DNA from: an uncultured Bacteroidales bacterium
GTDB taxonomy: Bacteria > Bacteroidota > Bacteroidia > Bacteroidales > Bacteroidaceae
Length of the DNA: 40,605 bases
NCBI GenBank assembly: GCA_902771725.1
Contig: CACXXT010000023.1
Location: 1-40,605 of the forward strand
Direction of reading: 5' to 3'
Both the position numbers and the translations under genes were made by a program. This document shows positions 1-40,605 of this stretch, piece after piece. The notes below the pieces were generated by a model. The model was given only the letters and a program-made list of their open reading frames with translations, was not told the DNA's origin and searched no databases. Every line of letters starts with the position of its first letter. Within the stretch, counting starts at the first letter, position 1.

Positions 1-422
1 CCGCTTTCGACGGTCATCTCGCGGCTCCAGCCGTCATCTTCCCAGAGCTTCAGGGTCTTCTCGCCGTCTGCATCGGCCTTCGTCCAGCGGATGGAGTACT
101 CCTGCGGCTTGTCCGCGTTGCCGGGGGCCGTAGGGGCGTATTTCTCATCCAGGATGTGCGTCGTGGAATAGTCTCTCTCGGGATACTTGACATCCTCCAG
201 GAAAGCCTGCACCCGCTCGTGAGTGACGAGGATGAGGTCTCCGTTCTTCACTTCCTGGGCCGCATCGGCAAAGGGATCGTCCACGGGCGGATCGACCGTT
301 CCCTGGCCCTGTCCCTGATCCTGTTCCTTGCCGTCGTCGGTATTGTCCACCGGGTCGTTCTTGCCGCAGTAGACAAGCAGGGGAAGCGTCAGCAGTAAAA
401 CAAGCAGTCTTCTCGTTTTCAT
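1..422 (-). CDS. Partial secreted lipoprotein (N-terminal 140 residues)
   Basis: Reading from the ATG at 422 towards position 1, the frame stays open to the window edge, so the C-terminal part is missing. The protein begins MKTRRLLVLLLTLPLLVYCG: a short basic start, a hydrophobic stretch and a cysteine at residue 19 that fits a lipoprotein signal, although the residue before it (Tyr) is unusual for a lipobox. A linker rich in Asp, Glu and Gln follows (about residues 22-45), as in Bacteroidota lipoproteins exported to the cell surface. After that comes a beta-rich segment containing KPQEYSIRWTKADADGEKTL and KLWEDDGW, which looks like an Ig/fibronectin-like fold. I cannot name the family. Similar front ends occur on secreted Bacteroidales enzymes, including some tyrosine-phosphatase-like lipoproteins, but that link is only a guess. 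It lies downstream of the minus-strand glycosidase cluster. Confidence 0.6.
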   Translation of the reverse strand, partial: MKTRRLLVLLLTLPLLVYCGKNDPVDNTDDGKEQDQGQGQGTVDPPVDDPFADAAQEVKNGDLILVTHERVQAFLEDVKYPERDYSTTHILDEKYAPTAPGNADKPQEYSIRWTKADADGEKTLKLWEDDGWSREMTVES

Positions 423-453
423 GGTGCCTATGGTTATTGTTTATCTGTCCATG

Positions 454-654
454 TCAAAGGGCGATCTCCCGGCCGAAACGGTCCTTGCAGACCTTGCGGA
501 CGGCCTCCAGGGAAGTGAAGGCCCCGGTGCCGCCGGCGGCCGTGGTGTTCACCGCGCCGGTGAGGTTGCCGGTCTCCTGGCAGTCCTCGAGGCTCAGGCC
601 CTCGGGCTTAACCAAATGACTGATTCTCTTTCTCGGAAGGTCGGCATATTTCAT
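454..654 (-). CDS. Tiny ORF, possible remnant of a helicase gene
   Basis: A 66-codon frame lies between the GH2 gene and the edge lipoprotein. The first 23 residues, MKYADLPRKRISHLVKPEGL plus SLE, resemble from memory the N terminus of Bacteroidales SNF2-type helicases, which continue SLEEWQ. Here the likeness stops at SLED. The rest (CQETGNLTGAVNTTAAGG, then SLEAVRKVCKDRFGREIAL) does not resemble the helicase. It may be a decayed fragment, a chimaera left by a deletion, or a real small protein. No strong promoter was seen. The 277 bp between 423 and 699 hold nothing else that I can support. Confidence 0.3.
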   Translation of the reverse strand: MKYADLPRKRISHLVKPEGLSLEDCQETGNLTGAVNTTAAGGTGAFTSLEAVRKVCKDRFGREIAL

Positions 655-699
655 TTCTAAAGTTGTTGATTCTTGATTATCTGTGTGTGAAAAAGAAAG

Positions 700-3600
700 C
701 TACTTCACAATGACCTTCGTTCCATCGATGATGTTGAACCCGGGACGGACGGAGGTGAATCGCTGGCCGCTGAGGTTGTAGATGCCACGTGGTGCTGTGG
801 TCTTGGCATCAGCGGGTTGGATAACATCAACGGTCGTTGGACGAATGGCTGTGAGACCGAAATCAATATACTGACCGCCACCTGCATTGTGGCACTCGAT
901 GGCAACGACGTTGTCGGCATCGGGCGTCAGTGCTGCCAGAGCTTCGGGGTTGATAGTGATGCCCTTGTAGGCTGTGAGGTAACCCGTCTCCTGAAATGCA
1001 ATTACGCCATTGAAGTAAACGGTGACATCCTCATCGTGGTAAATACGCGCCTCGAGGGAGTTTAGCTGTTGGGGCGTAAATCCACTGAGATCGAGGTGGT
1101 AACGCAAACGAATATTGGCACTGTTCCATACAGTATTGGTAACACTATTTGGTGGATTGCCAGCGCCAAAACCAGAACGGCCTTCACGCCAGTTGCCGTC
1201 GCTGAAATTGGGACTGGTCCAACTGGAGGAGACGGAAGTGGTGATGTATTTCCAGACAGCCCCTCCTGCCTCGGCCGTGGGCAACAATGGATATTCCTCA
1301 AAGCTGTAGGCACGCTGCAGAGCCCGCAGTTCATTACTACTTATAGTGATGACGGAACCCTGACGGAGGTCAGATGGCATCTGGTAATGGTCTTCGTTCT
1401 GCGAATACCACTTGAGTTCAGCAGGATTGCCGCTGGCACAGAGACCAGGGCCGGTGCCATTGGTGTTCAAGGTGGCAAGGAACCACCCATTGCCATCGAG
1501 AGCGGGATAGGTCTGGGGGGCACGGACTTTGTAGACTCCTGAGGCAAAGAGGCGCTGAGGAGTGCCGAACTTGCCCTTGGAGGGCTGCAAACTCGTACTG
1601 GTGGATACGCAGAGGCTCTGGTTATCCGTGTAGAAGAAGGCATAGTAGGTGTCACCCATACGCTCTATGTGGATGTCGAAGGCTGAGGTTCCGGGATCGA
1701 AGTACTGACGAGGAGAGGTGAATCGCTGCCAGTCCTTGGTGGTGGAGTAGTATATGGTACTCTTGCCATTAGTCTCGCAGGTCCAATAGAGGTAGTAGGT
1801 CTGGCTGTCTTCATCGTAGATCCACTCAGGTGCCACGGCCTTGGCGGTGGTATTCGTGTTTAGCACAATCTCCTTCTCGCCTACAGGCTGCCAGTTGATG
1901 AGATCGGTGCTGACCCAATGATAGAGTCCTGGCTTGGAGTGATCTGCGAGCTCTCCCAGGAGGTGGTACTCACGGCCGTCTTCGGTCTGCACCGCACGCA
2001 GGAAGGGAGCAATAACATCCAGTTTGGCGTAGTCGCCATTCATGATGCCGCGGTTGCCGTTCAGGGTTTGCCAGCGAGCTCCATCGAGGCTGTAGGCATA
2101 GTGTGGCTGGCTGCTGGAGGCGTTGGTGTAGGTCATGAGATAGGCCAGATTTTCGTTCTCGACGAACTGTGGTACTGGGGTCTTTTCGGGAACGGGAGTG
2201 ACCTCGAGAGCGGCATCATCCACATACTTGCGTAACTTCAGTCCACAGTCGATGAACTGTCCACCTGCCGTCTGAAGACAGTGGATAGCGATGATGTTGT
2301 CGGAGCCGTCGAGCTTGAGTGCAGCCAGCCCTTCTGGCAACAGGGGGAACTGCTCGTAGGAATTGTTGTAGCCAGTGACCACGCAGGCAAGCTGACCATT
2401 GATGTAGATTTCAGCATCCTCGTCGTGGAAGAGCCAAAGCCGCAAGTCAGAGCGCAGGTTCTCCTGCACCCCCTCAATTTGGAAGGTACGGCGCAGCCAA
2501 ATATCCGAGGTACTCCAAGCGGTGCGTCCGCCACCGCCAAAACCAGAGTAGCCGTTTTTCCAGCTGGTGGCATCGAAATCTGTAGCATACCAGTTCTCAG
2601 CAGGCTGGCTTGTTGTATATAGCCAACGTTGTTGTGCTGCATCACCAGCCGGGACGATGGTCTCTGCGCCCTGATAGTAGCTGCCAATGGTACGCAGGAT
2701 GCCAGCCCGCATGAGAGCCTTCTGAGCATCGCTGACTTTCAGGAGTTTGCGGTCGTAGGTGTATATTCCGTTGCACTCCTGTTCGACATCAGTAATCTGG
2801 GTGTAGACGGACATCCAGAGGCCTTTGTCGCGTTGAAGCTGCTGAAGGCGGTCGGTGTAGTTGTTGTAGAGGATAGTATAATAGTTGGCATCGGGAACGG
2901 TGATGTAGTCCATCTCAGAGCCAGACCACATATGTTCTTTGTAGAAGAGGTTGATGCCTCCGAACTCGCCACATGAAGCCACACGCTCATTGATGGGATT
3001 GGTAGCAGCACCGGGAGCCGGATAAGAGTGTACGTCAATAAAATCACCCATCTCTACATCTGTCCAACCGGTGACGGCGTGGACAAAGCGACTAGGATCG
3101 TGGTTCAGTGCCATGACATTTTCCACGCCACGGCGAGTGTGTTGCATACCAGAACCATCGTCTTGTCCCCAGGCTTCGTTGTAGACCACCCAAGCACCAA
3201 TGCAAGGATGATGGCGGGTGGCTTCTATCCATAGCTCGCACTCACGATAAAAATTCTGCTGGCTCTCGGTCTTATTGCCAATGAGACCCGGGTTGCCGCC
3301 GTTAATCATGTCCTGCCAAACAACAAGTCCATGGCGGTCGCACCAGTCGAACCAGAGATCATTCTCAACCTTGATGTGCTTGCGTACCATGTTCATTCCC
3401 AAATCCTTCATTGCCTGAAGATCAAAGATCATGGCCTCATATGAAGGAGGTGTCAACAAGCCATCTGGCCACCAGCCCTGATCCAAGGGGCCATAGAGGT
3501 AAACCGGCTTGTTGTTGAGCAACACACATGGACGGCCATTGACCATTCCACGAGAAAACTTACGCATTCCGAAATAACCACGAACGAGGTCGGACTGCTG

Positions 3601-4512
3601 ACCACTGGCACTGAGCGAGAGTTCCAGGTCATACAGGTTAGGGGTGTCCGGCGACCAAAGCTTGGCATCGGGGATGGCAAGGGTGACGAACTCTCCTGCG
3701 CGGCCATCAGCCTCAGCCACGGTTTTGGTGCCGTCTCTGACGACAATATGTACGTCGGCGGCATCGACAGAGGCATTCACCTTGATACGGACATTGCCCT
3801 CGTCAATATTAGGAATGGGTTCATAGCTTAGGATGTGAGCTGCCTCCACCGGCTCCAGCCATACAGTCTGCCATATGCCGCTGGAAGCCGTATACCAAAT
3901 GCCGTTGGGTGTGATGCTCTGTTTGCCTATGGGCTGGCCACCACGGTCCGACGGATCCCAGACGGCGACCTGCAGTTCTTGCTCACCATCAGGTTTCAGC
4001 GCAGATGTAATGTCGAAGGCAAAGGGATCACTACCACCCTTGTGCTCACCCACCTGCTGCCCGTTTACGAAAACAACGCATTGCCAGTCCACGGCACCAA
4101 AGTGCAACAAGAGGTGCTTGCCGGCATAGTCCGACGGCAAGACGAAGGTGCGGCGGTACATATGGGTGGAAGTGGTATTGGCACGATGATCTGAGTCCAT
4201 AATGCCAGAAAGAGCCGACTCCACAGGAAAAGGTACGAGGATGGCCTTGCGGAAAGAAGACGCAGATCGCTCGTAGGCATAGTTGACGCTGTTGCGCTTG
4301 AAGTAGCCCCAAACCCCATTGAGGTTCATCCACGAAGGACGTACCATGGACGGGCGAGGATACTCGGCCCAAACGTTGTCGGCAGTCAGATTCTCGCCCC
4401 AAAGGGTCATCAGGGGAGCCTTCTGCTTCTGCCAGGAAGCAGCAAAGACAGGACATGAAAGGACTGCCAAACAGAGGGCGATGAAAGAGGGTTTTACGAA
4501 AAGGTTTTTCAT
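700..4512 (-). CDS. Secreted multidomain glycoside hydrolase, GH2 plus GH43-like
   Basis: This 1270-residue protein starts with a signal peptide (cleavage near residue 24). A GH2 enzyme follows: sugar-binding jelly roll (about 40-220), Ig-like domain (225-320) and TIM barrel (about 325-610). The acid/base Glu is in YNEAWGQ (about E446) and the likely nucleophile Glu is in SCGEFGG (about E516). Beyond the barrel is module A (about 628-760), a beta-propeller resembling GH43 arabinosidases (about 785-1066), and module B (about 1085-1222), a clear second copy of module A. The tail GIYNLSGQ...GFNIIDGTKVIVK is of the kind found at the end of many Prevotella secreted proteins and may be a secretion/anchoring tag. 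The substrate cannot be fixed; beta-galactoside or beta-glucuronide with attached arabinose is possible. In the propeller the usual RDPF motif reads IAPF, so it may bind rather than cut sugar. It follows the GH43 gene by 44 bp. Confidence 0.88.
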   Translation of the reverse strand: MKNLFVKPSFIALCLAVLSCPVFAASWQKQKAPLMTLWGENLTADNVWAEYPRPSMVRPSWMNLNGVWGYFKRNSVNYAYERSASSFRKAILVPFPVESALSGIMDSDHRANTTSTHMYRRTFVLPSDYAGKHLLLHFGAVDWQCVVFVNGQQVGEHKGGSDPFAFDITSALKPDGEQELQVAVWDPSDRGGQPIGKQSITPNGIWYTASSGIWQTVWLEPVEAAHILSYEPIPNIDEGNVRIKVNASVDAADVHIVVRDGTKTVAEADGRAGEFVTLAIPDAKLWSPDTPNLYDLELSLSASGQQSDLVRGYFGMRKFSRGMVNGRPCVLLNNKPVYLYGPLDQGWWPDGLLTPPSYEAMIFDLQAMKDLGMNMVRKHIKVENDLWFDWCDRHGLVVWQDMINGGNPGLIGNKTESQQNFYRECELWIEATRHHPCIGAWVVYNEAWGQDDGSGMQHTRRGVENVMALNHDPSRFVHAVTGWTDVEMGDFIDVHSYPAPGAATNPINERVASCGEFGGINLFYKEHMWSGSEMDYITVPDANYYTILYNNYTDRLQQLQRDKGLWMSVYTQITDVEQECNGIYTYDRKLLKVSDAQKALMRAGILRTIGSYYQGAETIVPAGDAAQQRWLYTTSQPAENWYATDFDATSWKNGYSGFGGGGRTAWSTSDIWLRRTFQIEGVQENLRSDLRLWLFHDEDAEIYINGQLACVVTGYNNSYEQFPLLPEGLAALKLDGSDNIIAIHCLQTAGGQFIDCGLKLRKYVDDAALEVTPVPEKTPVPQFVENENLAYLMTYTNASSSQPHYAYSLDGARWQTLNGNRGIMNGDYAKLDVIAPFLRAVQTEDGREYHLLGELADHSKPGLYHWVSTDLINWQPVGEKEIVLNTNTTAKAVAPEWIYDEDSQTYYLYWTCETNGKSTIYYSTTKDWQRFTSPRQYFDPGTSAFDIHIERMGDTYYAFFYTDNQSLCVSTSTSLQPSKGKFGTPQRLFASGVYKVRAPQTYPALDGNGWFLATLNTNGTGPGLCASGNPAELKWYSQNEDHYQMPSDLRQGSVITISSNELRALQRAYSFEEYPLLPTAEAGGAVWKYITTSVSSSWTSPNFSDGNWREGRSGFGAGNPPNSVTNTVWNSANIRLRYHLDLSGFTPQQLNSLEARIYHDEDVTVYFNGVIAFQETGYLTAYKGITINPEALAALTPDADNVVAIECHNAGGGQYIDFGLTAIRPTTVDVIQPADAKTTAPRGIYNLSGQRFTSVRPGFNIIDGTKVIVK

Positions 4513-4556
4513 TCCGATGTGATATTTGTGGTTATGTTTTTATAATAAACAGATGT

Positions 4557-5573
4557 TTAGGGTTTAAAGTTTGCCAAAGTTGTCAAGCGGTCACCTTCAT
4601 CGTCCATCAAGAAGAGATGAGGACGGCGAACGGTACGGCCATTGATGACCTGATGGCTGTGGATAGCACAGAGAAGGCGGCCTCGCCAGTCTCGGAAGAG
4701 CATTCCATGCCCATAATTGGGGGGGGTGATGGGTTTGGGCTCCTGAACCCAAGGACCTTCGATAGTACCGGAAAGACTATAGGCCACGCCCTGTGTGTAG
4801 ACCTTACCTATCCAGCTCGTCCAAAGCATGCCCAGTCGTCCACTTTGAGTGCGGAAGAGGAAGGGTCCGTCGGTGACTTGATTGGGCCCAGTTCCCTCGT
4901 CATTTCGGCTCCATGGAGAATCGCTGGCGCGGAAGAGTGTGCGCATGGTGCCAATGGAGCCCGTGAGATCGTCGGTCAGGCGGATTCGTTCCACTGTTCC
5001 ATCGAGATTCTGCAGCCACTCGTGACAGAAAACCATGTAGGGATGACCATCGGTGTCCTCAAACAAAGTTGCATCCAAAGTGGGCATGTGAGGAGGCAGA
5101 TAGACGGGAGAAGACATCGGACGATAGGGTCCCTCGGGATGGTCGGCCACAAGGATGTGACATGCCCGTCGAGGAATGCGACGTCCAGCAACACTGTCAA
5201 TAGTGACGGCGTTATTCGTGAATGTGGCAAAATAATAGTACTTGCCCCGATAATGATGCAGCTCGGCAGCCCAAATCTGGGGGTGAGGTCCCATCCACGA
5301 GGTTGAGTCTATCTCTACTACGCTACGTGGGCCATCCCAAGTCTGCAAGTTACGGGATGTCCAAAGCAATCCGCCCGTACCTGTCATGTAATAAGTTCTG
5401 GTGGCACTATCCGCGAGGATAAAGGGATCGCTGAGCTGGATGCTGTCCATCGGGACGCCCTCACGATATCGTAGCTGGCGGCGTTGAGCCAAAGCATCTG
5501 CACCGAAAAATGAAATGGTCACTTGGACAAACATGAGTCCTAAGGTCAAAAAGATTTTCAATGTAGTTTTCAT
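4557..5573 (-). CDS. Secreted GH43-family glycosidase
   Basis: A 338-residue protein with an N-terminal hydrophobic signal (about 1-29, ending ADALAQ). It is a single five-bladed propeller of the GH43 type, whose members remove arabinose or xylose from plant polysaccharides. The catalytic base is expected at D49 in QLSDPFIL, and the pKa-modulating Asp at D167 in PTLDATLFEDTDG. A CHEWLQ motif (E185) and VTDGPFL (about D235) correspond to motifs of one Bacteroidota GH43 subgroup; which of them carries the general acid is not clear, since the more common EGP triad reads DGP here. Length is normal for a single-domain member. It is 17 bp downstream of the M64 peptidase gene and 44 bp upstream of the GH2 gene, so the three are probably co-transcribed. 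Confidence 0.85.
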   Translation of the reverse strand: MKTTLKIFLTLGLMFVQVTISFFGADALAQRRQLRYREGVPMDSIQLSDPFILADSATRTYYMTGTGGLLWTSRNLQTWDGPRSVVEIDSTSWMGPHPQIWAAELHHYRGKYYYFATFTNNAVTIDSVAGRRIPRRACHILVADHPEGPYRPMSSPVYLPPHMPTLDATLFEDTDGHPYMVFCHEWLQNLDGTVERIRLTDDLTGSIGTMRTLFRASDSPWSRNDEGTGPNQVTDGPFLFRTQSGRLGMLWTSWIGKVYTQGVAYSLSGTIEGPWVQEPKPITPPNYGHGMLFRDWRGRLLCAIHSHQVINGRTVRRPHLFLMDDEGDRLTTLANFKP

Positions 5574-5590
5574 TCCTGGTAATCACTAAT

Positions 5591-6889
5591 TTATCGCGTG
5601 TAAAAATCAATAAGTCGTCGCAATGCCCGTTGACATACGGGGCAGAACTCCTCTACTTCATTCACTTTCATCCGACACTCCTGAACAGGACGATAGACAC
5701 CCTTGGCCTGATAGCCGCCACCTTCATAAACACCCACCTTGGTGGTCAAATCGCGGCCATCGGGCTGAGTGGGGACGGAGGTGTCAGGGGACAACATATC
5801 CTGCCATTTCGACGCAAAATCCACCAATGTGGTCAGGTTCGGTTCCCATGGCTCAGTATCCAAGGGATACATCGGTTCGGCCTGACTGTCATAAGCATAT
5901 TCATCGCCCAAGCCTCCAAAGCTGTGGCCGAACTCATGGACAATAACCTCATAGCGTGAACGAGGACAGAAGGCAGAAGCTATGTTGTAGCTGTTGTATA
6001 TGCCTCCACCACCATATTCCCCAGTATTTGCAAGAATTATGAAATGTTCGAAGGGGATGCCCGTCATGATGTCATAAAGCCGCTGGAGTTGCAGAGTGGT
6101 CAGATAGCGATTAGAATAGAAAGTATCGAAATGGGAAGCAAGTGGTGTTTGCCGCCAAATTCCAAGATGGGGAATGGAAACTCCACTTTCGGAGGAAGGA
6201 GGCATTACGGCCACAAAGTTGAAACGATTCATCAGCGAGCGGAAAGGCTCGTGGGCAGAAATGGCAAGAATGCTGCTGTCGCAGACTTCAAGGAAACGAG
6301 GCATCTCGGCCTCGGTAAATCCCTCTGCTACAAAGGCCACATCTATGCAATCACGAGGGTCGCCACTATGACGAAGAAAGCGCCATGGAGTTGGACTTTC
6401 GTTGCTACGGTCACGAATCAGGATATCTAGCGGATTGATGCGATGGTGCAAGCTGGAGCGCACACGCCGATGAGTATCCAAGAGCTGACAGATGACATCC
6501 ACAGCGTGCAAAGGCATGGGGATGAGGAAGTTGTTCTCGAAACTACGTTCCACCTGCTGCGCCTCCTCCGTCTCTTGCCATTCCTGAAAGAGGGTGGAAA
6601 AGCTATGGCAATAAAGCGTATCGCCCGAAGCGGCATCAAGCACCGTCAACTGGCCGTTCCCCAAGAGCGGCAGACGCTGAAGGTTGTGACGCCGGCCATA
6701 CCATCCTGCCGATTTAGACATTTGAGCTAAAGCTATGTGCTGTGTTCGATTGGTGCCCGAGAAGAGATAATCGAGGCGAAGGGTAGAATCGGAAAAATGC
6801 TCATCGAAGACCACTTGAGCCGACAACGGAGATGCCATGCCTAATAGCATGCACCCAAGCATAATATGTATAATAGGGAGAGTTTTCAC
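5591..6889 (-). CDS. Secreted M64-family metallopeptidase (IgA-peptidase type)
   Basis: A 432-residue protein with a signal peptide ending at PLSAQ (about residue 25). The N-terminal half (about 26-165) is the beta-rich domain that precedes the catalytic part in Bacteroidales M64 proteins. The peptidase part contains the zinc motif HEFGHSFGGLGDEY (H318, E319, H322) and ends with the typical CRMK...EEFCPVC segment. M64 is the family of the Clostridium ramosum IgA peptidase; most Bacteroidota members have no proven substrate, so IgA cleavage should not be assumed. The start is 9 bp after the stop of the small lipoprotein gene and the GH43 gene follows after 17 bp. Secretion fits a role outside the cytoplasm, acting on host or dietary proteins. 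Confidence 0.9.
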   Translation of the reverse strand: MKTLPIIHIMLGCMLLGMASPLSAQVVFDEHFSDSTLRLDYLFSGTNRTQHIALAQMSKSAGWYGRRHNLQRLPLLGNGQLTVLDAASGDTLYCHSFSTLFQEWQETEEAQQVERSFENNFLIPMPLHAVDVICQLLDTHRRVRSSLHHRINPLDILIRDRSNESPTPWRFLRHSGDPRDCIDVAFVAEGFTEAEMPRFLEVCDSSILAISAHEPFRSLMNRFNFVAVMPPSSESGVSIPHLGIWRQTPLASHFDTFYSNRYLTTLQLQRLYDIMTGIPFEHFIILANTGEYGGGGIYNSYNIASAFCPRSRYEVIVHEFGHSFGGLGDEYAYDSQAEPMYPLDTEPWEPNLTTLVDFASKWQDMLSPDTSVPTQPDGRDLTTKVGVYEGGGYQAKGVYRPVQECRMKVNEVEEFCPVCQRALRRLIDFYTR

Positions 6890-6898
6890 TTGTAAAAT

Positions 6899-7408
6899 CT
6901 ATTTGATTCTGATCGTGACAGAACCAGAACTGAATCCCTCGAGAGCACTGGACTGAGTACGGCGGAGCATCCCATCGAAACCCGTCTGGATATTAGAGCC
7001 ATCAGAGGCAGAAGAACCTTGCCCCGAATACATATAGCGCCCTTGGAAACTGACACTCACGTCCCTCGTGACTCCCACAGGAACCAAAAAACGGATACTG
7101 GGGTCGTTGGGATCGTTGTCATAAACAACACTATTGTTGAAAGTCTTGGTTACTGTGGAATCTGCACCATTCATATCACGCAGATGATAGGTGACAGTCC
7201 AATTGTACATCGCTTTGTATATGAGATGCCCGATTTGATCCTGACATGCCGTGACGGTTACAGAATCACCGGGGGTTACAGGACGTGGAACGACGTTGAA
7301 TCCCTTCCAGGTAGGCATATAGGACGTGGTGTCCTCTTTCTCACATGAAAGGAAAGATAAGGTTATAACAGCCACTAATACAAGATGGAAAATAAATGCT
7401 TTCTTCAT
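6899..7408 (-). CDS. Small lipoprotein of unknown function
   Basis: A 169-residue protein with a clear lipoprotein signal: MKKAFIFHLVLVAVITLSFL then SCEK, with the lipidated Cys near residue 22. The mature part is polar and beta-rich with no motif I recognise; it contains PRPVTPGDSVTVTACQDQIG and ends SGSVTIRIK. Its first codon overlaps the maf stop codon by one base (TAATG), which implies translational coupling to maf. The M64 peptidase follows 9 bp downstream. Coupling with a secreted peptidase suggests an envelope partner, but no function can be assigned. Confidence 0.75.
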   Translation of the reverse strand: MKKAFIFHLVLVAVITLSFLSCEKEDTTSYMPTWKGFNVVPRPVTPGDSVTVTACQDQIGHLIYKAMYNWTVTYHLRDMNGADSTVTKTFNNSVVYDNDPNDPSIRFLVPVGVTRDVSVSFQGRYMYSGQGSSASDGSNIQTGFDGMLRRTQSSALEGFSSGSVTIRIK

Positions 7409-7980
7409 TATAAATTAAATTTTTGTTTCAATGTTTGATAGAGGCGTTGGACTGGCAGACCGACAACGTTGAAATACGAGCCCTGGACACACTCCACACC
7501 AATGTAGCCAATCCACTCCTGCACACCATAGGCTCCCGCCTTATCCAGAGGGTGATATGTGCTGACATAATGCTGAATCTCATCGTCATCCAGTTGCGAG
7601 AAGGTGACATCTGTCCGGCAGGAAAAAGCCACCTGTTTTTCTGTTGTGGTCAAGCATACGCCTGTGAACACCTGGTGTGTATGTCCAGAGAGCTTGTGCA
7701 ACATCCGGCAGGCATCTGACGCGTCTTTGGGCTTCTCCAGCACCTCACCGTCCAACCACACAATGGTGTCTGCAGTGATGAGCAATTCATCAGCAGCGAT
7801 GGAGGACTTGTAGGCCTCGGCTTTCGCGCGCGAAATATATAAAGGTATATCTCCCTCACGAAGATGAGCGGGATGGCTCTCGTCGATTCCCGGGAGCACC
7901 CGCACCTCAAAGGGCAGTCCCAATCCTGCGAGGAGTTCCCGGCGGCGCGGAGAATTAGAAGCTAAAATGAGTTTCATCAA
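7408..7980 (-). CDS. maf: Maf-type nucleoside triphosphate pyrophosphatase
   Basis: A 190-residue cytoplasmic protein matching the Maf/YhdE family, which hydrolyses non-canonical or selected nucleoside triphosphates (dTTP, UTP and modified bases) to monophosphates. Seen: the N-terminal SNSPRRRELLAGL, the ITADTIVWLDGEVLEKP segment with its catalytic Asp, and KAGAYGVQEW near residue 150. Length is normal. Two Met codons stand at the start; the second (MKLILASNSPRR) matches the family start best. It lies 53 bp after kdsC, and its stop overlaps the next start by one base. Confidence 0.93.
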   Translation of the reverse strand: MMKLILASNSPRRRELLAGLGLPFEVRVLPGIDESHPAHLREGDIPLYISRAKAEAYKSSIAADELLITADTIVWLDGEVLEKPKDASDACRMLHKLSGHTHQVFTGVCLTTTEKQVAFSCRTDVTFSQLDDDEIQHYVSTYHPLDKAGAYGVQEWIGYIGVECVQGSYFNVVGLPVQRLYQTLKQKFNL

Positions 7981-8033
7981 ATTCTTGAATTATATAACAA
8001 CTATCGATATTACGGTAGGGTTGGATAACAATT

Positions 8034-8552
8034 CTACCAGCCGAAAGCCTCTTTGTCCGACATCCATTTGCCTTGGGCACGTAGCACCTGCTCAAGCACA
8101 TCTCGCACGCAACCATATCCGCCACGCTTGTGGCTGATGTAGGTAGATATCTCTTTTATTTCAGGAGAGGCGTCTGCGGGACAAACAGGGCAACCGACAA
8201 TTTGCATGATCTCATAGTCTGGAATGTCATCTCCCATGTATAGGACCTCTTCATCCTTAAGATCATACTTCTCTTTCAACAACGAATAGGTTTGAGTTTT
8301 CACACTGCAACGTAAGAAGATATCCGGCACGCCAAGATATTCATAGCGTTTACGGATACTCTCCGGACGAGCACCTGTGATGATGGCCACGTGCAGCCCT
8401 TGCATGCAAGCCAGGCGGAGGGCATAGCCATCCTTAATATTCACAGTCCTCAGGGGCTCACCCTCAGCATCCTGAGGCACCGTCTCTGCACTGAGCACAC
8501 CATCGACATCGAACAGCAGTGCTCGTATCTTGGTCAAATCGTAGTTTATCAT
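8034..8552 (-). CDS. kdsC: 3-deoxy-D-manno-octulosonate-8-phosphate phosphatase (KdsC)
   Basis: A 172-residue HAD-superfamily phosphatase without a cap domain. It removes phosphate from Kdo-8-phosphate in the synthesis of the lipopolysaccharide core sugar. Seen: the nucleophile motif LLFDVDGVLS (D15, D17), the IITGA motif II, the conserved Lys in SVKTQTYSLL, and the Mg-binding GDDIPDYEIM motif. The C-terminal KRGGYGCVRDVLEQVL segment is typical of KdsC. It lies between the DUF2520-like gene (30 bp upstream) and maf (53 bp downstream) on the same strand. The adjacency of KdsC and Maf is, as I recall, common in Bacteroidales. Confidence 0.92.
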   Translation of the reverse strand: MINYDLTKIRALLFDVDGVLSAETVPQDAEGEPLRTVNIKDGYALRLACMQGLHVAIITGARPESIRKRYEYLGVPDIFLRCSVKTQTYSLLKEKYDLKDEEVLYMGDDIPDYEIMQIVGCPVCPADASPEIKEISTYISHKRGGYGCVRDVLEQVLRAQGKWMSDKEAFGW

Positions 8553-8582
8553 TATTTAGTATATTCTATATCTATTATTGGT

Positions 8583-9365
8583 TCAATGTTTCATCTTCTG
8601 AATGCTCTGTGTCAGCACGTCGTACACAGCCAACAATTGAGGCTGGTCCAACAACATCGCCCGATGCATGCCAATGACATTTTCATCGCGACGAATGGCC
8701 GGTCCCGTCTGGGCCTGAGCGGGAGCCAACTCATGTAATTTCTGCACTGTTTCCTCTATGAGAGGCAACATCGCATCGAATGGCAAGTCTGCTGCATGCA
8801 GCACCTCGTCTGAGAGAGCGAAACAATGGTTGGCAAAGTTACAGGCAAAAACAGCCGCCAGATGCAGTCGGCGACGCTCTGCTGACGAAGTCTCGTGGAT
8901 ATTGGATAGAGGTGACAAACATCGGGCCAGACCAATCAACAGTTCAAGATCTGCAGCCTTGAAGGCTTCGATGAAGAAATGTACCCGAGAGAAATCCACA
9001 ATACGCTCTTTGGAGAAAGTCTGCAGGGGATAGAAGACCGCACCACGCTCATGACCAGACTCGGAAAAGAGGCCTAGTGGCAGCGAACCGGCCGTGTGAG
9101 CAAAGAGAGCCTGCTCACGACCAAAATGTAACTCCATGATAACCTCTTTCAGTACAGAGTCCTTCACGCTCAGCACATACAAATCAGCCTTTCGGGTAGC
9201 ATTTCCCACCCTACCCCAAGAAGCCTTGCAGTCCAGATATGCAGCCAAGGCCTCAGCCGAAGCCTGGGTTTTACTCCAAACTTCAATCAGATCGCATCCC
9301 GCGTTCTTCAAGGCTGGAGCCAGATTCGCAGCCAAACGGCCTGCACCTATGAATGCAATTTTCAT
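8583..9365 (-). CDS. Rossmann-fold DUF2520-type dehydrogenase-like protein
   Basis: The frame is open from 9392, but the ATG at 9365 puts MKIAFIGAGRLAANLAPAL at the N terminus, where this nucleotide-binding motif (GxGxxA) belongs, so I chose that start (260 residues). The N-terminal half is an NAD(P)-binding Rossmann domain resembling pyrroline-5-carboxylate reductase and F420-dependent reductases; the C-terminal half (about 125-260) is the helical DUF2520 domain containing ETSSAERRRLHLAAVFACNF. No substrate is established for this family. It follows the nitroreductase gene after 43 bp and precedes kdsC by 30 bp. Confidence 0.85.
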   Translation of the reverse strand: MKIAFIGAGRLAANLAPALKNAGCDLIEVWSKTQASAEALAAYLDCKASWGRVGNATRKADLYVLSVKDSVLKEVIMELHFGREQALFAHTAGSLPLGLFSESGHERGAVFYPLQTFSKERIVDFSRVHFFIEAFKAADLELLIGLARCLSPLSNIHETSSAERRRLHLAAVFACNFANHCFALSDEVLHAADLPFDAMLPLIEETVQKLHELAPAQAQTGPAIRRDENVIGMHRAMLLDQPQLLAVYDVLTQSIQKMKH

Positions 9366-9408
9366 TTTGGGTCTTAAACTTGCAACTATCAACTCTCAGT
9401 CCATTACC

Positions 9409-9936
9409 CTAAAATTTCCCAATATGGACTTTCTCCCAAAGCAAACGATCTTCGTTAAAAGGCTTGCGCTCCATGCCTTTGTGTCCAACTGCCACGATAC
9501 TGAGTACACGCAGTGGCTCTGGAATATCCAATAAGGCTCGCACAACGGAATCTGCAGGTGTGCCATCCTCCATATAGCGCTCGCGTACCTGAATCCAACA
9601 GGCACCAAGCCCGAGATCCTCTGCGGCATAGAGCAAGACGGTGGAGGCCACACTGGCATCCTCCACCCAGACATCACTCTCTTGCGAGTCGCCCAATACG
9701 ACTATTGCCAAAGGAGCACTTGCAAGGAAGTCGGCCCCCTGTGCCTTGCAATGCGAAAGGCGCTCAAGCATGGATTGGTCTTCAACGACGACGAAATGCC
9801 ATGCATGTTTGCCCTTGCTTGATGGCGACATCAATGCTGCACGCATCAGAGTCTCCACCTGTTCCGATGTTAGTGGCTCGTCTGTAAACTTGCGCATAGA
9901 ACGGCGAAGACGAACTAGTTCTGAGAAGTTTTCCAT
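9409..9936 (-). CDS. Nitroreductase-family FMN oxidoreductase
   Basis: A 175-residue single-domain nitroreductase. Proteins of this family bind FMN at a homodimer interface and use NAD(P)H to reduce nitro compounds, quinones or unsaturated bonds. Seen: the N-terminal FMN-phosphate motif LRRSMRKFTDEPL (about residues 9-22), SPSSKGKHAWHFVVV (38-52), and the LLYAAEDLGLGACWIQV segment (about 100-116). The true substrate cannot be read from the sequence. It is the first gene of the minus-strand run that ends at 700, and a -7 promoter box lies 57-64 bp upstream of its start. Confidence 0.9.
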   Translation of the reverse strand: MENFSELVRLRRSMRKFTDEPLTSEQVETLMRAALMSPSSKGKHAWHFVVVEDQSMLERLSHCKAQGADFLASAPLAIVVLGDSQESDVWVEDASVASTVLLYAAEDLGLGACWIQVRERYMEDGTPADSVVRALLDIPEPLRVLSIVAVGHKGMERKPFNEDRLLWEKVHIGKF

Positions 9937-9992
9937 ATCTCTATAAGTGTTTATCCTTGATTTTATGGGTCGATTATATGACTTTACGGCCG

Positions 9993-10000
9993 CAAAGTTA
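9993..10000 (-). promoter_or_regulatory. Bacteroidota -7 box upstream of the nitroreductase gene
   Basis: On the minus strand the sequence reads TAACTTTG, a full match to TAnnTTTG, giving a leader of about 50 nt before the ATG at 9936. No convincing TTG-type -33 box is found 19-21 bp upstream. The 159 bp between the phosphoesterase stop and the nitroreductase start show nothing else. Confidence 0.5.
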
Positions 10001-10095
10001 ATGAAATTCCATGAGACTCATGCATGAGCAAGCAAAATTCTTATGCTCAATCTGCAAAAAAGGGAGAAAATACTTGTGCATTCCTGACATGGGGA

Positions 10096-11250
10096 TTATT
10101 GACACAGCTCTGCAACAACGTATTCTGACTGTGTACCTATACGGAAACGAGCGCCCCAAATACCAAGCCCACTGGATACATAATAACGGGTATCACCTCG
10201 CTGATAGAAACCAAAGGCACATTCGTAGATGGCTTCTGTAATCCAATTACCTGGCCAAATTTGACCATGATGGGTGTGCCCTGCAAACTCAAAGTCTACG
10301 CCTGCGACCTCTGCTTCCTCAAGATTATAAGGCTGATGATCGAGTAATATGATGAACGACTCTGGTCGCACAGACGTCATAAGGTCGGCGAGCGTACGTC
10401 TATGGGTATTCATACGGTCGTCCCGTCCAATGATGGATAAGCCGCGGAACTCTACCACACTATCCCTCAACAGATTAATGCCAGACTCACGATAAAAAAG
10501 TTCTGCTGTCCGTCTGCCTGCAAAATACTCGTGGTTACCCAAACAAGCGTAGACAGGAGCTTTCAACCGTCGAAACTCTTCGGCCATGCGTTCCTCTATG
10601 AGCGGGCGATAATGGTGATCAATGATGTCCCCCGCTATGAGTATGACATCAGGATTTTCAGCATTTATAAGATCTATCCAACGAGCTAATTCGGCACGAC
10701 GATTGTGGTAGCCCAGATGCCAGTCTGAAGTGAGGACAATGCGCATAGGATTTAAAGATTTGCCTACCTTCAACGTTAAGGAAACGCGTTGCTTATGATT
10801 ATAATGTGCATATGCGCAACCGAAGAGTACGCAAAACACGATACAGACGAGCAAAGCGGTCACGCCATTGTCGTGAAACCACCTGGAGGGCACAATACGG
10901 CAAAGACGCAAAAAGTCGAATGCCACCCACATCATAAACAAATATAGCATGATGACGGCCCATGAATTACCAATGTTATAAACAGCTGAACCCAGGGTTA
11001 ATGGCAGTTTATCGCTTACTGGCATCAAAGCCAGAAAGAAAAAACCAAAAGCTATTATCATCATTGACATCATGGCAAGCTTGCCCCATAATGGAAAAGG
11101 TAATAGTTGCCAAGTACGCCAGCAGACATAAGTCTGAGCGGCACATGGAAGAAGAAGGATGAAGAAGAAGAGAGTTCGCACAGGAATGGAGGTTTGAAAT
11201 GGATAATTGAAATGAGCACCGAAGTTGGGATCGGTGCTCATTTCTAGCAT
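10096..11250 (-). CDS. Membrane-anchored metallophosphoesterase (YaeI-like)
   Basis: The frame is open from 11283, inside nqrF. I chose the ATG at 11250, just after the nqrF stop, where the GGAGG-containing end of nqrF could act as ribosome binding site; an ATG at 11241 is also possible. The N-terminal half holds about four hydrophobic helices. The C-terminal half is a calcineurin-like phosphoesterase with TSDWHLGY, GDIIDHH, LGNHEYF, and AGHTHHGQ: the full set of metal ligands. Relatives include the UDP-2,3-diacylglucosamine hydrolase-like and YaeI enzymes; the substrate is unknown. It sits directly behind nqrF and is probably expressed from the nqr promoter. Confidence 0.85.
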   Translation of the reverse strand: MLEMSTDPNFGAHFNYPFQTSIPVRTLFFFILLLPCAAQTYVCWRTWQLLPFPLWGKLAMMSMMIIAFGFFFLALMPVSDKLPLTLGSAVYNIGNSWAVIMLYLFMMWVAFDFLRLCRIVPSRWFHDNGVTALLVCIVFCVLFGCAYAHYNHKQRVSLTLKVGKSLNPMRIVLTSDWHLGYHNRRAELARWIDLINAENPDVILIAGDIIDHHYRPLIEERMAEEFRRLKAPVYACLGNHEYFAGRRTAELFYRESGINLLRDSVVEFRGLSIIGRDDRMNTHRRTLADLMTSVRPESFIILLDHQPYNLEEAEVAGVDFEFAGHTHHGQIWPGNWITEAIYECAFGFYQRGDTRYYVSSGLGIWGARFRIGTQSEYVVAELCQ

Positions 11251-11263
11251 ATTTACGGAGGGC

Positions 11264-12553
11264 TTATCCTCCAAAGTTGTCAAAGCGGATCATGTCGTCT
11301 TCAACACCAAGGCTATGCAACAGGTCGAGTACGGTCTTGGCCATCATTGGAGGACCACAGAGATAGTACTCGCAGTCTTCGGGTGCCTCGTGGGCCTTGA
11401 GGTAAGTGTCACCCATGACGGGTGCCACGAAGCCCGGAGTGTATTTGATACCGGCAGCATCGGCCTTCGGATCGGGACGATCGAGGGCGAGGTGGAAGTG
11501 GAAGTTGGGGAAATCCTTCTCCAGCTGCAGGAAGTCATCTAGGAAGGGGATTTCCTCCAAGGCGCGGGCACCGTAGAAGTAGTGCATGGGGCGCTTGCGG
11601 TCCTCGTCCTTCACGCCATGGCCCTTGAGCATGTGCATAATCTGCGCACGAAGGGGAGCCATACCAGCACCGCCTCCAACCCAAATCATCTCACGACCTG
11701 TGCCATACTGGGGACGGAACTCACCATAGGGGCCGCTCATGATGACCTTGTCACCGGGCTTAAGACTGAAGATGTAGCTGGAAGCGATACCTGGGTTGAC
11801 ATCCATGAAACCAGGGCCTTGATCCTTCGGTTTGAATGGAGGAGTGGCGATACGTACGTTGAGGGTGATGATGTCGCCCTCATCCGGGTAGTTGGCCATG
11901 GAGTATGCACGAATGGTAGCTTCTGGATTCTTACACTTGAGCGGGAAGAGTCCGAACTTCTCCCAAGCGGGCAAATAAGTATCGCCGATAAGTGATTTGT
12001 CGAAATCACGATCGTAGTCGATACAATCGAAAGCCGGGATGCGAATCTGAGCGTAAGAACCAGGTTCGAAGTCCATATGCTCTCCGGGAGGCAGAGCGAC
12101 TTTGTACTCCTTGATGAAAGTAGCAACGTTCTTATTGCCAATAACGGTGCACTCCCATTCCTTGACGCCGAGAACGCTATCGGGCACCTTGATGCCGAGG
12201 TCGCCCTTGACCTTGCACTGACATCCAAGGCGCCAGTGCTCCTTGATTTCCTTACGGGTGAAGTGGCCTTTCTCGGAATCGAGAATTTCACCGCCACCGT
12301 CCACAACCTGACACTTGCACTGACCGCAAGAACCCTTGCCACCGCAAGCGGAGGGAAGATAGACGCCCTCAGCAGCGAGGGTAGATAGAAGGCTTGCGCC
12401 CTGAGGGACGGACAGGGTGTCTTTGCCATTCATGGTGATGATGACATTACCACTCGGTGAGAGGTAAGCCTTTGCCACAAGCAGAATGATGACCAACGCG
12501 ATGATGATCACGAGGAAGACCACAATGCTTGTGAGAATTAGTGATGTATTCAT
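11264..12553 (-). CDS. nqrF: Na+-NQR subunit F (NADH dehydrogenase subunit)
   Basis: A 429-residue protein that takes electrons from NADH into the Na+-pumping NADH:quinone reductase. Seen in order: one N-terminal membrane helix (about 5-30); a 2Fe-2S ferredoxin domain with C70, C76 and C79 in SACGGKGSCGQCKCQ plus C111 in LGCQC, the spacing known for Vibrio NqrF; an FAD-binding domain with RAYSMANYPDEG; and an NAD-binding domain with WVGGGAGMAPLRAQI and the C-terminal YLCGPPMM. The protein ends DNFGG. It is the last gene of nqrABCDEF, 15 bp after nqrE. Confidence 0.97.
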   Translation of the reverse strand: MNTSLILTSIVVFLVIIIALVIILLVAKAYLSPSGNVIITMNGKDTLSVPQGASLLSTLAAEGVYLPSACGGKGSCGQCKCQVVDGGGEILDSEKGHFTRKEIKEHWRLGCQCKVKGDLGIKVPDSVLGVKEWECTVIGNKNVATFIKEYKVALPPGEHMDFEPGSYAQIRIPAFDCIDYDRDFDKSLIGDTYLPAWEKFGLFPLKCKNPEATIRAYSMANYPDEGDIITLNVRIATPPFKPKDQGPGFMDVNPGIASSYIFSLKPGDKVIMSGPYGEFRPQYGTGREMIWVGGGAGMAPLRAQIMHMLKGHGVKDEDRKRPMHYFYGARALEEIPFLDDFLQLEKDFPNFHFHLALDRPDPKADAAGIKYTPGFVAPVMGDTYLKAHEAPEDCEYYLCGPPMMAKTVLDLLHSLGVEDDMIRFDNFGG

Positions 12554-12568
12554 TGTTGTTCTGCTTGT

Positions 12569-13195
12569 TTAGAGATTTAATCCACTGAAACACATGAAGG
12601 CCATAGCCATCAAGCCGACGGTGATAAATGTGATGCCAAGGCCCTGTAGCGGACGAGGAACGTCTGTGTAGGCCATTTTCTCGCGAATGGCAGCCAGACA
12701 AGTGATAGCCAGCAACCAGCCAATACCAGAACCGAGAGCATAGGCAATGCTATCCCAGATACTCAGGATGGCCTGAGAGTTGGTATCGGGCATCGTAACG
12801 CGCTGCTGCATGAACAGCGAAGCACCCATAATGGCACAGTTCACGGCAATCAGCGGAAGGAAAATACCAAGGGCGGCATACAGCGACGGACTAAAACGCT
12901 CGACAATCATCTCCACAAGCTGTACAATAGCTGCGATGACAGCGATGAAGAGAATGAACGAGAGGAAACTCAGGTCCACGCCTTCTACCAGACAGTTTGG
13001 ACCGAGAACATATTGCTGCAGGAGGTAGTCCACAGGCACGGTAATGAGCAGCACAAAGGTAACTGCGACACCGAGGCCGAGGGCGGTCTTCACGGTCTTG
13101 GATACTGCCAAATAAGAACACATACCCAAAAAGAACGCGAAAATCATATTGTCCACAAAAATGGAGCGGACGAATAGGCTAATTAAATGTTCCAT
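12569..13195 (-). CDS. nqrE: Na+-NQR subunit E
   Basis: A 208-residue membrane subunit with about six helices. NqrE and NqrD are paralogues that pack as an inverted pair and together hold an intramembrane Fe centre bound by cysteines. The expected cysteines are present: C26 in [11 protein letters not shown] and one in [12 protein letters not shown]. Length is normal. The stop is 15 bp before nqrF; the spacer towards nqrD (110 bp) contains the octamer repeats described separately. Confidence 0.96.
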
Positions 13196-13273
13196 AACGT
13201 TATTTTAGGATTTGACGATTTTGATTTATTGACAGAGTATCGCTTGATAGATATCTGAAACGCAAGTACTCAA

Positions 13274-13304
13274 ATCTTTAAATATAAAATCTTTAAATCT
13301 TTAA
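13274..13304 (-). repeat. Octamer tandem repeat in the nqrD-nqrE spacer
   Basis: On the plus strand: ATCTTTAA at 13274-13281, a variant ATATAAA, then ATCTTTAA at 13289-13296 and 13297-13304. The unit is the same as, or one base from, those in the nqrA-nqrB spacer and before dedA. A 13-bp sequence GATTTGACGATTT at 13209-13221 in the same spacer recurs exactly at 13941-13953 in the nqrC-nqrD spacer. Confidence 0.75.
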
Positions 13305-13305
13305 A

Positions 13306-13929
13306 TTACTGAAGTTCCTTATTATATGCCCTGTGTGCCCAGATAACGCAACCAACTATGATGAGAGACATAGCGGGCATGGTCATCATACCATTATTCA
13401 CGTAGCCGTGCTCATAGCACCAATCAGGGATAATCTGGAAGCCAAGGAGAGTGCCAGCACCGAGGAGCTCACGCACGAATCCTACAATGATAAGAATGAT
13501 GGCGTAGCCAATACCATTGCCGATACCGTCGAGAAACGAAGGCCAAGGCTTGTTCATCATGGCGAATGCCTCCAAACGACCCATCAGGATACAATTCGTA
13601 ATAATCAGACCAACATAGACGCTGAGCTGAACGCTGACGTCATAGGCGAAGGCCTTAAGCACCTGGGAGACAATGGTCACCAATGCAGCCACAACCACCA
13701 ACTGCACAATGATGCGAATGCGGTTGGGGATGGAGTTGCGGATGAGGGAAATAATCAGATTGGAAAAGGCGGTGATGATAGTCACACTAAGACCCATCAC
13801 AATGGCTGGTTCCAACTGAGCCGTGACGGCCAGTGCAGAACAGATACCGAGCACCTGCACCACAACAGGGTTATTAAGGTTCAGCGGTCCAACCAGTGCC
13901 TCTTGATTTGCTTTAGATAAAAGAGCCAT
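13306..13929 (-). CDS. nqrD: Na+-NQR subunit D
   Basis: A 207-residue membrane subunit. The frame is open back to 14013, but this would overlap nqrC and add 28 residues without family likeness; the ATG at 13929 gives MALLSKANQEALVGPLNLNN, the normal NqrD start. About six helices are visible. The Fe-centre cysteines are present: C30 in VLGICSALAV and one in LIITNCILMGRLEAFA. The FVRELLGAGTLLG loop is typical. It follows nqrC by 29 bp. Confidence 0.95.
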   Translation of the reverse strand: MALLSKANQEALVGPLNLNNPVVVQVLGICSALAVTAQLEPAIVMGLSVTIITAFSNLIISLIRNSIPNRIRIIVQLVVVAALVTIVSQVLKAFAYDVSVQLSVYVGLIITNCILMGRLEAFAMMNKPWPSFLDGIGNGIGYAIILIIVGFVRELLGAGTLLGFQIIPDWCYEHGYVNNGMMTMPAMSLIIVGCVIWAHRAYNKELQ

Positions 13930-13940
13930 ATCAATTATTC

Positions 13941-13953
13941 GATTTGACGATTT
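13941..13953. repeat. 13-bp direct repeat shared with the nqrD-nqrE spacer
   Basis: GATTTGACGATTT occurs here, between nqrC and nqrD, and again at 13209-13221 between nqrD and nqrE, in the same orientation and at similar short distances from the next start codon. Its function is unknown; it could arise by slippage of the same 8-bp-period sequences. Confidence 0.6.
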
Positions 13954-13958
13954 GCTAA

Positions 13959-15200
13959 TTACTTTTTCTGTCCGCAGCAAGCCTTGTCGCCATCGCAACC
14001 GGGCTTTCCACACGAACCACTCTTATCACACTGACCGCTCTTGCAGCAGTCGTTTCCGCTCTTGCACTTGTGGGCAACTTCGGTATCATCCTTGCAGCAA
14101 GGTTTCTGCTGGGGGCAGCAGTCGGCCTTCTCATCGCAGCAAGTTTCATGTTTCTGACAGCACTCGGGCAATTGGCCACAGCCTTCTGTTTGTTCACAGG
14201 CTGCCGTTTTCTCACAGCAAGTGCAGGGACACTCCTGACGGGAACAGCACTTGGCATCGCTAGCACAATTACAGGTTTCTTCTCCACAACTGCCATCTTT
14301 GCAGGCGCATTGTTTCTTCTGGGCACAAGTGCAATCTGGCTTATCGCAGCACTTCGGAGCAGAATGACTACAACCCTCATGGCGGCCACAACCACCTGCG
14401 GGCTTAGAACCACCAAGAGCTGTAACATACTGCTGGATACCAGTTAGCAACATTTCGCCAACACCCTTCGATGTCAGAGTAGCACCAGTGACACCATCTA
14501 CCTGATTCTCAGATTCGCTGCTGCCTTTTTTGACGACTGTCAGCGCAACCTGACCATCAGCCCCCATAACGGGACGGCCGATGAACTGGCTCTGGAACTT
14601 CTCCTCTTTGATGAGAGCACCAAGACCTGCGGTCTCGCTCTCATGGTCGAAATAAGCGCCAAGCACTTTCTGCAAGTCGGGGGTCACGGCTACATAGCCC
14701 CACAGACCTCCCCAAAGGCCACGGCCTTTCAGGGGAAGAACAAGAGCCTCGTCGCCTTCGGCTGTTTTTGCCTTGTAGACAGGGAACTTCGTGCCAATCT
14801 CCTTGGTCTCGACACCAAAGGCATCCTCGCCTTCAAGTATTTGACCGTCGGGAGTCAACACACAAGTCTCTTGGATTAATTCATTGTACTTGCCCTCGAC
14901 CTCGCTTTTGGCCAAGCCACGAACATTCAGTGAAGCAAGTATTTGGGATTTCTTGTCAATAGCCACATTGGCATCCTGTGCAGGCTTCAAAGCACTGCTG
15001 ACAAAAGCCAACAGGAAAGCTACGAGCACAACCATAACTGCTGCATAGCAGATAGTGTAAACATTACCATTCGTGTTAATGCCCTTTGATTTCACCTCCG
15101 TTATATGGGAAGCATCTGCGCCGCAGATAGGGCACTTGTCGGGCATAGATGCGGCTTCAAATGTCTGACCGCACTGACTGCATAAAAATTTCTTTGCCAT
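13959..15200 (-). CDS. nqrC: Na+-NQR subunit C with rubredoxin-like head and Cys-rich tail
   Basis: NqrC carries covalent FMN on the periplasmic side of the Na+-NQR complex. The core (about residues 39-265) is normal: one membrane helix (about 47-70) and the FMN domain with the flavinylation motif DGVTGATLTS (acceptor probably T241). The protein is 413 residues, well above my expectation of 210-260. Before the core is a rubredoxin-like knuckle with FLCSQCG and DKCPICGA (C7, C10, C23, C26). After the core is a 143-residue tail (271-413; DNA 13962-14390) with 35 Cys, 19 Lys and no Phe, Tyr, Trp, Ile or Met. Part of it repeats CC every 7 residues (CCQKHETCCDEKADCC). From the family topology the head would be cytoplasmic and the tail periplasmic. 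The frame is continuous and in place within the operon, so a simple frameshift is unlikely. Metal binding is inferred. Confidence 0.93.
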   Translation of the reverse strand: MAKKFLCSQCGQTFEAASMPDKCPICGADASHITEVKSKGINTNGNVYTICYAAVMVVLVAFLLAFVSSALKPAQDANVAIDKKSQILASLNVRGLAKSEVEGKYNELIQETCVLTPDGQILEGEDAFGVETKEIGTKFPVYKAKTAEGDEALVLPLKGRGLWGGLWGYVAVTPDLQKVLGAYFDHESETAGLGALIKEEKFQSQFIGRPVMGADGQVALTVVKKGSSESENQVDGVTGATLTSKGVGEMLLTGIQQYVTALGGSKPAGGCGRHEGCSHSAPKCCDKPDCTCAQKKQCACKDGSCGEETCNCASDAKCCSRQECPCTCCEKTAACEQTEGCGQLPECCQKHETCCDEKADCCPQQKPCCKDDTEVAHKCKSGNDCCKSGQCDKSGSCGKPGCDGDKACCGQKK

Positions 15201-15205
15201 ATCTG

Positions 15206-16375
15206 TTACTTTTTGATTGCGCGCTGAGCGCGTTTAGAAATATTGTGGCTGACGAAGCAGTAGTCAATAAGCGGAGCAAAGAGGTTCATCAGCAGGATGG
15301 CAAGCATCATTCCTTCGGGATAACCGGGGTTGAGGACACGCACTGTCACGGCCACGAAGCCAATGAGGAAACCATAAATCCACTTACCGCCTTCCGTACG
15401 GGCTGAGGTGACCGGATCTGTTGCCATGAACACGGCACCAAAACAGAAGCCACCAAGTACGATATGCTGGCAAGCATCCAGCGGAGAGAGGCCGAGGGCA
15501 TTGTACATCCAACCCGTCAGGCCACCGCCTACAAAGACGCTGAGCATGGTCTTCCAGCTGGCAACGCCCGTCCAAAGAAGCAGACAAGCTCCCAAAGCTA
15601 TAGCAATGACTGAAGTCTCGCCGATAGAGCCGGGAATCAGGCCAACGACTTGGTCACAAAAGCTCGATGAAAGAGCTGTGGCACCTGCTGCGATATCACC
15701 CAGAGGCGTGGCTGCCGAGAATGTATCGGGCACAGCATAACCGAGTCCACAAATGACATCCTGACTGACCCATACGGTATCGTCACCCGTCATACTGGAG
15801 GGATAAGAGAAAAAGAGGAACGCGCGCGTAATAAGAGCCACGTTGAAAATGTTCATGCCTGTACCGCCGAAAATTTCCTTAGCGAAGATGACGGAGAAAG
15901 CCACGGCGATAGCCAACATCCACAACGGGGTATTAACAGGCACTATCATCGGGATGATGATACCCGAGACGAGGAAACCTTCTTGAATTTCCTCATGCTT
16001 CCACTGAGCGACTGTAAACTCGATTCCCAAACCTACCACGTAGCTGACAATCAGTTTGGGTAGTACGGCCAGGAATCCGTAGAAGAACATGCCCCAGAAA
16101 GTGGCATTCTCCAATTGTCCGGCAGCGAGCGCGTTCTGGTAACCCACGTTGTACATACCGAAAAGCAACGCAGGCACAAGCGCAATGACCACAAGGGACA
16201 TGATACGCTTGCTGTCGATGGCATCGTGTACGTGCGTACCACAGCGCCCTGCTGTCGTGTTGGGCACGAAAGCAAACGTCTCGAAACCATCATAAAGCGA
16301 ACGGAAGGCGTGAAGTTTGCCACCCTCTTCGAAGTTCGGCTTTATCTTGTCGAAATATTTTCTTAAACTATTCAT
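15206..16375 (-). CDS. nqrB: Na+-NQR subunit B
   Basis: A 389-residue membrane subunit with about ten helices, holding riboflavin and a covalent FMN and lying in the Na+ path. The N-terminal NQR2-type segment MNSLRKYFDKIKPNFEEGGK and the following FVPNTTAGRCGTHVHD match the family. The probable flavinylation site is TFSAATPLG (about T223), where other NqrB proteins have SGAT; a second GAT at about 231-233 makes the assignment less certain. It lies 5 bp before nqrC and 116 bp after nqrA. Confidence 0.95.
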   Translation of the reverse strand: MNSLRKYFDKIKPNFEEGGKLHAFRSLYDGFETFAFVPNTTAGRCGTHVHDAIDSKRIMSLVVIALVPALLFGMYNVGYQNALAAGQLENATFWGMFFYGFLAVLPKLIVSYVVGLGIEFTVAQWKHEEIQEGFLVSGIIIPMIVPVNTPLWMLAIAVAFSVIFAKEIFGGTGMNIFNVALITRAFLFFSYPSSMTGDDTVWVSQDVICGLGYAVPDTFSAATPLGDIAAGATALSSSFCDQVVGLIPGSIGETSVIAIALGACLLLWTGVASWKTMLSVFVGGGLTGWMYNALGLSPLDACQHIVLGGFCFGAVFMATDPVTSARTEGGKWIYGFLIGFVAVTVRVLNPGYPEGMMLAILLMNLFAPLIDYCFVSHNISKRAQRAIKK

Positions 16376-16455
16376 AATCAGTTCTATGATTTAATGATTT
16401 CATATTTTAGGATTGGGCTGCGCAAGGCAATCTACATTTCTGTTGCTCTAGAGCA

Positions 16456-16487
16456 ATCCTTAAATCCTTAAATCTTTAAATCCTTAT
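16456..16487 (-). repeat. Octamer tandem repeat in the nqrA-nqrB spacer
   Basis: On the plus strand the units are ATCCTTAA, ATCCTTAA, ATCTTTAA and ATCCTTAT at 16456-16463, 16464-16471, 16472-16479 and 16480-16487. They begin right after the nqrA stop codon in the direction of transcription. The rest of the 116-bp spacer holds no recognisable site. Confidence 0.75.
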
Positions 16488-16491
16488 AACA

Positions 16492-17820
16492 TTAAGAGTT
16501 TTCCTTGCGGAGGATATCAAGCCCCTCGCGAACAATGCGTTGCAATTCTAGTTTGGAGCTGTCTACAAACTCTGCCAAAGCGAAGTCTTCGGGAGCTACC
16601 TCATAGATACCCAAGGCTTCCTGGCGGTCTATATCACCTGCGATGATGGCCTTAACAAGGTAGCCTGCGTAGATATCCATTGGGAAGACTCTATCGTACT
16701 CGCCCGACATGATCATGTGGCGCTCACCACCCTTGATGCGTGCATCCAAGGTGTATTCTGCAGACTTCGGACGAAGCCAACTGAAATAACTGCGACTGGT
16801 GCTGAATTCCTTACAGCGGGGAGCAATCCAACCAAGCATTTCGTAGACATCATCACCTTCGGGAATGACAGTGATTTCCGTGGCGTGCGCGCCTAAGAAA
16901 CCATCTTTCGAAGTTTTCACGCCCACCATGGGATTGCCATTGATGATACGCAGGCTCTTCTGCTCATCAATCTGACCAGAGAGCACCTCTTTCAAAGGCT
17001 GCCCCACTACCATCTGAGCGTACTTAGGAGTTTTCACCTCACTGCCAGCAACGGCGATGGTGCGAGTCAGATCAACCTTGCCATTAAGCACAACGCGTCC
17101 AATTAGGATGACCTCTTCAGCTCCAAGAGTCCAAATGACTTCACCTTTGTTGATGGGGTCTACATGGTTGATTTGCACACCTACATTGCCTGCAGGAGCA
17201 GGACCGTCAAAGACTGTAACTGTGACATCCTTGGCAGCCATCAGAGCCTCTGCCTTCTGCTTGACACTGACCCCCAGGTGCACCTTGGCAATCTTAGCCA
17301 GCAGCGAGAGGCCTGCCTGGAACTCCTTCTCCTGCCCGCGTAAGACATACTCGAAGTCGGCAGCCAGAGGCATACTGTTGAAAGCGCTGACGAAGATAGC
17401 TTTGGGTTTGTCCTCGGGGTTCGCCACCACGTCGTAGGGACGCTGGCGGAAGAAACCGAAGAGGCCACTTTCCAGCAGCAGCTTCAATGGATCTTTTTCT
17501 TCAAAGACCCTGCAATCCTGCTTTCCATCGGCGTCTACGCGCACGCTCATCACCTTGCGGCGCTCACCACGCTCCACGAGGGCTACGGTGCCGCTGACAG
17601 GCGAAACGAACTTCACTTCGGGATGGTTCTTGTCAACAAACAAGGCATCCCCGACCTTGACAATGTCACCCTCTTTGACAACGACCTTGGGTTTCATACC
17701 ATAGAAGTCATCAGGAATCAGCGCAAACTGACCCTGCACCTTCGTTTGGATGGTTTCCAAGCTCGCTTTGCCCTTTAGGTTTACGTCGAGGCCTTTGCGT
17801 AACTTGATTACATTTGCCAT
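16492..17820 (-). CDS. nqrA: Na+-NQR subunit A
   Basis: A 442-residue soluble-side subunit of the Na+-translocating NADH:quinone reductase, implicated in quinone binding. Seen: the N-terminal KLRKGLDVNLKGKA barrel-sandwich hybrid start, DDFYGMKPKVVVKEGDIVKVGDALF, the SGTVALVERGERR segment, and the conserved C-terminal GGERHMIMSGEYDRVFPMDI. Length is normal for the family. It is the first gene of the operon, divergent from the TamB-like gene, with its own promoter about 45-70 bp upstream. Confidence 0.96.
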   Translation of the reverse strand: MANVIKLRKGLDVNLKGKASLETIQTKVQGQFALIPDDFYGMKPKVVVKEGDIVKVGDALFVDKNHPEVKFVSPVSGTVALVERGERRKVMSVRVDADGKQDCRVFEEKDPLKLLLESGLFGFFRQRPYDVVANPEDKPKAIFVSAFNSMPLAADFEYVLRGQEKEFQAGLSLLAKIAKVHLGVSVKQKAEALMAAKDVTVTVFDGPAPAGNVGVQINHVDPINKGEVIWTLGAEEVILIGRVVLNGKVDLTRTIAVAGSEVKTPKYAQMVVGQPLKEVLSGQIDEQKSLRIINGNPMVGVKTSKDGFLGAHATEITVIPEGDDVYEMLGWIAPRCKEFSTSRSYFSWLRPKSAEYTLDARIKGGERHMIMSGEYDRVFPMDIYAGYLVKAIIAGDIDRQEALGIYEVAPEDFALAEFVDSSKLELQRIVREGLDILRKENS

Positions 17821-17863
17821 ATAAAATAAAGTATGAATAAATGGTTTTAGCTAAAAACTTGCG

Positions 17864-17894
17864 CAAAAGTACTGCTTTTTAACCAAAAAACATA
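17864..17894 (-). promoter_or_regulatory. Promoter of the nqr operon
   Basis: On the minus strand the -7 box is TACTTTTG (17864-17871), a full match to TAnnTTTG, with TATG (17891-17894) 19 bp upstream in the -33 place. The leader before the nqrA ATG at 17820 would be about 35-40 nt. Confidence 0.6.
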
Positions 17895-17911
17895 CATAAT
17901 TGGGAATATTT

Positions 17912-17943
17912 TTTGTCTGAAACCCGAAAAAGGTGTACTTTTG
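17912..17943 (+). promoter_or_regulatory. Promoter of the TamB-like gene
   Basis: TTTG at 17912-17915, then 20 bp, then TACTTTTG at 17936-17943: both Bacteroidota promoter boxes at correct spacing. Transcription should begin a few bases after 17943. That places the GTG at 17933 outside the transcript and questions the start of the gene that follows. Confidence 0.65.
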
Positions 17944-20900
17944 TCTTCCGAAAAGTAACGCAGCTATCAAAACCCTTAGCTACATCGTCCGTTTTTTGGC
18001 CGGTTTTGCGATTGCCATCGTTCTCGGCCTAGTACTTTTCACGACCCTCCCCGTCACGCAGCGTTGGTTGGCCGTGAAGGTTTCGAATATGCTTTCATGT
18101 GAACTGCAGACTCATGTTAACATTGGTCGTGCCCGAATTGGACTTTTCAATCGTATGGTTCTGGATGATATCCTTGTATTAGACCAGCAACAGGACACGC
18201 TACTTGCAGCCACACGCCTAAGCGTAAAGATGCCTATTAGTAGTTTGTTCGGCGAACAAATACGCATCTCCTCCGTCCAACTCTTCGGCTATGACATCCA
18301 AATGCGCCGTTCATCAGCCAATGCTCCCTACAATTTCCAGTTTATTATTGATTACTTCTCCTCCGAAGACACCACTTCTACCCCACTCAACCTTGCCCTC
18401 CTGCAAGTCATAGTGCGACGAGGAAAACTTTCGCACGACATCCTCTCGGAACCCGAAGTCACTCATTTCTCGCCAGCCCATTTCACACTTGACGACCTGC
18501 GTCTTCGGTTATCTGTAGATTCACTAACAGACAATCGTTTATCTGTTAATTTTAGCGAACTATCATTCTTAGAATCAAGAAGTAATTTAAAAATAAAAAA
18601 TCTTCAAGGCTCGTTCTTTGCCGATTTCTCATACGATGGCCATATCAATGCAAAGTTTGAGGATTTCCAACTCACTTTGCCAGCTTCCGAGCTCCAGGTT
18701 CCTGAGTTTATGATCCATGCCGTGCCTTCCACCCATTCCGACTCTACCTCCTTGCAAATACAGACAGCCAGTGGAACTCTCCGTGGCAACCTCACACCTT
18801 CAGAAATGGCTCCGCTATTTCCTGTTTTGGCTCCATTCTGTATGTCCATGCAGTTCAACTCCACTCTCTCCTTTTCTAATAATCGCATGCATGTGAGTGA
18901 AAGCAGAATCCAGTCCGAGCAACTGTTGCTGAATTTCGATGCCACCGTTGACCTGCCCACTACCGACAGCCCCCTGAACGCATCTGCTAACATCAATGAT
19001 TTACAACTGCGTTCACCCTTAAGCCGTCAAGTACTAACCCTCCTTGTCGACTCTGGCACCATTAAACCAAACGTTGCTTCCACACTGCAACGCATCGGTG
19101 ATATTTCCCTTCATGGCAACGGCAGCTACTCCCCGACCCTCATCCAAGGCAATTTCCACATCCAAACCTCAATAGGAAACATGGAACTGCATGGAAACAT
19201 CTCCCAAGGTGATTTCTTTAACGGTAGCCTCAAAACTGAGAAAATGCGTCCTGTACTACTTTTTGAAAATCCTGAGAGTTTACCAATCGACGACCTCTCG
19301 TTAACAGCCGAGCTGCAAGGTAGTGTAGTCCAAAAAAGCCTTAACTGCCAATTGAACGGAAATATGCAGGTTGGCAACGAACCGGTGGACTTCATGCAGG
19401 CCAACCTAAACCTCACCCCTCATGAAGTCAGCGGTCAGCTTAAAGTCAGTGATAACCATTATAGTGGCAAGTTCGAGGGAAAGCTGTCAAGCCCACTACC
19501 ACTGCTCTCCAGTACTGAGGTGCTCAACAATCTCAAGGGAGAGGTACGCGTTAAGGAGATTGCCATCCACGATGGTGAGCGTGATTATGACCTCAATGAA
19601 CTAGAAATCAGCATCAGCCACGAAGGTCTGCACCAACATCTAATTGTTGACGGAGACTTCATCAATGCAGATCTTAAGGGCAATTTCTCTTACCTGACCT
19701 TAGCCAAGAGCCTACAGGGCACAATACATCGCGCCCTGCCCTCACTGGTGCCTGCACCTACAGGTATCAACACAGACCTCAGTATCGCCCAGGATACAAA
19801 CCAAGTGGACTTCGAACTCTACCTTTTCCAATCCGACGAACTATTTGCCTTTGCAGGCCTGGACCTTCAACTGCCCGAATCTGGATACCTGCAGGGTAGT
19901 TTCAACGGTGCCAATCAACAACTAGACTTGAAAATAGACTGCCCGTATCTCATCTATGGTTCTCAGGACATTCGAGCACTAAGTCTCATCGCTCATGACA
20001 TGGGCGATAGCCTTGATCTCTACCTTTCTGCCCAGCGCATGATTGAACAAGGCCCTATCGACGTTTCGCTCATAGCCCATAGCGCTAATGACGTACTCCA
20101 CTCCCTCGTTCGATGGGACGATCACAACACTCCTGTCCAACAAGGTGAACTCTCCACTCGCACGCTCTTCCACCGCACCGAAGCAGGTGCCCTGGCTGCT
20201 GACATCGCCTTTCTGCCCACTCAGATTGTTGTGGCCGACACCATATGGAACGTTCATCCTGCCCAAATCCAATTCGCAGACGGAGCAGCACGAATCCACG
20301 ACTTCCAGATTTCACAATTAGGACGCCACCTGAAAGTCGACGGATGTATCTCTTCACAGGTTTCTGACACACTCTACGCAGATCTTGAGGGGGTTAACCT
20401 CCAGTATGTCTTTGGTATCATAGATTTCCATGATGTTGAATTCCGCGGACTTGCTACAGGAAAGGTCAAAGTTAGCAACTTCAGTGGCATACCACGCGTG
20501 GACGGTTTACTAGACATCAAAGATTTCACCCTCAACGACGGTTTGCTGGGGCGACTGGCATTGGACATTGGATTCGGGCGCAAGGACGACCGTGCCATTG
20601 ACATCGATGGTATTATCCGTGAGCCGTCCGAAAGCCGACTCAGCCACGTCGTCGGAATAATCAAGCCCGGTCGTGAAGAAGGAAGAGGCATGGAACTGAA
20701 TGTCTACGCCGATCACCTCAACACATACTTCATAAACGACTTCACCGAGGGTATATTCGACCGTGTCGAGGGCAAGGCCAGCGGCTACGCGCATCTCTTT
20801 GGTCCCTTCTCCGAACTGGATTTAGAAGGCGAGATTGTTCTGGATAGCATCTCATTGGGCATTCCTGTTTTGGGCACGCGCTATCATACCCATGGAGGAG

Positions 20901-22312
20901 ACACGCTCCACCTGCACCCAGGCGGCATTCGCACCAGCAACATCCATGTCTACGACCAGCTCCATGAATCCGACAGTCGCCCGCACCATGGTATTGTCAA
21001 CGGAGAACTGCGCTATGAACATTTCGATAATCTACGCTACAATTTCATCATCACCGCCCAAGACTTCCTAGGCTATGACTTCCGTACATTCGGCGACCAG
21101 AGTTTTTGTGGGACAGCTATCGCCAACGGCACCGTAGCTCTTCAAGGTCAGCCAGGGCGGCTCGATGTGGACATCACTTGTACTCCCACGGCTGGCACCG
21201 TCTTCACCTACAATGTCACCACCCCCGAAGCTACCACTGACAACGCCTTCATCACCTTCCGATCCAAAAATGCTTCTGCAGCACAGGATGTCACCATTAA
21301 GCCTTCCGACGGTGAAAAAGAGGAAGGAAACGACGAGCCCATGGATATGTACATCAACTTCGACCTTGACATCAACCCCGTTGCTCAGATGCGGCTGCTC
21401 ATGGACCCACGCTCAGAGGACTACATTAACCTGTGGGGCAACGGACACATGCGTGCCACGTTCTACAATAAAGGACGGTTTCAAATGTACGGAACATACC
21501 GTGTAGACCATGGCAATTACCGTCTCTCGCTGCAAGACTTCATTCGCAAGGAGTTCATCTTTGACCCTGGAAGTACTATCACTTTCGGCGGTAACCCCAT
21601 GTACGGCGACCTTAACCTGCGAGCTATCTATACTGTCCCTAGCGTCAGCCTTAACGACCTCTCCACCGGCTCAAACTTCTCTTCCTCTACCGTCCGTGTC
21701 AACTGCATTATGAACATCGGCGGACGCGCCGAGAATCCACAAATCAGCTTCGACTTCGACATTCCCAACGTAAACGAGGACGAGAAGCAGATGGTGCGTT
21801 CACTCATCTCTACAGATGAGGAGCGAAACATGCAGGTTATTTATCTCCTCGGTATTGGACGATTCTACACCCTCGGGCTCGGAGCCAACGAGAACCAGAC
21901 CAACACCGCCATGCAAGGACTACTTTCCTCCACGCTCTCCGGGCAGCTCAACAACATTCTTTCAAATGCGATCGGCAGCAAGGACTGGAATTTCGGAACC
22001 AACCTCAGCACTGGCCAACTCGGATGGCAGGACATGGACGTCGAGGGATCGCTCAGCGGTCGTCTTTTAAACAATCGCTTGCTCATCAACGGAACCTTTG
22101 GCTACCGCGATACGCCCGTGGCCAATACAAACTTTATCGGTGATTTCGACGTCCGCTGGTTGGTCAACAAAACCGGTACCATCAGCCTCAAAGCCTACTC
22201 CGAGACAAACGATCGTTATTTTACCAAGTCCGCCCTCACCACGCAGGGTGTAGGTATCCAGTTGAAGAAGGAATTCAACTCCCTAGGAGAACTCTTCCAT
22301 CGAAGGAAGTAA
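17933..22312 (+). CDS. tamB: TamB-like translocation and assembly module protein (DUF490)
   Basis: A very long (about 1459 residues) beta-rich protein with one N-terminal membrane helix (FLAGFAIAIVLGLVLFTTLP) and a C-terminal TamB/DUF490 domain (about 1110-1459), including FGTNLSTGQLGW, DMDVEGSLSGRLLNNR and INGTFGYRD. TamB proteins bridge inner and outer membrane and take part in outer-membrane protein assembly or lipid transport; in Bacteroidota they usually partner a BamA/TamA-like barrel, not seen in this window. The GTG at 17933 lies inside the promoter just upstream, so translation probably starts later: candidates in frame are an ATC at 17966 (before KTLSYIVRF) or a TTG at 17996. No ATG precedes the membrane helix. 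Confidence 0.88.
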   Translation: MYFCLPKSNAAIKTLSYIVRFLAGFAIAIVLGLVLFTTLPVTQRWLAVKVSNMLSCELQTHVNIGRARIGLFNRMVLDDILVLDQQQDTLLAATRLSVKMPISSLFGEQIRISSVQLFGYDIQMRRSSANAPYNFQFIIDYFSSEDTTSTPLNLALLQVIVRRGKLSHDILSEPEVTHFSPAHFTLDDLRLRLSVDSLTDNRLSVNFSELSFLESRSNLKIKNLQGSFFADFSYDGHINAKFEDFQLTLPASELQVPEFMIHAVPSTHSDSTSLQIQTASGTLRGNLTPSEMAPLFPVLAPFCMSMQFNSTLSFSNNRMHVSESRIQSEQLLLNFDATVDLPTTDSPLNASANINDLQLRSPLSRQVLTLLVDSGTIKPNVASTLQRIGDISLHGNGSYSPTLIQGNFHIQTSIGNMELHGNISQGDFFNGSLKTEKMRPVLLFENPESLPIDDLSLTAELQGSVVQKSLNCQLNGNMQVGNEPVDFMQANLNLTPHEVSGQLKVSDNHYSGKFEGKLSSPLPLLSSTEVLNNLKGEVRVKEIAIHDGERDYDLNELEISISHEGLHQHLIVDGDFINADLKGNFSYLTLAKSLQGTIHRALPSLVPAPTGINTDLSIAQDTNQVDFELYLFQSDELFAFAGLDLQLPESGYLQGSFNGANQQLDLKIDCPYLIYGSQDIRALSLIAHDMGDSLDLYLSAQRMIEQGPIDVSLIAHSANDVLHSLVRWDDHNTPVQQGELSTRTLFHRTEAGALAADIAFLPTQIVVADTIWNVHPAQIQFADGAARIHDFQISQLGRHLKVDGCISSQVSDTLYADLEGVNLQYVFGIIDFHDVEFRGLATGKVKVSNFSGIPRVDGLLDIKDFTLNDGLLGRLALDIGFGRKDDRAIDIDGIIREPSESRLSHVVGIIKPGREEGRGMELNVYADHLNTYFINDFTEGIFDRVEGKASGYAHLFGPFSELDLEGEIVLDSISLGIPVLGTRYHTHGGDTLHLHPGGIRTSNIHVYDQLHESDSRPHHGIVNGELRYEHFDNLRYNFIITAQDFLGYDFRTFGDQSFCGTAIANGTVALQGQPGRLDVDITCTPTAGTVFTYNVTTPEATTDNAFITFRSKNASAAQDVTIKPSDGEKEEGNDEPMDMYINFDLDINPVAQMRLLMDPRSEDYINLWGNGHMRATFYNKGRFQMYGTYRVDHGNYRLSLQDFIRKEFIFDPGSTITFGGNPMYGDLNLRAIYTVPSVSLNDLSTGSNFSSSTVRVNCIMNIGGRAENPQISFDFDIPNVNEDEKQMVRSLISTDEERNMQVIYLLGIGRFYTLGLGANENQTNTAMQGLLSSTLSGQLNNILSNAIGSKDWNFGTNLSTGQLGWQDMDVEGSLSGRLLNNRLLINGTFGYRDTPVANTNFIGDFDVRWLVNKTGTISLKAYSETNDRYFTKSALTTQGVGIQLKKEFNSLGELFHRRK

Positions 22313-22485
22313 AACTTCTACCGCCAATTCATAAGTACTGTATCTTATCAGAGCTTTCTTATGGAAACATGGACTTTTCGCTCTCGTAATCACGAATAAG
22401 TAATAAAGGTAATTGCCACAAATAGTGAAAAGATGTCTATTTGGAGCGCGAAACTGGCTTTTACGGTAAAAAACCGACAAGAAAA

Positions 22486-22516
22486 TTGTGGGAGCAAAAG
22501 AAAATGTGTATATTTG
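22486..22516 (+). promoter_or_regulatory. Promoter of the uridine kinase gene
   Basis: TTG at 22486-22488 and TATATTTG at 22509-22516, 20 bp apart, match the -33/-7 pattern. The leader to the ATG at 22547 is about 25 nt. The 234 bp between the TamB-like gene and udk show no other element that I can support. Confidence 0.6.
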
Positions 22517-22546
22517 CGGCAGTAAACGTCAAAAATACACAAGGCT

Positions 22547-23158
22547 ATGTACATTATTGGTATTGCAGGCGGCACGGGTTCGGGCAAGACTACCGTGGTT
22601 CGCAAGATTGTGGAATCGCTGCCTGGAGAGAAGGTTGCAGTAATTCCTCAAGATTCATATTACAATGACAACACAGGCATCCCTATGGAGGAGCGCAAGA
22701 AAATCAACTTCGACCACCCTAACGCTTTCGACTGGAAGTTGCTGATACATCAGATCAACGAACTTCGTGCCGGGCGCCCTATCGAGCAGCCCACTTACTC
22801 ATATATTGAGAGCAACCGCTTGCCAGAGACTGTACACGTGGAGCCATGCGAGGTCATTATTATTGAGGGAATCATGGCACTGTGTCGCAAGGAGTTGCGC
22901 GACCTTATGGATCTGAAAATCTTCGTAGATGCCGACCCAGACGACCGATTGATGCGCGTTATCACACGCGACATCGTGGAGCGAGGACGCACAACTCAGA
23001 TGGTCATGGACCGCTACGTTGACGTTCTGAAGCCCATGCATTTGGAGTTTATCGAGCCCACTAAGCGCTATGCAGACCTCATCATCCCGCAGGGTGGTGA
23101 AAACAAAAAGGCTATCGAAATCATGCGAACTTATATCATTCACAGGCTGAAGCCATGA
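22547..23158 (+). CDS. udk: Uridine kinase
   Basis: A 203-residue cytoplasmic P-loop kinase that phosphorylates uridine and cytidine in pyrimidine salvage. Seen: Walker A in GIAGGTGSGKTTVVRKI (residues 5-21), QDSYYND, FDHPNAFDW, the YSYIESNR segment, and VIIIEGIMAL, followed by the lid DRLMRVITRDIVERGRT. Length and motif order are normal for Udk. It stands alone between the TamB-like gene and the transglycosylase gene, with its own promoter. Confidence 0.94.
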   Translation: MYIIGIAGGTGSGKTTVVRKIVESLPGEKVAVIPQDSYYNDNTGIPMEERKKINFDHPNAFDWKLLIHQINELRAGRPIEQPTYSYIESNRLPETVHVEPCEVIIIEGIMALCRKELRDLMDLKIFVDADPDDRLMRVITRDIVERGRTTQMVMDRYVDVLKPMHLEFIEPTKRYADLIIPQGGENKKAIEIMRTYIIHRLKP

Positions 23159-23250
23159 GATATTTGATAAAAGACAAAGCCTTCAGACTAGTTGTTAATC
23201 CTGCAAATTGAGTCTTTCCGACTGGACTTTTGTGATATTAATTTGATAGA

Positions 23251-24387
23251 GTGAGAGTCAGATGTAGGTCTTGTTTTTTAATTGCGACGTTTGTGCTGGC
23301 TGTGGCTTGTCAGCAGAAAACGCATCAGCCTTCCGTGATGTTCGGACAGGCAGATGAAGTACGTGCTACAGACTACGACTTGACGGACATACAAGCCTCT
23401 GGCGAATTAATTGCCACAACGTTATCAGGTCCCGACACATATTATGAATACCGTGGTGAGGGTTTTGGCGTGGAATACGAGATGGCGAAATCCTTTGCCA
23501 GCTGCATCGGTGCTCGCTTGAGAGTGGAAATCGCCCAAGACTCACTAGAACTTCTTCGCAAGTTGGACGCTGGCGAGGCAGATTTGATCCTGAGCGTTCC
23601 CCGATGGCAAACACGCCCCTCGTCGCCAGAACTGGCAGCAGCCATAGCCAATTGGTGGCAGGATGATATGCGCGAACGCGTTCGTAGGGCAGAACAAAGC
23701 CGCCATGCTCCAAACAACCTCGTACGTCGTACATCACGCCCCCCCATGCTCTCACGAGAAAAAGGCATCATTAGCAGCTACGACGGTCTTTTCCTTCGCC
23801 ATGCCCCAGTGGCAGGAATGGATTGGCGTATGTTGGCAGCACAATGCTACCAAGAGTCTGGTTTCGACCCACGCGCCGTCTCATGGGCTGGTGCTCAAGG
23901 ACTGATGCAAATCATGCCAGGCACGGCAGCTCATTTGGGCCTTCCCGCCTCGCAAGTTTTCGAGCCATCGCAAAATATCGCAGCAGCTGCTCGCTACCTG
24001 AATGAGCTTCAAAGCGCCTTTAGCGACATCCGCGAACGCAACGAACGCCTCTGTTTCGTGCTGGCAGCCTACAATGGTGGTGTCTCTCACGTGCGCGATG
24101 CTATGGCGCTGGCTTCCAAATACGGCGGCAACCCCCACCACTGGAATGACGTGGACCGCTACATCTTGCTGCTTTCCGAGCCAAAGTACTATCGCGACCC
24201 GGTGGTAAAAGCAGGCTACCTTCGCGGCAGTGAGACGTCTGGCTATGTAAGGATGATCATGACACGCTGGAGAGAATATAGAGGAACTGCTCACGCCGCT
24301 CCACTGACGCCTGCAGAATCCAAAAGCGACAAACAAAACTCGCGCATTCGTTCGCGCGAGGTATTTCTGAATGACACCACACGATGA
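23251..24387 (+). CDS. MltF-like lytic transglycosylase lipoprotein, shortened sensor domain
   Basis: Begins at a GTG, the only start that keeps the lipoprotein signal (LAVAC, Cys20). The C-terminal part (about 185-330) is a lytic transglycosylase domain that cuts peptidoglycan between MurNAc and GlcNAc: catalytic Glu in CYQESGFDP (about E202), AGAQGLMQIMPGTA and LAAYNGG. Before it is a periplasmic solute-binding (SBP_bac_3) domain as in MltF, but only about 90 residues (46-137) instead of about 220. GEADLILSV runs straight into PRWQTRPSSPELAAAIANWW, which looks like the end of the second lobe, so the middle seems deleted. The enzyme part is intact. Its last codons overlap the helicase start (ATGA). 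Confidence 0.87.
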   Translation: MRVRCRSCFLIATFVLAVACQQKTHQPSVMFGQADEVRATDYDLTDIQASGELIATTLSGPDTYYEYRGEGFGVEYEMAKSFASCIGARLRVEIAQDSLELLRKLDAGEADLILSVPRWQTRPSSPELAAAIANWWQDDMRERVRRAEQSRHAPNNLVRRTSRPPMLSREKGIISSYDGLFLRHAPVAGMDWRMLAAQCYQESGFDPRAVSWAGAQGLMQIMPGTAAHLGLPASQVFEPSQNIAAAARYLNELQSAFSDIRERNERLCFVLAAYNGGVSHVRDAMALASKYGGNPHHWNDVDRYILLLSEPKYYRDPVVKAGYLRGSETSGYVRMIMTRWREYRGTAHAAPLTPAESKSDKQNSRIRSREVFLNDTTR

Positions 24388-27350
24388 ACCAGACTCGCAA
24401 GCGCATAAGACTGACCGTGGACGGTTGGACCGCCGAACTGATCTACGGACATGAGGCTGGACACGAGGAAGTGCAGCTCAGTATTGCCGACAACGAAGTG
24501 CCACGCAGCTACCTCTTCATTGGTGCCCAGCTCAACCTCCTGCTCAGCGAAACCGACGACCAAGGACACCTGCACCCACAGCACATCGTTCTCGAACCAG
24601 ACTATCTGGTCGACGTCACCGCAATTTGCCGTTGTGCAACAGAACTGGGCGATACCCCGGCGCACCATCTTCTGCAGAAGTTCTTGCCCCATACTGCAAC
24701 TGATGCTATCCAGTTGGGAACCGTAGCCAACCAATTCTTGGACGATGTGGTAAATGCCACACCCGACATCACTCCCGACCAACTTTACCGACGCTCGCTC
24801 TGCCGGAGTTTTGCTTCCGACCCTTTGCGTTTCTCCACAGTAGAAGGAATAGACGCCACCTTCTCCAACCGCTGTCACCAACATTTTGACAACATCCGCC
24901 AGACGATGCATGAGCACCCCGTCGACGGAGCCCAACTCGAGACCGCCTTCCTATGCGAGCCATTAGGAATACAGGGTCGAATGGACCTCATGAGCGGCGA
25001 TTCCCGCACCATCATCGAGCTAAAATCCGGTAAGGGTGCTTTTACAGGACAAGCCAACAACGTGGTCTACCGGTACGAACACGCCTTGCAGATGGCACTT
25101 TACAAGGAATCTCTCTACTACAATGTGGGATTGCCTTATGCACAGGTTCAGACCCTGCTTTTCTACTCCCATTACCCTGCCCTTTTAGACATTCATCTGG
25201 GACGGACCGACATTCACCGTGCCCTCAGCTTGCGCAATGGTATCGTAGACCTCGAACGCCGCCTACTAATGTGCCCAAATGAAGTGTTCCGTACGCTCAG
25301 TGTGGACGACTTCAATCCTCGTCGGCGCGACGACCGTTTTTTCCACCAGTACATGTTGCCTCCCATCCAGCGACTCCTTGGTGTTATTGAACGTGCCGAC
25401 TCCCTATCGCGCAGTTACTTCCTAACCCAGCTGTCCTTTTTAGAGCGCGAGCAAATGCTGGCAAAGACGGGCATCGAGGGCAAGGACATCCCCCTGGGAA
25501 AGCATGGTTTTGCCGATGTTTGGCGAACCCCCGTGGAGTCACGCATTGAAGCAGGCAACCTCATCACCCACCTTCGGCTGACGCCCGATTCTCTGGATAC
25601 TGATGCCGACGGCACCCTTGTCCGTCTGCACATTCCCTTATATATAAAAAAGGAACGCACGCGCGAGGCTGTAGGCATCGAGCAGTCCAACTTCCGACCG
25701 GGTGACATGGTCATGCTGCATGCTGAAGGGCAGGCCACCTTCTACTTCCCCTGCACCATCGAAAGCATAGACGCCTCCGAGCTTTGGCTGCGCCTTCGCT
25801 ATCCCCAGCGCGATGCTTCGGCATTGGATCTGACACGCCTTTTTTCCATCGAGCCCGCACACGCTGACTCCTCCTATGGAGTTCTTTATCAAGGACTTTT
25901 CGCTTTTCTGGAAGCACCTCTACAACGCCGGAACCTGCTACTGGGTCGTCGCAGGCCAGAAATCGATGTTCATCGCCAGCTCCTGGTCGAGGTGCCCAAT
26001 GCCGAGTTGCACGACATCCTCTTGCGCGCCAAGCAGGCCAAGGACTATTTCCTACTCGTGGGACCTCCGGGCACAGGCAAGACCAGTGTGGCACTCCGCC
26101 AGATGGTAATAGAGTTCTTGGCTCAGAGCTCACACGAAGGTTCACTGCCGGATGCCTCGTTGCTGCTGATGGCATTCACCAACCGTGCCGTAGACGAAAT
26201 CTGCCAGATGCTGATGTCTATAGCGCCCGCTCCCGATTACGTACGCATTGGCCCAGAACTGGCTGCCGACCCAGCTTATCGTTGCCGGACACTGAGCGCG
26301 CTTTCCCAGCAATATCCCACCCGTCAGGATATTCGCCGTGTGCTGGCCAGTGCGCCCATCGTCGTTGGCACCATTGCCTCTATCGCTGCTTCGCAGGAAT
26401 TGTTCCTGTTGAAGCGCTTCCGGACGGCTATCGTCGATGAAGCCTCACAGGTGCTGGAACCTCAATTGCTGCCCCTGCTGTGTGCACAGGTAAAAGGCGA
26501 ATTGGCAATTCAAAAATTCATCTTCATCGGCGACCATAAACAGTTGCCTGCCGTGGTGGCACAATCGGAAAAGTTCTCGCAGGTGAAGGACACCTCACTA
26601 CGGGACATTGGACTGACAGACTGCCGCCAGTCGCTTTTCGAACGCCTCCACCGCCTGGCACTGGCTCAGAACAACCAAGCCATCCTCGGTATGCTACACC
26701 GCCAAGGACGCATGCATCAGGAAATAGCCGCCTTCGTCAGCCACAAATACTATCGCGACAAACTCGATATTGTTCCCCTTCCCCATCAGACGGAGGTACT
26801 CCAATGGTCACACACCGACGAGGGCGATGACCTGCAACAGCTGCTAGCACACCATCGCCTACTTCACTTTGACGTCGTCTCTCCGGCCGAAGCCGGGCAG
26901 AAAAGCAACAGCGCCGAAGCCCAGCTGGCAGCGCGTGTGGTCAGTGCCCTGGCACGCCTGTGCCAACTCAATTCTCAACCCCTTGACTGGCTTCACCGAT
27001 TAGGCATCATTGTCCCCTTTCGCAGCCAGATCCAGCAACTGCGCTCCCAACTTTCAGCGCTGCAAGTGCCTGAATACATGGACATCAGCATCGACACCGT
27101 AGAGCGTTACCAAGGTTCTCAGCGCGATATCATTCTCTTCACCACCGTTGTGGGTGCAGACTGGCAACTGCCCATCCTGAGTGCCCCTGTGCTGACGGAA
27201 GGATTGCTCATCGACCGCAAACTCAACGTAGCGCTCACCCGTGCACGTAAACAGTTCGTTCTTATCGGCAATGAGAGCTTGCTAAGCACCTGCCTTCCCT
27301 ATCGCGAAGTGCTCGAATACATAAAAAGCTGTCAGGAAGCAGAAATCTGA
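24384..27350 (+). CDS. Nuclease-helicase fusion, Dna2-like (superfamily 1)
   Basis: A 988-residue protein. The N-terminal third holds a RecB-type PD-(D/E)XK nuclease: QLETAF (about E186), GRMDLM (about D201), IIELKSGKG (about E212, K214) and QMALY. The C-terminal half is a UPF1/Dna2-type helicase: Walker A VGPPGTGKTS (about 560), MAFTNRAVDEI, VDEASQVLEPQ (motif II, about 684), IGDHKQLPAVV (motif III), VERYQGSQRDIILF and LTRARKQFVLIGN. This order fits a DNA-processing enzyme of replication or repair that unwinds and trims flaps. The four-cysteine Fe-S set of eukaryotic Dna2 is not evident. The start codon overlaps the stop of the transglycosylase gene (ATGA), so the two are co-translated. Confidence 0.88.
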   Translation: MNQTRKRIRLTVDGWTAELIYGHEAGHEEVQLSIADNEVPRSYLFIGAQLNLLLSETDDQGHLHPQHIVLEPDYLVDVTAICRCATELGDTPAHHLLQKFLPHTATDAIQLGTVANQFLDDVVNATPDITPDQLYRRSLCRSFASDPLRFSTVEGIDATFSNRCHQHFDNIRQTMHEHPVDGAQLETAFLCEPLGIQGRMDLMSGDSRTIIELKSGKGAFTGQANNVVYRYEHALQMALYKESLYYNVGLPYAQVQTLLFYSHYPALLDIHLGRTDIHRALSLRNGIVDLERRLLMCPNEVFRTLSVDDFNPRRRDDRFFHQYMLPPIQRLLGVIERADSLSRSYFLTQLSFLEREQMLAKTGIEGKDIPLGKHGFADVWRTPVESRIEAGNLITHLRLTPDSLDTDADGTLVRLHIPLYIKKERTREAVGIEQSNFRPGDMVMLHAEGQATFYFPCTIESIDASELWLRLRYPQRDASALDLTRLFSIEPAHADSSYGVLYQGLFAFLEAPLQRRNLLLGRRRPEIDVHRQLLVEVPNAELHDILLRAKQAKDYFLLVGPPGTGKTSVALRQMVIEFLAQSSHEGSLPDASLLLMAFTNRAVDEICQMLMSIAPAPDYVRIGPELAADPAYRCRTLSALSQQYPTRQDIRRVLASAPIVVGTIASIAASQELFLLKRFRTAIVDEASQVLEPQLLPLLCAQVKGELAIQKFIFIGDHKQLPAVVAQSEKFSQVKDTSLRDIGLTDCRQSLFERLHRLALAQNNQAILGMLHRQGRMHQEIAAFVSHKYYRDKLDIVPLPHQTEVLQWSHTDEGDDLQQLLAHHRLLHFDVVSPAEAGQKSNSAEAQLAARVVSALARLCQLNSQPLDWLHRLGIIVPFRSQIQQLRSQLSALQVPEYMDISIDTVERYQGSQRDIILFTTVVGADWQLPILSAPVLTEGLLIDRKLNVALTRARKQFVLIGNESLLSTCLPYREVLEYIKSCQEAEI

Positions 27351-27414
27351 CCTCTTTTAAGCAGAAAACTAAAAATAACTCGCTGCAGAGATAGCCAAAC
27401 TCTATTTTTTTTCC

Positions 27415-27422
27415 TACCTTTG
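27415..27422 (+). promoter_or_regulatory. -7 box just before recR
   Basis: TACCTTTG matches TAnnTTTG. The recR ATG at 27432 begins only 9 bp after the box, so the mRNA would have almost no leader. No good -33 box is present. An upstream TTG at 27420 lies within this box and is therefore not a start codon. Confidence 0.5.
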
Positions 27423-27431
27423 CGCCCGCAA

Positions 27432-28037
27432 ATGGAAATACCATCGGTCTACCTCGAGCGAGCCGTGAGTCATTTTGCCCAATTACCGGGCATTGGACGG
27501 AAAACGGCTATGCGACTTGTGCTGCATCTACTGAAGCGCGAGCCGCAGGATGTTCTTTTGTTCGCCCAGGTGATGAAGGAACTTGTGGAGAACGTGCGCT
27601 ACTGCCGCACTTGCCACAACCTCTCGGACGAGGAAGAGTGCGCCATCTGCAAGAATCCCAAGCGCGACCACGCCACGGTCTGTGTCGTGGAAAGCATACA
27701 AGATGTCATGGCTATCGAAGCCACGCAGCAGTACAATGGTGTCTACCACGTGCTTGGAGGTATCATCTCGCCCATGGACGGCATCGGACCTCAAGACCTG
27801 GAAATCCAGAGCCTGGTGGAGCGCGCCAACAAAGGAGACATCGAAGAAATCATCCTTGCGCTGTCACCCACTATGGAAGGCGACACGACCTGCTTCTACA
27901 TCTACCGCAAGCTGGCAGATATGGACCTGAAAGTCACCACCCTTGCTCGTGGCGTGGCTCAGAACGACCAACTCCACTACACGGACGAAATCACCCTCGG
28001 ACGCAGCATCGTGGACCGTCGCCCCTTCTCGGCTTAA
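27432..28037 (+). CDS. recR: Recombination mediator RecR
   Basis: A 201-residue protein of the RecFOR pathway, which loads RecA on gapped DNA. Seen: the helix-hairpin-helix [11 protein letters not shown] (18-28), a zinc finger with C58, C61, C70 and C73, the Toprim segment [19 protein letters not shown], and the Walker-B-like C-terminal region with [21 protein letters not shown]. An in-frame TTG at 27420 would add MRPQ but lies in the promoter box, so the ATG at 27432 is preferred. It heads a plus-strand set with the membrane protein, glycosyltransferase and acetyltransferase. Confidence 0.96.
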
Positions 28038-28071
28038 ACCAACAACAAAAACAAAGTTACAAAAAACCGTT

Positions 28072-28518
28072 ATGATGAGCACACAACAATTACATATCCT
28101 ACGTTCCACTTACATCGTGACCTTCATGTCAGCAGTCCTGCTGATCATCATTTTCGAGACCGGTATGCTTGCCAAGGGCATCTATGCCTACGACTCCATG
28201 ACGAACTACGTTTGCGAGATGATCGGCACCTTCCTGACTATTGTTTGCATCCCCTTGGCGCTGAAACTCATGAGCTTCTCAATGGTTAAACGGATGCTTA
28301 ACCAGGATTCGGGGAAATATTTCACACTCAGTGTCGTACGCATTTCCCTTTTGGCACTCACCTTGCTCTATAACGTTGCCTCCTACTACCTCCTGGGCGA
28401 GGATGCCACCCTGGGCTATTTGGCACTGATGGCTGTAGTCGCCTTCCTCTTTATCTGGCCCTCTCGCGGAAAGATGGACTACGAGTTGGAGAATGCCCGC
28501 AAACATCAAGACCAGTAA
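28072..28518 (+). CDS. Small integral membrane protein, unknown function
   Basis: The frame is open from within recR, but the ATG pair at 28072/28075 gives a sensible start 34 bp after recR (148 residues). Four hydrophobic helices are seen: ILRSTYIVTFMSAVLLIIIF, MIGTFLTIVCIPLALKLM, VVRISLLALTLLYNVASYYL and LGYLALMAVVAFLFIW. A basic loop (VKRMLNQDSGKYF) separates helices 2 and 3, and a charged tail follows. No motif suggests catalysis. It precedes the glycosyltransferase by 8 bp, so a role in envelope sugar transfer is possible but only by association. Confidence 0.8.
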   Translation: MMSTQQLHILRSTYIVTFMSAVLLIIIFETGMLAKGIYAYDSMTNYVCEMIGTFLTIVCIPLALKLMSFSMVKRMLNQDSGKYFTLSVVRISLLALTLLYNVASYYLLGEDATLGYLALMAVVAFLFIWPSRGKMDYELENARKHQDQ

Positions 28519-28526
28519 TCTCACTC

Positions 28527-29699
28527 ATGAAACTCTCGGTCATTATTGTCAGCTACAACGTCCGCTACTACCTCCAGCAATGCCTGGACAGCGTCGTCCG
28601 TGCCACACGTGGGATGGATGCAGACATTTGGGTGGTGGACAACTGTAGCACCGACGACTCGGTGGACTATCTGCGCGAACGCTTTCCCCAAGTGCATTTC
28701 ATTGCTAATGAGGAAAATGTAGGTTTCGCGCGAGCCAACAATCAGGCTATCCGGCTCTCATCTGGAGAGTATGTCCTGCTGCTGAACCCCGACACCATCG
28801 TGGGCGAGGATGTTCTCAACGGCTGCGTGCGCTTTCTCGACAGCCATCCCGAGGCTGGAGCCACAGGCACAATGATGATTAACCGCAACGGCTCCTTCGC
28901 CATGGAGTCTCGTCGTGGAGTTCCCACTCCCAGCACGGCGTTCTATAAGATTTGCGGTCTCTGTGCCATGTTCCCCACCAGCCCTCGCTTTGGCAAGTAC
29001 TACATGAGCTATCTCGACAAGAACCAGTCTTCGGAAATCGAAATCATTTCCGGTGCATTCTTCATGCTCCGTCGCCAGGCTCTGGAAGAGGTGGGGCTGC
29101 TCAGTGAGGACTATTTCATGTATGGTGAGGACATCGACCTCAGCTACAGCATCACTCAGCGTGGCTGGCATAATTACTACCAACCCCTGCGCATCCTTCA
29201 CTACAAGGGCGAGAGCACCCGCAAGACCAGTTTCCGCTACGTCCACAGTTTCTACAATGCCATGCTCATTTTCTTCGACCGCCACTTCCGTCGTCGCTAC
29301 CGCCTGCTCTCGCTGCTGGTACGCCTGGCTGTGGTGCTGAAGGGAGCCTGGGAGATGCTGAAACAGCAACTGCTGCTCCTGTTGCGCCGCCGCCGCTGCG
29401 AAAGTTCTGCGCGCAGTCTGTTGTTTATCGGCACGGACGAGGCAATGGAAGCCTTGTTGCCCATCTGCGAGCGCGCTAACATCCAGGTAGAGCGCATAGC
29501 CACAGATCAGGAAGCCCTCATGCGTGCGCAAGAGCGTACCTTTAATTACATCACCTTCCAGACAGGCGACGGCGGCACCTCCTATTCCGATATGCTCTCC
29601 CAGCTGCAATCACTCTTCGACGGAGGCGTGGACCTCCATCTGGGTACCTTCGACCTGAAGAATCAAATCCTGCTGCTCTCCGATGACATCTGCCTCTGA
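28527..29699 (+). CDS. GT2-family glycosyltransferase (rhamnosyltransferase-like)
   Basis: A 390-residue GT-A fold enzyme. Seen: MKLSVIIVSYNVRYYLQQCL, VVDNCSTDDS (nucleotide-sugar binding), NVGFARANNQAI, the DXD-type metal site in LLLNPDTI, SGAFFMLRR, and the acceptor-side FMYGEDIDLSYSITQRGW with the probable catalytic Asp. These are typical of WbbL-like transferases that build O-antigen or capsular chains. The C-terminal third includes a basic, Leu-rich amphipathic stretch (about 265-290) that could attach to the membrane, then a roughly 100-residue domain that I do not recognise. It overlaps the acetyltransferase start by 17 bp. Confidence 0.9.
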   Translation: MKLSVIIVSYNVRYYLQQCLDSVVRATRGMDADIWVVDNCSTDDSVDYLRERFPQVHFIANEENVGFARANNQAIRLSSGEYVLLLNPDTIVGEDVLNGCVRFLDSHPEAGATGTMMINRNGSFAMESRRGVPTPSTAFYKICGLCAMFPTSPRFGKYYMSYLDKNQSSEIEIISGAFFMLRRQALEEVGLLSEDYFMYGEDIDLSYSITQRGWHNYYQPLRILHYKGESTRKTSFRYVHSFYNAMLIFFDRHFRRRYRLLSLLVRLAVVLKGAWEMLKQQLLLLLRRRRCESSARSLLFIGTDEAMEALLPICERANIQVERIATDQEALMRAQERTFNYITFQTGDGGTSYSDMLSQLQSLFDGGVDLHLGTFDLKNQILLLSDDICL

Positions 29700-30186
29700 C
29701 ATCACACTGCGCGCCATGGAGCCCGAAGACCTCGAGCTCATCTTCCGTATCGAAAACGACCCGGAGTTCTGGCGCTTTGGCAACAGCAGCGTGCCCTATT
29801 CCCGCTGGACACTCCGTCGTTTCATCGAGACCTCTGCCAACGACCTCTTCGCAGACCAGCAGGTGCGCCTCGTGATTCAAGGGGAAGTTTCCATGGGATT
29901 GGCAGACCTCGTGAACTTCAGTCCTCGCCACCAGCGAGCAGAAATCTCCCTTGCAATCCTGCCTGAGTTCCAGGGGATGCACATCGGCGAGCAGGCGGTT
30001 CTGCAGCTGGAGCGCTATGCCCACGGTCTTGGACTGCACCAACTCTACGCCATCATCGCCGATACCAACCATCCCGCCAGCCACCTCTTCCAGCGTCTGA
30101 ACTACAATTCTTCCGCTTTGTTGAAGGATTGGCTGCTTTGCGATGAAAAATTTGTCGATGCACACGTCTGGCAGAAACAAATTTAA
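29683..30186 (+). CDS. GNAT-family N-acetyltransferase
   Basis: A 167-residue protein of the RimJ/RimL-like branch of GNAT enzymes, which transfer acetyl from acetyl-CoA to an amine. Seen: ITLRAMEPEDLELIFRIEND at the N terminus, RAEISLAILPEFQGMHIGEQ with the CoA-pyrophosphate loop (QGMHIGEQA, a variant of QxxGxG/A), and HQLYAIIADTNHPASHLFQRL. Its start lies within the end of the glycosyltransferase gene, which argues for a linked function; the acceptor could be a sugar amine, but that is inference. It is the last gene of the recR set; an inverted repeat follows. Confidence 0.88.
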   Translation: MTSASDITLRAMEPEDLELIFRIENDPEFWRFGNSSVPYSRWTLRRFIETSANDLFADQQVRLVIQGEVSMGLADLVNFSPRHQRAEISLAILPEFQGMHIGEQAVLQLERYAHGLGLHQLYAIIADTNHPASHLFQRLNYNSSALLKDWLLCDEKFVDAHVWQKQI

Positions 30187-30219
30187 TTTCTTGTTAATCA
30201 GCTCTGTTCTAAACCGTTA

Positions 30220-30241
30220 CGAGTTTCTATGAGGAAACTCG
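30220..30241 (+). terminator. Hairpin after the acetyltransferase gene
   Basis: A perfect 8-bp inverted repeat, CGAGTTTC (30220-30227) and GAAACTCG (30234-30241), with a 6-base loop, 33 bp after the GNAT stop codon. There is no U-run after it, so termination is likely but not certain. Confidence 0.45.
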
Positions 30242-30286
30242 AGAATGAAGGTAGGGAAAATCCCCTGCCAGTTTAGGCTTTTCCTC

Positions 30287-30317
30287 TTGCACAACTCAGA
30301 AAAAAGCCCGACCTTTG
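30287..30317 (+). promoter_or_regulatory. Promoter of the secreted repeat protein gene
   Basis: TTG at 30287-30289, 20 bp, then GACCTTTG at 30310-30317 (one mismatch to TAnnTTTG). The leader to the ATG at 30369 is about 45 nt and A-rich. Confidence 0.5.
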
Positions 30318-30368
30318 CAGCATCAAAACAAAAAACAACGTGTTTAACCCATAAAAAAGTATAGCATT

Positions 30369-31388
30369 ATGAAAAAGCTGATTCTCTCCCTCATCCTCGC
30401 TTGCAGCGCAATGGCAGCTCAGGCAATGAGCTACGAACGTGCTCGCGAAGAAGCCCGTTTTCTCACGGATAAGATGGCTTACGAACTCAACCTCGACGAC
30501 CAGCAGTACAACGACTGCTACGAAATTAACCTAGACTACTTCCTCAACCTCACGACAGAAGAAGACATCGTCTACGGCAACTACCTCGCCTACCGCAACG
30601 CTGACCTGCGCCACATCCTGTTCGACTGGCAGTGGAGCATCTTCGCAGCAGCAGACTACTTCCTCAACCCTGTCTCCTGGTTGCGCGGAGCCTGGTACTT
30701 CCCCATCTATCGCCACTATCGCGTGGGCTACTTCTACTACGATCATCCCCGTGTGTTCTGGAGCTATCGCGGTGGCCACGGACGCTACTACTTCCACAGC
30801 GGGTACTACGCCACTCGTCGCCCCCATCACTGGGTCGGAGGCTTCAGAGGCCATGACCGTGGTCCCATCGGACATCGCGGCGCAGGTGGCCACGTGGGCG
30901 GCAACTATCGCAACTCCCATGTCGGTGGCGGTCGTGCCGGAGGCAACTACAGAGATTCTCGCTCTGGCGGCAACTATCGCGACTCACGTGGAAGCGGCAA
31001 CTATCGCGACTCACGTAGCGGTTCCGGTCGCGCAGGCAGCATCGGCACCATCGGTCACTCCTCCTATCAGCACGAAAGTTCCACTCGCACCACAGTCCAC
31101 AGCAACGGCATGAGTTCCGGTCGCGCAGGTGGCTACAGCATTGGCGGCAGTGCTCCTCGCGGTGGCAGTTCTCGCAGCGCAGGCAGCTTCAGCGGTGGCA
31201 GTTCTCGCAGCGCAGGCAGCTTCAGCGGTGGCAGTTCCCGCAGTGCAGGCAGCTTCAGCGGTGGCAGTTCCCGCAGTGCAGGCAGCTTCAGCGGTGGTGG
31301 CAGTTCCCGCAGTGCAGGCAGCTTCAGCGGTGGTGGCAGTTCTCGTGGCGGTGGCAGTTCTCGCGGCGGTGGCCGTGGTGGCAGATAA
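30369..31388 (+). CDS. Secreted Gly/Ser/Arg-repeat protein
   Basis: A 339-residue protein with a signal peptide (cleavage after AMAAQA, about residue 20). Residues 21-165 form a conserved-looking domain rich in Tyr, Asn and Trp, including RFLTDKMAYELNLDDQQYND and WYFPIYRHYRVGYFYYDHPR; I recall similar front ends in other Bacteroidales hypothetical proteins, with no known function. From about 165 the chain is low-complexity: HRGAGGHVGGNYRNS, several NYRDSR units, then five tandem SSRSAGSFSGG units and a closing GGGSSRGGG stretch. The composition (Gly, Ser, Arg; almost no acidic residues) suggests an extended, basic, possibly polyanion-binding tail. It has its own promoter and hairpins on both sides. 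Confidence 0.8.
   Translation: MKKLILSLILACSAMAAQAMSYERAREEARFLTDKMAYELNLDDQQYNDCYEINLDYFLNLTTEEDIVYGNYLAYRNADLRHILFDWQWSIFAAADYFLNPVSWLRGAWYFPIYRHYRVGYFYYDHPRVFWSYRGGHGRYYFHSGYYATRRPHHWVGGFRGHDRGPIGHRGAGGHVGGNYRNSHVGGGRAGGNYRDSRSGGNYRDSRGSGNYRDSRSGSGRAGSIGTIGHSSYQHESSTRTTVHSNGMSSGRAGGYSIGGSAPRGGSSRSAGSFSGGSSRSAGSFSGGSSRSAGSFSGGSSRSAGSFSGGGSSRSAGSFSGGGSSRGGGSSRGGGRGGR
31161..31328 (+). repeat. Tandem 33/36-bp coding repeats
   Basis: Four 33-bp units (31161-31193, 31194-31226, 31227-31259, 31260-31292) and one 36-bp unit (31293-31328) encode (G)GGSSRSAGSFS. Neighbouring units differ by only a few silent changes, such as tct/ccc in the second Ser codon and agc/agt, which shows recent duplication. 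Copy-number change would stay in frame. Confidence 0.9.
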
Positions 31389-31429
31389 GATACAGCACCC
31401 CTCAAAAACCTAATTATATATCTTCCGAC

Positions 31430-31459
31430 CCCCAGGTGTCTCCCCTCTGAGCCCTGGGG
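31430..31459 (+). terminator. Probable terminator after the repeat protein gene
   Basis: CCCCAGG at 31430-31436 pairs with CCTGGGG at 31453-31459 (7 bp, 16-base loop), followed by the T-rich TTCTTCGTTGTTTCTTT. It lies about 40 bp after the stop codon. Confidence 0.5.
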
Positions 31460-31595
31460 TTCTTCGTTGTTTCTTTCCGCAGAGTCAGGCAGCTGACGGT
31501 GCGGAAATGGGGCGTAAAAAGAGGAAAACGCAAGTGTTTGGCAGCTTTTTGTGAAATAATGGAAGGAAAAGGTCGCGTGCGCGCATACTTTTTAT

Positions 31596-31603
31596 TATCT
31601 TTG
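31596..31603 (+). promoter_or_regulatory. -7 box before hisH
   Basis: TATCTTTG matches TAnnTTTG and is followed by CGCCC, as at recR. The ATG of hisH is at 31657, so the leader is about 45 nt. No clear -33 box is seen and no leader peptide rich in His codons was found. Confidence 0.5.
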
Positions 31604-31656
31604 CGCCCAAAATATAAAGGCAGAGCCACACGCTTTGCCTGCAGAAGAAAGCAAGA

Positions 31657-32244
31657 ATGAAAGTTGCAATCGTCAAATACAATGCCGGAAATATCTATTC
31701 CGTGGTTCATGCGCTGAAGCGCCTGGGCGTGGAACCCGTGGTGACGGACGATGTCACCACCCTGCGCTCGGCAGACCGCGTACTCTTCCCTGGACAAGGC
31801 GAAGCCAGCCAGGCAATGGGCTATCTGCGCGAGCACGGACTGGATGTGGTCATCCGCTCGCTGAAGCAGCCTGTACTGGGTATCTGCATCGGACAACAAC
31901 TGATGTGCCGCCACTCCGAGGAGGGCAACACCGATTGCCTGGACATCTTTCCCGTGGATGTCTTGAAGTTCCAACCCGTTCGCCACGAGGACAAGGTGCC
32001 CCACATGGGGTGGAATGAGATCAGGACTGCGAAGAATGGAAACTGGACTCTGGAAGATGGTTCCTTTGTCTACTTCGTCCACAGTTTCTACGTCCCTGTC
32101 TGCGAGTTCACCACGGCCACGACGGACTACATCGTCCCCTTCAGCGCCGCCCTGCATCGCGATAATTTCTATGCCACCCAGTTCCATCCGGAAAAGAGCG
32201 GAGCCGTCGGCGAGAGGATTCTCCAGAGTTTCCTTGAACTCTGA
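31657..32244 (+). CDS. hisH: Imidazole glycerol phosphate synthase subunit HisH
   Basis: A 195-residue class I glutamine amidotransferase. It releases ammonia from glutamine for HisF in the fifth step of histidine synthesis. The catalytic triad is present: C77 in LGICIGQQLMC, and H177/E179 in TQFHPEKSG. The oxyanion segment reads FPGQGEAS, with Gln where PGVG is usual. VPHMGWN and YFVHSFYVP are further family motifs. It heads hisH-hisA-hisF-hisIE; the cluster lacks the early genes (hisG, D, C, B), which must lie elsewhere. Confidence 0.96.
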   Translation: MKVAIVKYNAGNIYSVVHALKRLGVEPVVTDDVTTLRSADRVLFPGQGEASQAMGYLREHGLDVVIRSLKQPVLGICIGQQLMCRHSEEGNTDCLDIFPVDVLKFQPVRHEDKVPHMGWNEIRTAKNGNWTLEDGSFVYFVHSFYVPVCEFTTATTDYIVPFSAALHRDNFYATQFHPEKSGAVGERILQSFLEL

Positions 32245-32269
32245 AGGAATCGCAGATGGTAAAAAGTAA

Positions 32270-32288
32270 ATCTTAAAATCGTAAATCC
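32270..32288 (+). repeat. Short 8-bp-period repeat in the hisH-hisA spacer
   Basis: ATCTTAAA followed by ATCGTAA and ATCC at 32270-32288, a weaker member of the octamer-type repeats seen in other spacers of this window. Confidence 0.4.
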
Positions 32289-32293
32289 AGAAG

Positions 32294-33019
32294 ATGCTAC
32301 TCATCCCTGCCATAGACATCATCGACGGTCGGCTGGTGCGCCTGACCAAGGGTGACTATACTACCCAGAAAGTGTATGCCGACGACCCCGTGGAAGTCGC
32401 CCGTGAATTGGAGGCACAAGGTTTCCGCCGGCTGCACGTCGTGGATCTCGACGGTGCCCGCTCCAAACACGTGGTGAACCTCGATGTACTCCGCCGCATC
32501 GCCCTCGAGACCTCTCTCGTGGTGGACTTCGGCGGCGGCATCAAGAGCGAGGACGATCTGCGCAAGGTACTGGATGCAGGAGCGCAGCTGGTCACAGTGG
32601 GCAGCATCGCAGCCACCAACCGTCCGCTGGTGATGCAGTGGTTGCAAGACTTCGGAGCAGAGCATCTGGTGCTGGGCGCCGACGTTCGCGACGGTCTCAT
32701 CAGCATCAACGGCTGGAAGGAAGAGAGCGCCCTGGAACTGATGCCTTTCCTCGACGACTACCTCGCAGCAGGCATGCGTCACGTGCTCTGTACGGAAATC
32801 AGCCGCGACGGCATGTTGCAGGGTCCCGCCACCCCACTCTATCGCAGCATCATGCAGGCGCATCCTGAATGCCGCCTCATCGCCTCCGGAGGCGTCAGCT
32901 GCATCGAAGACATTCGTCAGCTCCACGAGGCTGGAATCCCTGCCGTGGTGTTTGGCAAAGCCATCTACGAAGGACGCATAGACCTCAAGGAACTCATCGC
33001 AGAGTTTCCGCAAAAATAA
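32294..33019 (+). CDS. hisA: Phosphoribosylformimino-AICAR-phosphate isomerase HisA
   Basis: A 241-residue (beta/alpha)8-barrel isomerase for the fourth step of histidine synthesis (ProFAR to PRFAR). Seen: the catalytic Asp8 in [22 protein letters not shown], the phosphate-binding [18 protein letters not shown], the second catalytic Asp in [22 protein letters not shown] and IASGGVS. Length is normal. It follows hisH by 49 bp; a 7-copy octamer repeat separates it from hisF. Confidence 0.96.
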
Positions 33020-33075
33020 ACATCGGAGCATCGAAATATCGAAACATCGGAACATCGAAACATCGAAATATCGAA
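33020..33075 (+). repeat. Seven-copy 8-bp tandem repeat between hisA and hisF
   Basis: The units run without gaps from the base after the hisA stop codon: ACATCGGA, GCATCGAA, ATATCGAA, ACATCGGA, ACATCGAA, ACATCGAA, ATATCGAA. The consensus is ACATCGAA. The repeat fills most of the 73-bp spacer and ends 17 bp before the GTG start of hisF. Variation in copy number would change the spacer without breaking a reading frame. Confidence 0.88.
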
Positions 33076-33092
33076 ATAAAAGAATAAGAACA

Positions 33093-33851
33093 GTGCTAGC
33101 AAAACGCATCATACCCTGTCTGGATGTCAAGGACGGCGAGACCGTCAAGGGCACGAACTTCGTGAACCTGCGCTCGGCAGGCGACCCCGTGGAATTGGGG
33201 AAAGCCTACAGCGAGCAGGGCGCCGACGAACTGGCATTCCTGGACATTACAGCTTCCCATGAAGGCCGCAAGACCTTCACGGAAATGGTCACTCGCGTGG
33301 CAGCCACGGTGAACATCCCCTTCACTGTGGGTGGCGGCATCGGCGAGCTGCGCGATGTGGACCGCCTGCTCTGTGCCGGCGCCGACAAGGTGAGTGTGAA
33401 CAGCGCCGCCTTGCGCCGTCCTGAACTCATCGACGAAATCACCAACCACTTCGGTTCCCAGGTGTGTGTCGTAGCCATCGACGCGCGCCAGGACGACAGC
33501 GGCCACTGGACCTGCTACCTCAACGGAGGACGCGTTCCCACGGAGCGCTCGCTCTTCGAGTGGGCTCACGAAGTGCAGGAGCGGGGTGCCGGCGAGATCC
33601 TGTTCACCTCCATGAACCACGATGGCGTGAAGGCAGGTTTTGCCAACCAGGCACTACGCCGCCTCTCCGACGAACTCAGCATCCCCATCATCGCCTCCGG
33701 CGGAGCAGGCTGCATGGAGCACTTCCGCGATGTCTTCGTCGAGGGACATGCGGACGCAGCACTGGCAGCCTCCGTCTTCCACTTCGGAGAAATCAGCATA
33801 CCAGAACTCAAACACTATTTACAAACCGAAGGAATCACCATAAGACAATGA
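33093..33851 (+). CDS. hisF: Imidazole glycerol phosphate synthase subunit HisF
   Basis: A 252-residue (beta/alpha)8-barrel cyclase that uses ammonia from HisH to make imidazole glycerol phosphate and AICAR. It starts at a GTG, which places [20 protein letters not shown] at the N terminus as in other HisF proteins (catalytic Asp11); no ATG fits. The second catalytic Asp is in [12 protein letters not shown] (about D130). Phosphate sites: FTVGGGIGE and IASGGAG. The stop overlaps the hisIE start (ATGA). Confidence 0.96.
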
Positions 33852-34474
33852 ATATCGACTTTGACAAGATGGGCGGCCTCGTGCCAGCCATAATCCAGGA
33901 TGCCGACACACGCCAAGTGCTCATGCTCGGCTATATGAATCGCGAAGCCTACGAGAAGACCGTGGCCGAAGGGCGCGTGACCTTCTACTCCCGCACCCGC
34001 AAGTGCCTTTGGACCAAGGGCGAGACGAGCGGCAACTTCCTCACCGTGGTCAGCATCAAGCTGGACTGCGACCAGGACACCCTGCTCATCCGCGTGCATC
34101 CTGCAGGCCCCGTCTGCCACACCGGCACCGACACCTGCTGGGGCGAAGAGAACACCCCCGCCTCCTCCGCTTCCCCCCTCCTCTTCCTCTCTGAACTGCA
34201 GGACTTCATCGAGCAGCGCCACCGCGAGATGCCCGAAGGCTCCTACACCACCAGCCTCTTCCGCGACGGACTCAACCGCATGGCGCAGAAAGTGGGCGAG
34301 GAAGCGCTGGAACTGGTTATCGAAGCCTGCAACGGCACCAATGAACGTATGATCTACGAAGGCTCGGACATGCTCTACCACCTCATCGTACTCCTCACCT
34401 CCAAGGGAGTTCGCATCGAGGACATGGCACGCGAGCTGCAAGAAAGACATAACCCAGGATGGAAGAAACACTGA
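33848..34474 (+). CDS. hisI: Bifunctional phosphoribosyl-AMP cyclohydrolase / phosphoribosyl-ATP pyrophosphatase
   Basis: A 208-residue HisIE fusion performing the second and third steps of histidine synthesis. The N-terminal cyclohydrolase half (about 1-110) has [43 protein letters not shown] and [16 protein letters not shown] with the zinc cysteines. The pyrophosphatase half (about 115-205) has [30 protein letters not shown] and [10 protein letters not shown]. The frame is open upstream to 33464 inside hisF, but the ATG at 33848 is the natural start and overlaps the hisF stop. It overlaps the next gene by 16 bp. Confidence 0.95.
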
Positions 34475-35268
34475 TCATCGACTACCACGAAGTAGACATC
34501 CAGCGAGAAGACCAGGTGCTGCTCTACAACGTGAACCTCCAGGTCCACGAGGGCGAGTTCGTGTACCTCACCGGAGTCGTCGGCAGCGGCAAGTCCTCGC
34601 TGCTGAAGACCATCTACGGCGAGCTGGACATCCAGACCGGCACTGCCGAGGTGCTGGGGCGCAACATGCGCAGCATCCGCCGCCGGCAAGTCCCTGCCCT
34701 GCGCCGCGAGCTGGGCATCGTCTTCCAGGACTTCCGCCTGCTCACCGACCGCAACGTCCGCCAGAACCTGGATTTCGTGCTCCAAGCCACAGGATGGAAG
34801 AGTCGCACAGAGCGCGCCGACCGCATCACTGAGGTCCTGCAGATCGTGGGACTCTCCGACAAGCTGGAATCTATGCCCTACGAGCTCTCGGGCGGCGAGC
34901 AGCAGCGCGTGTGCATCGCACGCGCCATCCTCAACAAGCCCCGTCTGATTCTCGCCGACGAGGCCACCGGCAATCAGGATGCCGAGTCCGGACGCCAGAC
35001 AACGCGCATCCTGCAGGACCTCGCCAAGGAAGGCACCGCCGTCATCATGGCCACCCACAACACCCTGCTCCTGGAGCAGTTCCCCGGCACCGTCTACGTC
35101 TGCCAGGACCACCGCCTCCGCCTCCTCGAGGAAGACACCATGCCCCAGCCCATGCCGGAGCCCGAAGTGGAATCCAAACCGCAGGATATGACCTCCGCCG
35201 CGGAGGACACCCACATCGAAGACGAGGATGACGACATCCCCGTAGCTACCATCGACAATAACAACTAA
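34459..35268 (+). CDS. ftsE: FtsE-like ABC transporter ATP-binding protein
   Basis: A 269-residue ABC ATPase. FtsE with FtsX links cell division to peptidoglycan hydrolases. Seen: Walker [10 protein letters not shown] (about 38-46), Q-loop VFQDFRLL, signature [18 protein letters not shown], Walker [12 protein letters not shown] and the H-loop ATHN. FtsE usually reads ADEPTGNLD; here Pro is Ala and Leu is Gln. After about residue 225 there is an acidic tail ([28 protein letters not shown]). No ftsX is next to it; I recall Bacteroidales keeping ftsX elsewhere. It overlaps hisIE and precedes lysC by 17 bp, so it is likely co-transcribed with amino acid genes. A lipoprotein-type exporter ATPase is the alternative. 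Confidence 0.8.
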
Positions 35269-35285
35269 ACACATTAATAAAGAGA

Positions 35286-36629
35286 ATGAAAGTTCTAAAA
35301 TTCGGCGGCACGAGCGTAGGCTCTGCCCAGCGTATGCAGGACGTCTGCAAGCTCATCACCACGGATGGTGAGCCCAAAATCGTGGTCCTCTCTGCCATGA
35401 GCGGCACCACCAACACCCTTGTGGAAATCGCCGACTACCTCTACAAGAAGAATTCTGAGGGCGCCAACGATGTCATCAACCGCCTCGAGCAGAAGTATCT
35501 GGCACATATCGACCAGCTCTACTCCACCGACGAGTGGCGCCAGCGCACAGAGGCCTTCCTGCAGGAGGAGTTCAACTACCTGCGCTCGTTCACCAAGATG
35601 CTCTTCACCTCCTTCGAGGAGAAAGTCATCCTGGCACAGGGCGAAATCATCTCCACCAACATGGTCACCAACTACCTCCAGGAACAGGGCGTGAAGGCTA
35701 TTCTCCTCTCCGCACTGGACATGATTCGCACCGACAAGAACGCCGAACCCGACTTCAACTACATCCGCGAGAAGACCCAGGCACAGCTGGAGGCCAATCC
35801 CGGCTACGAGATCTACATCACCCAGGGATTCATCTGCCGCAATGCCTACGGCGAGATTGACAACCTCCTGCGCGGCGGCTCGGACTACACCGCATGCCTC
35901 ATCGGCGCGGCCATCAACGCCGACGAGATTCAGATCTGGACAGACATCGACGGCATGCACAACAACGACCCGCGCATCGTCGAGGGCACGGAACCAGTGC
36001 GCCAGCTATACTTCGAGGAAGCGGCCGAACTCGCATACTTCGGAGCCAAGATCCTGCACCCCACATGCATACAGCCCGCCAAGTTCGCCGGAGTGCCCGT
36101 GCGAGTGCTCAACACCATGGATCCCACCGCCCCCGGCACCATCATCAACAACCGCATGCATCGCGGCACCATCAAGGCAGTGGCTGCCAAGGACAACATC
36201 ATCTGCATCGGCATACAGAGCTCACGCATGCTCCTGGCCCACGGCTTCCTGCGCAAGGTCTTCGAGATCTTCGAGACCTACAAGACCAGCATCGACATGA
36301 TTGCCACGTCCGAGGTGGGCGTCAGCGTCACCATCGACAACCGCTCGCACCTCTCCGACATCACCACGGAGCTGAAGAAATACGGCACCGTCACCGTGGA
36401 GGAGAATATGTGCATCGTCTGCGTCGTCGGCGACCTCTCGACACAGAACATCGGCTTCGAAACCATGGCCACCGATGCCCTGCGCCAGATTCCCGTCCGC
36501 ATGATCAGCTATGGCGGCTCGGCCCACAACATCTCCTTCGTCGTCTCTGAGGACGACAAGAAGCGCACCCTCCAGGCGCTGCAGCAATGCCTCTTCACCT
36601 ACGACGGCCACGTACGCCGACCCTCCTAA
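35286..36629 (+). CDS. lysC: Aspartate kinase (monofunctional)
   Basis: A 447-residue enzyme that phosphorylates aspartate, the first step to lysine, threonine and methionine. Seen: the N-terminal MKVLKFGGTSVGSAQRM, SAMSGTTNTLVEIAD, FICRNAYGEIDNLLRGGSDY, WTDIDGMHNNDPRIV and AKILHPTCIQPA of the kinase domain, then two ACT-type regulatory segments from about residue 305, with FEIFETYKTSIDMIATSEVG and ENMCIVCVVGDLS. There is no fused homoserine dehydrogenase. ACT domains suggest feedback by an end-product amino acid, most likely lysine given the adjacent lysA. The spacer to lysA is 25 bp. Confidence 0.95.
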   Translation: MKVLKFGGTSVGSAQRMQDVCKLITTDGEPKIVVLSAMSGTTNTLVEIADYLYKKNSEGANDVINRLEQKYLAHIDQLYSTDEWRQRTEAFLQEEFNYLRSFTKMLFTSFEEKVILAQGEIISTNMVTNYLQEQGVKAILLSALDMIRTDKNAEPDFNYIREKTQAQLEANPGYEIYITQGFICRNAYGEIDNLLRGGSDYTACLIGAAINADEIQIWTDIDGMHNNDPRIVEGTEPVRQLYFEEAAELAYFGAKILHPTCIQPAKFAGVPVRVLNTMDPTAPGTIINNRMHRGTIKAVAAKDNIICIGIQSSRMLLAHGFLRKVFEIFETYKTSIDMIATSEVGVSVTIDNRSHLSDITTELKKYGTVTVEENMCIVCVVGDLSTQNIGFETMATDALRQIPVRMISYGGSAHNISFVVSEDDKKRTLQALQQCLFTYDGHVRRPS

Positions 36630-36654
36630 CACAACACATCCTCCCCAAGCACTC

Positions 36655-37803
36655 ATGCAACTTACAGACACACTCCAGAACTTCCAGACGCCGTGCTACC
36701 TCTACGACACGGCGCTGCTCGCACGCACCCTCGACGCCATACGCCACGAGGTGCAACAGCACGACAACTACCATGTCCACTATGCCGTCAAGGCAAACTC
36801 CAATCCCCGCATTCTCAGCCAGATAGCAGCCGCAGGCCTGGGAGCCGACTGCGTCAGCGGCGGCGAGATACGTGCTGCCCTCGCAGCAGGATTCCCCGCC
36901 TCCAAGATTGCCTTCGCCGGAGTCGGCAAGGCAGACTGGGAAATACGCCTCGCACTCCAGAGCGCCATCGGAATGTTCAACGTCGAGAGCTTCGAGGAAC
37001 TCGAGGTCATCAGCCAGCTCGCCACCGCTATGAATCTTCGCGCACGCGTCAGCTTCCGCATCAACCCCGACGTCGCCGCCCACACCCACGCCCACATCAC
37101 CACCGGTCGTGCCGAGGACAAGTTCGGCATCGCCAAGGAGGACATGGTCCGCGTGATACGCATGGCACAGACCATGCCCTGCGTGGACTTCACAGGGCTC
37201 CACTTCCACATCGGCTCACAACTGCTGGTGATGGACGATTTCGAGGAGCTCTGCCGATGCGTCAACCAGCTCCAGCTGGAACTCGACAGCGAAGGCATCT
37301 TCGCACCAAACATCAATGTCGGAGGCGGACTGGGAGTGGACTACGAGACACCGGCGGCAAACCCCATCCCCGACTTCCAGGCTTATTTCTCCACCTTCAC
37401 ACGCGGGCTGCAACTGCGTGAAGGTCAGCAGCTGCACTTCGAACTCGGCCGCGCCGTGGTAGCACAGATGGGCTCGCTGCTCACCCGTGTGCTCTACGTC
37501 AAGCAAGGGCGCCAGAAGCAGTTCGTCATCGTCGATGCCGGCATGACAGACCTCATCCGTCCTGCCCTCTACGATGCCCGCCACCACATCGACAACCTCT
37601 CGGCCACAGCCGCCGAACCCGCTGTCACCTACGACGTCGTAGGCCCCATCTGCGAGTCTTCCGACGTCTTTGCCCGCGACATTCTCCTGCCCCCTACACG
37701 CCGCGGAGACCTCCTAGCCATCCGCTCTGCCGGAGCCTACGGCGAGACCATGGCATCCCAGTACAACTGCCGCTCCCTCCCCTCCGTACACTTCATCGAA
37801 TAG
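36655..37803 (+). CDS. lysA: Diaminopimelate decarboxylase
   Basis: A 382-residue fold-type III PLP enzyme that makes lysine from meso-diaminopimelate, the last step. The frame is open from 36511 inside lysC, but the ATG at 36655 gives the normal start. Seen: the PLP lysine in HYAVKANSNPRIL (K46), SGGEIRAALAAGF, GLHFHIGSQL, NVGGGLGVDYET (phosphate loop), FELGRAVVAQMG and the active-site GPICESSDVFARD. Length is slightly below the 400-420 of many homologues. It is the last gene of the his-ftsE-lys series; the next start is 50 bp away. Confidence 0.95.
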   Translation: MQLTDTLQNFQTPCYLYDTALLARTLDAIRHEVQQHDNYHVHYAVKANSNPRILSQIAAAGLGADCVSGGEIRAALAAGFPASKIAFAGVGKADWEIRLALQSAIGMFNVESFEELEVISQLATAMNLRARVSFRINPDVAAHTHAHITTGRAEDKFGIAKEDMVRVIRMAQTMPCVDFTGLHFHIGSQLLVMDDFEELCRCVNQLQLELDSEGIFAPNINVGGGLGVDYETPAANPIPDFQAYFSTFTRGLQLREGQQLHFELGRAVVAQMGSLLTRVLYVKQGRQKQFVIVDAGMTDLIRPALYDARHHIDNLSATAAEPAVTYDVVGPICESSDVFARDILLPPTRRGDLLAIRSAGAYGETMASQYNCRSLPSVHFIE

Positions 37804-37853
37804 CATCCGAATTTGACATTTAACCTTTAGTTTTTTCTCTTTTACTTCTCCCC

Positions 37854-38903
37854 ATGCCCCTCTCCATCGTCATTCCATCCCACGACCAGGCACCAGAGCT
37901 CCGCCAGCACCTGCCCCTCATCCTGGAGCAGGACTACACGGACTTCGAAGTCATCGTGGTGGACATGGCATCCACGGACGAGACCCGCGATGTGCTCGAC
38001 GAGATGGAACTGCGCTACCCCGCCCTGCGCCACACCCGCACACCCGAATCCGCCCGTGACATCAGCCTCGAGCGACTGGCCATCACACTCGGCGTGCGCA
38101 CCGCCAAGCACGACTGGGTGGTCATCACCCACCCCGACTGCCGCCCGGCCACACCCCGCTGGCTGCAGACCCTGGCCCGGCAGATGACCGAGGGCAAGGA
38201 CATCGTCGTCGGCGTGGCCAAGTACGACGAGACGGCCCACACCTGGCTCCACCGCAAGGCGGGATTCTTCCGCCAGTGGAACACCCTCGCCAACCTCAGC
38301 CACATACGCAGCGGGCATGCAGCCGTACGCGCCGACGGCTGCAACATCGCCCTGCGCCGCACCCTGTTCTTCAGCAAGGACGGCTTCGGCGACAACCTCA
38401 ACCTGCTCACCGGCGCCGAGGAACTCCTCGTCAACCACCTCTCCACGCAGCGCAACACCGCCATCGCCTCCGACCCCGACGCCATCGTCATCCAAGACCC
38501 CCTGCCGCTGGAACAGCTGTGGAAGAAGCAGCGCGTGTTCTACATGGAGACACGCCGCCACCAGCACCACGCAGGCCTCTATCGCGCCACGCAGAACATG
38601 CGGATGCTGATGCCATGGCTACTGCTCATCGCCGTCAGTGCGCTCTGGCCCGTGCTCGTCAGCATCTGCCCCGACGAACCCTTAGCCACCACCATCATCA
38701 CGGCACTCGTCCTCCTGCTGGCACTCATCATCACCATCGTAGGGATACACAATGCCAACCGTGCCGCCCGCGCCATCGGCTACCAGCGCTCCTACGTCCT
38801 CACGCGCCTGCTCTTCACCCTCCAGCTACCCTTCTGGAACCTCAGCGCATGGCTCTCCCATCGCCTTGCCTCCAAGAATGACTTCCGCAAGAAATTCGTC
38901 TGA
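37854..38903 (+). CDS. Membrane-attached GT2-family glycosyltransferase
   Basis: A 349-residue protein. Residues 1-240 are a GT-A domain: MPLSIVIPSHDQAPELRQHL, VIVVDMASTDETRDVL, a THPDCRP metal-site-like segment and a C-terminal EELLVNHLSTQRN with acidic residues where the catalytic base is expected. Two membrane helices follow (about 255-278 and 282-303), and the tail is basic (RLASKNDFRKKFV). It differs from the WbbL-like enzyme at 28.5 kb and probably works on a lipid-bound or polysaccharide acceptor at the inner membrane. The GC content is high here. The substrate is unknown. Confidence 0.85.
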   Translation: MPLSIVIPSHDQAPELRQHLPLILEQDYTDFEVIVVDMASTDETRDVLDEMELRYPALRHTRTPESARDISLERLAITLGVRTAKHDWVVITHPDCRPATPRWLQTLARQMTEGKDIVVGVAKYDETAHTWLHRKAGFFRQWNTLANLSHIRSGHAAVRADGCNIALRRTLFFSKDGFGDNLNLLTGAEELLVNHLSTQRNTAIASDPDAIVIQDPLPLEQLWKKQRVFYMETRRHQHHAGLYRATQNMRMLMPWLLLIAVSALWPVLVSICPDEPLATTIITALVLLLALIITIVGIHNANRAARAIGYQRSYVLTRLLFTLQLPFWNLSAWLSHRLASKNDFRKKFV

Positions 38904-38920
38904 AATCCCCAAATACCCTA

Positions 38921-38959
38921 ATCTTTAATTTTTTAATTTTTTAATTCTTTAATTCTTAA
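38921..38959 (+). repeat. Octamer tandem repeat before dedA
   Basis: ATCTTTAA (38921-38928), TTTTTTAA (38929-38936), TTTTTTAA (38937-38944), TTCTTTAA (38945-38952) and a shortened TTCTTAA (38953-38959). The first unit is identical to that of the nqr spacers. It lies 18 bp after the glycosyltransferase stop and ends 20 bp before the dedA ATG. Confidence 0.75.
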
Positions 38960-38979
38960 CTTTTCTCTCCACCACCCTC

Positions 38980-39618
38980 ATGTCCACCTTCATCACCTGG
39001 TGCATCGAGCACCTCAACTACTGGACCATCACCTTCCTGATGACACTCGAGAGCACCGTAATTCCCATACCCAGCGAGCTCGTCGTGCCCCCCGCAGCCT
39101 ATCGTGCAGCCGCCGACGGCAGCGACCTCAACATCATCCTCGTAGTCCTCTGCGCCACCCTGGGCGCCAACATCGGAGCCCTCATCAACTACACCGCCGC
39201 CCGCTACCTCGGCCGACCCATCATCTACGCTTTTGCCAACAGCACCTTCGGCCACATGTGCCTGCTCAACGAGGAGAAAGTGCGGAAGACAGAGCAGTAC
39301 TTCAACGACCACGGCGCCGCCGGCACACTCATCGGGCGCCTCGTGCCCGGCATACGCCACCTCATCTCCATCCCCGCCGGTCTGGCCAAGATGCGGCTCT
39401 CCCACTTCATCCTCTACACCACCATCGGTGCCGGCCTCTGGAACATCATCCTCGCCGCCATCGGCTACAGCCTGCAGAGCGTAGTGCCCGAAGACCAGCT
39501 CATGGACAAGGTCAACGAGTACAGCCACGAACTCGGCATAGCCATGGTCATCCTCTTCCTCGGCCTCATCGCCTTCCTCGTCTACAAGGGAATGAAGAAG
39601 AGCCCCAAGAACGACTAA
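38980..39618 (+). CDS. DedA-family inner-membrane protein
   Basis: A 212-residue membrane protein of the DedA/VTT family, proposed to flip or recycle lipid carriers such as undecaprenyl phosphate and to keep membrane homeostasis. Seen: FLMTLESTVIPIPSELVVPP near the start, ATLGANIGALINYTAARYLG, the hallmark FNDHGAAGTLIGRLVPGIRH followed by LISIPAGLAKM, and hydrophobic helices near the C terminus. Length is normal. Next to a membrane glycosyltransferase, a role in lipid-linked sugar recycling would fit, but this is inference. Confidence 0.9.
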   Translation: MSTFITWCIEHLNYWTITFLMTLESTVIPIPSELVVPPAAYRAAADGSDLNIILVVLCATLGANIGALINYTAARYLGRPIIYAFANSTFGHMCLLNEEKVRKTEQYFNDHGAAGTLIGRLVPGIRHLISIPAGLAKMRLSHFILYTTIGAGLWNIILAAIGYSLQSVVPEDQLMDKVNEYSHELGIAMVILFLGLIAFLVYKGMKKSPKND

Positions 39619-39645
39619 GGGGAGGCACTCCAGCAACCGCAGCCG

Positions 39646-40605
39646 CTACTCTATCGCCACGATGCTGCCAAAGCAATTCCAGGAAGAATCCGACTTGTAG
39701 GCATCAACGGAGCCGGCTGGGACATGGAGAGTGGCAATTTTCGCGGAGGTAAACACGAAAGGAGAACCATCGCAGTCCGACGGAGGAGCTGCTGCATAGC
39801 AATAGACATCCATCAAACTTGTACAGTAAAGGAAAACGAATACCCCAATGGAGGAGACGCTGCCGGGAATGGTGACCGTTGCCAAGCCTGCGCAGTTCTC
39901 GAAAGCCCTTTTCCCGATGGACGTAACGCCATCTGGAATGGTGACCGACGTCAGACTTTGGCAGTCACGGAAAGCTTCGTCCTCAATGGACGTGGCGCTG
40001 CCGGGTAGGGTGACCGACGTCAAGGACCAGCAGCCCCTGAAAGCCTTTCCTATGGACGTAATCCCATCGGGGAATACTGCCTCTGTAACTTTCTTGCCAT
40101 TCAAATAGAGGTAATGGGCATAGGTGAGGGGATTCGAGTCAGATGTCGAGCCGAATGAGATCCTGCACCAGGCATTGAGGTCGCTGATGTGAACGGCGGT
40201 GAGATATATGCAGTCAACGAAGGCGCTGTCTCCGATGGAGGTGACGCTGCTGGGGATGGTGACCGACTTCAGGGTGCTACAGCCCACGAAGGCCCATTCC
40301 TTAATGCCGCGGAGCTCCAGATACTCCCCGCGATATTCCAGGGCATCTATTAGCTTGGCATCGCCCTTGAAGTGTTCCTTGTCGTAGCCGATGACCCAGA
40401 GATAGCCGTCCCTGGCAGTGTACATGATGTCGTCAATCATGTAGTTGTCGGTACTAACGGCCACGAAGCGGTGTCCGTCGCTGGCGTTGTTGCCTTTATC
40501 CACCTTCACCGGTGCCTCTTCGTTTATCTCCTTGTCTATCAAGTCGTATATAGTGTGACAGCCATTCAATTGCTCGCCATACAGGTGCAGGGCTTTGTTG
40601 TTCAC
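39646..40605 (-). CDS. BspA-like leucine-rich-repeat protein, 5' part missing
   Basis: The last 319 codons or so; the frame is open to the right edge, and the GTG there is not a reliable start. From about residue 100 there are LRR_5 (BspA-type) repeats of about 23 residues with the pattern LTSVTIPDGVTSIGKRAFENC. One unit is short (ITSIGKAFRGC) and one is interrupted by the DLNAWCRISFGSTSDSNPLT insert. The end (LHVPAGSVDAYKSDSSWNCF then GSIVAIE) is the usual closing block of such proteins. BspA of Tannerella binds fibronectin and fibrinogen; here binding is only inferred from the family. The N-terminal 100 residues show no known domain. It converges with dedA, 27 bp apart. Confidence 0.85.
   Translation of the reverse strand: MNNKALHLYGEQLNGCHTIYDLIDKEINEEAPVKVDKGNNASDGHRFVAVSTDNYMIDDIMYTARDGYLWVIGYDKEHFKGDAKLIDALEYRGEYLELRGIKEWAFVGCSTLKSVTIPSSVTSIGDSAFVDCIYLTAVHISDLNAWCRISFGSTSDSNPLTYAHYLYLNGKKVTEAVFPDGITSIGKAFRGCWSLTSVTLPGSATSIEDEAFRDCQSLTSVTIPDGVTSIGKRAFENCAGLATVTIPGSVSSIGVFVFLYCTSLMDVYCYAAAPPSDCDGSPFVFTSAKIATLHVPAGSVDAYKSDSSWNCFGSIVAIE

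Follow-up and report, generated by a model that had tools for sequence, protein, structure and literature searches.

A conserved cysteine-rich extension of the respiratory subunit NqrC, with a metallothionein-like composition, in an uncultured genus of Bacteroidales

Introduction

Why would an electron-transfer subunit of a respiratory sodium pump carry a C-terminal tail crowded with cysteines? The question is raised by the nqrC gene of an uncultured Bacteroidales bacterium, the end of which had been described as metallothionein-like in an earlier note made from the DNA letters. In the solved enzyme from Vibrio, NqrC is periplasmic and held by one helix, with an FMN domain that is turned towards NqrB or NqrD/E (PMC9325719, PMC10739449). 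Its FMN protrudes into a periplasmic cavity (PMC9325719) and takes electrons from the intramembranous [2Fe-2S] cluster of NqrD/E (PMC10739449). The tail considered here is an in-frame extension that is conserved within a clade. Two of its blocks are under constraint comparable to that of the enzyme core, and in the searches made it occurs on NqrC only. Its function is weighed below against several alternatives.

A variant NqrC in a complete nqr operon

The window, that is, the whole stretch of DNA that was analysed (40,605 nucleotides), is an entire contig (C23) of a genome of 3.72 Mb in 147 contigs, which is 97.5% complete. It contains a complete nqrABCDEF operon (11264-17820), and all six subunits score above the cut-offs of their own TIGR models (Table 1). 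The nqrC frame runs unbroken from the ATG at 15200 to the TAA at 13959 on the minus strand, and the mechanical frame of nqrD opens earlier than the start adopted here, with a GTG at 14013. The narrower PRK05346 models match the window protein below their cut-offs. Judged by its family model, its flavin threonine, the fold of its FMN domain and its place in the operon, the protein can be assigned to NqrC.

Table 1. Positions in the window of the nqr genes and of the parts of NqrC
Feature	Position	Strand	Basis
nqrA	16492..17820	-	TIGR01936 455.1 bits (cut-off 321.05)
nqrB	15206..16375	-	TIGR01937 446.5 bits (cut-off 349.9)
nqrC (413 aa), including the two additions that contain cysteines	13959..15200	-	open frame; TIGR01938 168 bits (cut-off 144); FMN_bind PF04205 E 1.9e-14
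nqrD, start taken as ATG 13929	13306..13929	-	TIGR01939 299.2 bits (cut-off 244.85)
nqrE	12569..13195	-	TIGR01940 291.6 bits (cut-off 247.55)
nqrF	11264..12553	-	TIGR01941 525 bits (cut-off 295)
Putative rubredoxin-like domain, N-terminal, residues 1-36 (C7, C10, C23, C26)	15093..15200	-	PF21349 RUBY_RBDX E 4.9e-10, 39.1 bits (cut-off 26.5)
Predicted single transmembrane helix, about residues 48-68	14997..15059	-	hydrophobic stretch; within model helix 45-90; start of V. cholerae NqrC aligns (weak, 15.6 bits)
FMN-carrying domain, residues 69-262	14415..14996	-	3lwx aligned to 70-262; best Foldseek match 3lwx, E 7.7e-17; pLDDT 72-94 per ten-residue block
T241, opposite flavin-bearing Thr225 of V. 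cholerae NqrC	14478..14480	-	alignment
Cysteine-rich tail, residues 263-413, 35 Cys	13962..14414	-	composition, relatives, dN/dS
Tail N block, residues 283-331, conserved KCCDKPDC...ECPCxCCEK	14208..14354	-	alignment A1; dN/dS 0.100
Variable middle of the tail, residues 332-376, with CC at intervals of seven	14073..14207	-	alignment A1; dN/dS 0.222
Tail C block, residues 377-411, conserved HKCKSGNDCCKSGxCDKSGSCGKPGCDGDKACCG	13968..14072	-	alignment A1; dN/dS 0.073

The NqrC proteins of Parabacteroides distasonis (3lwx) and V. cholerae (7xk3_C) share with the window protein the core, the transmembrane helix, the flavin threonine and the place in the operon, but in alignments to it they have neither a cysteine-rich tail nor a rubredoxin-like domain. 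The alignment of V. cholerae NqrC falls into two stretches, and Thr225 of this protein bears the flavin (PMC9325719, PMC10739449). The NqrC of P. bryantii has 210 residues (PMC6560451). Since the alignment of 3lwx stops at residue 262, the tail is appended to a normal NqrC, and it starts about where the earlier note had placed the end of ordinary NqrC proteins. Residues 271-413 (13962-14390, minus strand) hold 35 cysteines and 19 lysines in 143 positions and no phenylalanine, tyrosine, tryptophan, isoleucine or methionine, and CC pairs recur in mid-tail with a spacing of seven residues (347/348, 354/355, 361/362 and 368/369); on both points the recount agrees with the earlier note. The tail further contains four histidines, one leucine and one valine.

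The second addition, at the N-terminus, appears from its family model and its four cysteines to be a rubredoxin-like domain of the RUBY_RBDX type. It is modelled with a pLDDT of 81-87 over residues 1-30, and its Foldseek matches to rubrerythrins are weak (best E 0.09). Among 119 NqrCs of the genus, 73 have the rubredoxin motif and 46 do not, and on the tree this state changes 28 times or more. Some NqrCs of the genus that lack the domain retain the initial MAK, and rubredoxin-like domains on NqrC were found in further genera of the family as well.

Structure prediction, which the earlier note had suggested, gave a divided outcome. In the AlphaFold model the rubredoxin-like domain, the helix and the FMN domain are obtained with fair to high confidence, while the tail has no confident fold (mean pLDDT 40.6 for the tail alone; below 50 for residues 265-378 in the model). 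Such an unfolded model would be expected of a metal-free metallothionein and equally of plain disorder.

Distribution of the tail

With the tail as query against 5.8 billion proteins, 64 of 64 passing sequences (69 candidates) carried an FMN-binding domain. The same holds for all 23 that passed with a profile of eight tails (2316 candidates) and for all six that passed with a different type of tail from the genus, made of KCADCTKECKDGK repeats (359 candidates). By BLASTP, each of the 80 recovered proteins contains the core of NqrC, with a lowest identity of 48.7%; as these searches rely on shared short words and a set length range, distant or much shorter free relatives of the tail could be missed. 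The relatives of the tail found in these searches are all NqrC, and its frame is kept elsewhere: two relatives on other public contigs have tails that are 97% (P0002; 8 member sequences, 4 contigs) and 93% (P0003) identical. Of 25 related loci from named genomes, 24 match the tail at E<=1e-5, and all 25 have matches to nqrB, nqrC, nqrD and nqrE around the place (two matches being cut by contig ends).

These loci all belong to uncultured Bacteroidaceae, Prevotellaceae or Bacteroidales. Ruminant hosts are given in 10 of the 25 titles: goat in four, red deer and sheep in two each, yak and reindeer in one each. Some of the other titles carry the codes of rumen collections, and those left over name no source. 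Prevotellaceae bacterium UBA4372 is among them, and the genus seems to be the GTDB genus of that name. The profile of the eight aligned tails (A1), which is blind to other kinds of tail, matched seven genomes among 399 of the family, one of them the window's and all of the same genus, and 1 of 393 genomes of the order, the window's own. A second copy of the tail in the window genome was considered and rejected, the one weak match (E 0.0015) containing two stops.

RnfG, the covalent-FMN subunit of a related pump (PMC4014512), is a paralogue of NqrC. In the window genome it has 202 residues and, unlike the window NqrC, ends without cysteines. In the open-access literature searched, no paper was found that joins NqrC with cysteine-richness or with metallothionein; the co-mention of NqrC and rubredoxin that was found there is work on Clostridium ultunense. 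The available parts of PMC4014512, PMC10739449 and PMC6560451 mention no cysteine-rich NqrC tail and contain the word rubredoxin 0 times each. The claim of the earlier note that such a tail is without described precedent is therefore borne out as far as the family libraries and open-access literature searched can tell.

Conservation and constraint within the genus

An NqrC match (E<=1e-20) is present in 122 of 139 genomes of the genus, and in 18 of the 18 near-complete ones. The number of tail cysteines, counted in 121 of these proteins (L158 runs off its contig), varies widely: 42 have none, 21 have 1-4, 17 have 5-9, 17 have 10-19 and 24 have at least 20. Since 42 of the 121 manage without any, the pump does not need tail cysteines. 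In a tree of 120 NqrC cores (119 from the genus and one outgroup; L147, L148 and L089, partial or broken, were dropped), one clade (SH-aLRT 99) unites 33 NqrCs, all 33 with cysteine-rich tails of 7 to 45 cysteines. Cysteine reaches 21.6% in the tails of the clade (34 members), against 1.39% in the rest of the protein (121 NqrCs of the genus). Within the clade the C block is missing in L044, L050 and L053 and the N block in L052, L054, L088 and L090, and L009 and L049 have seven tail cysteines each. The nqrC of genome G144 (L089) is split into two overlapping frames, either by a sequencing error or by a real break.

For 24 NqrCs with at least 22 tail cysteines, a set that includes the window protein and the broken L089, the core (residues 41-262) has a pooled pairwise dN/dS of 0.119; this and the values for the parts of the tail (Table 1) are rough, the pairs being non-independent and dS in the tail high (0.86-1.6). 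The values of the two blocks are like that of the core, which shows constraint at the protein level, with the C block under the strongest constraint within the tail. Nineteen of the 23 cysteine columns in the two blocks are cysteine in all rows that cover them, three miss one row, and residue 328 is cysteine in 12 of 24; both TGC and TGT are used in 21 of the 23 columns. Furthermore, many non-cysteine residues of the blocks are invariant across the eight aligned tails.

An artefact or frameshift is ruled out by the relatives on other public contigs, the clade, the constraint and the neighbouring genes. The frameshift near the start of the tail for which the earlier note had allowed is not borne out, given a frame that is open to its stop, a tail under constraint and relatives that share it. 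It could also be imagined that the run of cysteine codons acts in translation, where stalling at cysteine shortage would tune nqrD to nqrF. Thirty-five such codons do stand shortly upstream of nqrD, and only 29 bases lie between nqrC and the ATG at 13929. However, residues other than cysteine are conserved while codons vary, and constraint is strongest in the C block, so that we regard this explanation as very improbable.

A further possibility is that the tail is a low-complexity repeat expansion of little function, tolerated at a permissive C-terminus. The middle of the tail is indeed repeat-rich, variable in length and less constrained, 42 of the 121 NqrCs of the genus have no tail cysteine at all, and tails of at least 15 residues switch on or off at least nine times on the tree. 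These features have to be set against two blocks that are constrained like the enzyme core, and against the cysteine share of 13.6-21.6% that tails of unlike sequence have in common, although these groups were picked for cysteine. On balance a mere expansion seems rather unlikely. An origin of the tail from a DNA repeat was likewise looked into and rejected, the repeats found being weak only.

Other cysteine-rich tails

The genus contains several tails that differ in sequence from that of the window and are nevertheless rich in cysteine, for example those with repeats of CGMHEGCPKAE (L156), with CGQGQ (L121) or with CPKEDCPMAG (L123). In six further groups, which were drawn by eye and chosen for their cysteine-rich tails, cysteine amounts to 13.6-18.6%, compared with 21.6% in the main clade. 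The occurrence of such tails of unlike sequence in six further groups suggests repeated selection for cysteine as such. On the tree, the state of having at least 10 tail cysteines switches at least 11 times; support is below 80 on 44 of 114 inner branches, and the direction of change cannot be read from it. Shorter, acidic tails of the genus end in (N/D)VEQ, and many of them have 5-10 cysteines.

Outside the genus, 5 of 32 NqrCs from other genera of the family (12 from the search and 20 chosen by hand, mostly for long frames) have short tails with 5-8 cysteines. They are L179, L182, L186, L192 and L193, from two other genera, with tails such as TKQCCKEGGCEEG. The ending VEQ or NVEQ closes many otherwise unlike NqrC tails (L150, L121, L028, L019 and others), and the cysteine-rich ones may thus have grown out of an old tail that was short and acidic. 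In L004, L038, L046 and P0065 a different cysteine module (CCNPCEC..CCC, repeated) stands in mid-tail or replaces the N block.

Cysteine spacing and comparison with known proteins

Successive cysteines of the window tail are 1, 2, 5 or 6 positions apart, with a single gap of 7 and a single gap of 10. Compared with shuffled sequences, CxxC is absent (0 against 4.7 expected), as is CxxxC (0 against 3.7), and C-x5-C is in excess (12 against 2.1), while CC (9 against 7.9) and CxC (5 against 6.1) are at chance level. In relatives of the clade, CxxC accounts for 51 of the 802 gaps counted over 29 tails. The absence of CxxC from the window tail argues against a ferredoxin- or thioredoxin-like function; the spacing as a whole neither supports nor excludes metallothionein clusters.

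This bears on a possible role in which the tail would carry iron or iron-sulfur clusters and either supply the cluster of NqrD/E or offer electrons of the FMN an additional relay or exit. Such a role would suit a subunit whose flavin is fed by an iron-sulfur cluster and which carries a rubredoxin-like domain on the same chain. However, the window tail has no CxxCxxC, nor any cysteine gap of 3 from which one could be built, and the rubredoxin-like domain and the tail are not associated: at least five tail cysteines are found in 34 of 73 NqrCs with the domain and in 23 of 46 without it. We therefore think it quite unlikely that the tail is an iron carrier.

Is the tail, then, a metallothionein? 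In its general make-up it resembles the metallothioneins of animals, plants and fungi; those of the animal type have no aromatic residues, and neither has the tail. It also resembles the bacterial metallothioneins SmtA and BmtA (Pfam PF02069), which are very rich in cysteine and have some histidine. SmtA has 9 cysteines, and the window tail about four times that number. Metallothioneins are small cysteine-rich proteins, of which the bacterial ones have more histidine and hydrophobic residues than those of animals (PMC10612145). The two blocks of the tail recall the two-domain form described for metallothioneins (PMC10243857). In contrast to the bacterial proteins, the tail has only four histidines, a single leucine, a single valine and no aromatic residue, and it is fused to a respiratory subunit and predicted to be periplasmic. 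From the animal, plant and fungal proteins it differs in being fused to an enzyme subunit and in lacking any Pfam or PDB match: none of the Pfam metallothionein models was found at E<=10 over eight tails, where DUF4629 alone appeared (E 6.8, in one of the eight), and no PDB chain matches the tail.

Thus the name metallothionein-like, given in the earlier note, fits the tail as far as composition and richness in cysteine are concerned, while a match to a known metallothionein family and an excess of CC or CxC over chance are not found. As it lacks these, and is a part of NqrC in every protein recovered and not a small free protein, the tail is not filed here as a metallothionein, and the protein is regarded as a variant NqrC.

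Periplasmic surroundings and metal sensitivity

By homology to the solved Vibrio enzyme, the tail is predicted to lie in the periplasm. The earlier note had proposed this location and had remarked that free thiols are unusual there. The predicted side agrees with that proposal, and the concern about thiols is lessened in this genus, although the window genome itself has a VKOR. DsbB was found in 0 of 139 genomes and in 0 of the 18 near-complete ones, and VKOR matches occur in 11 of the 139, the window's among them, and in 2 of the 18. DsbB and VKOR were the disulfide-forming enzymes searched for; if the periplasm is poor in such enzymes, thiols could stay free or bound to metal there. The holders of VKOR are not poor in tails, since 7 of the 11 have at least seven tail cysteines.

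The one VKOR of the window genome is a VKOR-thioredoxin protein of 522 residues (L199 802-2370, minus strand, G000:C1), which has a peptidase C39 match below the cut-off at its start. Its neighbour is a gene that matches LanC-like proteins weakly, also below the cut-off, and judged by these genes the locus is possibly a cluster for the export of modified peptides.

It has to be considered whether the thiols serve as a redox buffer, storing electrons from the NqrC flavin or quenching oxygen or reactive species at the periplasmic flavin. The tail belongs to a redox subunit with an FMN that reaches into the periplasmic cavity; tail length and motif vary while cysteine is kept, as for a bulk store of thiols; CC and CxC are at chance level in the window tail; and a VKOR is present in the window genome. 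Against this, CxxC is missing from the window tail, and the many invariant non-cysteine residues of the blocks go beyond what a bulk thiol store needs. Moreover, 22 of 34 tails contain an odd number of cysteines, as do 15 of 34 whole ectodomains, and this mixed parity gives no sign of a fixed, full disulfide pairing. A redox buffer seems to us unlikely.

NQR-containing membranes of P. bryantii (Prevotella) are inhibited by half at about 0.75 uM AgNO3 (PMC6560451). This sensitivity to silver makes a role as a guard against soft metals plausible. The silver target of NQR lies on NqrF, on the cytoplasmic side; a target across the membrane would weaken such a role.

A possible role for the tail

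The explanation that we prefer, with about an even chance of being right, is that this conserved extension of NqrC acts as a membrane-tethered, metallothionein-like trap for soft metals at the predicted periplasmic face of the pump. If the architecture of the Vibrio enzyme holds here, the tail would be a periplasmic neighbour of the FMN domain, which would move between the iron-sulfur cluster of NqrD/E and NqrB. Composition and spacing suggest that its thiols may form metal-thiolate clusters in a proximal and a distal conserved module, with an expandable stretch between them. The proposed benefit is that the tail would intercept metal ions, namely Zn(II), Cu(I), Ag(I) or Cd(II), on their way to a pump that depends on thiols and iron-sulfur clusters.

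It could further be speculated that cysteine-rich periplasmic tails, having evolved repeatedly, take up metal and also pass electrons to and from the swinging FMN domain, and so give rise to a metal-gated or metal-buffered pump; this goes further than the metal trap, and we consider it rather improbable.

If the tail is indeed a metallothionein within a subunit of a primary sodium pump, metal handling would be tied directly to respiration, and one would have to ask why a single electron-transfer subunit keeps so costly a tail. Since NqrCs with and without tails occur side by side in one genus, this question can be tested by comparing them.
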